This document shows, piece by piece, positions 1 through 64,000 of a stretch of 64,000 nt of DNA (positions are counted from its first letter, which is position 1; each line of letters opens with the position of its first letter). The notes beneath the pieces are model-generated. The model searched no databases. It worked only from the letters and a program-made list of their open reading frames with translations, and had not been told where the DNA came from. This DNA comes from Azorinus chamasolen. Lineage: Eukaryota; Mollusca; Bivalvia; Cardiida; Solecurtidae. The position numbers and the translations under genes were made by a program. The stretch lies in NCBI GenBank assembly GCA_963576725.1, contig OY755252.1, forward strand, positions 55,953,985-56,017,984, read 5' to 3'.

Positions 1-140
1 AAATTAGGTCAAATTAGGTGGGTTGAGGTGAGGTTTGGTTAATTTAGTCGGGTTAAATGAGGTGATATGAGGTGAAGTTAAGTGAGATAAACAGGTTGAA
101 GCAATATGACTCAAGTTGAGGGAGCCGTGTTGAGCCTAGC
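1..140. repeat. Degenerate GGTGAGGT-type low-complexity repeat
   Basis: The window opens in a G/T/A-biased stretch with irregular reiterations of AGGT, GGTGAGGT and GGTTGAGG. No clean period can be set. A short related patch in the opposite sense (CTCACCTCACCTCACC) lies near 1393. It is a decayed minisatellite or simple repeat; no gene is visible. Confidence 0.5.
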
Positions 141-531
141 CGAGGTGACGTAAAGTGAATTTATTCTATAAACAAACTGAACAGACCCTCATCAGACTGT
201 TCCTACTCTGTTTACAAATAAAAAAACCGTTTAGCTGTCAAGTAAAAGGTTATATAAGCATGGTGGTCTATAAGAATATGTGGTATCGTCATCCTCAATA
301 AAAGCTTAATACGCATTACTTTCGTTCTGCATTTTTCTACAATCTGTGTTAACAAACAACAACAAAACTATGAGAATTCACCAAAAAAACAAAAGCATCA
401 CTAGGTACGATGTCTTCACTGAAAAACAGGAGTCACTATAGATAATTACTTCACAAACAAAGAAGGCAAAGACTCCGATCACTTGTGAAAATTGCTTATT
501 TGTTTATCTGTATCACCAAGCAGTACAGTAG

Positions 532-985
532 GCCATTGCTCCATAGATACGCCTTTTAACGCCTTTACAAACAGAGCAGACCCAAACTAGACGACTCCTC
601 TTGTAGCAGCTGTCTCATCAGTGTCTAATCTGTTTGCTTACTTTTGTTTGTCTTGTACTTGTACTTTTGATCATGTTTGTAATGTTTATCTCTGGTGCTC
701 GTGTGTTTGTTGTTGTTTTATGTGTTCATCTCATATGTGCGCGTGTGTTTGGGTGTGTGGTTATGTGTGTGTGGCATGCTGTCTACCAATGTTTTGGTGG
801 TGGTTACGTCTTTTATGTGCCTTTGCCTGCTTGACTTTACTACTTCAATTACGAAAATATATAAATACGATTCTATACTTTCCGCCATTGCAAAACAGTC
901 TCTTGTTCGTATGTTCTTATAAAAACGAGCTAATTGACATTTATGCATAATTTTATTTCATAAATGAATTTTCATGGAGCTAAGG
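532..985. mobile_element. T1 MITE interrupted by a Naiad 3' tail
   Basis: The left half (about 532-640) reads as a T1 element: CCATAGATACGCC, then GCAGACCCA and a decayed hairpin ending TCTGTTTGCTTAC. The right half (about 865-985) resumes with GATTCTATAC..CCGCCATTGC and ends ATGAATTTTCATGGAG, as in other T1 copies. The sequence between is a Naiad 3' tail. This is a nested insertion at an AT-rich point of the MITE. Confidence 0.6.
641..860 (+). mobile_element. Naiad retroelement 3' tail (5'-truncated copy)
   Basis: This stretch parallels the 3' tail of the long Naiad on the minus strand at 52.2-52.45 kb: the TG-rich tract, TGCTGTCTACCAATGTTTTG, GGTGGTGGTTACGTC, then GCCTGCTTGACTTTACTAC. It contains no reverse transcriptase or SECIS sequence, so the copy is strongly 5'-truncated. 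It sits inside a T1 MITE. Confidence 0.6.
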
Positions 986-989
986 ATTT

Positions 990-1070
990 AATGCAAGACG
1001 GAAGTAATGCAGAAAGGAAAGCTCCCGTCTTTTTATGCATATTGTTCAGCCACCTGTCTTCTAAGACAGA
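990..1070. repeat. Half of an AGGTGGC-hairpin (A3) MITE
   Basis: It contains TGCAAGACGGAAGTAATGCA and the complementary arm CAGCCACCTGTCTT. These are the two arms of the core hairpin of the TA-type A3 elements, here degraded. From 1071 to about 1400 I see no gene and no recognised repeat. Confidence 0.4.
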
Positions 1071-1419
1071 TAATCATGGACCAAGGATCATGGTGGTCGC
1101 CTTGTGAGTTTTACTCTGTAGTAAAATATATGTCATAAGGGTTACCTTTGTAACGTGAATAAACCGATTCCCTCCTAGAAGAAGCCTTCAGTCTGGTTTG
1201 CGGTAGGCCGGTGGTTCTAGCTGGATCTTCTTCTATGCACGAAACAATGCAATTTATTCCGTGCACAGAAGAACATCTGCGGTCTTCCTCCACCAGTAAT
1301 TAGCTAGAAGTCGTAATATGACTGTTATACTGCTAAAACGACGTAAAACCCGATAAAAACCAAACCAAACCCCCTTAGACTGTTTCTAGAGCCTCACCTC
1401 ACCTCACCAAACACTTAAG

Positions 1420-1670
1420 TAAAATTAGGCTTTTTGAAACCATTGGCAAATGTCCTATTTATCACAATTATTTCAAAAAATGAATTTTACAGAGGCATCA
1501 AAAAGGCGTCAGTAGGAGGGAATGGGTTTTAATCATTTCCTTCATAAAATGCGTTTTCACTCCTTTGCAAACAGAGTAGACCCAGATCAGACGGCTCCTG
1601 TAGGAGCTGTCTATAATCAGGGTCTGTCTGTTTGCCTATGAATTTATAATAGATCTGATCTTCAATTTCT
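1420..1670. mobile_element. T4 remnant followed by a T1 MITE
   Basis: A T4 fragment (GAAACCATTGGCAAATG, then TTTATCACAATTATTTC and GAGGGAATGGGTTTTA) ends near 1533. A T1 element follows: CCTTCATAAAATGCG, then AGTAGACCCAGATCAGACGG, CTCCTGTAGGAG and GTCTGTTTGCC. From 1671 to 2140 no gene or repeat is recognised. Confidence 0.6.
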
Positions 1671-2145
1671 ATAATACCAAATTATCCTGTGCACATATGT
1701 TTTAAAACAACAGCAAATAAATGTTCATGGTGTTATAGTTTCTTGAATGAATATTAAACAATATTTAACATGTCCTCCCAGCCCAATCGTCCGAAATTAA
1801 TATGTAATGAAAATATGTAATATCAATGAGTTTAATTTTCTTGATTGTAGAGGAACGGGCTACCGATTTTTATAAGGCAACAATATGTCCATCGCGGTAG
1901 AAGTTACAATTATGTCGCATATCACGATCGCACTTACAAAATGCTTAGGCGAATGTTATTATTATTATACCACATTTATATGGCGCTCTTTTCACTTTTC
2001 AATATAAGACGCCGTTTAACATGCCGTCTCATCAGGATAAAAACCCATTTTACAATCTGTCAGTATTTGCTAACAATCCTTCAACTAGTTGGAAGTAAAT
2101 AAAACAAATATCAGCCCAATGTTTAACATTGAGCCTTCTGAGTGA

Positions 2146-2205
2146 TGGATGTTTTGATCCAGATGAGACGCTGAGTAACTCGGCGTCTGATCTGGATCCA
2201 AACAT
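2146..2205. repeat. T2-type hairpin
   Basis: A short inverted repeat: GATCCAGATGAGACGC on the left, GATCTGGATCCAAAC on the right, around GAGTAACTCGGCGTC. This is the hairpin of T2 MITEs without recognisable outer ends. Confidence 0.55.
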
Positions 2206-2680
2206 TTCGGAACTATGACCGTGTTGTTGAAAAGAAATACCAGGCCAATGAACTGTTATCGATCATATATTCTACAAAGGTTTTCTCAGCAGGCTAAAGG
2301 TTCAGAAGGCCTTGTAGTTTACAGTGATATAAGGGTTAATATCGTTTATTTTCGACCATCTTGCAGCGATGACCTGTCAATCATATAAGCAATAAGCGTT
2401 GTTATGAACAAAAGAGAGCAGTCCAAAGATCAACACGTTTCTCGACTAATTAGTTGATGACTTTGGGCTACTATACTCGCGCAAGGTCCGAAGGACTTAC
2501 AAATTTGTCACCAAACGTATTCGCTCTCTGAAAGCAGAATAATTCTCTCTGGAAAGGAGAATGGATATGTACGGATACGATGTGCACAGTGTCACAGTGT
2601 AAGGAATATGGAAGCAATTTGAACGGTTTGTATTTTTATATGTTATTTATCATTCGAACAAATTAACATGTATATTGGTA

Positions 2681-2874
2681 TACAGTAAAACATCTCCATA
2701 ACGGCCACTAAATTGTGTTAATAAAGTGGTATTTAGGGCAGGTGGCTGCTTAAAGCAAGGTGATAGTAAAACAGAACGCTCCTGTAGGAGCGTTCTGTTT
2801 TACTTCACCTTGCTTTAAGTAGCCACCTGCATTGAACACAAAATACTTAATGTAATTTAGTGGCCGTTACTGTA
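2681..2874. mobile_element. A1 MITE (TA-flanked, fully palindromic)
   Basis: It begins TACAGTAAAACATCTCCAT and ends GTGGCCGTTACTGTA. The centre is a long hairpin with apex CTCCTGTAGGAG, flanked by AACAGAACG and CGTTCTGTT, then the CTGCTTAAAGCAAGGTGA arms. The right terminus has lost the GAGAGGTTT block. The TA target duplication and CAGT ends fit a Tc1/mariner-type non-autonomous element; the transposase class is inferred. Confidence 0.75.
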
Positions 2875-2961
2875 CGTGTATACAATTCGTTGAACCCGTC
2901 ACTCTATGAATATTCATGACTATGACGGAAACTGTAAAATCACATCTATATAAAGTTTTTA

Positions 2962-3147
2962 GCAAACAGACCAGGCACTGATCAGACGATTCTTAGCTCT
3001 TATCCACGTCTAGCCACTTTGCAAACAGACCAGACACTGATCAGGCGATTCCTAAGGTCTGATCCACGCCTAGCCACTTTGCAAACAGACCAGACACTGA
3101 TCAGGCGATTCCGAAGGTCTGATCCACGTCTAGCCACTTTGAAAAGC
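2962..3147. repeat. Three-copy 60-bp tandem repeat derived from a T1 hairpin arm
   Basis: Three units start at about 2962, 3021 and 3081. Each runs GCAAACAGACCAG-CACTGATCAG to TAGCCACTTT. The first 30 bases of the unit match a T1 arm, so the tandem array appears to have grown from a MITE. Confidence 0.7.
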
Positions 3148-3177
3148 CACCGAATGATGTCTGTATCAAGTAAGGCT

Positions 3178-3410
3178 TAACCCTTTACTTCATAGATGAG
3201 CTTTTATACGACTTTGCAAACAGAGTAGACCCAGATCAGGCGGCTCCTACAGGATCGTTTGATCATGGTCTGCTCTGATTGCTTTATGAAATAATATAGA
3301 TTTAATTATGCAGTTTCTGTCATGGCCAACATTATATGGCTTCATATGCTGTTATGAAAAGGCATCCAATTAATATGCTTGATGCCATTATTTCGGCTAA
3401 ACTTTAAAAT
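3178..3410. mobile_element. T1 MITE
   Basis: It starts TTAACCCTTTACTTCATAG, has AGTAGACCCAGATCAGGCGG and GGTCTGCTCTGATTGC, and then the usual AATATAGATTTAATTATGCAG segment. The right end is decayed. A separate T1-like terminus, ACATGAGTATTCATGGAG, lies at about 3588-3605. Confidence 0.55.
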
Positions 3411-3806
3411 CAATCTGTCTTACTAATTTCAATTTTAATTCATTAAATATTCATTTAATTTCACATATATACTAGGGTTGAAACTAGGATTGGGATTAGG
3501 GTTGGGTCATGTTAGGGTAAAGGTAATTGGTATAAAATGCTAAAAATAGGTGCGGACAGATTCTTTAAGTGCTCCATTATTTCTTACATGAGTATTCATG
3601 GAGTTTACAAGGTCGAATCTTGAATTTTATTTCTGTTGTTTCCTTAATTATTCACTTCATCGCAATTTTGTTTTGAATTGCGAAGATATACATGTATGTT
3701 CTATCGGTCGATCTGATCAGGGTCTACACTGTTTGTTATTTAAAGTATCAGTATCGCTTATTAAGACAGGTTGAAGCTTAATGTAGAGTGAAATTCATGC
3801 ATAAAG

Positions 3807-3934
<128 letters not shown>

Positions 3935-4089
3935 CCAATTTTCAACACGACTTTCACTCCGCATTAAACATACACCTGCCTTAAAAGTTCCAAAATGTTC
4001 TTCTTTACTAAAATTCGAATTATCGAAGATTTACTGTGATATACTCAGAATCCGTGATATAACAGTTACACGACCACTCAGAACAATGC

Positions 4090-4200
4090 TTATTATGAAT
4101 CTCTGAGGCAGGTGGTAGCTTAATGTAGAACGCAAACAATTTGCATCAAACTCCCATTCTACATTACGTCGTTCTGCATTAAGCTACCGCATCATTTCAG
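4090..4200. repeat. A3-type AGGCAGGTGG hairpin
   Basis: The arms are GAGGCAGGTGGTAGCTTAA and TTAAGCTACCGC, around a decayed middle. A TIR-like end (TTCGAATTATCGAAG, then ATTTACTG) lies just upstream at about 4013-4038, so this is a degraded A3 element. Confidence 0.5.
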
Positions 4201-4489
4201 ATACACTTGTGTTGATTTTCTAATTGGCCGCTTTAGAGTGATTCAGCGGTGTTCTAGTGTGTCAGTGTTCCTGTGCCCTTGAACAACTGGGACAATTCTG
4301 TTTTCATTTAGAGGGATTTCACTTCAGTCAGCCTCTTATTCCAGTGACATGTACTTTACAGCAGTGTTCATAACGTCTACATACTTCAATAAACTTCAAC
4401 CCTTCTCATGCTGAAAAAGTATTGTCTCCCCAGTCTCTTATTTCCTGAAGCTTTCAATGACTTCCCATTCGAATAAACGTTTGAGAAAC

Positions 4490-4650
4490 TGACCGAGTGT
4501 TAAACAGCATGGCTCTAGATGAGACGCCGAGTTACTCGGCGTCTCATCAGTATGAGACGCCGAGTTACTCGGCGTCTCATAAGTATCCAAGCTGTTTCTA
4601 GATGCGAGCCAAGACGCGCTTATAGCGGAAGAAGCTTTAACCCTTATCAT
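4490..4650. mobile_element. T2-type element with duplicated hairpin
   Basis: The palindrome GAGACGCCGAGT-ACTCGGCGTCTC occurs twice in succession (about 4517-4540 and 4556-4579). It is flanked by AACAGCATGGCTC on the left and CCAAGCTGTTTC on the right. The whole hairpin has been tandemly duplicated within one element. Confidence 0.65.
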
Positions 4651-4671
4651 TGACTAAGAGCGACCAGGGTC

Positions 4672-4815
4672 CAAGGTTATAAAACTTTTGAGTCTGAGTC
4701 TGAGATCATTCTCAAGTATCTGATTTGTCAGATTCTGAGCAAGGTCTGAATCTGACCAATCAGATGCTTGAGAATGATCTCAGACTCAAGCAAAAAGTTT
4801 TATACCCTCAGGGTA
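4672..4815. mobile_element. Inverted-repeat element with AAAACTTTTTG ends
   Basis: The left arm runs TTATAAAACTTTTGAGTCTG, GAGATCATTCTCAAG, ATCTGATTTGTCAG. The right arm is the complement, ending CAAAAAGTTTTATA. The stem is about 65 bp with a small loop. Part of a second copy lies at 22325-22395 (TTGAGAATTATCTC, AAAAAGTTTTATAACC). It is a MITE-like foldback unrelated to the T and A families. Confidence 0.65.
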
Positions 4816-5142
4816 TGGCTGGTATTTTCAAAAAAACACATGGAAGAAGACCAGACGCCGTTTAACTGACAGTAGCTCAGTAAAACAGACAGTAGCTCAG
4901 TAGACGGAATGGTATATATTTGCACTCAAAGGATAAAATATGCTGAGAAAACTGTGTCAACTGTTGTCTTAACCTTTAACCTGATAGAAACGCCTGTTGG
5001 CGCAATGGCAAAACTCCGTCACAACAAAACAAATTTCCCATGATTCCCCAGCGTAAGTTTTATTGCCCATGTCTTGTTTTATCAAAAACATGTTTCGATG
5101 GCAGTCAGATAACCCATATCCCTTAATGACACGCGTTCGAAA

Positions 5143-5469
5143 ATACAGCTGAACTTCGATAACTCGAACTTCAAGGGACCATACAAATTAGTTCGTTCAA
5201 GATAACAGAAGTTCGAATTATCCGATTTCTAATCTGAACAATTTCTCAGGCCCACAGCTTAATACAGGTCTAAAGTAATGCTGAAAGCTCCTACAGGAGC
5301 TTTCAGCATTACTTTAGGCCTTTATTAAGCTGTCACATGTGTTTCTAGATATCTGTAGAGATACATTATTAGAATAATTCTGTATTATAATTTTGGAAGG
5401 GCTGAACTTTTTGTTCAAGTTATCCCAAAATTCGAGTTATCCGAGTTCGAGATATCGAAGTTCAACTGT
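5143..5469. mobile_element. A2 MITE, copy 1
   Basis: It starts ACAGCTGAACTTCGATAAC and ends GAGATATCGAAGTTCAACTGTA. The termini are inverted repeats with CAGT ends, and the TA target is visible on the right. A core hairpin (TAAAGTAATGCTGAAAG, CTCCTACAGGAG, CTTTCAGCATTACTTTA) lies in the centre. The element is about 330 bp and TA-type. Confidence 0.75.
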
Positions 5470-5474
5470 AGGTT

Positions 5475-5540
5475 GGATACAGATGATACGCCGACCAACT
5501 CGGTGTCTCATCAGGATCCAATCTGTGACAATCGGTCAAT
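5475..5540. repeat. T2-type hairpin fragment
   Basis: It contains GGTTGGATACAGATGATACG and CTCGGTGTCTCATCAGGATC. This is the T2 palindrome with several mismatches, lying between two A2 copies. Confidence 0.5.
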
Positions 5541-5634
5541 AGTTTATCAAAAGCTTGATCATTTCGGAAATAGTCAACATGGCACGATTTCAAACTTTTA
5601 GCAGGCATCATTTTTGCAAGCTAGAAAAGGATTT

Positions 5635-5957
5635 ACAGTTGAACTTCGATATCTCGAACTCGGATATCGGGAACTTCGGGATAACTCGAAGTAAAAAGTC
5701 CAGTCCTTCCAAAATTTACAATAAAGAATTATTCTAAAATGTATCACTACGCATATCTGGAAACACATATGACAGCTTAATGCAAGTCGAAAGTATTGAT
5801 GAAAATTCCTACAAGGGTTTTCAATATTACTTTAGATCTGCATTAAGCTGTGAACTCGAGAAATTATTCAGAGTAGAACTCGGATGACTCAAACCTCCGT
5901 TATCTCGAATTAATTTGCATGGTCCCTTGAAGTTCGAGATATCGAAGTTCAACCGTA
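5635..5957. mobile_element. A2 MITE, copy 2
   Basis: It begins TACAGTTGAACTTCGATATC and ends GATATCGAAGTTCAACCGTA. It is about 170 bp from copy 1 and in the opposite orientation by its internal asymmetric segment. The hairpin centre is decayed (CTACAAGGGTTTTCAATATT). Confidence 0.75.
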
Positions 5958-6204
5958 ATTACAAATCTTAGGTATGTCGCTGTTTTGGTTCACACATATC
6001 AATGTGGTAGACTATAACAAGCATCTCTGTGGTTCTAGAATAGAACCTACTATCGCTTTGTGATTTGTATTTAATTTCTCAAACGAAGCGGACTATTGTG
6101 TCTGCTAAAGCTTGTCGTCGGCTAATTTGTTGCGCTGTAGACAATCAGTGGAATTAAAGACTGAGCAATATAGATGTTTAGCCCTTATTCCTCTATCCGA
6201 CATA

Positions 6205-6490
6205 TACAGGTTGGATCCAGATGAGTCGTGGAGTCACTCGGTGTCTCGTGAGGATCGAAGATGAGTCGCGGAGTCACTCGGTGTCTCGTGAGGATCCAAG
6301 CTGTTTGACACTCTGTTAATAGTTTCTCAAACACTGTTTGACACTCTGTTAATAGTTTCTCAAACACTGTTTCTGTTAATAGTTTCTCAAACACTGTTTG
6401 ACACCCTGTTAATAGTTTCTCATGTTTGACACCCTGTTAATAGTTTCTCAAACACTGTTTGACACTCTGTTAATAGTTTCTCAAACACAA
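6205..6490. repeat. Duplicated T2 hairpin plus 33-bp tandem repeat
   Basis: A T2-like hairpin (GATGAGTCG, GAGTCACTCGGTGTCTCG) is present twice at about 6213-6300. It is followed by about five units of a 33-bp repeat (TGTTTGACACTCTGTTAATA plus GTTTCTCAAACAC), starting at 6302 and 6335 and continuing irregularly to about 6487. The unit resembles the flanking arm of the T2 elements (CAGACTGTTTGAC), so the array may be an expanded MITE segment. Confidence 0.7.
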
Positions 6491-6639
6491 ATAATCGAAA
6501 TGGAAGCAGCAGAATTTGCATAAAAGTTAAAATTGAGCGGTTTTATATTTTTTCCACTGTTGGTTAAGGGTTAAATGTATGTCGGCCATTTTGGATTCTC
6601 GTGAGCCAGTGCAACAGACAGATATATACGTACTCGGAT

Positions 6640-6790
6640 ACTGAAGTCGTCGTTTCTCCACCAAACCCTACCTTGTGACCACTCTTTAGAATCGTCTACT
6701 ACGATTCTAATGGAGTGGTCACACCATAGGGTTTGTTAGAAAAATAAGGGAGATATTCTTGAAAATGTTTTAAACTTATTTGGACCTCTG
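6640..6790. mobile_element. H8 hairpin element
   Basis: The arms are CTCCACCAAACCCTACCTTG, TGACCACTCTTTAGAATCGT and the complement GGAGTGGTCACACCATAGGG. The usual tail GAGATATTCTTGAAAATG follows. Further H8 copies lie at 8440, 21930, 24890, 27585, 36805, 41640 and 61330. Confidence 0.65.
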
Positions 6791-6889
6791 TCAGCCATTT
6801 TGGCAGCTTGTGAGAAGCTTGTGTGACGTTTGTTGGGAAAGCAATTAATTTCTGTAACATGTCGTTATCAAAGTTTACTGATAGCCCTT

Positions 6890-7130
6890 CCCCTGTTCAA
6901 TATTCATGTAAGAAATAATGGCATCACGAATATTTATCGGCTGAGTTCTTATGATGTGAACTGTTCAAGGGTATTCTTTGGGTTTGTTTTTTTTAAAAAA
7001 AACACCTTGAAATCAGATCTATATCATGTCATAAGCAAACAGGGTAGACACTGATCAGACGGCTTGCGTAGGAGCCGTCTGATCTGGGTCTACTCTGTTT
7101 GTAAAGGTATAGAAATGCATGTATAATTAT
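6890..7130. mobile_element. T1 MITE (reverse orientation)
   Basis: It begins near CCCTGTTCAATATTCATGTA and contains AGCAAACAGGGTAGACACTG, GATCAGACGGCTTGCGTAGG and AGCCGTCTGATCTGGGTC. It reads opposite to the copy at 34144. The outer TTAA is not preserved. Confidence 0.6.
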
Positions 7131-7236
7131 GTATACTTTCAAAATCGAATTAGGCATGAAGTTATTTGCTTAAAGCATTAGTCTACCTTTTATGAATATT
7201 ATTAAGTGAGTCTTTGTAATGAATTATGAATAAAAG

Positions 7237-7444
7237 TACAGTAAAACCTCTCTATAACGGCCACTAAATTTCATCAAGTATTAAGTGTTAAAGGCAGGTG
7301 TCTGCTTAAAGCAATGTGAAAGTAAAACAGAACGCTCCTATAGGAGCGTTCTGTTTTACTTTCACCTTGCTTTAAGCGGCCATCTGCCCTAAATATCAAA
7401 TAATTAACACACATTAGTGTCCGTTATAGAGAGGTTTTACTGTA
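7237..7444. mobile_element. A1 MITE, well-preserved copy
   Basis: It has TA flanks and runs from TACAGTAAAACCTCTCTATA to AGAGAGGTTTTACTGTA. The whole element is nearly one palindrome. The order from the ends inward is terminal repeat, CGGCCACTAAATT, CTTAAAGCAATGTGAAAG, AACAGAACG, and apex CTCCTATAGGAG. It shows the A1 consensus well. Confidence 0.85.
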
Positions 7445-7496
7445 GCTATCCAAAATTTGGATCTTGGCATATTCTGTATACAGACATCTTTATCAT

Positions 7497-7605
7497 TTGG
7501 TAAGCAAACAGAGTAAACCCTGATCAGACAGTTCGTATAGGAATATCTGATCTGAGTCTTGCCTTTGCACAGGCGTCAAAAGACGTCTCTATAGGGAAAG
7601 AGTTG
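7497..7605. mobile_element. T1 hairpin fragment
   Basis: It contains AAGCAAACAGAGTAAACCCT, GATCAGACAGTTCG and ATCTGATCTGAGTC, then GACGTCTCTATAGGGAAAGAG. It is a partial reverse-orientation T1 copy. Confidence 0.5.
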
Positions 7606-7614
7606 CTGTTAGTT

Positions 7615-7945
7615 TTCTAGAGAGAGAGGGGGTGGAGGGAGGAGAAAGAGAGACAGAGAGAGACACAGACAGAGAGAGAGAGACAGACAGAGAGACAGAC
7701 AGAGAGAGAGTGAGAGGGGGAGGAGAGGGGGAGAGAGGGAATAAGAAATAAGAAACCATATATAGACAGAAACAGACATATACAGAGAGAGATAGAGACA
7801 CACAGGGAGACAGACAGACAGAGATACTAGAGGCAGACAGACAAAACAAAGAAAGAGAGAGACACACATACATGTATAGATATACGGGGGCAGATGCCAG
7901 ACGGAGACACAGCGACAGAGAGAGAACATACAACATATATCTAGA
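7615..7945. repeat. (GA)n/(GACA)n complex microsatellite
   Basis: About 330 bp of GAGA, GACAGA and CAGA reiterations with irregular interruptions. Overlapping open frames on the minus strand are low-complexity Ser/Leu/Cys strings. From 7946 to 8440 I recognise no gene or repeat. Confidence 0.9.
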
Positions 7946-8439
7946 CAGATAGGTAGAAAGGCAATGGCAATGACGCACGTTGATATAAGATAAAAGTGAT
8001 ACGGGAAGACAAAAAGACAGCGAAGGAGGATGAATAGATACGGAATGACAGAAATATAAACGTTCTTAAAAATTCTGTAAGCGACCTAGTTTATTCAGAA
8101 ATGAGGGCAATGTACATGTAAATGTATACCAATACAATGCTATACCACCTCGAAGGCACTTAACTCGAAACACTTATATCAGTTTGTGATTTTCGAACTC
8201 CCCACTTATGCCGAGTGCGTCGTGAGTGCGGGATTATTCACATGTTTGGCTAATTAGTAGGGGTCACCAGGAGACCTCAAAGATCAGCCCGGATTTATTA
8301 CGAAGCACTTGAGAGAGCTAATAAGTCAAAACAAAGTCCTGACTGTCTCGTCACTAACGCCCATGTAAATATTAGATCATCTGGCAGCCTTTATGTAAGC
8401 AAAACATCTGGACCCCAAACCGGCAGAGCTACAGATAAA

Positions 8440-8560
8440 GGTGCGCGCCCAAATACTAAGATCGTCAATTCTCCACCAAACCCTATTTAGTGGAGAAATA
8501 AAGGAGTTTTTCCTGAAAATGTTTAAACTTACGCATCTTATCTGGGCCTATGTAAACAGA
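8440..8560. mobile_element. H8 element with deleted hairpin
   Basis: It reads CCAAATACTAAGATCGTCAA, CTCCACCAAACCCTATTTAG, GTGGAGAAATAAAGGAG. The TGACCACTC stem present in other copies is missing, which suggests excision of the palindrome. Confidence 0.5.
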
Positions 8561-8585
8561 CATCAATGATGCCACATATTAATAC

Positions 8586-8740
8586 AATAAAACCTCTCTA
8601 AATCGGACTTTTTCAGTTAGCGTCAATATTGGTCTTAGAGACAGATGGCAGCTTAATGCAGGGTGAAAATTGTGCAGTTCTCTCATACAGGAGCTTTTTG
8701 TGTGGCATTCGCTCTGGTATTAAGCTGTCAAGAATATTTT
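8586..8740. mobile_element. A3 MITE, partial
   Basis: The left end AATAAAACCTCTCTAAATCG is followed by CAGATGGCAGCTTAATGCAG, a decayed middle (CATACAGGAGC) and CTGGTATTAAGCTGTCA. The right terminal repeat is lost. Confidence 0.5.
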
Positions 8741-8969
8741 AATTCTAAAGATCAGGTCGGGCTTAGCAGGGGAAAGATTAAACATACAAATATTGGGGTT
8801 GGGTGTTGCAAAATAGCATTTTTATTCCTTGTTAAATGTTCATATAAGACATAATGACGTCATTCATATTAATAAGCTGAAATATTTATAAGCTGCAATT
8901 TGAAATGTACACATGAATGTTAAGTATTTGGTAGACCATGTAGAGTCAGATCTTTTGGAAAGCGTGACC

Positions 8970-9050
8970 AGATTGCAAACAGTTTGGATCCGGATGAGAC
9001 GCCGAGTAACTCGGTGTCTCATCCGGATCCAGGCTGTTTTCATCCCATAG
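8970..9050. repeat. T2 hairpin
   Basis: AACAGTTTGGATCCGGATGA, GACGCCGAGTAACTCGGTGTC, and TCATCCGGATCCAGGCTG form a long stem. The outer T2 ends are not recognisable. Confidence 0.6.
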
Positions 9051-9354
9051 ATTGTATAGGTACAGTAGTTTGGCGCTGAACCGTTCATATGTCAAAGGAT
9101 TGTCACAAGGCCAGTGTAACTGTGTTGATACAAGCATTTAGGTGCATTTAGCATGACTGCCAAAATGTTAGCTGTCACTCAAACACTGTTTATAGAGGGC
9201 CGTTAGTCAATCAACATGGTTGACTTGGATAGCAAGTATTCGGTCAATACCCCCCCCCCCCCCCCCTTCCCTTTCTTTCCATACCGGTGTTTAGCTGAAT
9301 ATGTCACCCTGTCACCATTTTTATAACTTTAAAGAAGTATTGACAATATGAGTC

Positions 9355-9604
9355 TTAACCCTTCGCTTGCTGTTCACGTCAATATACCTATCTGTAAATA
9401 GTGAAGACCCAGATGAGACAGCTCCTACAGGAGCTGTCTCATCAGGGTCTGCACTATTTACAAGTTAATTGTGCAACCAGTGCACTTCACAGCAGTGATT
9501 GCACGGCGATATACGTGTACACAGCGAAGATATATGTAATTATACCACAGGGCATGGGTAAAGAAGGAAAAATGTGTTTTCAAATTCAGCAAGCGAAGGG
9601 TTAA
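9355..9604. mobile_element. T5 MITE, complete with TTAA duplication
   Basis: It is 250 bp, flanked by TTAA on both sides, with terminal repeats CCCTTCGCTTGCT and AGCAAGCGAAGGG. Inside is a strong hairpin (AGACCCAGATGAGACAG, CTCCTACAGGAG, CTGTCTCATCAGGGTCT), set in a further inverted repeat GTAAATAGTG/CACTATTTAC. A second copy lies at 37034. TTAA with CCC/GGG ends is the signature of piggyBac-type transposition; no transposase was seen. Fragments of an A3 core follow to about 9650. Confidence 0.85.
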
Positions 9605-9771
9605 AGGCAGGTGGTGGCTAAATGCAGTAATACAGAAAGCTCCTATACCCTATTATAGACTCATAATTAGATCTCATTTTGATGACCTATTTAGACACGT
9701 TCTGCTCTAACGACGATCAATATTTTATAATGGCATATGAACAAGGCAAATCTTAACTGTGTAGAATCAAA

Positions 9772-9979
9772 TACAGTAAAGCCCCGCAAATGCGACCACT
9801 TAAACGAGGTATAATTCTGGGTGCTAAATGCAGCTGGTAGCTTAATGCAGGAAAAAGTACTGCAGAAAGCTCCTAGAGGAGCTTTCTGTAGTACTTTTGC
9901 CCTGCATTAAGCAACCACCTGCTTATAAAGACACCCATGTTAATTTATTAAGTGGTCGCATTAGCGGGGTTCTACTGTA
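9772..9979. mobile_element. A3 MITE with CAGTAAAGCCCCGC ends
   Basis: It is TA-flanked, running from CAGTAAAGCCCCGCAAATG to CATTAGCGGGGTTCTACTG. The core is the AGCTGGTAGCTTAATGCAGG hairpin with apex CTCCTAGAGGAG. The core matches other A3 copies while the outer 50 bp differ. Confidence 0.75.
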
Positions 9980-9989
9980 TATACTAATT

Positions 9990-10194
9990 CATATGCAAAC
10001 AGGGCAGATCCTGGTCTGACACTCCTGTAGGAGCAATCTGATATGGGTCTTCTCTATATTGAATATGCTTAACCCTTTACTCCATAAATACGCCTTTCTG
10101 TGCCTTTTTATACATTTGCAAACATGAAAAATCGAGATCAGACGGCTTCCATAGATCAGGGTCTGCTCTGTTTGCTGGTGAATTTTATGGACAT
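9990..10194. mobile_element. Two T1 fragments
   Basis: A T1 hairpin remnant (CAAACAGGGCAGATCCTGG, CTCCTGTAGGAG) is followed by the left half of a T1 element starting at CTTAACCCTTTACTCC (about 10069) with GATCAGACGGCTTCC and GGGTCTGCTCTGTTTGC. An A3 element replaces its right half. Confidence 0.55.
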
Positions 10195-10400
10195 ACAGTA
10201 AAACCCCTATAAACCGGAAGTTTGTAGTAGATGATAATTTAGATACTTTTAGGCAGGTGACAGCTTAATGCAGGATGAAAGTCATGCAGAAAGCTCCTAG
10301 ATGAGCTTTCTGCATGAATGTCACCCTGCATTAAGCAGCCACCTGTCTCCAAGATCGATATTTATACTGAATTTAACGTCCGGTTTAGAGGGGGTTCTTT
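10194..10400. mobile_element. A3 MITE with CAGTAAAACCCC ends
   Basis: It runs from TACAGTAAAACCCCTATAAA to CGGTTTAGAGGGGGTTC. The core arms are AGGCAGGTGACAGCTTAATG and CATTAAGCAGCCACCTG. A different right terminus (CTTCGAATAACCGGGACTC, GACTGTA) stands at about 10540-10572, so a second decayed TA-type element lies downstream. Confidence 0.6.
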
Positions 10401-10654
10401 AATAATTATACGGTATCTGCCATTACGAAAATTTCTTTTGTTCATTTGCCGTCTCTGGACTCGACACGAAACCTTCGTATACTTTCAAGATTATTTGGCT
10501 TATTCAAACACATGCCTTATTCGAAATGAATTGCTGGTCCCCGGCACTTCGAATAACCGGGACTCGACTGTATTATACTGCAGTAAATTCAAAATGTCAG
10601 TCCATATTTGGATCTGGTGTCGTTTTGACTTCTGATTCGTACAAGATTTTCAGA

Positions 10655-10772
10655 AACTATTGATCAAGTGTCAAACAGCTTGACACCTGGGAGACGCCGA
10701 GTTACTCGGCATCTCATCTGGATCACAGCTGTTTGCAAATGCGAGTCCGGTTGTAGATAGCGGGACTAGGAT
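10655..10772. mobile_element. T2-like hairpin element with TGTCAAACAGCTTG flank
   Basis: A 2b-type arrangement: TGTCAAACAGCTTGACAC, GGGAGACGCCGAGTTACTCGG, ATCTCATCTGGATCACAGC, then TTTGCAAATGCGAG and the TTAACCC end. It abuts the next T4 element at a shared TTAA. Confidence 0.55.
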
Positions 10773-10959
10773 TAACCCATTACCTCATAGGGTATTTTTA
10801 GACACAACCTGTTTGAATAAATCTACCGAAAAGTAGCAGTTTTAGAGAAAAGGAAATTTTTGAGATGTGTAGTTTTTAAACCATTGTGATAAATTGTAAA
10901 TTTATTACAATGGTTTCAGAAAGTGACATTTACAGAGTCAATATGAGGGAATGGGTTAA
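10772..10959. mobile_element. T4 MITE with shortened hairpin
   Basis: TTAA on both sides, with ends CCCATTACCTCATAGG and GAGGGAATGGG. It has ACCATTGTGATAAATTGTAA and TTTATTACAATGGTTTC, but the GAGCATTTGCTCC apex is gone. The size is 188 bp against about 230 bp for full T4 copies. Confidence 0.75.
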
Positions 10960-11004
10960 TAGGAGAGCACAATAAAATCACTCCTATAATTCAGAAAATT
11001 TCTT

Positions 11005-11200
11005 CTCTAAACCGGGGTTTCAGTAAATAAGACTAGATCTTGTTCGGTAGGTGGCAGCTTAATGCAGAGTGAAAGCCATGCGGCAAGCTCCGATGGGAGC
11101 TTTCTGTATGTCTTTCATCTTGCATTAAGCTACCGCCTGTCTTTAATAACGGCATTAACGCTACAATGTAACTTTAAACCCCGGTTTAAATAAGTTTCAT
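11005..11200. mobile_element. A3 MITE with AAACCGGGGTTT ends
   Basis: AAACCGGGGTTTCAGTAAAT on the left and TTTAAACCCCGGTTTAAAT on the right enclose the core hairpin GGTAGGTGGCAGCTTAATGC with a mutated apex (CTCCGATGGGAGC). Confidence 0.55.
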
Positions 11201-11342
11201 TGTAGCACAAATTAGTATACTTCTACCATTTAAAATTGCTGTGACATTTAACATTCATGTAAATGATGAAGACACTTGATATATCACATGAACTCAAAGT
11301 AGAAAATTACATCAAGCTGTCCAATGACGTCTGTCCATTGGC

Positions 11343-11593
11343 TTAACACTTTCCATCATATAAACGCATTTGAAAAAAAATCACGCATTTGCAAACAGAA
11401 AAGACCCAGATCAGACGGCTCCTATAGGAGCCGTCTGATCAGTGTCTGCTCTGTTTGCTTTTGACATGATATAGATCTGATTCTACAGTTTTTGTCACAG
11501 CAAAATATTCATTGAAAAGATTACACTATAAAAAATCCACCAATAAATATTCATGATATTTCTTACATGAATATTGAACAGGGAAAGGGTTAA
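11343..11593. mobile_element. T1 MITE, complete
   Basis: It is 251 bp with TTAA at both ends. Order: CACTTTCCATCATATAAACG; GCAAACAGAAAAGACCCAG; GATCAGACGG, CTCCTATAGGAG, CCGTCTGATC; GTGTCTGCTCTGTTTGC; AGATCTGATTCTACAG; AATATTCATGATATTTC; and GGGAAAGGG. It is asymmetric apart from the hairpin and the 8-10 bp ends. Its right TTAA is also the left TTAA of the following element. Confidence 0.8.
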
Positions 11594-11825
11594 CCCTTTA
11601 TCCGATAGACATCTTGTAAACTCTTTCCCTGCCAACTTTTGTCGTTCGCAAATTTTGTCGTCTGCTACAATTTTCAGTTTCATATTTTCTTTATTTTTGT
11701 TGCATAAAAAAGTAACTGTAACAAACTTTTTGGATCCAGATGAGACGCCGAGTGACTCGGCGTCTCATCTGGATCCAAACTGTTTGCATAGGTAATGAAA
11801 GATACGTTACTGACAGCGGACGAGT
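11590..11825. mobile_element. T2 MITE
   Basis: It contains CTGCCAACTTTTGTCG, GTCGTCTGCTACAATTTTC, ACAAACTTTTTGGATCCAG and the perfect hairpin GAGACGCCGAGTGACTCGGCG. It ends near ACTGACAGCGGA. The left end shares TTAA with the T1 copy at 11343. Confidence 0.65.
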
Positions 11826-11839
11826 TACTGCCTGTGCAG

Positions 11840-12125
11840 GCAAGGTAGACCCAGATCAGACAGCTTCTATATGAGCTGTCTAATCCATGTCTGCTCCGTT
11901 GCTTATGAAATAATATAAATATAATTCTACAGTTTCTGCCATGATAAAAAAGCCATTGTTATCACAGTGCCATTATAAAACCAGATAACTACCATTTATA
12001 CGGGCATTACTTCTTACATCAATAATCACCAGGTTATTATTATTATTTTATTATAATTATATAATTTTATACAATAATAATAATAATAATAATGTCATCA
12101 TTTCTTACACGAATATTCGTGGGGG
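11840..12125. mobile_element. T1 MITE with (ATT)n insertion
   Basis: It contains AGGTAGACCCAGATCAGACAG, GTCTGCTCCGTTGCTTATG and ATATAATTCTACAGTTTCTG. Before the right terminus there is an AT-rich trinucleotide tract (about 12033-12092). The end is TTTCTTACACGAATATTCG. Confidence 0.55.
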
Positions 12126-12249
12126 CGACAACTCTAGGGATTGTTTTCCCATCTGTCCAGTTATAGGATGGACATAATGATTACTGGTGACTCCGTACGT
12201 ATTGTTTTAAAAATGTCATCCCCCACACGTAAATGTCATTATACTCACC

Positions 12250-12295
12250 CGCACCCCCCCCCCCCCCCACACACACACACACCCCAGCAATACAC
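12250..12295. repeat. Poly-C and (CA)n tract
   Basis: CACCC, a C run of about 16, and then ACACACAC. Low complexity only. Confidence 0.8.
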
Positions 12296-12334
12296 ACTCA
12301 GACAGGTAACATGTGATTCAGTGTACTGTGATTT

Positions 12335-12532
12335 TGTCGTCTATAAAAAAAATGTCGTCTGCTACAAGTTGCATTATTTTATTTTTCTTCATTTTTCTTT
12401 AAAAATAAAACATTAACACATTAACGAACAGTTTGGAACCGAATGAGACGCCGAGTTACTCGGCGTCTCATCTGGGTCCAACAATGTTTGCAAAGGCAAT
12501 CACATATTCGCCCTTGGCGGTAAAGGAGTTGA
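12335..12532. mobile_element. T2 MITE, decayed ends
   Basis: GTCGTCTATAAAAAAAATGTC, TGTCGTCTGCTACAAGTTGC and AACAGTTTGGAACCGAATGA lead to a full hairpin (GAGACGCCGAGTTACTCGGCG). It ends CCCTTGGCGGTAAAGG. From 12533 to 12790 nothing is recognised. Confidence 0.6.
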
Positions 12533-12791
12533 GGACCGCTCGACTGTGAAGCAATGAAAGGTTTATGATACTAACATATAGATCAACTCATGCGTTTGCG
12601 AAAGCATCTGGTGTATATTTGTGCATACTTAGCGTTGTGGTCGTTTGTTTAACGTCAACGAGACGAAATTTGTAACCCAGTTTGAAACTGTGGGGGAATT
12701 ACATTAAGTACATTATGTAACGGAGTAGTGCCGTGAAACTGTAAGTGTTAACTGGTTTTTAACTGATATACAATTGTGAGATCTTATAATT

Positions 12792-13128
12792 ATCTCCATA
12801 AATACACCTTGTAACGACTTTTCACATCCAGATCAGGGTCTGTTCTGTTTAGTTATAGAATTATATAGATCTGACTCTAGCTTCTGCCAAGGCGAAATAT
12901 TCCTTAGTTCGTTTGCCAAACAACAAATTAATATAATTGATGTCATTAGTTCTTTGATTAATATTCAGGGAATAAAGGGTTAACCCTTTACTCTATAAAC
13001 CGTCTTTCTACGACTTTTCAAACAGAATATACCCAGATCAGTACAGGGTCCGTCTGATCAGGGTCTGCTCTCTTTGCTTAAGCTTAATTCTACAGTTTCT
13101 GTTTTTTACATCATGAATATCTATAACC
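12792..13128. mobile_element. Two T1 MITEs sharing one TTAA
   Basis: The first copy (about 12792-12983) has lost its left hairpin arm. The second (12980-about 13128) starts with the same TTAA, then CCCTTTACTCTATAAACC, and has a shortened apex (CAGTACAGGGTCCG). The single shared TTAA at 12980-12983 implies one inserted into the other's target duplication. Confidence 0.65.
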
Positions 13129-13245
13129 TGACTAATAAACTGTCGTTATGGACTGATCCTGACTTAATAAACTGTCGTTATGGACAGACCCTGACTTAAT
13201 AAACTGTCATTATTGACTGACCCTGACTTAATAAACAATTGTTTT
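13127..13245. repeat. Short tandem repeat, about 32-bp unit
   Basis: TGACTTAATAAACTGTCGTT and ATGGACTGACCC recur about 3.5 times with few changes. Confidence 0.7.
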
Positions 13246-13323
13246 ATTTGTAACGGGGTTTAAGGTCACTTTAACTGTATTTCAGGCATAACGCGATGTC
13301 AAATTAATTACAGATGGAGGGAG

Positions 13324-13325
<2 letters not shown>

Positions 13326-13391
<66 letters not shown>

Positions 13392-13494
13392 ATCTCTCTC
13401 TCGCTGTCTCTATCTCTCTCTCTCTGTCATTGTCTCTCTCATGGTATGTCTGTCTGTCTGTCTGTCTCTCTTGCTCTCTCTGTCTTTCTGTTTA

Positions 13495-13527
<33 letters not shown>

Positions 13528-13562
13528 CTGTCTGTCTGTATGTCTGTCTGTCTGTCTGTCTG

Positions 13563-13595
<33 letters not shown>

Positions 13596-13673
13596 GTGTC
13601 TCTCTCTCTCTGTCTCTCTCTCTGTCTCTCTCTCTCTTTCTCTATCTCTCTGTCTCTGTCTGTCTCTCTTTCT
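13326..13673. repeat. (TC)n/(TCTG)n microsatellite
   Basis: About 350 bp of TC, TCTG and TCTGTC reiterations. Three long low-complexity frames lie over it (Ser/Leu/Cys-rich or Arg/Glu-rich); none is credible as a gene. Confidence 0.95.
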
Positions 13674-13689
13674 TAACTGCCTGATTGCG

Positions 13690-13800
13690 AGAAATGAGTG
13701 TACTGACATTTGGAAACAGTGCAGATCCAGAACAGAGGCCCCCTCAAGGACCATTTCTGACCACAGTCTGCAGTATTTGTCCTTCAAAAATTCTCTAGCA
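13690..13800. repeat. T6 hairpin remnant
   Basis: GAAACAGTGCAGATCCAGAA, AGAGGCCCCCTCAAGG and CACAGTCTGCAGTATTTG mark a decayed T6 hairpin. Cleaner T6 copies are at 15865 and 27010. Confidence 0.4.
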
Positions 13801-13856
13801 AATCCAAGCATCTTTACTTAAGCCCCAATGGTAATTTCCACGAATATTCAGCATTG

Positions 13857-14150
13857 TATAGTTGAACTTCGATATCTCGAACCTCGAAGTAGCTAAATAT
13901 AAATTACTTCGAGATATCTGAGGTTCGATTGCTAATGTGATCAATTTCTCAAGTTCGCAGCTTATTGAAAGTCTAAAGTCGGACTGAAAGCTCCTGTAGG
14001 AGGCCTCATCATTGCTGTCGATCTGTATAAGCTGGCGCATGTTTTTTCTAGATATGTACAGTGATACCTTTTAGAACAAATATGTATTGTGAAAATTTAT
14101 TTATTTAAGTTCGAGTTATCCGAGTTCGAGATAGCGAAGTTCAAGTGTAC
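13857..14150. mobile_element. A2 MITE, copy 3
   Basis: GTATAGTTGAACTTCGATATC on the left and GAGATAGCGAAGTTCAAGTGTA on the right. The internal hairpin is decayed around CTCCTGTAGGAG. Confidence 0.7.
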
Positions 14151-14160
14151 ATGATGTATT

Positions 14161-14305
14161 TCAGTAAAACACCTCTAAATTGGACGAAAATAAAAAAAAA
14201 ACGAATGCAAAATGTTCATTTAAGCAGGTGACTGCTTAACATAGGGTGAAAGACATGCAGGAAAACATGTATTTCACCTTGCATTTAGGAACCACTTGTC
14301 TTAAC
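14161..14305. mobile_element. A3 MITE, partial
   Basis: TCAGTAAAACACCTCTAAATTGG starts the element. The core arms are AAGCAGGTGACTGCTTAA and TTAGGAACCACTTGTCTTAA; the apex is lost. Confidence 0.5.
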
Positions 14306-14560
14306 TTTATGCTCCATGAATATTCATGTAAGAAATAATGAAGTCATGAATATTAAGTAGACTAGTTAATTATAATAGTACTTGGACACAGGCTTTTTTG
14401 GCAATTGCAGAAACTGTAGAATCATATATATATATAGGACTCTGTCGTAAGCAAACAGAGCAGATCCTGATCGGACGGTTCCTATAGGAGCCGACTCATC
14501 TGGGTCTACTCTGTTTGTGAGGACGTAGAAAGATGTATTTATAGAGTAAAGGGTCAGAAA
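14305..14560. mobile_element. T1 MITE (reverse orientation)
   Basis: TCCATGAATATTCATGTAAG, ACTGTAGAATCATATATAT, AAGCAAACAGAGCAGATCC, CCTATAGGAGCC, ATCTGGGTCTACTCTGTTTG, ending GAGTAAAGGG. All T1 blocks are present in reverse order. Confidence 0.65.
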
Positions 14561-14663
14561 TAATATCCATCATGAATATTCATTAGATGATGTTTTATTA
14601 AAATGGCATATTAAAACAGGATGACTGTTTTGACATAGAGCAACAGAAATTGTACAATCAGGT

Positions 14664-14871
14664 ATAGTAAAACCTCTCTATAACGACCACTAAATTACAT
14701 CAAGTATTTTGTGTTAAAGGCAGGTGGTTGCTTAAAGCAAGATGAAAGTAAAACAGAACGCTCCTACAGGAGCGTTCTGTTTTACTTTCGCCTTGCTTTA
14801 AGCAGCCACCTGCCCTAATATACCAACTAATTAAGACAATTTAGAGGCCGTTCTAGAGAGGTTTTACTGTA
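14664..14871. mobile_element. A1 MITE, well-preserved copy
   Basis: It is TA-flanked, from ATAGTAAAACCTCTCTATAA to AGAGAGGTTTTACTGTA. Apex CTCCTACAGGAG between GAACG and CGTTC. It is almost identical in length to the copy at 7237. Confidence 0.85.
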
Positions 14872-14935
14872 TTTATTGGTACATAAACAGTGAAGACCGA
14901 GCTGTCTGATCTTGATCTACTCTGTTTGCAAAGGT

Positions 14936-15172
14936 GTTAAACATTTTCCTTCAAATAAACGTCTTTTAACACATTTGCAAACAAAGTAGATCCAGATCAG
15001 ACTACTGCTATAGGAGCCGTCTGATCAGGGTCTGCTTTGTTTTGCTTATTACACAATATAGATAAGAGTATACAGGTTTTTGTCAAAGCAAAAAATCCCC
15101 TTGAAAAAAATCAACTAATAATTATTCATGATGTCATTTATTTTTTACAGGAATATTGAACAGGTAAATGGT
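14936..15172. mobile_element. T1 MITE
   Basis: GTTAAACATTTTCCTTCAAA, AAAGTAGATCCAGATCAGAC, TAGGAGCCGTCTGATCAGG, TTATTCATGATGTCATTTA. A hairpin scrap of another T1 copy lies just before it (14880-14930). Confidence 0.6.
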
Positions 15173-15191
15173 GAAAAGGGACCAAGAATTA

Positions 15192-15389
15192 TTAACCCTT
15201 TACTCCATAAATGTCGCCTCTCTACGCCTCTGTAAAAGTCACTTTTTGAAGCTAAAGTGATAAATATTTATCACAATGGTTTCAAAACTATAATTTCTAA
15301 AATATTCCTTTTCTCTATTAAATGCTCCTTTTCCGTAGATTAAATAAAAGAGGTAGGATCTAAAAATAACCTATGAGGTAATGGGTTAA
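15192..15389. mobile_element. T4 MITE (reverse orientation)
   Basis: TTAA on both sides; ends CCCTTTACTCCATAAATG and GAGGTAATGGG. Contains CAAAAGTCACTTTTTGAA-like sequence, ATAAATATTTATCACAATGG, and CTCCTTTTCCGTAGATT. The left end resembles a T1 terminus, so it may be recombinant. The hairpin apex is missing. Confidence 0.7.
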
Positions 15390-15543
15390 AAGTATGACAT
15401 TAGAGCTGATTTGAAAGTCTCATGTACTGTAGCCTTGCATGCTGTTAGGTGCACTATGTTCAAATCATCAGTCAGCTTGCTGTATATTAGATAGTTCATC
15501 CCTTTCAGCTCTGAATTTTTAGAATGGATTAGCCCATGGGTGT

Positions 15544-15802
15544 TTAACCCTTTCACCGCCAATGTCGCATTTATATGCACCACGACAAAAAGTGCAGTCC
15601 CAGATCAGACGCCGCCTTTTTTCAAGGCGGCGTCTGATCTGAAACTTCACGTTTTGTCTCAATCTCTATTTCTAAATGTTCTATATCTGTGCTCTATTCC
15701 TTTGAAACTTGCATTTATTTATCCCATTTCCTTATTTTATCGAATGATTTAACGAACTTGGATTGCAGACGACAGTTAGAAATTTGGCGCCGAAATGGTT
15801 AA
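15544..15802. mobile_element. T3 MITE, complete
   Basis: TTAA both sides; ends CCCTTTCACCGCCAATGTCG and GGCGCCGAAATGG. The hairpin is CCCAGATCAGACGCCGCC around TTTTTTCAA and GGCGGCGTCTGATCTG. Other T3 copies: 26375, 36022, 44449. Confidence 0.8.
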
Positions 15803-15834
15803 CTGTAGCTACATAGATTCCACTCCGTATGAAA

Positions 15835-16140
15835 GGCTTAAACCTATTAGAGATATGTTAATGGCAAACGGTGTTGACCCAGATCAGAGGGCTCCTCTAG
15901 GAGCCCTCTGATTTGGGTCAACACGGTTTGAAATTTTCGCACGGATTAACTCTTTCGACGCTACGTAACTTTCGTGTGAAAAAGAATGTCGTCTGCTACA
16001 ATTATAAACGATAATTTTCTTCAGTTTTTTAAAGCATAATAGCTGTATCCAAGTTTCAAAAAGTTTGGATCCTGATGAGACGTCGAGTTACTCTACGTCT
16101 CATCTGGATCCAAACCGTTTGCAAAATGGCATCACAGTTC
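15835..16140. mobile_element. T6 hairpin followed by a T2 MITE
   Basis: T6: CAAACGGTGTTGACCCAG, ATCAGAGGG, CTCCTCTAGGAG, CCCTCTGAT, CACGGTTTG. T2 starts at ATTAACTCTTTCGACGC (about 15947) and carries GTCGTCTGCTACAATTA, GTTTGGATCCTGATGAGAC and TCATCTGGATCC. From 16141 to 16510 nothing is recognised. Confidence 0.6.
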
Positions 16141-16512
16141 TGGTCCACTGTGTTGAAATAGTCTAGTTATGACGTCATGTCTCAGTGAACAGACTAGGTG
16201 AACGTGACGAACAAATTGAGGATTTATATTTCATGAGAATGTAATTAAACGCTTTCTTCTCAAAGGCGTACGAAGATTTTTGCTGATAAAAATACCTGAC
16301 TTTGTCACGTTTTTCTACTGAAATATAGATTTAAATAATTCTTTCAGTTTCATCTGAAGTGACACCAGCATAATTTTAAACGACTTTCGATCCTGAAGAT
16401 AGATGGAGATACTGGGTTTGGATCAAAACTAAATTTGAACACAACTGAATAAAGGTCCATGCAAGATTCAAGTCTGTAATAAACATCGTGCCCGTGCACT
16501 GACACATGACTT

Positions 16513-16971
16513 TAACTCATTACCTTAAAATGTTAATTTTAGAACTATTACCTCATAGGCTATTTTAGATCCATTAGAGCTATCACCTAGACTTTTCAGA
16601 CCTAATTTCTTTTAATAAGTCAACTGAAAAGGAGCAATTACTACAAAAAGGAAAGTTTTATAATTGTGCAATTTTAATAGAACATTTGCTCCTTTGACGC
16701 AAATGCTTTTATTTGTCACAATAGTTTAAAAAAGAGACTTTTACCTATTACATCATAGGCTATTTTTTAGATACAACCCTCTTTGAATAAATCTACCGAA
16801 AAGGAGTATTATCTAGAGAAAAGGAAAACTTTAGAATTTTGTAGTTTGAAACCATTGTGATCAAATAGAGCATTTGCTCCTATAGGAGCAAATGCTCTAT
16901 TTATCACAATGGTTTCACAAAGTGACTGTTACAGAGTCGTCAAAAGTCGCCAATATGAGGGAATGGGTTAA
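16513..16971. mobile_element. Two T4 MITEs in tandem
   Basis: The first (about 16513-16745) is diverged, with apex GCTCCTTTGACGC. The second (about 16745-16971) has a perfect stem: ATAGAGCATTTGCTCC, TA, GGAGCAAATGCTCTAT, then TTATCACAATGGTTTCAC and GAGGGAATGGG-TTAA. Confidence 0.65.
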
Positions 16972-17009
16972 TAGAGACGTCAAAAGTCATCGGTATAAGA
17001 CAATGCGTT

Positions 17010-17290
17010 ATCTCGTCTGCTGCCAATATCGCCTCTGTGACCACCTACACAAACAGTTTGGATCCAGATCATGAGATGATATACCGAGTAGCTCGACGTC
17101 TCATCAGGATGCATACTGTCTGTGAATAGAAAACATTTAGTAAATTGTAGCAGACGACAAAAATTGCAGACGACAAAAATTGCAGACGACAAATATTAGC
17201 AACGAAAGCGTTAACTCTTCGGATGCGGGAAATGAGCAGACCACAATGAGAGGGCTGCTAGAGGAAAACTTTGATCAGGGTCTACATTAT
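17010..17290. mobile_element. T2 MITE (reverse) with triplicated GCAGACGACAAA, then T6 scrap
   Basis: CAGTTTGGATCCAGATCATG and CTCGACGTCTCATCAGGATG form the decayed hairpin. GCAGACGACAAAAATT repeats three times near 17150-17200, and the end is CAACGAAAGCGTTAA. A T6-like scrap (GAGAGGGCTGCTAGAGG) follows to 17290. Confidence 0.6.
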
Positions 17291-17417
17291 TGGCCAATCA
17301 AACTCCTTTAGCAAATTCAAACTATGAAATAAGGTGCTCATTCGAAAGTAAAAGTAGCAATGCGAAAAGAAAAAAATGCAGATTGTGTTTTATTAATTCT
17401 GTTCAAGAGCAGTTATC

Positions 17418-17540
17418 TAACCCTTTCCTTCATATAAACGCATTTTCACACATTTGCAAACAGAGAAGATCAAGAACAAACGGTTCCTTAAGGAGCCTTC
17501 TGATCAGGGTCTGCACTGTTTGCTAATGGAATTTAATAGA
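17418..17540. mobile_element. T1 MITE, left half
   Basis: CTAACCCTTTCCTTCATATA, GCAAACAGAGAAGATCAAGA, CTTAAGGAGCCTTCTGATC, GGTCTGCACTGTTTGC. No right end. Confidence 0.55.
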
Positions 17541-17639
17541 TATGCTTCTTTACATAAAACACAAATTAAGGGATTGTGTATGCTTGAAAGTCAAAACCAC
17601 TTAACACTCATTACTGGTTGTTTCATACGAGTTTACCTG

Positions 17640-17910
17640 GTGAATATTCAATCATGTGAGAAATAGTAACTATTTATTATGAATATTTATTAGCTGATGA
17701 ATATTGATGTGAGAAATGAATATTTATAAGCTGAAGTGAACATAGGATTTATTGGCCATCGCAGAAATTTTAGAAACTGATCTAGATCATTCACTAAGCA
17801 CGCAGAGCAGACCATGATCAGACGGCTCCTGAAGGAGCCGTCTGATCTTGGTCTACTCTGTTTGCAAAGATGTACACAAACGTCTCTATTATGTACAAGT
17901 ATAACTTGAT
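17640..17910. mobile_element. T1 MITE (reverse)
   Basis: GAATATTCAATCATGTGAG, TATTTATTAGCTGATG, then CAGAGCAGACCATGATCAG, ACGGCTCCTGAAGGAGCCGT, CTGATCTTGGTCTACTC. Confidence 0.55.
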
Positions 17911-18165
17911 ACATTTGGGGAATGAGTCGAGCGCTTTCGAGCGTGGAAAGTAAGTGACAATTGAAAAACAAGGTCATCGTTTAATTACACTGACTAACAC
18001 TGCTTGTCATAGTGTGTCATCACGTTTAGTAACATTTTTTGCCCCTGGACTGCCAGAGGGTAATGAGGCCAATTGATCCATAATTTGTTGTGTTCTTAGG
18101 ATCTGTTTCCGTCACATATGAAGTAGGTACACTTTAAGTTACATTTTGGCGTTAAAGAGACACCC

Positions 18166-18170
18166 GACAA

Positions 18171-18232
<62 letters not shown>

Positions 18233-18247
18233 ATCTATCTATCTATA
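18166..18247. repeat. (ATCT)n microsatellite
   Basis: About 19 tetranucleotide units with one ATCTTTCT interruption. Confidence 0.95.
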
Positions 18248-18261
18248 GATACGTTGTCCGT

Positions 18262-18682
18262 ACAATTAATCCATTTCCTCCTGGACTATTTGTAGACCCA
18301 GCCTCTTTGAATAAATCTACCGAAAAGGAGCATTTATTAGAGAAAAAGAAATGTTTAGAATGTGTAGTCTTGAAAACATTGTGATAAAAAGAGCATTTGC
18401 TCGTGTGGAAATGTTTTCTCCTCGCGTTTCTCATAAAGTTAGCATAAAATACGACATCTGTGATACTACAGGGGTTATCTACGCCTCTGTAATAGTCACT
18501 TCTTGAAACCATTGTGATAAATACAGCATTTGCTCCATAGGAACAAATGCTCTATTTATCACAATGGTTTCAATACTTCACAGTTCTAACAATTTCCTTT
18601 TCTCCTGTAAAAGTCTCATTTTCGGTAGATTCTTTCAAAGAGGTTGGGTCTAAAAATAGACTATGGCCGAAAGGGTTCAGAC
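18262..18682. mobile_element. Two T4 fragments in opposite orientation
   Basis: The left (18262-about 18410) has AATAAATCTACCGAAAAGG and GTGATAAAAAGAGCATTTGC. The right (about 18480-18682) is reversed: ACGCCTCTGTAATAGTCAC, ATTTATCACAATGGTTTC, CATTTTCGGTAGATTC, GGTTGGGTC. The pair surrounds about 70 bp of unassigned sequence. Confidence 0.55.
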
Positions 18683-18744
18683 AGGTTATTAATAAATAAA
18701 GGGTAAAGGTCACACAGCAAACTACTCGAGGACTTTGTGTTCAG

Positions 18745-19910
18745 ATCATCGATATTTCAGTGTATTCGGATTAGTGAGGTGCTATTGTGTGCGGATTAGT
18801 GAGGTGCCATCTTGTCTTCGGATTAGCGAGGTGCTACTGTGTTCGGATTAGCAAGGTTCCATTGTATTCGGATTAGCGAAGTTCTATTGTATTCGGATTG
18901 ACGAGGTGCTATTGTGTTCGGATTAGCGAGATGCTATTGTGCTCGGATTGACGAGGAGCTATTGTGTTCGGATTAGCGAGGTGCTATTGTGCTCGGATTA
19001 GCGAGGTTGTATTATGTTCGGATTAGCGAGATGATATTATGTTCGGATTAGCGAGGTGCTATTGTGTTCGGATTAGCGAGATGTTATTGTGCCCGGATTA
19101 GCGAGGTGCTATTATGTTCGGATTAGCGAGGTGCTATTGTGTTCGGATTAGCGAGATGCTATTATGTTCGGATTAGCGAGATGCTATTATGTTCGGATTA
19201 GCGAGGTGCTATTGGGTTCGGATTAGCGAGATTTTATTGTGTTCGGATTAGAGAGGCGACGTTGTGCTCGGATTAGTGAGGTGATGTTGTGTTCTGATAA
19301 GAGATGTGCTATTGTGTTTGGATTAGCGAGATGTTTTTGTGTTTGGATTAGAGAGGCACTATTGTGTTCGGATTAGTGATGTGCTATTGTGTTCAGGTTA
19401 GCGAGGTGCTATTGTGTTCAAATCAGTGATGTTTCGTTGCGTTCGGATTAGCGACGTACTGTTTTGTTTGGATTAGAGATATACTATTGTGTTTTGGTTA
19501 GCAAGGCTTCATTGTGTTCGGATTAGCGAGAGTTCGCAGTAGCGAGATTTTGTTGTGTTGTGATTAGCGAGATTTCGTATTAGCGAGATTTCGTTGTGTT
19601 ACCATTAGTGAGATTTCGTTCTGTTAGGATTAGCGAGATTTCGTTGTGTTTGGAGTAGTGATATTTTATATTAGCGAGATTTTGTTGTTTTCGGATTAGC
19701 GAGATTTCGTTGTGCTCTGATTAGCAAGATTTCGTTGTGTTAGGATTAGCAATAGTTCTTATTAGCGAGATTTCGTTGTGTTAGCATTAGCAAGATCTCG
19801 TTGTGTTAGGATTAGCGAACTTTCATTTTGTTCGGATAAGCGAGGGGTTTTTGTTCGAAATTTTAATGTTTCCATAATAGTGAGGCTTAACTGTGTTAGG
19901 CTTAGCGAGG
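18745..19910. repeat. 25-bp minisatellite, about 45 units
   Basis: The unit is GTTCGGATTAGCGAGGTGCT plus ATTGT, with exact 25-bp spacing in the middle (for example starts at 19041 and 19066). It degenerates towards 19500-19900, where AGCGAGATTTCGTTGTG variants dominate. The right edge reads AGTGAGGCTTAACTGTGTTA, resembling a TA-type MITE terminus. There are no spacers, so it is not a CRISPR-like array. From 19911 to 20205 nothing is recognised. Confidence 0.9.
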
Positions 19911-20216
19911 TTTCACAGGCCCAAACGTTCACGCATTTAAATGCTATACAGTAATGATATGTGTGTGTTGAAATCTATTCTGTAAATCCGTTGAAAATGC
20001 TGAATGAGCAAAGTTCAGTTGTGCAAAGAGTTTTGAAATGTCTAACTCTGCCCTATGACTAATTCAGCGGCCTGTGTCTGGACCTTGTCTCTTCGTCATG
20101 TAATGTACTGCAGTAATTTATTGCTCTTTAGCTTAATAAAACGCAGACACTCGGTGATACATTTGTATGGGGACATAACGTAAATAATTCCACGTTTTCT
20201 GTATCGTTCACCCTTT

Positions 20217-20452
20217 ACATGATAGACACGCATTCTTAAACCTTTGCAAACACAGCAGACCCAGACCATATGGTTCCTGTATGAGCCGTCTGGTCTGGAT
20301 CTGCTCTGTTTGATTATGGAATGATCATAGGTCTGACTCTATAGGTCCTGCCATGGCCTAAAACGTTAATCTGCCATTTATTAAAAACATGTCTAATTAA
20401 TATTGATGATGTCATCATTTATTACATACAGGTTCATGGAGTAAAGGTTTAA
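20217..20452. mobile_element. T1 MITE
   Basis: Left TTCA (mutated target), CCCTTTACATGATAGACACG, CACAGCAGACCCAGACC, CCTGTATGAGCCGTCTGG, TCTGCTCTGTTTG, and a right TTAA shared with the next copy. Confidence 0.7.
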
Positions 20453-20609
20453 CCCTTTATCTGTTAAATATTCATGCAAGGAACTATGACATCATTTCGA
20501 AAGCAAACAGAGCAGACCCTTAACAGACGGCTCCTATAGGAGCCGTCTGATCTGAGTCTACTCTGTTTGCAAATGCGCGAAAAGGCGTTTATATGAAGGA
20601 AAGGGTTAA
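20449..20609. mobile_element. T1 MITE, internally shortened
   Basis: TTAA at both ends; perfect apex GACGG-CTCCTATAGGAG-CCGTC. The left subterminal segment is only about 60 bp, so the copy is 161 bp. It shares its left TTAA with the copy at 20217. Confidence 0.75.
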
Positions 20610-20754
20610 GAACGATAGTAGTTTAGAGTTTCATGTATAAATTGGAAGTGAATTCGACATACAGGATGTTTTAAGATCTCTTCTCACGCTGTAAAAAATG
20701 TCTGCTTACTCTCTGAGTTGCCGAGCATTTTGCAGACTACATGCGATTTTATCA

Positions 20755-20890
20755 AACGTTTAAGACACTTCTGACCGAGTGTCAAACAGGTTGGATCCTG
20801 ATGAGACGCCGAGTAACTCGGCGTCTCGCCAGGATCCAAGCTGATTGCAAATGACAGACCTGTCGCGCTGAGCACGAGTAGGGTTAATTG
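20755..20890. mobile_element. T2-like hairpin element
   Basis: GTGTCAAACAGGTTGGATCC, GATGAGACGCCGAGTAACTCG, GCGTCTCGCCAGGATCC, then TTGCAAATGACAG and GTAGGGTTAA. Confidence 0.6.
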
Positions 20891-21166
20891 CTTTTGTAAT
20901 TGCTTTTGTAGTTGAATATGAGGACTTGTGCAGTAACCGTTAGAAAGATGCAGGAAATAGTGTTTGTTACATCGTATGACGCAAGTTTGAGTTGAGGAAA
21001 TTATGAAGGAATAACTATGCATGTGCGAGAGTCAGGGATATTAAAAATCATTTGGAACCAGTGAAGATAAAGGGCCTCCTGGGAGAGCCCTTTGGCCAGG
21101 GACTGCAGTGCATGTTTTTGTTATAACATCATTCTCTTTGTTGTTAACTGATGATACATCCTTTTG

Positions 21167-21411
21167 TTTAATCCTTTACTCCATAAACACGCTTTTCTAC
21201 ACATTTGCAAACAGAGTAGACCGAGACCAGGCGGCTTCTCTATTGATCTGATCAGGGTCTGCTCAGCTCTGTTTGGTTATGGAATAATATAGATCCGATT
21301 CTACAGTTTATCTCTTGGCTAAAAATCACGAATTAATAAGCCATTTTAAAAGCTAATCTAATAAATATTCATGACTTCATCATTTCTTTCATGAATATTC
21401 ATGTTTAACAT
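21167..21411. mobile_element. T1 MITE
   Basis: TTTAATCCTTTACTCCATAA, AGTAGACCGAGACCAGGCGG, CTGATCAGGGTCTGCTCAG, ATATTCATGACTTCATC, ATGAATATTCATG. A loose T1 right end recurs at about 21590-21637. Confidence 0.6.
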
Positions 21412-21874
21412 TCACAAAGAGAGGAGCCAGTGTTAATTATTCGGGAGATTAAGGCTTTATGATTTTGCAGAAATTAAGAACGACAATAGCTGAAGGTTTT
21501 ATGATGGAACTGGAAATAAGTTGTGTACACAAAATATTTTTGAATATAATGAATATCTGACTATCATGACAATTAGTCTAATTAACAATCATGATATCAT
21601 TATTTCTTACATGAATATTCATGGAGTCAAGGGTTAATATACCAACGTTTGTTCATTAAGTGGTAGCTGAAGAGGGGTGCTACTATATATGACTAGCTAT
21701 TGTTATACATGTAGAAGGAAAAGTGACATTGTTGATATTTTCAAACAATGAAGACACAGACCAGGTACTGCTAAGCACCAGATTGACCGATCAACATCTT
21801 CACTTATTATATTTTAGACGCTCTCTGAGAAAAGGGGCTATTGTTACATTGCAAACGGTTTAGACCCAGATTAG

Positions 21875-21875
<1 letters not shown>

Positions 21876-21910
<35 letters not shown>

Positions 21911-21911
21911 T
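21876..21911. repeat. (CAT)n microsatellite
   Basis: About 11 ATC/CAT units. Confidence 0.9.
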
Positions 21912-21929
21912 GTCAGAGTAACAGATAAA

Positions 21930-22110
21930 TGTGCGTACCCAAATACGAAAATCGTCATTTCTCTACCAAATCCTATAACGAGACCAGTCTTTAGAATCGT
22001 CTCTTCGAGACGATTCTAAAGAGTGGTCACAGTATAGGATTTGGTGGAGAAATAAAAGAGCTATTCTTGAAACTGTTTAGATTTTACGTATCTTATCTAG
22101 ACCTTTGATC
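21930..22110. mobile_element. H8 element, well preserved
   Basis: CCAAATACGAAAATCGTCAT, CCAAATCCTATAACGAGACC, AGTCTTTAGAATCGTCTC, TTCGAGACGATTCTAAAGA, GTGGTCACAGTATAGG. The stem is about 60 bp and the apex is an 8-bp palindrome TCTCTTCGAGA. It lies 0.4 kb upstream of the receptor exon. Confidence 0.65.
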
Positions 22111-22473
22111 TATCGAAAAGTATCTGACCAATATTTATATTGTATGGAAAAATAGAGTACACATTACCACGTAGTCTGATGAGTGACAGATAATGCAGAC
22201 GTTGACCACACGCGGTGGCTTGTTTGGGTCTACACCGTTTACAATGCATTCAGAGCTTTTCCCAGACCAGGCCTTTCACTAGCATTTTTTGGGAAATGCA
22301 TTTTAATAATTTTCCGTGCGTAGATTCAGAGAATTCTTGAGAATTATCTCCTGAAAGACACAAGAAAAAAAGTTTTATAACCTTGGGACCCGCTGGTTAT
22401 TTCCTTATTATTATGTGGTTGTGATTATACATACACCGCTGATGTCAGTTATCTCATTGTTATTTCATTTCAG

Positions 22474-24328
22474 GTTCATAATGTTGTTTGGAGTATATAC
22501 TGCTTGAAAACAAACTGCGTTTAGAGTTACTTCGATGTCGCACGTGACGGAAATGGCACCAGACGTCGACAACGCCACCATGCCCACGTTACATGGGGAT
22601 AACTCTAACATACTTGCCAACCAGTCTATGTTACGCAAAATGAACGATGACGAGGTCAAGCGACTGATACCTACTATCATATATCTCGCGTTACTTTCCG
22701 TCATCGGAATCATCGGTAACAGTCTTGTGTGCCATGTTTACAGGACACGATACCGATTGTCTAACTCCCAGTGTTTCATTCTCTGCTTAAGCGCCATAGA
22801 TCTGTTCTCGTGTTGCATCGTAATACCTTTAGAAATAGCCACCATAGTGGACCAATATACCTTTGAATACTTATGGCTATGCAAGCTATCTCGATTCTTC
22901 AACACCCTGGGAACGTTATCGTCATCATTTCTACTGCTATTTATAGCAATTGACAGATACAGAAAAGTATGTCGGCCTTTCGGATGGCAGATTAAAGCAA
23001 ATGTTGCTAAATTTCTCTGTGTGCTTTCGGTCCTACTCGGGTTACTTTTCTCCTGGCCGGCGATATTCATATACGGTAAACAGAGATTCGACATACCAGA
23101 GTTCGGCTTAACAGGAACAGAATGCTCCACTGACGATGCAATGTTAAACACGATTTTTCCGTTGATCAATTCGGCAGTTTTCGGAGGATTGTTTATCGTC
23201 GGAATTATTTCAATTTGCATACTGTACTGCTTCATCGGGCGAGAGGTTAAACGCCACGCTAAGAGGATGCCGAAAGAGCTTTCTATTCGGAATACATCTA
23301 TCCCTATGCTGTCTTCAACAATAGACGGACGGGACTCAAGAATAAGCGGTGAGATTGATGCTAATATTTTGGCAAAATATGACATGACTAAAATCAAAAG
23401 GGAATCAAAGAAGAAATCGTTTTCCAAACGCAGATCCAGAAAAGCTGATAGTGAGAGCTCGTGGGCTGATAGAAATGATTTCGAATTGTCCTGTAGTATG
23501 GACTGCAGTGTCAAGGATACAAGTATTGTTTTATCTGACAAGGGCAAAGAAAAGGATGAAGATGTTCAGTCAGATGATAGTGGAATAAAGTCAGATCAAA
23601 CAAATAAGGATGAAAATGGAGATAGTTGTAACAAGGACAGTGTAGAAGACAGAGAGGCAGATGATAGTGATCTTGAAAATACTGATTGTGATCATAAAAA
23701 CGTTGATGCGGGTGAAATTGAACATAGTGTGAATGTAGAAATCCAGAATAAGCTGAACCGCTTGGAACCTGTAAATGAAGATGAACATTCAGCTGACCAA
23801 ACTCCTGAACCAGAGACTGAAACGAAAGAGGACACGAGTCCAAAACAAAGCATTGTTGAAACAGAAAGAAAAATATCCGAACTATCGCAATCATCCGAAA
23901 GCATGAAACCAAGGTCTATACGAGCACGCATGTCTTCTATTGGTAGTTTGCTATCGAGCGCGGTTGTCCGGCGGATGACGTCACTTGTTAGCGGCACGAG
24001 CACGGGATCGACTGCTATTAAAACACATTACTTGAAGCAGGCACGTGCCCGAAAGACAGCGTTCCTCATGTTCTTGATTTCGCTTGCTTTTGTTCTTAGC
24101 TACATGCCACACTTGTTATTGATGATAATCAGACAGTTGGTGAACAATTTCATCGAGAATATGTCAAAGGACGGACGCGCCGTGTATAAATTCTTCCTGC
24201 GTTCCTATTTTCTCAACTGTGCCATCAACCCCGTCATTTATGGCGTCTGTGACTCGCGCTTCCGGACCGCGTGCAAGGAAATATTTTCACGCTGCTGCAA
24301 TCGAGGCGAGTCACGTGATTTCAACTAA
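22474..24328 (+). other. Receptor-gene exon with acceptor site and small upstream ORF
   Basis: A consensus acceptor (TTATTTCATTTCAG) ends at 22473, so an exon probably starts at 22474 and the gene has at least one upstream non-coding exon. A nine-codon upstream ORF runs from ATG 22481 to TGA 22507, 27 bases before and in the same frame as the main ATG at 22535. It could damp translation of the receptor. No clear polyadenylation signal is visible just after the stop. Confidence 0.5.
22535..24328 (+). CDS. Class A (rhodopsin-family) G-protein-coupled receptor
   Basis: A 597-residue seven-helix receptor of the plasma membrane, encoded in one exon. The N-terminus (1-45) has sequons at N13 and N29. 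TM1 carries GN at 61-62, TM2 has LSAID (85-89), and C116 at the top of TM3 can pair with C197 in loop 2. DRY is at 140-142, TM5 about 207-232, TM6 about 507-532 with LSYMPH in place of CWxP, and NPVIY (565-569) in TM7. RCC at 586-588 could be palmitoylated. The third intracellular loop is about 270 residues, acidic and Ser-rich with basic ends, far longer than in most peptide receptors. The family is therefore clear, but the ligand is not. Similar long-loop receptors in molluscs are often labelled CCK-, orexin- or amine-like. ATG 22535 is the first in-frame start after an upstream stop. Confidence 0.93.
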   Translation: MSHVTEMAPDVDNATMPTLHGDNSNILANQSMLRKMNDDEVKRLIPTIIYLALLSVIGIIGNSLVCHVYRTRYRLSNSQCFILCLSAIDLFSCCIVIPLEIATIVDQYTFEYLWLCKLSRFFNTLGTLSSSFLLLFIAIDRYRKVCRPFGWQIKANVAKFLCVLSVLLGLLFSWPAIFIYGKQRFDIPEFGLTGTECSTDDAMLNTIFPLINSAVFGGLFIVGIISICILYCFIGREVKRHAKRMPKELSIRNTSIPMLSSTIDGRDSRISGEIDANILAKYDMTKIKRESKKKSFSKRRSRKADSESSWADRNDFELSCSMDCSVKDTSIVLSDKGKEKDEDVQSDDSGIKSDQTNKDENGDSCNKDSVEDREADDSDLENTDCDHKNVDAGEIEHSVNVEIQNKLNRLEPVNEDEHSADQTPEPETETKEDTSPKQSIVETERKISELSQSSESMKPRSIRARMSSIGSLLSSAVVRRMTSLVSGTSTGSTAIKTHYLKQARARKTAFLMFLISLAFVLSYMPHLLLMIIRQLVNNFIENMSKDGRAVYKFFLRSYFLNCAINPVIYGVCDSRFRTACKEIFSRCCNRGESRDFN

Positions 24329-24509
24329 CATCTGACATTTTTCACTTTAGTAAACTGTCTTTTGCAGAATATTGTCAGCAAATACTGTCGCCTCCTTTAG
24401 TTTTCGAAAAAAAATATCTGGATATTGTTTATGGAAAAACATGTCAAAAAGATTTGATCAAACTGAGAAGACGAGTATAAGACGATTGTTCTTGATCTCA
24501 GTCATGCAA

Positions 24510-24739
24510 TTTGTAACCCTTTACTTCATGAATATTCATATACAAATAATGACATCATGAATATTAATTAGATTAATTGTTATGATATGGTCACAGGAAT
24601 TTTGGCAATGGCAGAAGCTATAGAATCATGTCCGTATTACATGTATATCATAAGCATACAGAACAGACCCTGATCAGACGGGACCGTCTGATCTGGGTTT
24701 ACTCTATTTGAAAAGACATGTTTATGGAGGAATGGGTTA
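24510..24739. mobile_element. T1 MITE (reverse) downstream of the receptor
   Basis: GTAACCCTTTACTTCATGAA, ATTCATATACAAATAATGAC, CAGAACAGACCCTGATC, a shortened apex AGACGGGACCGTCT, and GGAGGAATGGGTTA. It starts about 180 bp after the receptor stop, so it may lie in the 3' UTR. Confidence 0.65.
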
Positions 24740-24741
24740 CA

Positions 24742-25126
24742 TACAGTGCTCCCTCTCTTCAACGACACCCTTTGGGATACGAAGATTGTATGTATTGTTC
24801 AGAGGGAGTTGTTATAGGGAGGGAAAATCAAACATAATTAGCTTGTTTTCAGATCCCCAGATAAGGTGTATTTCGAGAACTAAAACCGTTATGCCTCATC
24901 AAACCCTATGTTGTGACCACTCTTTAGAATCGTTACAAGGTAACGATTCTAAAAAGTGGTCACAACATAGGTACAAGGTAACGATTCTAAAAAGTGGTCA
25001 CAACATAGGGTTTGATGGAGGCATAAATAAAATACGATGGAAAAGGTTTCTGGAGCATCAGTGACATACGTTGTTGTAAGGAGGGAATCGTTATTGAGAG
25101 GGCCGTTGTAGGGGAGGGAGCACTGT
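24742..25126. mobile_element. A4 MITE carrying a duplicated H8-type hairpin
   Basis: TA flanks and ends CAGTGCTCCCTC / GAGGGAGCACTG. The centre (24895-25020) is an H8-type hairpin (CATCAAACCCTATGTTGTG, CCACTCTTTAGAATCG). Its right arm (GGTAACGATTCTAAAAAGTG plus GTCACAACATAGG) is present twice in tandem. A left half of the same family is at 33240-33350. Confidence 0.7.
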
Positions 25127-25129
25127 ATT

Positions 25130-25362
25130 TACTCTTTATACCTTGTGAATATTCATGTAAAAAATAATAATATCATGAATAGTAATTAGCTGATTAACAT
25201 AATGATTTTTTCCATGGTAGAAACTGTAGATTCCGATTTATATAATTCCATAAGCAAACTGAGGAGACCCTGATCAGACGGCTCATACAGGAGACGTCTG
25301 ATCAGGGTCTACTTTGTTTGCAAAGCTGTCAAAATGCGTCTCGGTGAAGTAAAGGGTTAATA
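25130..25362. mobile_element. T1 MITE (reverse)
   Basis: CTTGTGAATATTCATGTAAA, CATAAGCAAACTGAGGAGAC, GATCAGACGGCTCATACAGG, TCTACTTTGTTTGC, GTGAAGTAAAGGGTTAA. Confidence 0.65.
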
Positions 25363-25494
25363 TTGAATAGTTTTCAACAAGCTGACATTTGAAAATGATT
25401 GTTTTTATACCTTGTACCATTATAAACCATAGATCTACCCCGCTGTGAGAAATTGAATCTCGTGCAATTTTGACTTCTCCCCATGCGACCAATC

Positions 25495-25625
25495 TTGAGA
25501 AATTGTTGACCGATTGTCAATTAGATTGGATCCTGATGAGAAGTCCGAGTTTTTCGGCGTCTCATCTGGATCCAAGCTGTTTGTGCAGGCGAGTAAGATC
25601 TCGAGTAGCGAGATAGGTGTTGACA
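25495..25625. mobile_element. T2-like hairpin element
   Basis: GATTGTCAATTAGATTGGATCC, GATGAGAAGTCCGAG, TCGGCGTCTCATCTGGATCC, AAGCTGTTTG. Stem with a few mismatches. Confidence 0.55.
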
Positions 25626-25664
25626 TTTAGGCAGGTTTTATATCCAAGTTGAGATTCAGTGTTA

Positions 25665-25892
25665 GACCCTGTCCCTGTTCTATGTTTATTGCAAATTTCA
25701 ATACCTACTGAATATTCATGGACAAATAGTTATAATGAAATATGGAAGGGTGAACATTGTAGCCATTTTAGAAAGTAAAGAATCAATTCTTTCAAAATCC
25801 ATCAGCAAACAGAACTGAGTCTGATCTTGGTCTACTCTGTTAGCAAATGCGTGAAAATGCGCTTATATTAAGGAAAGAGTTAAACATTTAAT
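25665..25892. mobile_element. T1 subfamily b element
   Basis: CCTGTTCTATGTTTATTGCA, TACTGAATATTCATGGAC, GCCATTTTAGAAAGTAAAG, AGCAAACAGAACTGAG, GTCTACTCTGTTAGC, AAGGAAAGAGTTAA. This variant recurs at 26170 (reversed), 29540 and 63560. Confidence 0.6.
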
Positions 25893-26049
25893 GAAGGGCG
25901 AATATGAAAAAGGGAAAATAATTTGTGAATACTACCGGAATTGCGAACAATTACAGGTCCTGATTAGGTAGTTCCGGGCTGAATGTTTTGTCTGTTAGTT
26001 TCATATATAGGTAATGAAGCGTTTTAATCCTTTGAATGCGGAGGGCGCA

Positions 26050-26378
26050 TGCGCTAGCATTTGCAAACCGTAGAGACACAAATGAAAAGGCTCCAAGAGG
26101 AGAAACATTCTAATCAGGGTCTGCACATATAGTAAGTGTATGTCTTTCCTATTGAATCGACTGCAGACAACCATTTCCTTTATACAAACGTGTTTTCACG
26201 CATTTGCAAACACAGTAGACCAAGATCAGACTGGAATTTGAAAGATGTATTTATTTACTTTCTAAAATGGCTACAATGTTCTACCCTCTATATATTAATT
26301 TTCGTTGTAACTATTTTACCCATGAATATTCAGTAGGTATTGAAATTTGGAATAAACATTGAACAGGGAAAGAGTTAA
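26050..26378. mobile_element. T6 scrap and T1 subfamily b element (reverse)
   Basis: GCAAACCGTAGAGACACAA and CTCCAAGAGGAG mark the T6 scrap (26050-26130). The T1b copy runs from about 26165 to TTAA at 26375-26378 and has lost its hairpin right arm. It shares that TTAA with the next T3 element. Confidence 0.55.
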
Positions 26379-26620
26379 CCCTTTCGGCGCCACATTTCTA
26401 ATTGTCGTCTGCAATCTATTTTTGTTAAATCATTCGGTACAATAAGCAAATGAAATAACTAAATACAAATGTCAAAGGAATAAAGCACATATATAGAAAT
26501 AAAGATTGAGACAAGAAGTGAAGTCCCTGATCAGACGCCGCCTTGAAAAGGCGGCGTCTGATCTGGGACTGCACTATTTGTCGTGGTGCATTTATGCGAC
26601 ATCGGCGGTGAAAGGGTTAA
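26375..26620. mobile_element. T3 MITE, complete (reverse)
   Basis: TTAA both sides; ends CCCTTTCGGCGCCAC and GGCGGTGAAAGGG. Hairpin CCTGATCAGACGCCGCC, TTGAA, AAGGCGGCGTCTGATC. 246 bp. Confidence 0.8.
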
Positions 26621-27004
26621 ACACTAATGAGCTGTACTACCTTGAAACTTCATAATTCAAAAGAGTGAAGACTAACTACACTGGCAGGGTAACTGATGTC
26701 CCAGATAGAATGAATTGTCTGTTATTTTGGGGTATTCAGTGAAGTGCCTAAAGGTTAACTTCATTAGAAGGGGGATACCATGCATTAAACATCTATTATA
26801 ATGCTATTGAAACATTATCTAACAATTTTGTGTCATTTTGTGTAATATATTACAAGTCATTATAAAATGTCAAGCTGAAATTGTGTGACTTTTTTTCTTG
26901 TCATCTAACCCTTTTATTCCTGAATATTCAAATGGACTGACCCATCAGCATTTAACGATAGAGTACATTCAGTATGAAAGACATGCACTTGACAGAGGAA
27001 ATTA

Positions 27005-27120
27005 AATGACAAACAGTGCAGACCCTGATCAGAGGGCTCCTCTAGGAGCCCTCTGATCTGGGTCTCCACTGTTTGCAAATGCCACTACACTCGTTTCTCA
27101 CATTTAAAGGCTTAATTGAC
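27005..27120. mobile_element. T6 hairpin element
   Basis: ACAAACAGTGCAGACCCTG, ATCAGAGGG, CTCCTCTAGGAG, CCCTCTGATC, and CACTGTTTGCAAATG. It ends AAGGCTTAA. The best T6 hairpin in the window. Confidence 0.6.
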
Positions 27121-27219
27121 TAAACAATTTTCACTTAGATAGTGGTTACACGGTACTCTTACAGAATGCTGTAAAGGTCAGCCGACTAAACAGTAGAACG
27201 TTATATAAATAAGAGGGCC

Positions 27220-27480
27220 TGTAACTCTGCCTTCCATACAAACGCTTTGTTACACCACCTTTGCAAATAAAGTAGACCCAGATCAGACTGCTCATGTAGA
27301 GACCGTCAGATCCGGATCTGTTCTGTTTGCTTATGACACGATATAGATCTGACCTTACAGTTTTTGTCAAAGCAAAACATTGCTTTGCAAAGTTTAGATT
27401 ATTAAATTTGAACTAATAGATATATTCTATGTTCATGTCATTATTTCTTACATGGATATTATACAGGTAACTGGTTCACT
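27220..27480. mobile_element. T1 MITE, diverged
   Basis: CCTTCCATACAAACGC, AAAGTAGACCCAGATCAGAC, GACCGTCAGATCCGGATC, GATATAGATCTGACC, TTCATGTCATTATTTC. Confidence 0.5.
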
Positions 27481-27579
27481 CCCATTGTATTTAAGATCAA
27501 CCCGTCCACATGGAAACTTGGACACTGTCTATATTTTCATGTGAGGGGGTTCTGCATCTTGATGTAAACTAAGCAAAGC

Positions 27580-27945
27580 GTGAGTACTCAAATACAAAAA
27601 TCGTCATTTCTCCAAATACCAAAATTGTCATTTCTCCAAATACCAAAATCACCATTTCTCCAAATACCCAAATCGCCATTTCTCCACATACCAAAATCGC
27701 CATTTCTCCAAATACCAAAATCGTCATTTCTCCAAATACCAAAATTTTTGAAATACTAAAATCGTCATTTCTCCAAATATTAAAATCGTTATTTCTCCAC
27801 CAAACCCTATGCTGTGGCCACTATTCCACTCTTTAGAATCGTTTCGAAGAGCCGGATTTTAAAGAGTGGTCACAGCTTTGGGTTTTGTGGAGAAATAAAG
27901 GAGTTATTCTTGAAAATTTATTAATCTACGCATCCTACCTTGGCC
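27580..27945. mobile_element. H8 element with 24-bp tandem expansion of its end
   Basis: AAATACCAAAATCGTCATTT plus CTCC repeats about eight times (27585-27800). It then passes into a complete H8 hairpin: CACCAAACCCTATGCTGTG, CACTCTTTAGAATCGTTTC and the complement. Single-copy H8 elements have one such unit, so the array grew from the MITE terminus. Confidence 0.75.
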
Positions 27946-28294
27946 TCTGTGTAAACAATGACATTGGTTTGATACTGGAAATACATGTAGTTCAGCTCAT
28001 GATCGGAGGCCTCCTCCAGGAATCCTCTGATCTAGGCCTACACTGTTTGCCTATATATTCTATGTGATTCAGATCGCTGGAGATTAAAGGTTAAAACAAA
28101 TGTCTGATTAATGCAATACAAACGCACTTACACACATATTTCGACCCTTCTGGACAAGTTCAGGGTCGTTTTCAAAGAACGAAATAGAAAAGACTGTCCT
28201 ACATCTTTATGCATTTCATGTGTATGTAGTCTTTGCCTTATTGTTCCTTGAAAATGTCAAGAAATATCGGACTAACTCGAAAGAGCTAGATGTT

Positions 28295-28535
28295 TTAACA
28301 CTCCATGCATATTTATGTTAGAAATAATGACGTCATGAATATTAATTATATAAAAAAATATAATAGCATATGGACATAGGGCATGGCAGAAACTGTATAC
28401 ATGTAATCATATTTTTTATTATATCATAAGCACACAGAACAGACCATGATCAGAGGGCTCCAACAGGGGCCGTCTGATCTGGGTCTACCCTGTTTGCAAA
28501 GGCGTATAGAAAGGAGTATTAATGGAGTAAAGGGT
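28295..28535. mobile_element. T1 MITE (reverse)
   Basis: CACTCCATGCATATTTATG, AGCACACAGAACAGACCATG, ATCAGAGGGCTCCAACAGG, ATCTGGGTCTACCCTGTTTG, GGAGTAAAGGGTTTG. Confidence 0.6.
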
Positions 28536-28669
28536 TTGAGTTGTATCAAATTCCCTTAGCGGATTTTTTATTCAAAGTACTGCAGGGAGCTATCACAGGA
28601 GCTTTCTATACACATGCGACTCTCGTTTTTCATTAAGCTCCCCTACTGTTACTAACCCCCGCTGTTATT

Positions 28670-28880
28670 TACTTCATAGGCTATTTTAAACGTAGCCTCA
28701 TTGAATAAACCTACTGAAAAGGAGATTTTACTAGAAAAAAGAAAATTATAAAATTGTGTTGTTTTGAAGCCATTGTGATAAATAGAGCATGCGGTCCATT
28801 GGAGCAAATGCTCTATTTATCATAATGATTTCAAAAGGTGACAGAGGCGTCAAAGCGCGTCGGTATTAGGGAATTTCTTA
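28670..28880. mobile_element. T4 MITE, diverged
   Basis: TTACTTCATAGGCTATTTTA, AATAAACCTACTGAAAAGG, GAGCATGCGGTCCATTGG, AGCAAATGCTCTATTTATC. An A3-like half hairpin precedes it at 28565-28660. Confidence 0.55.
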
Positions 28881-29183
28881 TATCATTCTAGCAAGGCGAT
28901 CGGTCAATCCTTGGTATTTCGTTTTTCTGCTCGATTACGTATATATCATATCATCAATAACAGTCATTAATAACAGTCAATCAATCAATTTCATCATCTG
29001 CCAAAACCTCACATACAACCTGTAAATTGTTTATGATATCCTCAATACAAATAAATGATCTAGGTCTATACATTCGGGAATATTTCAGAGCATAATTTAT
29101 GACGTCAGAGAATAGATCTCAGTCATACGAACTCAATCCTTTATGCTTTGCAAAGAGCGAAGAGCCAAGTCAGCCTCCGCGTT

Positions 29184-29414
29184 TTAACCCATTCACTCAT
29201 AGGATTTTTTTTTAGATACAACGTCTTTGAATAAATCTACCAAAACGGAGCATTAACTAGAGAAAAGGAAAATTTTAGAATGTTGTAGTTTGAAACCATT
29301 GTGATAAATAGAGCATTTGCTCATACACGAGCAAATGCTCTATTTATCACAATGGTTTCACAAAGTGACTTTTACAGAGTCGCCAAAAGTCGTCAATTTG
29401 ATGGAATGGGTTAA
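29184..29414. mobile_element. T4 MITE, complete
   Basis: TTAA both sides, 231 bp. GAATAAATCTACCAAAACGG, GAAACCATTGTGATAAATAG, AGCATTTGCTCATACACGAG, CAAATGCTCTATTTATCAC, GTGACTTTTACAGAGTC, GATGGAATGGG. Confidence 0.8.
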
Positions 29415-29539
29415 ATGAGTCTGCAATGTTTGAAAAAACTCAAATGATGGGTTAGTAAAGCAGGAATCAATTATATCTTGAAAAAAAAACAGCAAAAAAC
29501 CCACGCTAGCCATTAGATTTCGTCAGTGTTTTCCATTTC

Positions 29540-29772
29540 CATGTTCTATGTTTATTACAAATTTCAATACTTACTGAATATTCATGGACAAAATGTTATA
29601 ATGAAATATAGAAGGTGGAAACGTGTAAGCATTTAAGAAAGTAAATACACAGATAGTTCATATTCAGTTAGCAAACAGAGCAGACCCAGATCCTGCTATA
29701 GGAGCCGTCTGATCTGGGTGTACTCTGTTTGCAGATACGTGAAAACACGTTTATATGAGGGAAAATGGTTAC
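29540..29772. mobile_element. T1 subfamily b element
   Basis: CATGTTCTATGTTTATTAC, TTACTGAATATTCATGGAC, AGCAAACAGAGCAGACCCAG, TATAGGAGCCGTCTGATC, GAGGGAAAATGGTTA. Confidence 0.6.
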
Positions 29773-29794
29773 GGATATACTGTACAGTGTATAC

Positions 29795-30150
29795 ACAATA
29801 TTACAACACAGTCATATAACAACACAGTCATATACATGAACCATATAACAACACAGTCATATGCCATATAATAACACAGTCATATACCATATAACAACAC
29901 AGTCATATACCATATAACAAAATATAACAAAACAGTCATATCCCATATACCATATAAAAACACAGTCATACCCAATATAACAACACAGTCATATACCATA
30001 TAACAACACGGTCATATACCACATAACAACACAGTCATATCCAATATAACAACACAGTCATATACCATATAACAACACAGTCATATACCATATAACAACA
30101 CAGTCATATACCATATAACAACACAGTCATATAACAACACAGTCATATAC
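29795..30150. repeat. 23-bp minisatellite
   Basis: CATATACCATATAACAACAC plus AGT reiterates about 15 times. Shorter units lack the CATATAC block. Confidence 0.85.
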
Positions 30151-30241
30151 ACTTCATTTAAGTGATATTCTCTGCTTGCAATGCGTCTTAAAATGCATAA
30201 ACATTTCACAACTCATTCGATTCTATACTGAAAAGAAGAAG

Positions 30242-30460
30242 TACAGTAAAATCTCGATTATTCGAAAAACACTTTTAGAAAAAGTTAGTATCTTTTAGGC
30301 AGGTGGCTGCTTAATGCATGTTGAAAGTCATGCAGAAAGCTCCTAGAGGAGCTTTCTGCCTGTCTTTCACTTCACCATGCAATAAGCTGTCACCTGTATT
30401 AAAAATCGATAATATTACGTATTTTAGTGTTCGAAAAATCGATATTTTATTGCATATCGC
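30242..30460. mobile_element. A3 MITE with CAGTAAAATCTCGATTATTC ends
   Basis: TACAGTAAAATCTCGATTA and GTGTTCGAAAAATCGATATT enclose the core: AGGCAGGTGGCTGCTTAATG, GAAAGTCATGCAGAAAG, CTCCTAGAGGAG. The outer ends differ from A1 and A2 but the core is the common one. Confidence 0.65.
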
Positions 30461-30749
30461 AAGATAACCAATCGAATAAACGCTGAAGAAGACAAAGCTT
30501 GCATGTGTTCCATATCGAAGACCCCAATATTTCTCGCCAATATATTAGTATTTATTCGGGTTGCGTTTTAGTGTCATAACAGTTCGGTATAGGCCGATAA
30601 TATTTTTGTACAACAAAATATTATAGGTATCTAAGAAAACAGTGTATTTTGTACATGTATCACAGGGGCATTTTTTTTATATATACGTTCAACTTGACAA
30701 TCTTCATAATAACGATTGAATATATCAAATACCAAGTTCTAGGAGATTA

Positions 30750-30943
30750 CAGTGAAACCTCTCTATAATGGCCACTGAATTACAGCAAGTATTTTGTGTT
30801 AAAGGCGAGTGACTGTTTCAAGCAAGATGAAATTAAAAAAGAACGCTCCTATAGGAAAAGGCGACGTCTGATCTGGGGCTGCACTACCGTTATTTGTCGT
30901 GGTGCATTTTTTTGCGACATTGGCGGTGAAAGGGTTAAAAACA
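30750..30943. mobile_element. Chimeric MITE: left half A1, right half T3
   Basis: From about 30750 to 30858 it is the left half of A1: CAGTGAAACCTCTCTATAAT, GGCCACTGAATTACAGC, AAAAGAACG, CTCCTATAGG. From about 30859 it is the right half of T3: AAAAGGCGACGTCTGATCTG, TTATTTGTCGTGGTGC, GGCGGTGAAAGGGTTAA. The switch falls at the tip of both hairpins. The composite therefore has a CAGT terminus on one side and a TTAA terminus on the other. Confidence 0.8.
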
Positions 30944-31079
30944 AATGTTCGTTTACAGTTACTACCCGCACATTTTAGAGGTGAATAGGTAGCCGACTTT
31001 TGCTTTTAAAGGTTATTAATTTTCAGCCCATTTTCGACATTACTTCACAAGTGACTGACGCAATTACAAGAATAAACTG

Positions 31080-31368
31080 TTCAGTATTTGTAATAGACTA
31101 TTTTAGATCCATTACATCATAGGCTATTTTAAGATCCATTACATCATAGGCTAATTTAAGATCCATTATACCATAGGCTATTTTTAGATCCATCCTCTTA
31201 TAAATCTACTGAAAAGGAGCATTTTCTAGAAGAAGGGGTAAAATAATTGTAATTGTGTAGCTTCGAACCCATTGTGATAAATAGAAGCAAATGCTCTATT
31301 TATCACAATGGTTTAAACATGACTTTCACAGAGGCGTCAAAAGGCGTCAGTATGAGGGTATTGGTTAA
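31080..31368. mobile_element. T4 MITE with its left end repeated four times
   Basis: CATTACATCATAGGCTATTT plus TAAGATC is present about four times (31087-31195). The rest of the element follows: AATCTACTGAAAAGGAGC, CCCATTGTGATAAATAG, GCAAATGCTCTATTTATC. One hairpin arm is partly deleted. Confidence 0.65.
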
Positions 31369-31494
31369 ATCCTCGAAGAAAGATGAAACAGTATAAAAAT
31401 CTGACATTCAGAAATTTTGTTATTTAAAAATGACAAAAAGAACAACTAGTAAAATGGTACCTAAATGTTTTTGAGTGTTTTCCATAACAGAAAT

Positions 31495-31945
31495 GAGTAG
31501 ATTTGACGCATTAGCAAGCAGAGTAGATCCCTGTCAGACGAACCTCCCTCTAGGAGCTGTTTGATCATGACCTGTCCTTTTTGCTTAACCCATTACCTTA
31601 TAGGCTATTTTTAGATACAACCTCTTTGAATAAATCTACCGAAAAGGAGCATTAACTAGAGAAAAGGAACATTTTCGAATTTTGTTGTTTGAAACCAATG
31701 TGATAAATAGAGCATTTGCTCCTATTGGAACAAATGCTCTATTTATCACAATGGTTTCACAAAGTGACTTTTACAGAGTCGTTTAAAGTCGTCAATATGA
31801 AGGAATGGGTTAAGCAATAAAATAGTTCTGATTTTATATTCAGTGCAATCATAAAACAGCTGTTCATCAAGTCATTTAAAATTCAACTACTTAAACTTCA
31901 TACAATCATTATTTCTTACATGCATATTCATGAAGTAAAGGACCA
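31495..31945. mobile_element. T1 MITE split by a T4 insertion
   Basis: Left part 31495-31588 (AAGCAGAGTAGATCCCTG, GAGCTGTTTGATCATGACC, TTTTTGCTTAA). Right part 31810-31945 (TTAAGCAATAAAATAG, AATCATTATTTCTTACATG, CATATTCATGAAGTAAAGG). The T4 element at 31585-31813 sits in the T1 GCTTA segment at a TTAA. Confidence 0.65.
31585..31813. mobile_element. T4 MITE, complete, nested in T1
   Basis: TTAA both sides, 229 bp; ends CCCATTACCTTATAGGC and GAAGGAATGGG. Stem ATAGAGCATTTGCTCC / GAACAAATGCTCTAT, flanked by GAAACCAATGTGATAA and TTATCACAATGGTTTC. Confidence 0.85.
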
Positions 31946-32124
31946 ACTTATAAGTAGTGTCACTGCAAACACACATTTGTATAAGGAAAGCCTAATGGTA
32001 TAAGTTTAGTTTTGTTCTATTTATTGACATTTCGTGACTTCAGGTCGTTCTGTCTCACTGCATATACAATCTTTACAGCATGTAAAATAACAACAATGAA
32101 CAACACTAAACGATTGCATTAAAT

Positions 32125-32362
32125 CTTTACATCACAGTGACGCTGTTACGCCTTTGAAAACAGAGAAGACACAGATTAGACAGCTCCTATAGGAGCTGTC
32201 TGATCTGGATCTGCTCTGTTTGGCTTTTGGAAAATATATAAATGATTCTAAAGTGTTTGCTATGTTCAAAACTTCATGTGTTTATATACTATTCGAAAAT
32301 ATGATTAATATTCATGATGTCATTTTATCTAACATAACTATTCAAGAAGTAAAGTTTTAAAA
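32125..32362. mobile_element. T1 MITE
   Basis: TTACGCCTTTGAAAACAGAG, AGACACAGATTAGACAG, CTCCTATAGGAG, CTGTCTGATCTGGATC, ATATTCATGATGTCATT, GAAGTAAAGTTTTAA. From 32363 to 33240 no gene or repeat is recognised. Confidence 0.65.
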
Positions 32363-33239
32363 TCTACATGTATTAGATTGACAAAACTATTTTCGCCACA
32401 GTGATAACCGGGTTTTCTAATTGTAAGGTTTGAAAGCCAAAGACTCGGTTACAAAAGTTTTATCTAACTAATCATATACATGTACATGTGATACTAGCAA
32501 AGTCTATTCTAGTTTGTACAAAATATAATTTTCTTCCTTTTCTTGCTTTGACAATCAAATAAATGAAGTAGTTTCATGTTCTGAGTAAAAACGACTCTTA
32601 CCCTTACCCATGAATAAAAAAAATAGTGTCTGCTCAAAATAGAATATGTTGCATTTTTTACTACGTCCGGTTCGATCAAGCTTTTGAAAAAGACAGTGTA
32701 TCAAACAGGCTGGACGATGAGTCGCCTAGAATGACTCGGTGTATGGGTTTTTTTCAGCGTCTAGCTGTCTATTTTCACTTTTGTTTTAGTTTTCCACCAA
32801 TGAGAAACTATGTTACATTGTAATTTGCATATGACCTACGAGTATTTAGTAGTAAACTGTATTTTCATTAGTGAATACCTTGACTGGCATACAACCTTTT
32901 TATATGCCTCTACACATTGCCAAACTATGTAAAATTCTGATATACAGTCTGCTAACGGCCTCGCATATTGAATTCAATGCAATAATTAACATAATCACAA
33001 CACATGTAAGGCATCATGTTACACAGACATGACTGTTCTATAAACTTATTAGAGTTCAGTCAAAACGCCATATAGTAAAGAAAATCCTTATTTACGCAGA
33101 TATTTAGCATGGGACTGAAGACTGTCGACTGTCGAAAGTTCTGTTCTTAAAATAAATTTTAAGACCTGGAAATTCCCATAAAATCGAAGTACTGATGTAC
33201 TGATATTTATCACCTCATGGTAATGGTTGCTGAGCAATA

Positions 33240-33350
33240 CAGTGCTCCCTCCCTACAACGGCCCTCTCAATAACGATTCCCTCCTTACAACAACGCATGT
33301 CACCGTTTCCGAAACAACAAGGCTCCAGAAACTACTTTTTCCATCATATT
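33240..33350. mobile_element. A4 MITE, left half
   Basis: ACAGTGCTCCCTCCCTACAA, CGGCCCTCTCAATAACG, ATTCCCTCCTTACAACAACG match the right end of the element at 24742 in inverse orientation. No partner terminus. Confidence 0.5.
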
Positions 33351-33710
33351 TTCGAGGCTCGGGTTGTTGGCCCTCTTTGATATAAAGCTACTTACTGAAG
33401 GCTATTTCTACGGCTCTATCACATGCGGCTTGGGCCCATAGACGTGGGTTGAAGTTGCTAACTTTATATTGTTGTAAAATATATGTAGATTCAGTTAATG
33501 ATGTCATTAATGATGATGCACACAAGTCGATTAAAGCGTTGATCTAGGCTAAATAAATACCGTTCTTTAATTTTATCTAAGCCGATTACAGACGCGAGTC
33601 AGAATTGTTTCAAAATTATATCAGAAAGCCACACCACCAGAAGGTCAAACAAAGACAGTCCAGTGTTTCCTTGTTCATGTACATTAGACTTCAAACTTTG
33701 CATTCAGGGT

Positions 33711-33907
33711 TTAACACTTTCGCTGCCAAATTATGTCGTCTGCTAATTGTGTCCTCTGCTACAATTTTCATTTGTTTCATTTTCTTCATTTCTGTTTCAA
33801 AAAACATGGCCACAGTAACAAACAGTTTGGATTTACTCGGCGTCTCATCTGGATCCAAACTATTTCCATAGGTAAGCACAGATGCGACATTGGCAGCGAA
33901 ATAGTTA
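33711..33907. mobile_element. T2 MITE with one hairpin arm deleted
   Basis: TTAACACTTTCGCTGCC, TGTCGTCTGCTAATTGTG, AACAAACAGTTTGGATTTAC, TCGGCGTCTCATCTGGATCC, ATTGGCAGCGAAATAGTTA. The left arm GAGACGCCGAGT is gone. Confidence 0.7.
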
Positions 33908-33939
33908 CCCCTTTGAAGCCGATATACGAGTGTACTGGC

Positions 33940-34020
33940 ATTTGCAATTAATGTAGACTCAGATCAGATGGATCCTAGCCTCCTAGCGGATCCCTCTGAC
34001 CAGGGTCTTCACGCTTTGTC
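33940..34020. repeat. T6 hairpin
   Basis: TTAATGTAGACTCAGATCAG, ATGGATCCTAGCCTCCTAGC, GGATCCCTCTGACCAGGGTC. A mutated T6 palindrome. Confidence 0.45.
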
Positions 34021-34143
34021 ATTCAACTCGCAAAGTGTACTCCTTTAAATTGAATAGACTCTAATGTTAAGCGTTTATTGACATTTCCATTTTTAAATTC
34101 TAGCACCCAAAGGGTTAGTGGTTCATCTCTCCTTTAAACTTGG

Positions 34144-34396
34144 TTAACCCTTTATTCCATAAATTTATACGCTTTTCTACGCCTTTGCAAACAGAGTAGA
34201 CCTAGATCAGACGGCTCCTATAGGAGTCGTCTGATCAGGGTCTGCTCTGTTTGCTTATGATATACTAAAGATATAATTCTACAGCGTCTGCAATGACCTA
34301 AAAATCCTTTGTCAAAACACCGCTATAACAAATAATCTAATTAATATAGATGACGTCATTATTTCTTTCATGAATATTCATGACGTACAATGTTAA
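34144..34396. mobile_element. T1 MITE, complete
   Basis: TTAA both sides, 253 bp. CCCTTTATTCCATAAATT, GAGTAGACCTAGATCAGACGG, CTCCTATAGGAG, TCGTCTGATCAGGGTC, TGCTCTGTTTGCTTATGA, GATGACGTCATTATTTC, TTCATGAATATTCATG. Confidence 0.8.
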
Positions 34397-34419
34397 GCGC
34401 GATCTGACTGGCTTATGTG

Positions 34420-34755
34420 CAAATAACTGGGATTCAGATGAGACGCCGAGTGACGTCACATCAATATCGTAGCTGTTTGTCACTCGAGCGGTAGTACTCA
34501 AAAGCTTGAATAAATCGAAAGTGAGCATAATTTGCACCAGGTTGCAGTTTAAACAGCCGTTATTTCACCGCATAGTTAGGGTTAAATGCATACCACAATT
34601 CTTAACAGAGGCGAGCTTGTGAACTATGGCGGGATCTAACATTCTATTTTGTACTTTTAAACCACTGCTCTCTGACTGGCATCAGCAAACAGTTAGGGTT
34701 CAGATGTGACGTCGGGTTATTCGGTGTCTCATCAGGATCCAAACTGTCTGATACC
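34420..34755. repeat. Two decayed T2 hairpins
   Basis: At 34425-34480 GATTCAGATGAGACGCCGAG with a broken right arm; at 34690-34750 GGTTCAGATGTGACGTCGGG and GTCTCATCAGGATCC. Confidence 0.45.
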
Positions 34756-34813
34756 CGGTCAATGGCTTTTCCAAAGCTTAAACCTTTCCCTGTTCTCGTT
34801 AAATAAAGTCTTT

Positions 34814-34893
34814 ATTATTATCATTATTATTATTATTAATATTATTATTATTATTATTATTAATAGTATTAATATTATTATTATAGTAATAAT
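34814..34893. repeat. (ATT)n tract
   Basis: Imperfect ATT/AAT trinucleotide run. From 34894 to 35150 nothing is recognised. Confidence 0.85.
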
Positions 34894-35149
34894 AATGAAC
34901 TTTTTTAAAGGAGAGAACTCATTAGGCCATATCAAACTACCATGAGGACCTCAAGAATATACGAAAGTCGGCAGAGGCTATACGATAAATACAATAAAAC
35001 CTCACTTATAAATCCGCACACTAAAAGAAGTATTATTATCGGTCGTGCAAACTTTACTCCACTAATTTGTAAGTAAGAAATAATTATACATGTACCATGA
35101 ATACTAAAATATGTATTCTTCTAATGACATATGAACATAGAAAAAGTAC

Positions 35150-35400
35150 AAATATGAGTCATGCAGGAATCACTGCATACACAACAAGCAGCCACCCGAA
35201 CAGCACCACAACAAGAAAACACAGCAAATGTACATAACTATCAAAACACAAAGAGACATACAAAGACATAAAAGATGGAAGTACAGCGTTGGAACGGTCA
35301 GTGACAATACTATTAACTGGGATTTTAAACCGATTTAGGGGCGCCTAACCTCGCATTTATTCCATCCCCACCCTAAAAGACAAACAGTGTAAATAAATGT
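35150..35400 (-). mobile_element. Naiad 3' tail (SECIS-less truncated copy)
   Basis: Read on the minus strand it has CTGTTTGTCTTTTAGGGTGG, GGCGCCCCTAAATCGG, GTCACTGACCGTTCCAACG, the CTGTACTTCCATC block and GTGTTTTCTTGTTGTGGTGC. These match the tails after the SECIS copies at 56238 and 59525. It starts at the TATCCCC block, so coding and SECIS parts are absent. Confidence 0.7.
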
Positions 35401-35562
35401 ATCCCCTCTCAGAAAGATAGAAAGTTTGGTTCATGGCAGAATTTGTATAATCACATTTATGTTGTGTCAACAGCAAACAGAGCAAACCTTGATCCGCCCG
35501 ATCTTTATCATTGCTAATATCTCCAAATTACAAATAACAGCTTATATGAAAGTAAACGCCTT

Positions 35563-35774
35563 TTAACCCTTTCGCTGCCAACGTTTTGTCGTCTGCAACC
35601 TTTGTCGTCTGCTGCAATTTTCCATATTTAGTTTTCTTCACGTTTGTTTCAAGAAACAGTCAAAGTAACAAACAGTTTGGATCCTTATGAGACGCTGAGT
35701 TACTCAGTGTATCATTAGGATCCAAACTGTTTGCATAGGTCATCACAGATGCGACATTGTCAGCGAAAGGGTTA
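35563..35774. mobile_element. T2 MITE, nearly complete
   Basis: TTAACCCTTTCGCTGCCAAC, GTCGTCTGCTGCAATTTTC, ACAAACAGTTTGGATCC, GAGACGCTGAGTTACTCAGTG, ATCATTAGGATCCAAAC, CATTGTCAGCGAAAGGGTTA. The right target reads TTAT. Confidence 0.75.
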
Positions 35775-36021
35775 TCATTTGCATACCTAAATAAGACTAA
35801 GAGAGATGGAGAAGGGAAATGTGGACTTCGGAATGTCTTATTTACTTTTGGCTGTCCAAAACAAAAGTTAAGAGCAGTCATGCGGGGAGCAACCACGCAC
35901 ACAAAGGCAGGACACCAAAACATCATCAAGCATGGAACAGCATAATTATAGGAGACATCATGTGACGTATGATGTAAGCAGGAGTATCGCTTAGGAACAG
36001 CCAGTAGCCAAACTACTGGGC

Positions 36022-36204
36022 TTAACCCCATCGGCGCCAAACTCCTACTTGTCGTATGTAAACCAATTATTATTAAATCATTCGTTAAAATAAGGAAATG
36101 AGATAAACAAATGCAAATTTCAGAGGAATAAAGCCCGGAGTCTGATCTTGGACTGCACTATTTGTCGTGGTGCATGTTTGCGACATTGGCGGAGAAAGGG
36201 TTAA
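36022..36204. mobile_element. T3 MITE (reverse) lacking one hairpin arm
   Basis: TTAA both sides; CCCCATCGGCGCCAAAC, TTGTCGTGGTGCATG, GGCGGAGAAAGGG. The GACGCCGCC arms are deleted to GGAGTCTGATCTTGGACTGC. Confidence 0.7.
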
Positions 36205-36304
36205 ACAAGGTTTATTGGTACCCAACTTTACGTTTGTCCTACGTTCACTGTAGTACAATTCTACATTACTTATAAAAGTACTTGGCTGCAATAAGTCTGC
36301 TTTT

Positions 36305-36508
36305 CGATCACGCCTTTTGAGGCCTCTATAAAAGCCACTATTTGAAACTATTGTGATAAATAGAGCATGTGCTCCATAGGTCTATTTATCACAATGGTTT
36401 CAACCCTACACATATCTAAAATTTACATTTTCTCTAGTAAATGTTCCTTTCGACATATTTATTCAAATAGGTTGAGTCTGAAATAAGCCTATGCGGGAAT
36501 GGGTTAAC
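36305..36508. mobile_element. T4 MITE (reverse)
   Basis: CACGCCTTTTGAGGCCTC, GAAACTATTGTGATAAATAG, CATGTGCTCCATAGG, TTTATCACAATGGTTTC, TTCCTTTCGACATATTTAT, GCGGGAATGGGTTAA. Confidence 0.6.
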
Positions 36509-36804
36509 AACTGTTTTAGCCTAATTATAGATAAATGAAAACACGCCCGCGGTAAAACTCGAAACAGACGATATGTCCAGCAGACGACATTGCATCATTT
36601 CAAAATGATTTACAAGTTTAACAGACAAAAGCTGATTTACTGACTTCTTTGGAGTATGTTCTACTTTTAGTTTGCATATAAAATCTTCATGATTACATGC
36701 TCATTCCTTTATGTTTGTCTATAGTATGACAACACTTCTTTCAGTGCTGTTCGGTTTATTTGTATTATAGTACATTATCTTAGTATTAAAATATTTTCAA
36801 AAAA

Positions 36805-36945
36805 ATCACTCCTTTATTTCTCTACCAACACGTATGTTGGGACCACTCTATAGAATAGTTTCTTCGAGACAATTATAAAGAATAGTCACAATAGGGGGTT
36901 TGGTGGAGAAATGATGATTTTAGTATCTGAGTACGCACCATTATC
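36805..36945. mobile_element. H8 element, partial
   Basis: CTCCTTTATTTCTCTACCAA, GTTGGGACCACTCTATAG, TTTCTTCGAGACAATTATA, GGTTTGGTGGAGAAATG. Confidence 0.55.
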
Positions 36946-37420
36946 TGTTGCTCTGGGAGGTGGATTTTGACATAGCATATTGACTTTGGTGAAGGTGGGA
37001 TACGCGTGAGGACGTAAAACCAACACACCAGGTTTAACCCTTCGCTTGCTATTCACGTCAATATACCTACCTGTAAATAGTGAAGACCCAGATGAGACAG
37101 CTCCTGCAGGAGCTGTCTCATCAGGGTCTGCACTATTTACAAGTTGATTGTGACCAATACACTCCACAACAATTATTGTACAGCGATATACTTGTACACA
37201 GTGAAGATATATGTAATTATACAACAGGGCATGGGTAAAGAAGGAGAAATGTGTTTTAAAATTCAGCAAGAGAAGGCTTAAGCCCCCAGTGGCTTGTTTG
37301 GTTATTGACCATTTCAACACGACACTACTGCTTTCATCGTAGTCTACCTTGTGTTAATATGGTAAATGTTTTATGTCTTTTTGTGCGTTTTGTCACGTTT
37401 TCTCTTGTGGCTTTCTGGTT
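36945..37420 (+). mobile_element. Naiad 3' tail split by a T5 MITE
   Basis: Left part: TTGACTTTGGTGAAGGTGG, GACGTAAAACCAACACACC, AGGTTTAA. Right part: TTAAGCCCCCAGTGGC, TTGACCATTTCAACACGAC, TTTTGTGCGTTTTGTCACG. The parallel uninterrupted tail is at 42560. The T5 copy between has a perfect TTAA duplication. Confidence 0.65.
37034..37281. mobile_element. T5 MITE, complete, nested in a Naiad tail
   Basis: TTAA both sides, 248 bp; ends CCCTTCGCTTGCT and AGCAAGAGAAGG. Hairpin GATGAGACAG-CTCCTGCAGGAG-CTGTCTCATC. Close to the copy at 9355. The Naiad tail consensus has GGTTTAAACCCCC at this point, so the pre-insertion TTAA can be identified. Confidence 0.85.
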
Positions 37421-37539
37421 GCTGTTAGAGTGCCGTGTCCGTTAATGCGTGGCTTTAGAAGGAGTAAAACTCGAGTACAATATGTGCATTTACCCATGTT
37501 GCTGAGAAATGTTTGTTATTGTGAATTTATGTCATCAGT

Positions 37540-37880
37540 GCTGTGTTGCAATTTTTGCTCTCGGGGGATCACCTCCCTTCAGAGTTTATAATCTTCACAA
37601 CAGCAGGTGTTAAGTGCTTGTGTGGCGGCCGTAAAACGTCGCCCCGTACTTCATTCTCAGTGTTGTTATACATTCTGATCCTTCGAGATCATGAATTTCA
37701 GTACTTCTTGTTCTGAAAATTGAATACCGCTTACGTCGGTGCTAGGGGGCGTGAGCAGTGTTGCACTTTCAATTACTGTTCATGAACAGACTCAATAAAA
37801 CCGAGTCTGCAATTTTCCCTTTTTGTGTTGCAATTTTTGCTCGCGGGGGATCACCTTCCTTCAGAGTTTATTATCAGCAA
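37540..37880 (-). repeat. 280-bp interspersed repeat, about 1.2 units in tandem
   Basis: TGTTGCAATTTTTGCTC and GGGGGATCACC, then CTTCAGAGTTTAT, occur at about 37546 and again 282 bp later. Between are TCTTCACAACAGC, CGGCCGTAAAACGTCG, TTCATTCTCAGTGTTG, TAGGGGGCGTGAGCAGTG and CAATAAAACCGAGTCTGC. An inverse-orientation copy with the same 1.3-unit structure is at 57741. No coding capacity is seen, and the class is not known to me. Confidence 0.65.
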
Positions 37881-39384
37881 ATGTAGATTACTAACTGACC
37901 TAGATGCTTTGTCCTCGGCATGTTAATGTACTGTCACCCGCAATACAAAACAAACAAAGCATTGTCGCCTGCTCGCTCAACTCTTAAATAACCCTTTGAA
38001 TTAGCCATAGTTATGTTTAGTGAAATCGAATTAATCATTTATGTGATGAATACAATTGTATTCATATATCAGGAAATCATGCAACCATGCATATTAATTT
38101 TAAAAATGTTAAAATTGGCATATATTAACTATGAACATTTGCCATGACAGAAACTGAAACAGCAGATATATATTATTCTAACTAGACACGAATGAGTGTA
38201 TACTTTATACTGACTATTCTGTATAGGGTGTCCCAGAAATTCCAATTCCCTTATTACTCTAAAGATATTCAACCGATAGAAACAGTGGTGCACATTTATG
38301 TAAAATTACAGCTTAAATGCTTTTATAGAATTTGAGATATTTCGTAAATACTGAAGGAACCCTGTTTTCATTTTCCCCAGAAATAGGATTTTGATGTAAT
38401 AAGTACATCTGAAACGAGCTTGGCATTTTATCTCATTTATTCATCGATGTTTATTAAAACAAATTAACTTGTAACAGATGTAAAGTAATACTCTTGTAAA
38501 TAATTACATTTAAAAGAAAATATAAGTCCATCAAGTGTGATCTCATTTAATTAACTTTTAAAGTCCATCAAGTTTGATCTCATTTCATTAACTAAAGTCC
38601 AAATAAATTTGTATCACAGAAATACTTAAAGTATTACATGTAGTAACACCTTAATAAATCAATTATGATTTAAGTGATTATTATTTCAACAAGTACCGTA
38701 CTACTGTTCAACAGATAATCTGCTTTGACAGCCCCGCCCATTAAAACGACTCCATATTTCAATTGGCTGCTTAACACTTTGGAGTTGTTTGTTATCTCTG
38801 AACATATGCAATAAAATATGTATATGTCTATCTATGCACAAATTGCATAAGCCTAGATTATTCGTTAACAACTAAATGTACTGTGGAATATTTAATGCTG
38901 TGAAATGACAAGTCCCATTATCACACATGTAAGTATTATTCTGGACACAAAAAGAGTTAATAAATTGGTTATCCGCTAAACAATATATTTTGAACAAGGT
39001 AAATGTGTGACGAAAATCCAATTTCTGGGAAAAGTGGAAACAGTATTTATGCAATTTCTCAAAATCTATCAAAGCATTTGCAAATCTGTGCATGTTAAAC
39101 GGCCGATATGAAGGACAGTTTAACGATTTCACGTCAATTTTTACTAAGGTTTCATCAGTGGTAGATTATTGATTACCTATATATTTTCTTTGATTTTAAG
39201 GTATTACCTACTTTGGATATGATTGATTCTGTTCGCCATCTTCCAGGTTTCGCTAAGTCAGGTATTCCTGGTCATTCCCTGTTGAGATGGAATTTGGCCA
39301 GAACTGATGAAAGTTATTCACCAGCTTAATATCCACAGAGAAGCAATTCTTACATAATTTGATCTTTCTAAAGTTCCTGATAAC
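37881..39384. other. No gene recognised
   Basis: AT-rich sequence without a credible reading frame. At 38222-38240 there is TATAGGGTGTCCCAGAAATT, a motif often seen at termini of mariner-like elements, but no matching end or transposase was found. An 86-codon minus-strand frame at 38872-39132 has no recognisable motif. Confidence 0.5.
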
Positions 39385-39455
39385 TGCATGCTTGGTTGTC
39401 AACCTTTTTTACAGTTGGTAATCACGCTGGCCTCTTTGCATGTACGTCATATTGG
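39385..39455 (+). mobile_element. Short Naiad fragment (+)
   Basis: CTGCATGCTTGGTTGTCAAC, TACAGTTGGTAATCACGC, TGGCCTCTTTGCATGTACGTC. This is the codon block just before the Naiad stop, in inverse orientation to the copy at 39589-40035. The two form an inverted pair about 130 bp apart. Confidence 0.7.
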
Positions 39456-39588
39456 CATGCAGTGACGTCGTCGATTTTTACAACATAAACACAGTTGATT
39501 TAATCCTTTTATATGGACAAAAAGTTGAGCAAATGTGTAAAATTTGATGTTTATGTTAAATTATGCCTTTTCTTCCTTCTGATTGCCT

Positions 39589-40035
39589 CCTATCCCCTCT
39601 CCGGCTAATCTACAACAACCGCGATGGCAAATACAGTGGTAAAGTGTTTGAGTGTATAACGAAACCATTTAAGTGAACAAACTGTATCCACCTACCGCTA
39701 GTGTACTCAATGATTGAGCTGCAAACAGAGTAACTGTAGAAAAGTAAAAGGGTTCGACAAAAACGAAATAGTACAGATATCCGACGTTCTCCTTCAGTTT
39801 CTGGATTTAAGAGGTCGCCTTCATAGAGTACTAAACCATTCTTGTCGACGTACATGCAAAGAGGCCAGCGTGATTGCCAACTGTAAAAGGGTTGACAACC
39901 AAACATGCAGTATGTTGTAGTACTATAGGATCATATCCCTTTATAATGAATTTTTTAACATATTTGATGAACAAAGTGAGAAAATGGGTATGTCCAATAA
40001 TTTTACGAAGTTTGTAAATCACATCACCCCATTTA
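39589..40035 (-). mobile_element. Naiad fragment: RT C-terminus, SECIS and tail
   Basis: On the minus strand the coding end reads GDVIYKLRKI, IGHTHFLTLF and YDPIVLQHTACLVVNPFTVG to a TAG at 39831-39833. The SECIS hairpin follows at once, and then a tail ending GAGGGGATAGG near 39589. It is 5'-truncated near codon WGDVIY. Confidence 0.8.
39771..39831 (-). promoter_or_regulatory. SECIS-like hairpin, Naiad fragment at 39.6 kb
   Basis: Same layout as the other Naiad copies: outer GTAC/GTAC helix, 4+4 internal loop, TGAA/GGAT quartet, GGCG..CTCTT with AGGAG..CGTC, and AAA in the apical 5' bulge. The small apical helix is weakened (TCC opposite TGA). Confidence 0.7.
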
Positions 40036-40479
40036 CTGACCTTACTGAACATGTTAAATTGGCATTTACATTTTCAAACCGTGTTATGATACGAATATGT
40101 GCCTAAACTTGTTTTAATATTTTACGGAGACGTATGTTTTACCTATGTAAATAATGTCTTGTTTTCTTATAACATAGATGTGATCTTTATAAACTCTGAA
40201 ACGCAGTCTCCTACTTAAATTGACTCTGGTCTGATCAGAGACAATGTCAGATTGATTACACACATTTCTTAATTATGTGCAATAGCAATCAGCTTTCTAT
40301 CCACATACTTTTATGGCAGATTTTAGCATAAACTAATTAGCAATTGTGTTCCATGTACTTATAGATATTAGCCACATAATGTTTGATCTTATTTTAAGAT
40401 TTCTAAGCACATAATATAATGGTCTCTTATAACTCGTTGTTTATATTGTATAATTAATGTTATATGTATATTGATGTTT

Positions 40480-40680
40480 ATGTGTTCGCCCTTGCATTTG
40501 TGGTCTGGTGTTTATGTACTACTGTTCGTGTTTGGTATTTCCATCTCCTGTGTATATGTGTGTGTGTGTTTGTGTGTGTAAATTGCTTTCTATCGATGTT
40601 TTGGTGATGGTGGCGTTTTGTGTGTGGCTTTTCCTGCTTGACTGTACTACCTTTTCAATTAAATAAAGAACCTATCTATC
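40480..40680 (+). mobile_element. Naiad 3' tail ending at a TATC repeat
   Basis: TTCGCCCTTGCATTTGTGG, the TGTGTGTGTTTGTGTG tract, TCGATGTTTTGGTGATGG, TTTTCCTGCTTGACTGTACT, then AATTAAATAAAGAACC and TATCTATCTA. The AATAAA lies just before the end, and the copy ends at a microsatellite-like TATC run. Confidence 0.6.
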
Positions 40681-41640
40681 TAATTTGTGCTTTGTTTGTA
40701 TCAGATGTTTACGTCGCTGTCTTATCATGACGTCCAACTAATTACAGATGGAAGAAGAGCCTGGAGGTTTTACGCCGCTGTCATATCGTCACGTCCAACT
40801 AATTACAGGTAGGAAAAGAGCCTGGAGAGATTTTTCTTCCGATAATCAGATTGGCAAGTTTATAAAACAGCACAGGAACTAGCTGATACAATTGGCACCT
40901 AACGAGAATATGTGGTATGTGACGAGTCTGTACAAAGACTCTCATAAAATATATAACGCGGATAAATATCTACACTAATTTTGGAGAATCTCTAACCTGG
41001 AATGTGAGTAAAATAAGGTTTATGCAACTGTGCTTATTTACGCAGCCCGTCAACGTCAATTTTTAGATCTACTAAAAAAGGAGCATTTACTGGAAAAAGG
41101 AATTTTTTAGAATTATGTAGTTTCGAAACGACTATGGAGTAAATGGTATCTTTTCCTATTTTTGCAAATACTTGAGAAGTGTTTATATGAAAGAAATGAT
41201 TGCACAAGGACTCCCTCATGTGCCCTTTTGTCTAGGTCTACATTGGTTGCAAATGTCTTACTAATTGATACCTGGACGACACTTAGTATTTAGCGTACAG
41301 AATATGAGCATCTTGTCAGGAAACAAACTGTTCTGCACAATACAATTAGAATGGGGTATATGGATTAATTCAGACACTTGGTTCAGAATGAAAAAGTCAC
41401 ACTCTTGTAGAGGCTAATTAAGATTAGTAAGTGTCTGACGTTTTGTCGAGTAAGTAATATATAATCATTCCCATGGGACATTGCCTTCTAATTTATATTG
41501 GTCTCACCATTTAGTTAATAAGCCTTAGTTTATTTGTGATGTATATTGCATATTTTACTGTTATACATGATCTTGATATATATGTATTCGTTCATGCTGC
41601 TTTATTTGTGATGCATTCAAATCAGAACAACAGATGAAGG
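40681..41640. other. No gene; a T4 remnant at about 41050-41215
   Basis: A TACGTC-type duplication (ATGACGTCCAACTAATTACAG and CACGTCCAACTAATTACAG, about 40729-40808) and a T4 remnant (CTACTAAAAAAGGAGC, TTACTGGAAAAAGG) are visible. Nothing else is recognised. Confidence 0.45.
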
Positions 41641-41785
41641 TACCCACTCAAATACAAAATCCTCATTTCTCCACCAAATCCTACTCTCTTCGAGACGATT
41701 CTAAAGAGTGGTCACAGCATAGGGTTTGGTGGAGAAATTAAGGATTTATTCGTGAAAAGGTTTGATTTTTACGCACCGTATCGAT
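41640..41785. mobile_element. H8 element, one arm shortened
   Basis: CTCAAATACAAAATCCTCAT, CTCCACCAAATCCTACTCTC, TTCGAGACGATTCTAAAGAG, GGTTTGGTGGAGAAATT. Most of the left arm is deleted. Confidence 0.6.
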
Positions 41786-41850
41786 GCCGTTGATGTATGC
41801 GTTTTCTCAAATGCTATCAGTTTCAGTTGTATGGGTACTGGTGACAGGAC

Positions 41851-42077
41851 ATTAACCCTTTACTTCATAAATATTCATGTAAGAAATAATGACCTCATGA
41901 ATAGCAATTTAATTATTACATGTAGTTATAACGGCACCTGAATGGCATAAACCGTAGAATCTTATCTACCTTATATCTTAAGCAAACACCCTGATCAGAC
42001 GTTTTTATAGGAGCCGTCTGATCTGAGATGTCTACTCTGTTTGCAAATGTGTAGAAAGATGTATTTATGTAGTAAAC
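41851..42077. mobile_element. T1 MITE (reverse)
   Basis: TTAACCCTTTACTTCATAAA, TATTCATGTAAGAAATAATG, CTGATCAGACGTTTTTATAGG, AGCCGTCTGATCTGAG, CTACTCTGTTTGC. From 42078 to 42540 nothing is recognised. Confidence 0.6.
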
Positions 42078-42544
42078 ATAACATAACATATCTTTTATTT
42101 GGCATCTATTTGCATACGCATAGTATAACCAATATGGTCATATTTGTACACAAAGTGCATGACATAAATATGATATTTGAATTTCAAATCTGTTTTATTT
42201 TAATCTGTTGGTTCTTATGTCTGCTGCTCATTACTAGTTTTATTAACACCATTTTATATTTAAATCAGCTCATACAGCTACCTAAACCGTTAAAACGAAT
42301 GTTCATTCAGATCAAGTGTAAAAGCCGTCGTCGATTCTTTGGTTATAAAATGGTTATGCGATGGTGCCTAACGTAAAAGAGTCTGTACTCGTACTTAAAA
42401 ACTGGATAAGTGTCCACAGATATTTTGTTTTCCCGCTCTATTTCGTTTCGAGAGTGGAATTATATATATATATGTGGATCGATAAATGAGGGTACAAGGT
42501 TATCATTTTTGAAGACATCGTTATTCATGTTGTGAAGTTGTCTG

Positions 42545-42860
42545 GAGAGGGGATTTTATTTACATTTTGAATTTGGTGAAAGTGGGATAAGGGCGATGTT
42601 GGGTTCCCGTAAACCAGGTTTCAGCCCCCAGTAGCTGTTTTTGGCTACTGACCGTTCCAAGGCGGTACTCCTACTTTCAGCCTATGGTCAGCTTTGTTGT
42701 TTAATATGCTTAATGTTTAATGTGTTTCGTCTTGATATGCGCCCTTTTATGTTTTGTCTTGTGGCTATACCGTTTCTTGTTTGATGGTGTTTGGTACGCT
42801 GTCATTTCGTATGTGGCTCTCCCTGTTTGACTATGTGTCCATATTTAGTGAAAGAGGCTG
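42545..42860 (+). mobile_element. Naiad 3' tail, divergent subtype
   Basis: GAGAGGGGATTTTATTTACA, TTGGTGAAAGTGGGATAAGG, CGTAAACCAGGTTTCAGCC, CCCAGTAGCTG, TGACCGTTCCAAGGCGGTAC. The subtype differs from the 56-60 kb tails and matches the one at 36945. A possible end lies at 43205-43230 (GGAAATAAAGATACTGAAC). Confidence 0.6.
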
Positions 42861-43224
42861 ACTATGTAGGTGTTCGCATTTACAGAATGACTTATCTTTC
42901 TATGGTTTTACACACATCCAAACCCTTTTTCCAAAACATACCGATGGCTGCAGGTGAGACTGTGTTCGGTGAGGTCAAAGTGGAGTTGTAGGTTATATGT
43001 GTACGTTGTGGCATCAGACAATAAAAATATTCTGCGCCGACCAATGCTAATGGCAAGTATCGGTCTAAGTGGCATGAATGTTCAGTCATAGCTTGGATTA
43101 CTCAAGCTCTAACTTGTATATATACATGTGTGTTTGTATTATTGTTCGTTACTTGAACGCTTCACTTCTATGTTCCTTTATACTGTTCTGTTCGTATGTA
43201 ATATCCACTGGGAGGAAATAAAGA

Positions 43225-43908
43225 TACTGAACTGAACTGCATAATCGATCTTCCCTAGGGGGGTTGTCATATCTGCCTGTTTCAATTTTAAGATTATGTG
43301 ATGACAGTCTAAATCTTGTTAGTGAAATTCTAAGTTTGTTATCACTTATATGGTTGAGATAATTATCATATTCAAATTCATGTTTATAAATATTATAGAA
43401 TGATAATCTGTTATTTTTTATTCCAGTTAATTATTTATATTTGTATACCAATTTTGTTTAAGAATATATTTTATCCTATTTGTAGTTTATTTCTATATTA
43501 TATTGCTGTGTCCATATATATTGAAATCCCATTTCACATAGATAAGTCTTTATTTTACTTGCCCAGTTGAGTCCTTTGTATGTGATATTGATGTCAGCAT
43601 CTTCTTTTATTAATTGATTTTAAAAGTGAGTTTTCGTACAATTGTAATAATTTTAGCCAAATTATTTTTCGACTAATATGCATCGGATATCTGTCAAGTT
43701 CCCCGTTTAGACCACTCAAAAAAGGACATTTTATGACACCTAATATTTTCCATATAAATTTACAATGTATTAGCTCAATATTTTTACATTCATGATCTCC
43801 TAATATTTCTCCCCCATAGCTTAGAACGAAAGCAACAAGACCAACATCCAACGTAGTTATCTCCCCTAATCGCTTCGCTGATGAGATCCCTGCCACCACA
43901 ACATTCAC
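43225..43908 (-). pseudogene. Decayed LINE fragment (C-terminal part of the ORF2-like protein)
   Basis: The minus strand encodes YGGEILGDHE, KNIELIHCKFIWKILGV and GELDRYPMHI. After a frameshift near 43594 it continues with LNWASKIKTYLCEMGF, and later LTRFRLSSHNLKIETGR, then PPREDRLC. This order is characteristic of the region after the reverse transcriptase in many invertebrate non-LTR retrotransposons. Several stops lie between these blocks. No reverse transcriptase core is present upstream, so the copy is 5'-truncated and inactive. The family assignment below LINE level is not certain. Confidence 0.7.
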
Positions 43909-43960
43909 GTGACCATGGTGTACATCATGTGATCGAACTATGTCGACTGCAAACTCTTAC

Positions 43961-44199
43961 CGTAGCCAACCGATAAATTTACTATTACATCCCACCCCGC
44001 AAGAAAATATTCAAAACATTTAATCTGATCGGGATTTGGGTAAATTTGAGAATCATATTCATGTACAGCGTCCCGAATTAAGTTTGACAAAATTAACAAC
44101 CGGTGGACTGGCAATCTATTATAAATAATCGTGTAAAAAGTTACCAAAATTCTTTTTTTAAGGAAAGCTGGTTTTTCTACTTTATTAGCGTTACCGGTG
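43961..44199 (-). pseudogene. RecQ/DEAD-type helicase exon or fragment
   Basis: The minus-strand frame includes YPNPDQIKCFEYFLAG, then DVIVNLSVGYGKS. This fits the start of a superfamily 2 helicase: the Gln-containing PDQ motif, then the Walker A loop VGYGKS, where most relatives have TGFGKS or TGYGKS. A good acceptor (TTTCATATTTCAG, AG at 44200-44201) and donor (TACG|GTAAGAG, GT at 43959-43960) would bound a 239-nt exon breaking inside the P-loop. No second helicase exon is seen; a LINE fragment follows directly on the same strand. It could be a terminal exon of a gene broken by insertions, or a remnant. Confidence 0.45.
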
Positions 44200-44448
44200 C
44201 TGAAATATGAAACAAAACCAAAAACTGCTGAAATCAACATTTAAAGAAAAATAAAAAATTTTTTTTTTTTTTTTACCTTAAATCCAGCTTAAAAATTTGT
44301 GGTGACAGTGATGACCGCACGTAGTGACAAGGGAGATCACTGTTAGGAGTTTGCAACAAGACTATCAACTAGTTTACATTTATCTTTAACATTCAATTGA
44401 ATTTGGTTGCAAACAATGAATAAATTATGTAATGCATAAGCCTTTTAT

Positions 44449-44689
44449 TTAACCCTTTCACCAATGTCGCAAAAATGCATCAAGACAAAAAGTGCAGTCC
44501 CAGATCAGACGCCGCCATTTCAAGGCGGCGTCTGATCAGGGACTTCGCGTTTTGTCTCAAAACTATATCTATATCTGTGCTTTATTCCTTTGAAAGTAGC
44601 ATTTATTTATCTCATTTCTTTATTTTACCAAATAATTTAACAAAGTGGTTTGCAGACGACAATTACAAATTTGACTCCTAAAGAGTTAA
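44449..44689. mobile_element. T3 MITE, complete
   Basis: TTAA both sides, 241 bp. CCCTTTCACCAATGTCGC, CAGTCCCAGATCAGACGCCG, CCATTTCAAGGCGGCG, TCTGATCAGGGACTTCG, CAGACGACAATTAC. From 44690 to 45014 there is only a T6 scrap near 44825 (AGTGTAGACCCTGATTAGAG). Confidence 0.8.
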
Positions 44690-45013
44690 ATATCCAATAC
44701 CGACCGTAAACTAAATGTAATCCCTATAACGTAGACTTTTCAAATGGACTATTCCAAAATTCAAACAGGTCAAGCTTATGGTGAATGTTTAGGTTTTTTC
44801 TAAAGAAGAGTGTAACATGACGAACAGTGTAGACCCTGATTAGAGGGCTCCTCTATGAGGTTCCTTTGTATGTTTAATATACTAGAAAGGTCGGCGTGGT
44901 CCAATACGAGATACCCCGCTGAAATATTCCTGTAATTAGCATCATGTTCATCAACGATATATTGGTAAAGCACATCAACAACGTTAATACCCCATGCACT
45001 GACACATTATATT

Positions 45014-45170
45014 TTAACCCATTACCTTATGAGCTATCTTTAGAAATAACATCTAAAAAAATCTACCGAAAAGGAGCATTTACTAGAGAAAAGAAAAAAG
45101 TTTAGTAATGGTTTCTAAAAGTGACTATTACAATGATGTCAAAAGGCGTCAATATGAGGCAATGGGTTAA
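45014..45170. mobile_element. T4 MITE lacking its hairpin
   Basis: TTAA both sides. CCCATTACCTTATGAGC, AATCTACCGAAAAGGAGC, then directly AATGGTTTCTAAAAGTGAC and GAGGCAATGGG. The whole palindrome has been removed, leaving 157 bp. It lies just upstream of the 45.3-kb exon. Confidence 0.75.
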
Positions 45171-45257
45171 AAAGATATATTCAAATGTATTTAGGGGTTA
45201 ATATTTAGCAATAAAGAACATTTAGTCTATTACTCTGTGTTCATTTCCATTTCACAG

Positions 45258-45296
45258 GCAAAATAACACCAAATACAGCTATATTTAAACCCATTG
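45258..45296 (+). other. Probable 5' end of exon (splice acceptor and 5' UTR)
   Basis: CATTTCCATTTCACAG ends at 45257 and is a good acceptor. A stop (TAA, 45264-45266) is in frame with the downstream ATG, so the coding sequence must start inside this exon. The 5' UTR exon would be upstream of the window's T4 cluster. Confidence 0.5.
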
Positions 45297-46463
45297 ATGG
45301 AAGAACTCATGCTGTCAGCCTTAACGTACGAGATCAGAATGTTATGGAAATTCTATTTTCTATTTTTGATGACATTTGTTGCAAATGAAACAAACGATGC
45401 ACAACTATATACGCAAACCGATTCGTTTCAAGCGTTATTTCAATTGATGTCAATGACAGAAGAAGTATGTGGTGGGATTGACTGGTGTACAGTCCGAAAC
45501 GGAAGCATAAAGGACACGTTGCACGGTGGAACACGCACTGGGTGTTGCATCAAATGTTCATGTAGCCAAACATGTATGAGTTTGCACACATGTTGCCCAG
45601 ATTATAAACTGAGTCAAGTTTTAGAAAACCGTGTTTACAGCAACATGTCAAAACTCATCAGTGAACTGACAAAAATAAACGGCACAGATGATACAGACAT
45701 CAACATTGTTTACGATGAAGGAAGGCCACCAGAAAACATGGACTGTCTTAAATCGTGGATGTTTGATATATCGGAATTTCGACCAAAAGGACACATGTAC
45801 CTCATGGTTTCAAAGTGTTCAAATTCAACTCATTTTACAGCAGATGTCAAATCAAAATGTGAAACTGATCCCTTATTGTGGAGTGATGTCCATATAGAAA
45901 ATTTTCTACCCGTACAATCCATGGAGACTGGAAATGTTTATCGCAACAGGTATTGCGCCAAGTGCTCTTTGGAAGAAAACGCAACATTCACGGAATGGAA
46001 TGTATATGTGGCGTCATTTTGGACGCCTACTGGTATCTTGAATGATATAAGTTTTACATTTGATGAATTATTGCAAAGACATGTGTTTGATAAAAGCAGC
46101 GTATTGTTTAAACCTAGTGACACATTAAGAAGTTTCAATGCACCAAAAGTATGTCACACATTCGACATCGACTCATGTCCAATTGGTAACAACACACGTG
46201 AAATTGAAAGAAGAGTCTGTGAGAACATTGTTCAACCTGTTGTCTATAAGCAAGACCGGGTATTTATAACAAAGAACTTGGCTTGCTCAAGATGTAACAA
46301 TGTTTCGCTGGACGACTGTGGAGTGTTTTACAGGTCAAACAGTTACGAACCATTCCTTGGGCGGATCCTCTTCAATCACATCAATGATGACGGCAATTCT
46401 GGTTTGATTGGTACGAAATTCTCTGACCAGTGTAGTATTGGCTATTGGTACGACGAGTATTTG
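45297..46463 (+). CDS. Cysteine-rich receptor ectodomain, exon 1
   Basis: First 389 residues of an approximately 701-residue single-pass membrane protein. A hydrophobic stretch (LWKFYFLFLMTFVA, residues 16-29) fits a signal peptide; ATG 45339 would give a tighter signal than ATG 45297. Next is a Cys cluster, VCGGIDWC to GCCIKCSC and TCCPD (about 58-102), followed by YRNRYCAKC and LACSRC modules. These cysteine patterns resemble the N-terminal halves of methuselah/adhesion-type GPCRs expanded in molluscs; this is family knowledge, not a search result. Many N-glycosylation sequons are present. The exon ends at a codon boundary with donor TTG|GTAAGT (46463/46464) and joins exon 2 in phase 0. The ligand and function are unknown. 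Confidence 0.8.
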
Positions 46464-46479
46464 GTAAGTTTCACAACCA

Positions 46480-46668
46480 CAGTAAAATCTCTCTATAACG
46501 GCCACTAAATTGCATCACATTTTTTGTGTCGAAGGCAGGGGGCTGCTTAAAGCAAGGTGAAAATAAAACAGAACGCTCCTTTTACTTCCACCTTGCTTTA
46601 AGCAGCCACCTGCCCTAAAAACCAACTAATTAACACAATTTAGTGGCCGTTATAGAGAGGTTTTACTG
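46480..46668. mobile_element. A1 MITE beside the splice donor
   Basis: CAGTAAAATCTCTCTATAAC to AGAGAGGTTTTACTG. The apex is deleted (GAACGCTCC then TTTTACTTCC), so the stem is closed by a short loop. The insertion begins 16 bp after the donor GT. TA flanks are not preserved. Confidence 0.75.
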
Positions 46669-46874
46669 CAGTCGATACTTGTAAAGAACTGATCAGTCGT
46701 ATGGGTGTTGTTTTATATCTTGGGTAAAATAAGGTGTAAAATATTTAAACCATGAAGCGGGACGTAACAGTAAAAACGCTCAAATGGCGTCATTTCATGT
46801 CTTAATCTAGTGGACGTTTTGATGTCATATACTGCCTTTCACTAGAACCAGTTCTGTGAAATGTGTCTGTTTAT

Positions 46875-46985
46875 GAGTGTACATGTATGTGTATTTGTGT
46901 AGTGTATATGTATGTGTATTTGTGCAGTGTACATGTATGTGTATTTTTGTAGTGTACATGTGTGTGTATTTGTGTAGTGTTCATG
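46875..46985. repeat. TG-rich minisatellite, 27-bp unit
   Basis: GTGTACATGTATGTGTATTT plus GTGTA repeats about four times. Confidence 0.7.
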
Positions 46986-47089
46986 CAAGCTCACTCCATT
47001 TGTGTTTTTATGACTATGCGATGTGTGTGACATCTCTCGTATTCTTTCATTTTACGGTTTTTTCATAATGTTTTTATCCTCTGTTCGCT

Positions 47090-47285
47090 ATACAGTAAAA
47101 ACTCGATACTACGAAAGTTTAGTAATGAATAATTCATGTCTTTGTAGGCAGGTGGCTGCTAAAAGCAAGATGAAAGTCTGTCAGAAGGTTCCTCTAGGAG
47201 TTTTCTGCATTACTTTTACTCTGCATTAAGCTGCCACCTATGTTAAAGGTAAAAAATGAAACGTATTTGAGTGTTCGAATAATGT
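47090..47285. mobile_element. A3 MITE with CAGTAAAAACTCGATACTAC end
   Basis: TACAGTAAAAACTCGATAC, core GTAGGCAGGTGGCTGCTAAA with apex TTCCTCTAGGAG, CATTAAGCTGCCACCTA, then GAGTGTTCGAATAATG. The right CAGT terminus is replaced by the Naiad tail that follows. Confidence 0.6.
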
Positions 47286-47772
47286 ATTAAAAGTATAAAA
47301 ATGAGTCATGCAGGAAACACCACATACAGAACAAACACTCGCCCGAACAGCAACACAAGGAAACAGCAAATGTACATAAGTAGAAAAAACAACAAGAGAC
47401 GCACAAAGACAAAACAAACATACAATAGGATACATACAATAGATGGAAGTACCGCCTTGGAACGGTCAGTGACAAAAGTCACTGGGGGGTTAAACCGGTT
47501 TATGGGCGCCCAACCTCACACTTATTCCATCCCCATCCTAAAAGACAAACAGTGTAAATAAACGTATCCCCTCTCCGACTAATATACAACAACCGCGACG
47601 GCAAATACAGTGGTAAAGTGCATGTATAACGAAAATATATTTAAGTGAACATACTGTATCCACCTATCGCTAGTGTACTCAATGATTGAGCTGCAAACAG
47701 AGTAACTGTAGAAAAGTAATAAAGGGTACGACAAAAATGAAATAGTACAGATATCCGACGTTCTCCTTTAAA
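47285..47772 (-). mobile_element. Naiad 3' tail truncated inside the SECIS
   Basis: On the minus strand: GTACAGATATC-complement block of the SECIS (only the 3' half, about 47740-47772), the CTCTGTTTGCAGCTCAATC block, TTTACACTGTTTGTC, GGGCGCCCATAAACCGG, GTCACTGACCGTTCCAAGG, ending TGACTCATTTTTATACTTT near 47285. Truncation falls within the apical loop of the SECIS. Confidence 0.75.
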
Positions 47773-47837
47773 TTATAGTTAATGTCAAAATGCAGTTAAA
47801 CTGTGTTAATGTTTTTAAAGAAGAATTGAGAGCAGTT

Positions 47838-47945
47838 TAGGCATGTGGCTGTTTTCTACACGACTTTCACCACCATGCATTTACAGTCTTAACGACCAGT
47901 AATAATGCTGGTCTGTGAATTTGAGTTATCGAGATTTTACTGCAC
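47838..47945. repeat. A3 MITE, right part
   Basis: AGGCATGTGGCTG, GACTTTCACCACCATGCA, TTGAGTTATCGAGATTTTAC, TGCA. A decayed right half. Confidence 0.4.
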
Positions 47946-48259
47946 TTTATTTAATGGGATTTGGTTGAACATCTCTGATATTGCTATCAATGTGTAGTAT
48001 ACAATGTGTAGTATTGTTTTTCGTTTCTAGGATACTGAAATGTGCAAATGTTTATAAAAGCACGTGTAGCTTTTTCTGGTTGTTTTACCGTAAGGTGTAA
48101 GTTTCTGTCTATGTGTTCAAGATTTTCATTCCAATAGCGGTATTGGCAACCCATCCAATTCAGTATTGTAGAGCACCAAAAACAATCAAACCAATACATA
48201 AAACGTTATGACATCACATTGTCTCTTTCATAGTGTAGGGGCATAGTGTAGGGCAATGT

Positions 48260-48577
<318 letters not shown>

Positions 48578-48980
48578 GTGTGTTGGGAGGTAGGTGTGTG
48601 TGTGTTGGGGGGGGGGGGGGTAGGTGTGTGTGTGAGCATTAGTGTATGTCTGTGTCTTTGTGTTTCTGTTTTTGTGTAAGTGTAATAGTGATAGTGCGTT
48701 AGTGTATGTGCGTCTGTATGTGCGTATGTGTATTAGAGAGAGAGAGAGAGCGTGTGGGGCGTGTCTGTATGTCTGTCTGTGTCTGTGTGTCTGTGTCTGT
48801 GCATGTCTGTGTCTGTCTCTGTTTGCGTGTGTAAGTGTGTGTGTGTGTCTGCATGCATGTGTGTGTGTGTGTGTGTGTGTGTATCTCTGTGTGTCTATGT
48901 CTCAGTGTGTATGTGTTTCTGTCTCTGTCTACGTCTGTGTGTGTGCCTGTGTGTGTACGTGTGGTGTGAGTGTTTGAGTT
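48578..48980. repeat. TG-rich degenerate tract
   Basis: Interrupted TG, TGTC and TGCATG repeats with a 13-base G run at about 48608-48620. It continues the preceding microsatellite. Confidence 0.85.
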
Positions 48981-49104
48981 ATTTTTGAGGTGGTTTGTGT
49001 TTTTGAGTGATATGCCTTGCCTAACTTTCATTTTCTATTTGTATATAATAGTTACGAGGAAAAACGTATCCGGCGAAACGTGTGTGTCCAGAAGAGAGAT
49101 CGCC

Positions 49105-49333
49105 TTAACCCATTACCTCAAAGACTATATTTAGATCCAACCTCTTTGAATAAATCTACCGAAAAGGAGCATTAACTAGACAAAAGGAAAATTTAAGAAT
49201 TGTGTAGTTCTGAAACCATTGTGGTAAATAGAGCATTTGCTCCTTATGAGCAAATGCTCTGTTTATAACAAATGTTTCAAAAAGTGACTTTTACAGAGGC
49301 GTAGAAAGGCGTAATTATGGAGGAAAGGGTTAA
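49105..49333. mobile_element. T4 MITE, complete
   Basis: TTAA both sides, 229 bp. CCCATTACCTCAAAGAC, AATCTACCGAAAAGGAGC, ATAGAGCATTTGCTCC, TTATGAGCAAATGCTCTG, GACTTTTACAGAGGCG, GAGGAAAGGG. Confidence 0.8.
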
Positions 49334-49377
49334 ACACTATGTATGTATCCGATCATTAAACACATATGAATTATTGA

Positions 49378-49785
49378 AGCATTTACTCAATAAATACGCG
49401 TTTCTACGCCTTATGGTCTGCTCTGTTTACTTATATCAGAGCAACCTGTAAGAGCTGTCTTATCACGGTCTGCTCGGTTTGCTTATATCAGAGCGACCTG
49501 TAAGAGCTGTCTTATCATGGTCTGCTCGGTTTTCTTATATCAGAGCATCCTGTAAGAGCAGTCTTATAATGGTTTGCTCGGTTTGCTTATATCAGAGCAT
49601 CCTGCAAGAGCTGTCTTATCATGGTCTGCTCGGTTTGCTTATGATAAAACATATACATGTATATAATTCTACAGTTTCTGCAAAAGCCATGTTATGCCCA
49701 TGTCCTATCATAACGAGTAATCTAATTATTGTTCGTGATGTCATTGTTTCTTACATGCATATTCATGGAGTTGGGGTTTAAAGGT
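49378..49785. mobile_element. T1 MITE with one hairpin arm in four tandem copies
   Basis: ACTCAATAAATACGCG starts it. The unit TTATATCAGAGCAACCTGTA plus AGAGCTGTCTTATCACGG and TCTGCTCGGTTTGC repeats with exact 52-bp spacing (49431, 49483, 49535, 49587). The usual right part follows (TATAATTCTACAGTTTC, TACATGCATATTCATGG). The left arm CAGACCCAGATCAGACGG is absent. Confidence 0.75.
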
Positions 49786-49846
49786 GGCACACATGTATTC
49801 TAAATGATAGTTTGAAAATACATATATATTGTTTCTTCTACTGCAG

Positions 49847-50785
49847 GGTAAGTGCAGACGAATTTATTGTCCTTGTGGAATGGTGGTGAACAATGCTAGG
49901 TGTGTGCCCATTTTCCATGAAGTAAACATCGACCTGTATGAGGTTCACGTTGATATGTGCATTCAAAACAGGGCAATAAACGACAGGGAAACGGATGAGC
50001 ATGAGTTGTCCTTGTTTCAATATTTGACAAACGCATTTGATCACAATTTAATGTTTTCATATCATCACATATCTTTGTGGAGATCGAAGAGAAGAGGGGT
50101 AAATCATTGTTCACATTTTGCTGCTATAACCTTCCGTGGACTAGACAGGACATCCGCGTTCATAGAAGCGATGAGAATGGTCAAGCAGTATTTCAATGGA
50201 GCGAAAACCATAACCCTACAAACTGATGAACTATCTATTCACTTTGGCATATCAGATTCAAAACAGGTGGGAAAACGTATTACCCAAGATGTGGCAACAA
50301 ACATTCACTATGAAAAGGTGATATCAACAAAAGAACTGAACCAGACAAATCGGCATGAACTTGTATTATCTATATATAAGTGTCACTTTTGTCACGTGGT
50401 TGAGTTATTTCCAGATGAACACGTGCAGAAAGGCAGATTTATGTATATCAAACGTACCCGAAAAACTGTAGTCAGGTTTTTAAAAATAAGTACACGCAGT
50501 ACAAAGAGATTCTTTGTCTGCTCTGATGACGCGTTCGAGACTAAAGAACATACTCACAAAACCAGACAGATTATAGTAGACAAGAATTACAGCAGCGTGG
50601 ACAAACATGGATCAGAGTCTGCGATCAAAGAATTAGTTATGCTAGGAATATTGCTGATGCTAGTCATCGTTGTTGTAGTAACAATAAAATGTAAAACTTA
50701 CTCAAAACGGAATATAGAGCAAACAAACCAGAATGGAGAACAAAGAAACCAGAATGGAGAACAAAATGTGGAAACACAGCTCTGA
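49847..50785 (+). CDS. Single-pass membrane receptor, exon 2 (C-terminal)
   Basis: Completes the 45.3-kb gene in phase 0, adding 312 residues. It opens with GKCRRIYCPCGMVV, a CxxxxCPxG-type module common at the end of mollusc adhesion-receptor ectodomains. A long extracellular segment follows, with CHFCHVVE and RFFVCSDDAF. The latter resembles the VCxDDY stretch that normally precedes TM1 of such receptors. A single hydrophobic helix (LVMLGILLMLVIVVVVTI, about 648-667 of the joined protein) is followed by a 30-residue tail with a duplicated NQNGEQ motif and the stop at 50783-50785. The other six helices of a GPCR are absent, so this is a one-helix relative. An AATAAA at about 51327 could serve for polyadenylation. 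Confidence 0.8.
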   Translation, partial: GKCRRIYCPCGMVVNNARCVPIFHEVNIDLYEVHVDMCIQNRAINDRETDEHELSLFQYLTNAFDHNLMFSYHHISLWRSKRRGVNHCSHFAAITFRGLDRTSAFIEAMRMVKQYFNGAKTITLQTDELSIHFGISDSKQVGKRITQDVATNIHYEKVISTKELNQTNRHELVLSIYKCHFCHVVELFPDEHVQKGRFMYIKRTRKTVVRFLKISTRSTKRFFVCSDDAFETKEHTHKTRQIIVDKNYSSVDKHGSESAIKELVMLGILLMLVIVVVVTIKCKTYSKRNIEQTNQNGEQRNQNGEQNVETQL

Positions 50786-50831
50786 TGAACATTGACGATA
50801 TGTATAAACATGTTATATTCCTGAATAGTAC

Positions 50832-50880
50832 TTAAACCTTTACTTCATGAATATACATGCAAGAAATAATGACGTCATGA
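50832..50880. repeat. T1 terminus fragment
   Basis: TTAAACCTTTACTTCATGAA, TACATGCAAGAAATAATGAC. The remainder is missing. A T1 hairpin scrap lies at 51415-51495 (AGCAAACAGAGCAGACCCTG, ATCTGGGTCTGTTC). Between 50880 and 52140 no gene is recognised. Confidence 0.5.
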
Positions 50881-52729
50881 AACTTTATTGTGCTGCGGGC
50901 AATTCCCACAGCACAGAGTATGTGATGATCTTAATGACCTACTTTTTTAGCACTGGAGTAACATTTTTACCGTCTGCCTGGAAGAGCTTATTTGTTATGA
51001 ACGATTCGGTCACAATCCGTTTCGGGCTTGGTCGTTTCTGCCCCATCATAAAATATAGCCATTTCCGCAAAATTTAGTCCAACCGATTTTCGTTCAAATG
51101 TATGTAAATGGCAATTGTGATATCATTGAACGGAAAGTACCAATATACGCAGAATTACATCCAGTCGATATATGTTTTTGATTAGATGATAAATGAGCTT
51201 TCAACACCAATATATGCCGTATTATGATAGTCAAGTATGGGGGGGGGGAATGATGTCAGTAAGTATCCTGTATAATTTGTATCACAAAGTTGTGGAAATT
51301 GTAAAGTCAAGGCATGGAATTTACAAATAAAACCTTGGTTCATTTTGATATTGAAATTTTATTGTGATAAGAAACAAATAAGAAAACACAGGTTTATCAA
51401 ACAATACGTATTTCATAAGCAAACAGAGCAGACCCTGATCAGATTGGTCCTATATGAGTGTCAAATCTGGGTCTGTTCTATTTTCCAATGTGTTAAAATG
51501 CATATGTACAGCTATTAGTACATTTATAGGAAAATATAGCACGATGTAGATCTGTTGTCTGAAAAAGATAAAATATGTTGCATCAGTTAAAATCTGATGC
51601 ACGGAACTAACTATGTGTGCGTGTATAGTGTACTATATACTCCCAAGTCGCAATGAAGTATATGGGTATTCAGTCACCGATTCCTTCAGCAAATAAGGTC
51701 TGAACTTCATTAAAATATTCATTAACACAGTGATTAACAGTAATTCCATATTTGTTTTTATGAACTGTACATTACTATTTGGAAAGCTGCGCCAGAATAA
51801 CAGCCCAGAAACCATTCAACCACAACGATTTATGTGCAATTCATTTATAAATTTTGTGCAAAATACTGATGTTTGTTCCCACGGTTTTAACTTTTAAAAA
51901 TTACGTCTTCTAACTAGTTGAGGGGGTATACTACAATCACCCTGTATGTTTATTAGTCTGTATGTTCGTTCATCGATCTGTCCGGATTTGTCCGGAGCTT
52001 TACTCGGTCATCTTTCAATGAATCTTTCTCAAGCTGTGTATACTTCCTTGCCATTATATGGCATTGAGCACCTGTTATTTTGGTCATGATCACTTGACCG
52101 ATATATCAGAGCATTTTTGACATTTTTTTCTTGGAGGAATGCGGCCTGAGCATTAGTAATACCAAATGGACAATACTTTGCAATATCATATGAACCTGTA
52201 AATGGAAAAGTAGTAAAGTCAAGCAGGCAAAGCCACATGCAAGACGCAACCACCACCAAAACACCGATAGACAGCATGACACACACACACACACAACCAC
52301 ACACCCAAACGCACACGCACACACACATACGAAATGAACACAGAAAACACCAAAAGACACACAAGAAACAGGGACAAACGTTCCACAACATGAACAAACC
52401 ACAAGCACAAAGACGCAAGGCAAACAAAAGGAAGGGTGACAAAGAGAGTACCGCCTTGGCACGGTCAGCAGCAAAAACACCACTGGGGGTTTAAACCGGT
52501 TTACGGACGTCCTAACCTCACACTTCTCTCAAAGTCACCCTAGCTTTACAAATATTGTAAATAAAGGTATCCCCGCTGGACTTACCCACAACATAGACGA
52601 CGGTGAACACAGGACAACATGTAAAACATAGCATAATAACTGTGACAATCCGTCAAATATGTACTCAATGGCTTTGCTGAAGTCAGAGCACCTGCAGGTA
52701 AGCCGTTAAGGGCACGACAGGGAAAAAAT

Positions 52730-52794
52730 AATACATGAGTCTGGTAAGCTCCTCCTGTATCCAAGTTTAAGAGTATACCATCATAGAGTACTAC
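52730..52794 (-). promoter_or_regulatory. SECIS element of the long Naiad
   Basis: It begins at the TAG stop. Reading 5' to 3' on the minus strand: helix I (TAGTAC..CATGTA, with one G-U), a 4+4 internal loop, then a TGAT/AGAC quartet with tandem G-A pairs. Helix II is GGTA-TA-CTCTT with AGGAG-CT-TACC. AAA (52766-52768) lies in the 5' bulge, 12 nt after ATGA. A small apical helix CTTG-GATA-CAGG closes it. This is a form 2 eukaryotic SECIS layout. The helix II pairs GGTA/TACC replace GGCG/CGTC of the other copies. Confidence 0.8.
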
Positions 52795-55700
52795 CCTCGG
52801 CCTGTCATCGCGCAAGCAAAGAGGGAAGCGTAGCTACCGACTGTAAAAGGATCGATAACCAAAAATGCAGTGTGTTGCAATATAATAGGATCATAACCTT
52901 TCTTTTTAAATTTTTTAATGCGTTTTATAAACAAATCATGAAAATGGATATGACCCCGAATTTTCCTAAGTTTGTAGATAACATCCCCATAAAATTCTGG
53001 TTGAGAAATGCCTTGTCGCAGTAACGTCCGTAGATTGCAATTATATTTACTAATGAGAGGTAAATTTCGATAATAAAATTTAGAAAAGGTTTTCCGAAGT
53101 TTGTGATATCTGTAACCTTGCTTAAGAAGTTTATCAGTTATAACTAAATTACGTCTGTTAAAATCTTCAAGCAAAGAACAGGCTCGGGCAAACCTAATAA
53201 GTTGAGAAATATAAACACCATAAGATGTAGAACGTGGCACATCCCCATCTAGAAAAGGATAATTAACAATTTTAAAATTAAAATCTTCTCTTTTATCGTA
53301 TACTTTGGACGAAACTTTATCATTTGTAATTGAAAGATTCAAATCTAAAAATGAAGCATTAATGTCAGATTGATTAGCTTTGTTTAAAGACAGTTCTTTT
53401 GGGTAGATTGAAGAAACCATAGTATCAAAATAAGGATTATCTAAATTCAAAATATCGTCTAAATACCTTGAAGTTTTATTAAAAGCATTCACAATATCGG
53501 TCTGTGTATCAGGTTTTAAGCTAAGCATAAAATCCCTCTCGTAGCAATACAAAAACAAATCTGCAACAAGAGGGGCACAATTTGTACCCATGGGTATACC
53601 AACAACTTGACGATATATGGTATCTCCATAACGCACAAATATATTATCTAAAAGAAAGGTAAGAGATCTACAAACATCAAGGCAAGTCCACATTGTGTAA
53701 TGTTCAACTTCTGAATTCGAAAAGAATGAACGTTGAACATTACAAGCAATGAACATTTTGTTTTCTCTGGCAAAGGTTTTTTCTATTAATTTAATAAGTC
53801 TATCCTTTATAAGATGGTGAGGTAGAGTAGTATAGAGTGTAGAGAAATCATAAGAGCTCAGTAAAGAAATGTTATACTGTTCATTTTCAAGTTTTGTTAA
53901 AACATCATTTGAATTTTTTATGGACCAAAAAACATTAATACCAGAATTTTCATATATTTTATCACAGTAGCGTTTAACATGTTCTTTGATCGTAGTAAGA
54001 CAGGACGTCAAAAGTATAGATAATTTAGTAGTGGTACAACAGCTAGAGTTGGCAATAAAACGCGACTTATAAGGGTTTTTATGTAGTTTCGGAATCCAGT
54101 ACAAAGTAGAAAGTTTATGTTGTTTTATGTTAGGACCAGACTTAAAATCATTGCACATTTTTACATGTTCCGAGACTATATCTTTTTCAGGTGTTTGAAT
54201 GGTCATATAAGTTTTTGAATCAGTTAGCTCCTTCTTTAAAACATCAACATAATACAATCTTCAAATAATGATTACATTGTTTGATGCCTTGTCAGCAGGA
54301 ACAAGAACATAATCTGAATGAAAATTAGAAATGTTTTTCTTCAAGTAGCGAAATGTAACTCTAGGTCGAGGTGGTAAAAGATGGTTATTTGATTTGTAAA
54401 AAGTTATTCGTGTATCAATAATATCGAAAATACATTTCTTCCAATCCGAAAGGGCATTAACATCAGCATGTTCTCGTCGACACCATTTGATGCAGAAATC
54501 TTGAATAGCTTCCGCAATATGAGTTCGACAAGCGTCAAAATCAATAAGGGAAGGTAATCTAAATTTAGGTCCTTTAGTTAGGAGGGTCCTGAGACGTTTA
54601 TCCTTAATGATATCAAAATTACCAGTAATGACATGACCAACTGGTTTATAGCAAAAGCTAGAAATGCTACAATCTCAAGAAATAGGGGTATTAACATCAA
54701 TATTTAAGTCAGAGACAATTTTATTGTAGTTCAAAATAACATTTCTAATAGGTTTATTATATTTATAACAGATGATAGGTGATTCAGAGTTGATGAAATA
54801 TTTGGGAATAGCCTCGATTACATTCTTATCACGAAATATACTTTGAATATCAATAAAATCGATACCTTTATTTAGGAACTGAAGTTTCAGAAAATGTCTT
54901 TTATGTTCAGATTCTTTATCAATACGTGGACGAAGAACATGCTGTGTGTAACTTTGTATAAGTGAGGCAGTATTAATTAACGGATCTGTACGCATATAGA
55001 TTTTATCAGCCTCTTCGTCTATTGACTTAAGACAGGAAAAGGGTAAAGACGATAAACAAGATAACATAGAATGTTTACCAGTTTGTTTTAGAATAGTATG
55101 TAAATAATGAATAGACATATTACGACGTAATTTACGCTTAATATTACCATTTCTACGTCTGCCATGTGATCTACTTTTACGTTTTCGAATAGAAAATATA
55201 GAGAAAATATCGATACTTGGATCTTTAGAAATATTGCCGCTTTGGAAAATGTTATCATTAAGGCCTAAAGGAAAAGGTGTTTGTAATTTCTTTATCCAGT
55301 CTAGCTCTGTGATGAAACGAGCTTTAGATTTTAAACTACCAGTAGTTTTAGAATCATAATAAATTTGTTCTACTGGTTGAACCGAAACATATTTGAAAGA
55401 ATGTCCTGTATGACGAAAATGCTGGTAAAGAAAATTGTGTACTTTTTTGATCCGGCAATGGTAACTGTGTTCACGAAACCTAGTTTTTAAAGAACGTCCT
55501 GTCTGACCTACATATTGAATGCCACAACGTGGCGCATTTCATGTAAGAACATATATAATATTAGATGAGTTTCAGTCTAAATCAGAATTAATCTTCACAC
55601 TAAACACTCTACCATTAACAAGAGATTTAATTGTTGATCTAGTAGAAATGAAATTGCAACACATACACCTCTTACTATTGCACTTAGTAATTATTGGATA

Positions 55701-55991
55701 CACCCTATGTCTTTTGTTCAAATAATGTGAATTTAGATGGACTTTACTATAACGAATGATAGATTGCTTTAAAGGAGACAAAACGATTTTAGGTCCATTA
55801 TGAAAAATGTTACTAATAGCCGAAGAGGGAACATGAAAAGATGAAGCAGAAGACAATTTTAGAGGTTTAATACAAACTGACGGCTGTAGTGATTGGAAAT
55901 TAGCCAGGTTATGAGGAATCTGAACGGAAGACACAGAGTGTAAGTTTAAGTTATTTGTAACTCTGTCATGATAGCTTATCCAATAAGGTAA
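52791..55991 (-). CDS. Naiad polyprotein: GIY-YIG endonuclease plus reverse transcriptase, with four TGA (selenocysteine) codons
   Basis: One frame of about 1066 codons (residue 1 = codon 55989-55991), ending in TAG 52791-52793. It has no TAA or TAG inside. TGA occurs at 55572-55574 (residue 140), 55539-55541 (151), 54675-54677 (439) and 54261-54263 (577). Domain order: a Cys-rich segment (KCNSKRCMCC); the GIY-YIG nuclease with CGIQYVGQTGRS and RFREHSY; a basic linker; the linker pair TGA-Asp-Cys (the CxC motif of Naiads); PADKASNNVIII-TGA; RT motif A YDFSTLYT, motif B GIPMGTNCAPLVAD and catalytic YLDDI. The nuclease-first order separates Naiads from canonical Penelope elements. Each TGA stands where relatives have Cys, and a SECIS follows the stop. 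I infer selenocysteine. The start codon is unclear. Confidence 0.82.
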
Positions 55992-56144
55992 TTAGAGCAT
56001 TCTTTATGAGCCCACATATCAGACTCTGCACTGTTAGCGAATTCAGAACAATATCTGTAAAATATCCGTAGTTCCTAGTAAAAAAAATCATATTTCGGTG
56101 TCAAAAATATTTACATTGGAAATAAAAGATTTTGAGAAGATTAA

Positions 56145-56765
56145 ATAATTACAACATACTGCATGTTTGGTTGTGAACCCTTTTACAGTTGGCAATCACG
56201 CTGGCCTCTTTGCATGTACGCCGACAAGAAAGGTTTAGTACTCTATGAAGGCGACCTCTTAAATCCAGAAATGGAAGGAGAACGTCGGATATCTGTACTA
56301 TTTCATTTTTGTCGTACCCTTTATTACTTTTCTACAGTTACTCTGTTTGCAGCTCAATCATTGAGTACACTAGCGATAGGTGGATACAGTATGTTCAATT
56401 AAATGTGTTTTTGTTATACATGCACTTTACCACTGTATTTGCTGTCGCGGTTGTTGTAGATTAGTCGGAGAGGGGATACGTTTATTTACACTGTTTGTCT
56501 TTTAGGATGGGGATGGAATAAGGGTGAGGTTGGGCGCCCATAAACCGGTTTAAACCCCCGGTGACTTTTGTCACTGACCGTTCCAAGGCGGTACTTCCAT
56601 CTTCCTCCTATTGAATGTTTGTTTTGTCTTTGTGCGTCTCTTGTTGTTTTTTCTACCCATGTACATTTGCTGTTTCCTTGTGTTGCTGTTCGGGCGAGTG
56701 TTTGTTCTGTATGTGGTATTTCCTGCATGACTCATTTTTGTACTTCTATAGTCACATTAGAGGTT
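56145..56765 (+). mobile_element. Naiad fragment: last codons, SECIS and full tail
   Basis: Starts at ACAACATACTGCATGTTTGG (coding end LQHTAC), reaches TAG at 56236-56238, then the SECIS. The tail follows: CTCTGTTTGCAGCTCAATC, TTTACACTGTTTGTC, GCCCATAAACCGGTTTAAAC, GTGACTTTTGTCACTGACCG, CCTGCATGACTCATTTTTG. Orientation is opposite to the long copy, whose 5' edge lies only about 150 bp away. Confidence 0.8.
56238..56298 (+). promoter_or_regulatory. SECIS of the 56-kb Naiad fragment
   Basis: Outer helix GTAC (56238-56241) with GTAC (56295-56298). Quartet TGAA with GGAT. Helix II GGCG-AC-CTCTT with AGGAG-AA-CGTC. AAA at 56261-56263. The apical helix TCCA-GAAA-TGGA is perfectly paired in this copy with a GNRA tetraloop. 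Confidence 0.8.
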
Positions 56766-57150
56766 TTTGATTTGTTTACTTATGGTACAAAGTTTTGTAT
56801 ATTACACTGTTCTTTTGTTATCACTGCTTTATAAAACATGTTGCCTACTTTCTTTGTGTAGATTAGATTGTTTCAGATGTTTATTTTAACATTTTCTCAC
56901 ACATATTCATTTAAACATCTTTGGAGACAAACTCAGATCTGAAAGATCCTAAACAAGCGGTTTCATTTTGGCTGCTACATTTAAAGATAATTATAGTAAA
57001 ATACTGTACATCTCAGTTAACACTCCTGATGGCAGTGAAAATAAGTTATTTTACCTAATGATTTAATCAATAAATTATTTACCAAAAATAAACTTCCGTA
57101 TAGATAAACGGAGAAAATAATCTTGATTTTGCGCATTTCTTTTCACAAAA
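56766..57150. other. No gene recognised between Naiad copies
   Basis: AT-rich sequence with no alignment to the long Naiad that I can follow. It may be a diverged internal Naiad segment or flanking DNA. Confidence 0.4.
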
Positions 57151-57179
57151 GTTCATCCATATAATTTATTCATTAACCG

Positions 57180-59525
57180 AATGTTAACCACCTATTATCT
57201 GCTACAAATATAACAAACCCATCAGAAATACAATTTTCAACTATAATAAAATTGTGGCCGACCTTAATAGTAATGATAATAGTCCTGATAATTGAGATTG
57301 CGCCACCTCAAAATTTTGCTATTCTCCGGCTGGTCATGTGATTACTGGTAATTTTGAGATAATTAAAGATAAACGTCTAAGATCTCTTTTGAAAAAAGGT
57401 CCCAAATATAGAATACCATCCTTGATAGATTTTAACTCTTGTCGAGTTCAGATTGCGGAGGCTTTACAAAATTTTAGTATTAAATGGTGTCGAAGAGAAC
57501 ATGTTGAGTCTAATGCTCTTTCTAATTTGATATAATTGACAAACGCATTTCTTTTTATAGCTCTAACAAACACCTTCTTCCACCTACACCTAGAATTTCT
57601 TTTAGACATCTTCAAAAGGGTATACAGGATTTCCATTCAAAATACGTTTTTGTTCCTGCTGATAAGGCATCGAATAATGTGATTATTATTTGACGATTAC
57701 ATTATATCGATGTCTTGAAGCAGGAAATTATTAATACCAAATTCTGAAGGGTGGTGATCCCCCGAAAGCAAATATTGCAAAACAAAAAGAGAAAATTGCA
57801 GACTCGGTTTTATTGAGTCTGTTCATGAGCAGTAATTGAAAGTGCAACACTGCTCACGCCACCTAGCATCGGCTTAAGCGGTATTCAATTTTCAGAACAA
57901 GAACGACTGAAATTCATGATCTCGAAGGATCAGAAGGTATAACAACACTGAGAATGAAGTACGGGTCGACGTTTTACAGCCGCCACACAAGCACTTAACA
58001 CATGCTGTTGTGAAGATTATAAATTCTGAAGGGTGGTGATCCCTCGAAAGCAAAAATTGCAACACAAAAAGAGAAAATTGCAGACTCGGTTTTATTGAGT
58101 CTGTTCATGAGCAGTAATTACATTTCAGTAACTACTGACGAAAAGACCATCGTTTCAGACCATGTCAAATAGTGTGAACAACTTGGAACAGATATTAAAA
58201 TTACACAACATAAACTTCCTACAATGTATTGGTTACCAAAACTACATAAAAAACATATGAAGCGCGTTTTATTGCAAATTCTAGCTCCTGTACTACATGT
58301 ACTACCAAATTGTCAACACTTTTTACTTCTTGTTTAACGAAGGTAAAAGAACATTTTACTGTGATAAGACATATGAAAATTCTGGAATAAATCTCTTCTG
58401 GTCTATTAAGAACTCTTCAGAAGTCTTAAACAAACTTAGGAACAAAAGGTATCTTGCATCCATTGTATTCACGTACGATTTTTCTACTTTGTACACAACT
58501 CTTCCTCTTAATTAAAGATAAACTGACCAACTTAATCCAGAAGTATTTGCCCGGGAAAAACATCATTTCTGGCATGTAATGCTGAAAAAGCTTTCTTTAC
58601 TGACGAGCAAATGAAATATTACACCAATTGGACTTGCTCAGAAGTTTGCGAATCACTTACCTTTCTTTTGGATAACAAATGTGTATGTTATGAGAATGCT
58701 ATATACCGTCAGGTAATTGGTATTCCTATGGGTACGAATTGTGCACCACTTGTCGCAGATTTGTTTTTGTACTGCTATGAGAGAGATTTCATGTTACGTT
58801 TGAATCCACAATCACAAGTAGATGTTATAAAAGCCTTCAATGAAACTTCACGATATTTGGATGATATTTTTAATTTAGATAACCCTTTCTTTGATGCTCT
58901 GAGTCCTACAATTTATCCTAAAGAACTCAAATTGAACAAAGCTAACCCGTCCGACAATTATGCAGCTTTTCTTGATCTAGACCTTAAAATTGATAATGGA
59001 ATTAGTTCTTCTAAAATATATGACAAAAGAGATGATTTTGATTTTAATATTGTAAATTTCTCTCATCTTGACGGAGATGTTCCCCGTGCCCGATCTTACG
59101 GGGTTTATATATCTCAACTTATTCGTTTTGCTAGAGCTTGGTCGTCTATTGACGATTTTAACAGTCGAAATCTCATTTTAACTGAAAAGCTGCTTAAGGA
59201 AGGATATAGATACCATAAACTAAGAAAAGCTTTCTCGAAATTTTACTATCGGAATCTCACACTTATTGGCAAGTACCAATGTAATCTCAAGGCACTTCTG
59301 CGACACGGTGTGGATGTGAATTTTATGGTGATGTGATTTACAAGTTTCGTAAAAGTATTGGACATACCCATTTTCTCACTTTGTTCATCAAATATGTTTT
59401 AAAAAATCATTAAAAAGTGATATGATCCTATAGTACTACAACATACTGCATGTTTGGTTGTCAACCCTTTTACAGTTGGCAATCACGCTGGCCTGTTTGC
59501 ATGTACGCCGACATGAAAGGTTTAG
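57180..59525 (+). pseudogene. Naiad ORF, decayed second copy
   Basis: Homologous to residues about 425 onward of the long copy: PIICYKYNKPIRN, then TGA-Asp-Cys (TGA 57293-57295), GHVITGNFEIIKDKR, VPADKASNNVIII-TGA (TGA 57691-57693), YENSGINLFWSIKNSS, GIPMGTNCAPLVAD and YLDDIFNLDNPF. Both TGA codons sit at the same sites as in the long copy. Otherwise it is broken: a 16-nt deletion shifts frame near 57535, a 380-bp repeat is inserted at 57741, TAG interrupts at about 58169, and another shift lies near 58510. The GIY-YIG part is missing. The longest open part is 58611-59336. The final stop TAG is at 59523-59525. Confidence 0.85.
57741..58119 (+). repeat. 280-bp interspersed repeat inserted in the Naiad ORF
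   Basis: AATTCTGAAGGGTGGTGATC, GAGAAAATTGCAGACTCGG, GTCTGTTCATGAGCAG form a block of about 100 bp that appears at both ends (57741 and about 58020). Between lie CACTGCTCACGCCACC, GTACGGGTCGACGTTTTAC and CATGCTGTTGTGAAG. Naiad coding sequence resumes at about 58120. The inverse copy is at 37540. It looks like an LTR-like or tandem-unit element without coding capacity. Confidence 0.75.
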
Positions 59526-59585
59526 TACTCTATGAAGGCGACCTCTTAAATCCAGAAACGGAAGGAGGACGTCGGATATCTGTAC
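59525..59585 (+). promoter_or_regulatory. SECIS of the second Naiad copy
   Basis: GTAC/GTAC outer helix, TGAA/GGAT quartet, GGCG-AC-CTCTT with AGGAG-GA-CGTC, AAA in the apical bulge, TCC/GGA mini-helix. It differs from the 56-kb copy at two positions, both in loops or mismatched sites. Confidence 0.78.
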
Positions 59586-60005
59586 TATTTCGTTTTTATC
59601 GTACCCTTTATTACTCTTCTACAGTTACTCTGTTTGCAGCTCAATCATTGAGTACACTAGCGATGGGTGGATACGGTTTGTTCACTTAAATGTTTTCGTT
59701 ATACATGCAATTTACCACTGTATTTGCCGTCGCGGTTGTTGTAGATTAGTCGGACAGGGGATACGTTTATTTACACTGTTTGTCTTTTAGGGTGGGGATG
59801 GAATATGTGTGGGGTTGGGCGCCCATAAACCGGTTAAACCCCCCCCCCCAGTGACTTTTGTCACTGACCGTTCCAAGGCGGTACTTCCATATTCCCCCTA
59901 TTATATGTTTGTTTTGTCTTTGTGCGTCTCTTGATTTTTTTAGTTATGTACATTTGCTGTTTCCTTGTGTTGCTGTTCGGGCGACCGTTTGTTCTGTATG
60001 TACCA
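59586..60005 (+). mobile_element. 3' tail of the second Naiad copy
   Basis: CTCTGTTTGCAGCTCAATC, TTTGCCGTCGCGGTTGTTG, TTTACACTGTTTGTC, GCCCATAAACCGGTTAAAC, a C9 run, GTGACTTTTGTCACTGACCG, CGTTTGTTCTGTATGTACC. The end is near 60005. From 60006 to 60450 nothing is recognised. Confidence 0.75.
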
Positions 60006-60454
60006 AATGTTTGCAAATAAAAGGAGCCATGATTTATTTAAAAAAAAGCTTCTACTTTTATCAAGGGCAAACAACTAACTAGTGTCCCTCATTGCCATTT
60101 AGTTAGTAGTTTCAATTATGCTGTCAACACAAAAAGTATTCCTTTTCTATTGTATATTATTTAGAAGCTTTTTTTAAACTAAAGATAACTAATAATTAAC
60201 TTTGTTTTTTCCATACGCGACTTTTGATCTTATTAATTCCTAGCATAATTAATTCATATCAGCATCAGAAGACTAGCCTTTCGTATAATAGTATACTCGA
60301 AATAAAAATGGTATTTTACCAGTGTCTATACAGTTAAAACTACTTTGATTTCAATGCTCAATAATAAACACTTTACACTTCGGTCAAAATAGCATTTAAT
60401 ACATATTAAGCAAATAAAGTTTACATTAAATGGCTCGTTGTTTTTTGCCGCAGC

Positions 60455-60566
60455 ATAATCAAATAGAACAGACTCTGATCAGACGGCTCCTATAGGAGCC
60501 GTCTGATCTGGGTGTCATCTGTTTGCAAAGGCATAGAAAATCATATTTATGGAGTTAAAGGTTAAA
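60455..60566. mobile_element. T1 MITE, right half (reverse)
   Basis: AATAGAACAGACTCTGATC, AGACGG-CTCCTATAGGAG-CCGTCT, GATCTGGGTGTCATC, GGAGTTAAAGGTTAA. Confidence 0.65.
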
Positions 60567-60840
60567 TTCCCATTATACTTTTGCGTGAATTGATTTCCGT
60601 GCACAGTTAGCTGTCAAATGATTATACGTGAGGTGTTACATTTACAATAACTCTAAACGACAAAGCAATTTATCGCGGAACAAGCAGAACATTTACGTTC
60701 ATCGTACATATGATACCAGTGAATGACGTGACCATAGACCGTAATTGATAAAAGAAATTTGAGTTTATCGCTTAGTGCAACAACAAAAAAGAACAAAGAA
60801 AATGCAAGTCACTGGTTCCATGTTCCCGACGTTTCTTGGG

Positions 60841-61064
60841 TTAACCAATTCCCTCCTATTGACGCCTTTTGACGTCCCTGCAAAAGTCACCTGTTGAAAC
60901 CATTGTGATAAATAGAGCATTTGCTCATATAGGAGCAAATCCTCTATTAATCACAATAGTTTCAAACTACAAAATTATATTTTTCCCTTTTCTCTAGTTA
61001 ATGCTCTTTTTCAAGATTTATTCAAAAGGGCTGGATCTAAAAATAGCATATGAGGTAATGAGTT
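60841..61064. mobile_element. T4 MITE (reverse)
   Basis: TTAACCAATTCCCTCC on the left; GAGGTAATGAGTTG on the right (target decayed). CACCTGTTGAAACCATTG, ATAGAGCATTTGCTCATATA, GGAGCAAATCCTCTATTAAT. Confidence 0.7.
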
Positions 61065-61324
61065 GTGCGGACGATGTTTTTTCGGCTGTACTATTGTACC
61101 TAATGCTCTTGCTTATCTCCTCTGATGTCATCAGCCTTGAAGCGACTAACGCGGCTTGTCTGTGGCAATTTTTTTTTACTTTCTGTGAGCGAAGACGTCA
61201 GGTGACGAAATGTTTCAGCACCCCATTTGCATTTAGTGGCCGATCTGAATGAAGCATTCCTCGAGCATTGTGACTTGTTTGCTAGGTTTTGAAAACCATC
61301 TTTGAATAAACATTTTTACAAGGA

Positions 61325-61430
61325 AACTTAAATGCTAAAATACAGAGCTACAGATAATGGCGCGTACTCAAACACTATAACCTCCATTTCTCCAACAAAC
61401 CCTATGGTGTGACTACTTCGAGATGATTCT
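61325..61430. mobile_element. H8 remnant
   Basis: CAGAGCTACAGATAATGGCG, CTCCAACAAACCCTATGG, TGACTACTTCGAGATGATTC. The right arm is missing. Confidence 0.45.
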
Positions 61431-63230
61431 AACGACCCTCAACGGCTTGGAAATTTTGGTAGAGGCTAATCTAAACATTTCAGTAAACTTGTTCAAAATT
61501 AAAAAGATACGATTGCCATTTAAAGAAAGTTAGCCCATCCCTAGTGACCACGCTTTTAACAAATGAAATAGTTTGAACAATGTTGGTAGAGAGTCACCTA
61601 TAGATAATTTCTGTCAAATTACAGTGATATCGGCCAAGCGAAAGGGTTTTCTTCTGGTTGCCGGGGCAAAAAGAGACCTCACAATAACTGCTTCTGCGAA
61701 CTTTTGTCACAGCTAACATAGATATTATAGAAGAAATATTGTTTACATTTATAAATGATGACAGACAACGCATGCCAACGGAAAAAAAACACTATCAAAA
61801 TAGTTCACATTGAGGACGTCGTGCCTATTTGAGCTAAAGCAATTGAAAGAAATGAGATGCAACAGGTGTAGCTCTTTCGGCACTTTTCAGTGATTAGCAT
61901 TCGGATTAAATGGTTGTAGAAATACACGTTGAGGTACATCTTAAATACGACGTTGACCAAGTTTTGGCTAGCTTAAACTTTACATAAAGGTTAAAGATAC
62001 TGTGCATATTAAGTCCCTCATATATAATCATGCCAATACTGGTGGTCCTTTGATAGCAATTTTTATATAACAGTCGTATGCACAATGTACAGGCTCTTAT
62101 TAAATGGCGTCGCTTTACTTTACTCCTCAAGTAGAGATCTTCAAATCGGAGCGAGACCAAAGACATGTGTTTAATTAAAATCCTAATGCATGCATGTATT
62201 GATTCTCTTCCATTTAATTATACTTTCCAGCCTATTAACTTTTTTGTTGATATTTGATTTGTTGTAATTAGAGTTGTCGGCCTGCGGATAGTAGAATTGG
62301 TGTTTTATTGTGTATATACGCCTACTTGGGCTAAATATACTGAAGTAATAAGGGCCAGGTTTTTGTCATGTTTTGTTATCTCTATAATTTTCTGTTACAA
62401 ACACACACCTTGGACATGGCAACAAGTTATGTACACATGTAAGATAGTATTGTTGAAAATCGATGATCTAGCCAGTATATTTGCCCAAATACCTTCACGA
62501 TTGTTCCACAACGATTCTAGAAACAATTATTCCTAGGAGAGGGTGGGTAAATGCCTTAAGCCTACCTAGCATTGGTGCGTATCCCAGAATTAGGACCCCA
62601 TCCCCTTAATGTCCGCATATACGTCTAACGAAATGGTGGAGGATCTTGTCCATTGCGGAAGCCATGTGTGTCAAGTTACCAATAGCATATCTTTAATCAT
62701 CATAATTTGCAGTCATCCTTTCGAAGATAAATTCTGATTATAACTGGGCAGAGCCTTATAGCACTATGGTGACTCGTAATAACATAAACTTTGGATAATA
62801 GTCTTAATTGGTGAAATGTAGACTATAAAACATAATAAAGTTCATTAGGGCAAGGGTTGAAATCGCTTTATTATATGTTTAATACCATTCGCTAACGCAG
62901 AGCAATGTTGAATGCAGTAGCAATGTTGAGTGCCCGGGTTGCCATAATGCTCGTAGTGCTCTAGACCCATCCGACATGTATGACACCTTTCAGAGAGGCA
63001 TTTAATGACGTTCAATGTAATGGCATATCTTGTCAAGTGGATCCATGATGATGAGTGAGCAAGAAACAGTGAAGAGTATAATTATGAATGTGTGTGTGTT
63101 TATGTGTGGGGGGATTCATTTGTGAGTCTATGGTTGCTGTTTAATTTGAGGTGAAATTCACAATAGCAAGGGCGTAGCTGAATCCAAATGTAATGTGCGC
63201 ACCGTGGCTATTGGGGTCGGGGCATGCTCC
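61431..63230. other. No gene recognised
   Basis: Mixed AT-rich sequence without a credible frame or repeat. The longest frames (83-86 codons) have no motif, and none is flanked by convincing splice sites. Confidence 0.5.
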
Positions 63231-63235
63231 CACGG

Positions 63236-63367
63236 GGAAAATTAGAATAGTGTAGTTTTGAAAACATTGTGATAAACAGAGCATAAATTATGCTCTATTT
63301 ATCATAATGGTTTCATAATGGTTTCATAGAGGTGTCAAACGGCGTCAATATGAAGGAATGGGTTAAA
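63236..63367. mobile_element. T4 MITE, right half with duplicated TTTC segment
   Basis: GTTTTGAAAACATTGTGATA, AACAGAGCATAAATTATGC, CATAATGGTTTC twice, GGTGTCAAACGGCGTC, GAAGGAATGGGTTAA. Confidence 0.6.
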
Positions 63368-63619
63368 CTTACATAACAAGACATAACAAAAACATATACC
63401 CCCTTAGTCTTCGTCTTTTGTTCCATTTTGGCCATTATAATGTTTTCACCTTTTAGATTGGTTTTACGCACGTGTGTAAGTGCGTATTGCTAACTACAAC
63501 CCTAATAGCATGGAAGTCAGAAGGAGATATGACCCGAAATGCCGAAATGTTCATTCTTTTGTTACATTTGACCGATATAGGACAGGTATGGACAACATAG
63601 GTATAAGGAAATATGGGAG

Positions 63620-63785
63620 GTTTCAAGAACATTCTATCCACTTTAGAAAGTAAAGAAACATCTTTTAAATTCCACTATCAAACACAGCAAACCCTGATCA
63701 GACGGCTCCTCTAGGGGTCGTCTGGTCCTAGTCTACTCTGCTTGCAAATGCGTGAAACAACGTTCTTATGAAGGAAAGGGTTAAG
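63620..63785. mobile_element. T1 subfamily b element
   Basis: CACTTTAGAAAGTAAAGAAA, CACAGCAAACCCTGATC, AGACGGCTCCTCTAGGGG, GTCTACTCTGCTTGC, GAAGGAAAGGGTTAA. Confidence 0.6.
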
Positions 63786-63814
63786 TGGTCATTCCTTTAT
63801 TGAACAAAAGAGTC

Positions 63815-63925
63815 TAAAATCGCAGGTGGTTGCTTAATACAGGGAAAAAGTAATGAAGGAATCCTGTAGGAACTTTCTGCATTCATCGTGACCTTCTTAA
63901 ACTACCACCTGCCTTACATACCAAT
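63815..63925. repeat. A3 core hairpin
   Basis: CGCAGGTGGTTGCTTAATAC, GAAGGAATCCTGTAGGAAC, TTTCTGCATTCATCGTG, AACTACCACCTGCCTTA. Outer ends not recognised. Confidence 0.5.
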
Positions 63926-64000
63926 AATTAGACTTTTTATAGCTCCTTCTTGTACAGGGCAATTTTCTCATGGAACAATAGGAAAGCCATTCTCAGTTGT

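Follow-up and report, generated by a model that had tools for sequence, protein, structure and literature searches.

A hairpin with form 2 SECIS features at the stop codon of a Naiad-type retrotransposon predicted to encode a selenoprotein in the bivalve Azorinus chamasolen

Results

Two Naiad families share the locus

The window, by which we mean the whole 64,000-nucleotide stretch analysed here (contig OY755252.1 of the bivalve Azorinus chamasolen, positions 55,953,985 to 56,017,984), holds four copies of a Naiad-like element that fall into two families, A (one copy) and B (three copies). The family A copy occupies 52199-55955 (-), is 5'-truncated at 55955, and ends in a 3' UTR of about 590 nt after the stop. 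Its open reading frame (52791-55955 (-)) has no ATG in the window copy and comprises an N-terminal GIY-YIG-like region, a CxC linker and a reverse transcriptase (RT), with four in-frame TGA codons. Among 20 family A copies fetched, all stop at window-equivalent positions 52193-52203, and three extend beyond 55955 to an in-frame upstream ATG; counted from that ATG the ORF has 1063 codons, and family B likewise has 1063 from its first ATG.

Naiads are Penelope-like elements (PLEs) marked by a GIY-YIG endonuclease N-terminal to the RT, a CxC linker, an insertion-in-fingers domain in the RT, and the lack of a hammerhead ribozyme. P0001, in which we number residues, gave no Pfam match above cut-off itself, and the order of its domains was read from aligned relatives: some of these carry PF01541 near the N-terminus (P0015, residues 121-205) and others, in precomputed annotations, PF00078, so that GIY-YIG lies N-terminal to the RT. 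YLDD stands at residues 843-846, and the CxC motif corresponds to residues 439/441, reading U-D-C in family A, with C441 invariant in 14 aligned sequences. No hammerhead was found in the window, where an Rfam scan at gathering cut-off listed no family. Two Naiad-like relatives of about 1300 aa, P0015 and P0018, carry a C-terminal ubiquitin hydrolase (PF00443) after the RT in precomputed annotations, which was confirmed in P0015 at residues 1024-1299. Among viral contigs, one stretch fits a pattern and none encodes a relative.

Around 55955-56300 the truncated A copy (-) and a truncated B copy (+) are inverted relative to each other, with A close to the 5' side of B; at other loci, A copies stand in tandem about 4.2 kb apart in three pairs, on C2, C15 and C17. 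A piece at 637-845 (+) is 79% identical to the A element 3' UTR and has no SECIS, and dinucleotide microsatellites at 3822-3932 and 48257-48460 match the stretch of that UTR at 52279-52330. The window A copy has Phe at residue 1043 (52863-52865 (-)), at which L002-L008, L020, L022 and L026 have Cys. Outside the elements, an uninterrupted rhodopsin-type (neuropeptide-receptor-like) gene with PF00001 spans 22535-24328 (+), its best eight named matches all coming from bivalves (Mactra, Potamilus, Sinanodonta, Mercenaria, Dreissena, Mya), and a 413-codon open frame at 45267-46508 (+) shows a weak somatomedin B match below cut-off.

A probable form 2 SECIS begins at the stop codon

As defined in passages of PMC2746813 and PMC3328465, a SECIS carries an AUGA core with tandem G.A pairs and three unpaired A or C residues, and form 2 has a bulge and a third helix; a passage of the second paper adds that no form 1 SECIS had been identified in invertebrates at the time of writing. 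By this definition, the hairpin at 52793-52729 (-) shows form 2 architecture. Immediately past residue G1066, the window family A copy reads, on the minus strand, TAG TAC TCT ATG ATG GTA TAC TCT TAA AC, and folding, Rfam SECIS_1 and pair counts together place the element from the UAG to the 3' strand of helix I (52729-52793 (-)). The three letters of the ORF stop codon (52791-52793 (-)) therefore open the 5' strand of helix I, in which UAGUAC pairs with GUAUUA over 6 bp below a 4+4 loop. Above the loop, the AUGA core (52781-52784 (-)) faces AGAC (52739-52742 (-)) in a UGAU/AGAC quartet with tandem G.A pairs, followed by GGUA/UACC, a 2x2 loop and CUCUU/AGGAG. The AAA motif sits 12 nt past AUGA, and it is opened by the two As (52768-52766 for the motif) of a second in-frame stop, UAA, at 52767-52769 (-), as read from the post-TAG codons of copy L026, whose letters are identical in the window. 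The apex continues from AAA into a 12-nt mini-hairpin (52754-52765 (-)), CUUG-GAUA-CAGG, whose 4 bp form the third helix of the form 2 SECIS according to folding and pair counts.

The three family B copies carry the corresponding element at 56237-56299 (+) (truncated copy), 59524-59586 (+) (decayed copy) and 39770-39832 (-) (truncated copy with a mutated mini-hairpin). All four window copies retain the AUGA core with its tandem G.A pairs, and below the quartet each has helix I with all of its cells paired (100%) and an internal loop; the unpaired AAA bulge and a third helix with a small apical loop are present, the top pair being missing in part of family B. A SECIS starting at the stop codon had been proposed in the earlier note, and its sequence, coordinates and pairings all came out as claimed in alignment and folding.

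Folding energies of the four copies were -20.7, -19.6, -21.7 and -14.1 kcal/mol (z = -2.81, -2.51, -2.91 and -0.64), the last being the copy at 39.8 kb, which folds no better than shuffles (49/200 equal it) owing to mutations in its mini-hairpin. The search pattern TATGA-N12-AAA-N12..14-GGA-N8..10-GA, composed after the copies had been seen, matches four times in the window, exactly at the four SECIS, against 0.06 expected. With permissive filters, SECIS_1 was the best-matching Rfam family at all four sites, over the full model length, with 23.2 bits at 52730-52792 (E = 0.017), 26.0 bits at 56237-56299 (E = 0.0029), 31.4 bits at 59524-59586 (E = 9.7e-5) and 22.9 bits at 39770-39832 (E = 0.02). 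It was also the top family in 5/5 further family B copies (23.1-33.2 bits). The covariance-model check that the earlier note had called for thus returned a SECIS_1 match at all four sites, but none reaches the gathering score of 35 bits; all nine sequences tested score below that cut-off (22.9-33.2 bits), and in the whole-window scan the SECIS are visible with the permissive search only. Beyond the window, a model built from the four window copies (R1) found the A-type hairpin, at equal score, in 28/28 family A loci, and matched 9/9 and 10/10 further 3' ends picked by similarity. These last ten come from the list obtained with P0003 as query, nine of family B and one of family A, and all carry the SECIS.

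Pairing is retained across a deep family contrast

Across the four window copies, 96.1% of 76 cells pair over 19 base pairs: family A and the B copy at 56238 keep 19/19, the copy at 59525 keeps 18 and that at 39831 keeps 17. Five of the 19 pairs are changed on both sides between A and B, a number reached by 1/500 shuffles, and slid controls gave 0-1. Compensatory changes against three other copies, as had been put forward, are real, but the count was generous: the three B copies are 93-94% alike over the 3' end and form one family, so the changes amount to a single A/B contrast rather than three. Similarly, the covariation of the apical arms (CTTG/CAGG against TCCA/TGGA) is exact in one B window copy (56238), but the others read TCCA/CGGA (18/19 pairs) and TCCA/CTGA (17/19).

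A wider set of 11 distinct sequences includes two old A-like copies (L016, L019) taken from sequence that flanks fetched loci; 91.5% of its 201 cells are paired, and five double-changed pairs compare with 0-2 in slid controls and with 5/500 shuffles. The top mini-hairpin pair fails in seven of the 11, and in L016 helix I has lost its 3' strand. Counts of pair types were no higher than in shuffles, either for the window copies (298/500) or for the 11 sequences (380/500).

Between family A and the B copy at 56238, identity is about 64% both within the SECIS (42/66) and in the 3' UTR that follows (145/226). Over 71 columns, 26 differ, 13 of them paired, yet all 19 pairs are retained; when the same 13 changes were placed randomly in paired columns, 3 of 200,000 neutral simulations kept 19/19. 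Since the letters drift as in the flank while pairing is held, the RNA structure looks selected, and the earlier proposal to that effect is borne out by the retained pairs, the simulations and the slid controls (0-1 against five), with the covariation drawn from a single deep two-family contrast within this genome and from two old relatives, L016 and L019, that are partly broken.

In-frame UGA codons fall on cysteine sites

The four UGA codons of family A lie at residues 140 (55572-55574 (-)), 151 (55539-55541 (-)), 439 (54675-54677 (-); first position of the CxC motif) and 577 (54261-54263 (-); a conserved Cys site of the RT region). Family B has Cys (TGT) at the first and TGA at the other three; one extra TGA in its open frame lies upstream of the first ATG, outside the ORF. 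In pairwise alignments, Cys occupies the four sites in 47/47, 49/50, 96/100 (the other four W) and 108/116 (the other eight W) of the relatives that span them, respectively, counted over 116 aligned of 120 listed relatives among 261 found. A multiple alignment gave similar counts, with P0012 having Cys at 151. We considered whether W at 439 and 577 in P0003-type relatives is real Trp and judged this less likely, as W replaces Cys exactly at UGA sites; more likely, it would reflect TGA translated by a gene caller with code 4.

In 27 relatives with a piece of at least 44% identity, no such piece starts before residue 220 and none reaches 140 or 151, and eight start at 455-491, just past residue 439. 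Such late starts would be expected if TGA cuts the ORFs in their genomes too and may have this origin, or other causes of truncation.

Genome-wide, all 43 scored family A copies, the window copy included, have exactly four TGA and no TAA or TAG; as the top-ranked among 48,339 first-look candidates, they do not amount to a census. With P0003 as query, 58/58 scored copies have two TGA and the terminal TAG. Both sets (43 and 58) comprise best matches only, so that decayed copies are under-counted. One A copy and one B copy, compared over 1080 aligned codons (a few upstream of the ATG), share 70% protein identity, with dN 0.22 and dS 2.06, the latter near saturation and rough only. The TGA codons reported previously hence lie on near-invariant Cys sites, and three of the four are TGA in both families despite near-saturated synonymous divergence.

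The host genome carries selenocysteine machinery

A tRNA for selenocysteine (Sec) with anticodon TCA lies on C15 (80.7 bits, cut-off 47). Two more tRNA-Sec matches, at 47.2 bits, were classed as tRNA-Ser when run through ARAGORN, and the family also matches in 14/14 control genomes, above cut-off in five, which is why the anticodon matters. C11 holds seven SepSecS pieces arranged in order; none reaches the cut-off for the whole protein, which is what exons should give, and three of them hold a stop within the matched stretch, which we take for run-in to introns. The tRNA-Sec and the SepSecS pieces are our evidence for host Sec machinery. A working selenocysteine system carried by the transposon, as the earlier note put it, holds for the cis part (UGA codons and SECIS), which is on the element, but the trans factors belong to the host, and 'working' would follow from selection and from the many young unbroken frames.

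Stop codons inside the SECIS

In families A and B alike, helix I has the UAG at its base. Beyond it, family A continues Y-S-M-M-V-Y-S-stop and family B Y-S-M-K-A-T-S-stop, and in both families the AAA motif takes its first As from the second stop, UAA. Among 60 relatives with listed C-termini, 13 end SDSMM[VA][PS]T, and the alignment of P0003 to the host genome continues beyond the UAG. A back-translation of SMM-V-P-T-stop agrees exactly with AUGA-N12-AAA, provided that UAA is the stop. We infer that proteins ending in SDSMM[VA][PS]T represent sister families without the UAG, whose ORF would end inside the SECIS at the inner UAA.

Discussion

We interpret the hairpin as a SECIS that serves a young Penelope-like retrotransposon of the Naiad type, of which the single ORF would encode a selenoprotein with four Sec residues (three in family B), and we put the probability of this reading at roughly 0.9. 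It draws on the structure and its covariation, the UGA sites that are conserved, an ORF under purifying selection, the many unbroken copies, and the host tRNA-Sec and SepSecS pieces. A SECIS acts by binding SBP2 and directing Sec insertion. In the mechanism we propose, the element mRNA would carry four UGA codons where relatives have Cys, together with one form 2 SECIS starting from the UAG stop; this SECIS would recruit the host SECIS-binding protein together with eEFSec and its Sec-tRNA (anticodon TCA), and these would recode every UGA. Recoding of UGA 1-4 would yield a full-length GIY-YIG and RT protein with Sec in its GIY-YIG, linker and RT regions, and translation would end at the first UGA in its absence. 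From these sequence features we infer SBP2 binding, actual Sec insertion and a need of the enzyme for Sec.

Other readings of the hairpin were weighed against this one. A retrotransposon 3' region can serve as a recognition site, and the hairpin might be conserved for a job of that kind, e.g., RNA recognition by the element's own RT or endonuclease, the UGAs being ordinary stops that divide the ORF or subject to near-cognate readthrough. We regard this as very improbable: the conserved unpaired letters are those of a SECIS (AUGA, GA, and AAA at 12 nt), no Rfam family outscores SECIS_1 at any of the four window sites, the UGAs coincide with Cys positions, one of which is UGA in A and Cys in B, and the 43 scored A copies are free of other stops in that frame. 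That the hairpin arose by chance in a repeat, its copies alike by descent from one source, can hardly be credited. Family A copies are indeed nearly identical, copy number alone proves nothing, and we rejected it as independent support, but A and the copy at 56238 differ at 26/71 columns with all 19 pairs kept, which simulation almost never reproduced (3/200,000).

The remaining alternative overlaps our reading and concerns the present only, namely that this was once a SECIS, that the families are now dead and that the signal is a relic. All four window copies are truncated or decayed, and two older A-like copies (L016, L019) have broken parts, as a relic would; against this stand copies with unbroken frames at 98-100% protein identity, and A copies that are 98.5-99.9% alike to the window copy over the main matches, so that we hold extinction of the families to be improbable.

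Sec-coding Naiads have reported precedents. Craig, Yushenova, Rodriguez and Arkhipova (2021, Mol Biol Evol) reportedly described spider and clam Naiads that independently came to encode multi-Sec selenoproteins; our own literature search, at the level of titles, met none on the subject. The element resembles the reported clam and spider Naiads in its bivalve host, GIY-YIG before the RT, CxC linker and several in-frame UGA. That study may already cover the SECIS placed at the stop, the UAA within the AAA motif, and sister ORFs that end at this UAA. Rfam SECIS_1 (RF00031) shares with our hairpin two helices, an internal loop, AUGA with tandem G.A, an AAA bulge, a third helix and a small apical loop, and differs in that the score here is below gathering and the ORF stop codon belongs to helix I. 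SECIS elements in coding regions are said to have been described by Mix, Lobanov and Gladyshev (2007); in those, translating ribosomes would reach the SECIS, but here the overlap would lie at the terminator itself, judging from the protein ends of sister families. SELENOP, described in the abstract of PMC8230778 as holding several Sec in one protein, is likewise a case of several UGA decoded in one ORF (predicted here), but our element has four UGA with one SECIS, on a mobile element.

The overlap raises the idea that terminator and SECIS form one device, in which a ribosome that has decoded all UGAs would unfold the SECIS while terminating and so briefly silence the signal. We consider this unlikely, if less so than the alternatives above; if true, successful recoding would be a built-in brake on the transposon's own protein output. 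With its stop codon inside the SECIS, the element would allow a simple reporter to probe how termination and recoding affect each other. More broadly, a Sec-dependent mobile element would have its jumping tied to the selenium supply and recoding machinery of its host, and two diverged multi-copy families in a single genome, with Cys in one where the other is predicted to have Sec, would offer a natural experiment on why a retrotransposon enzyme retains Sec rather than Cys.
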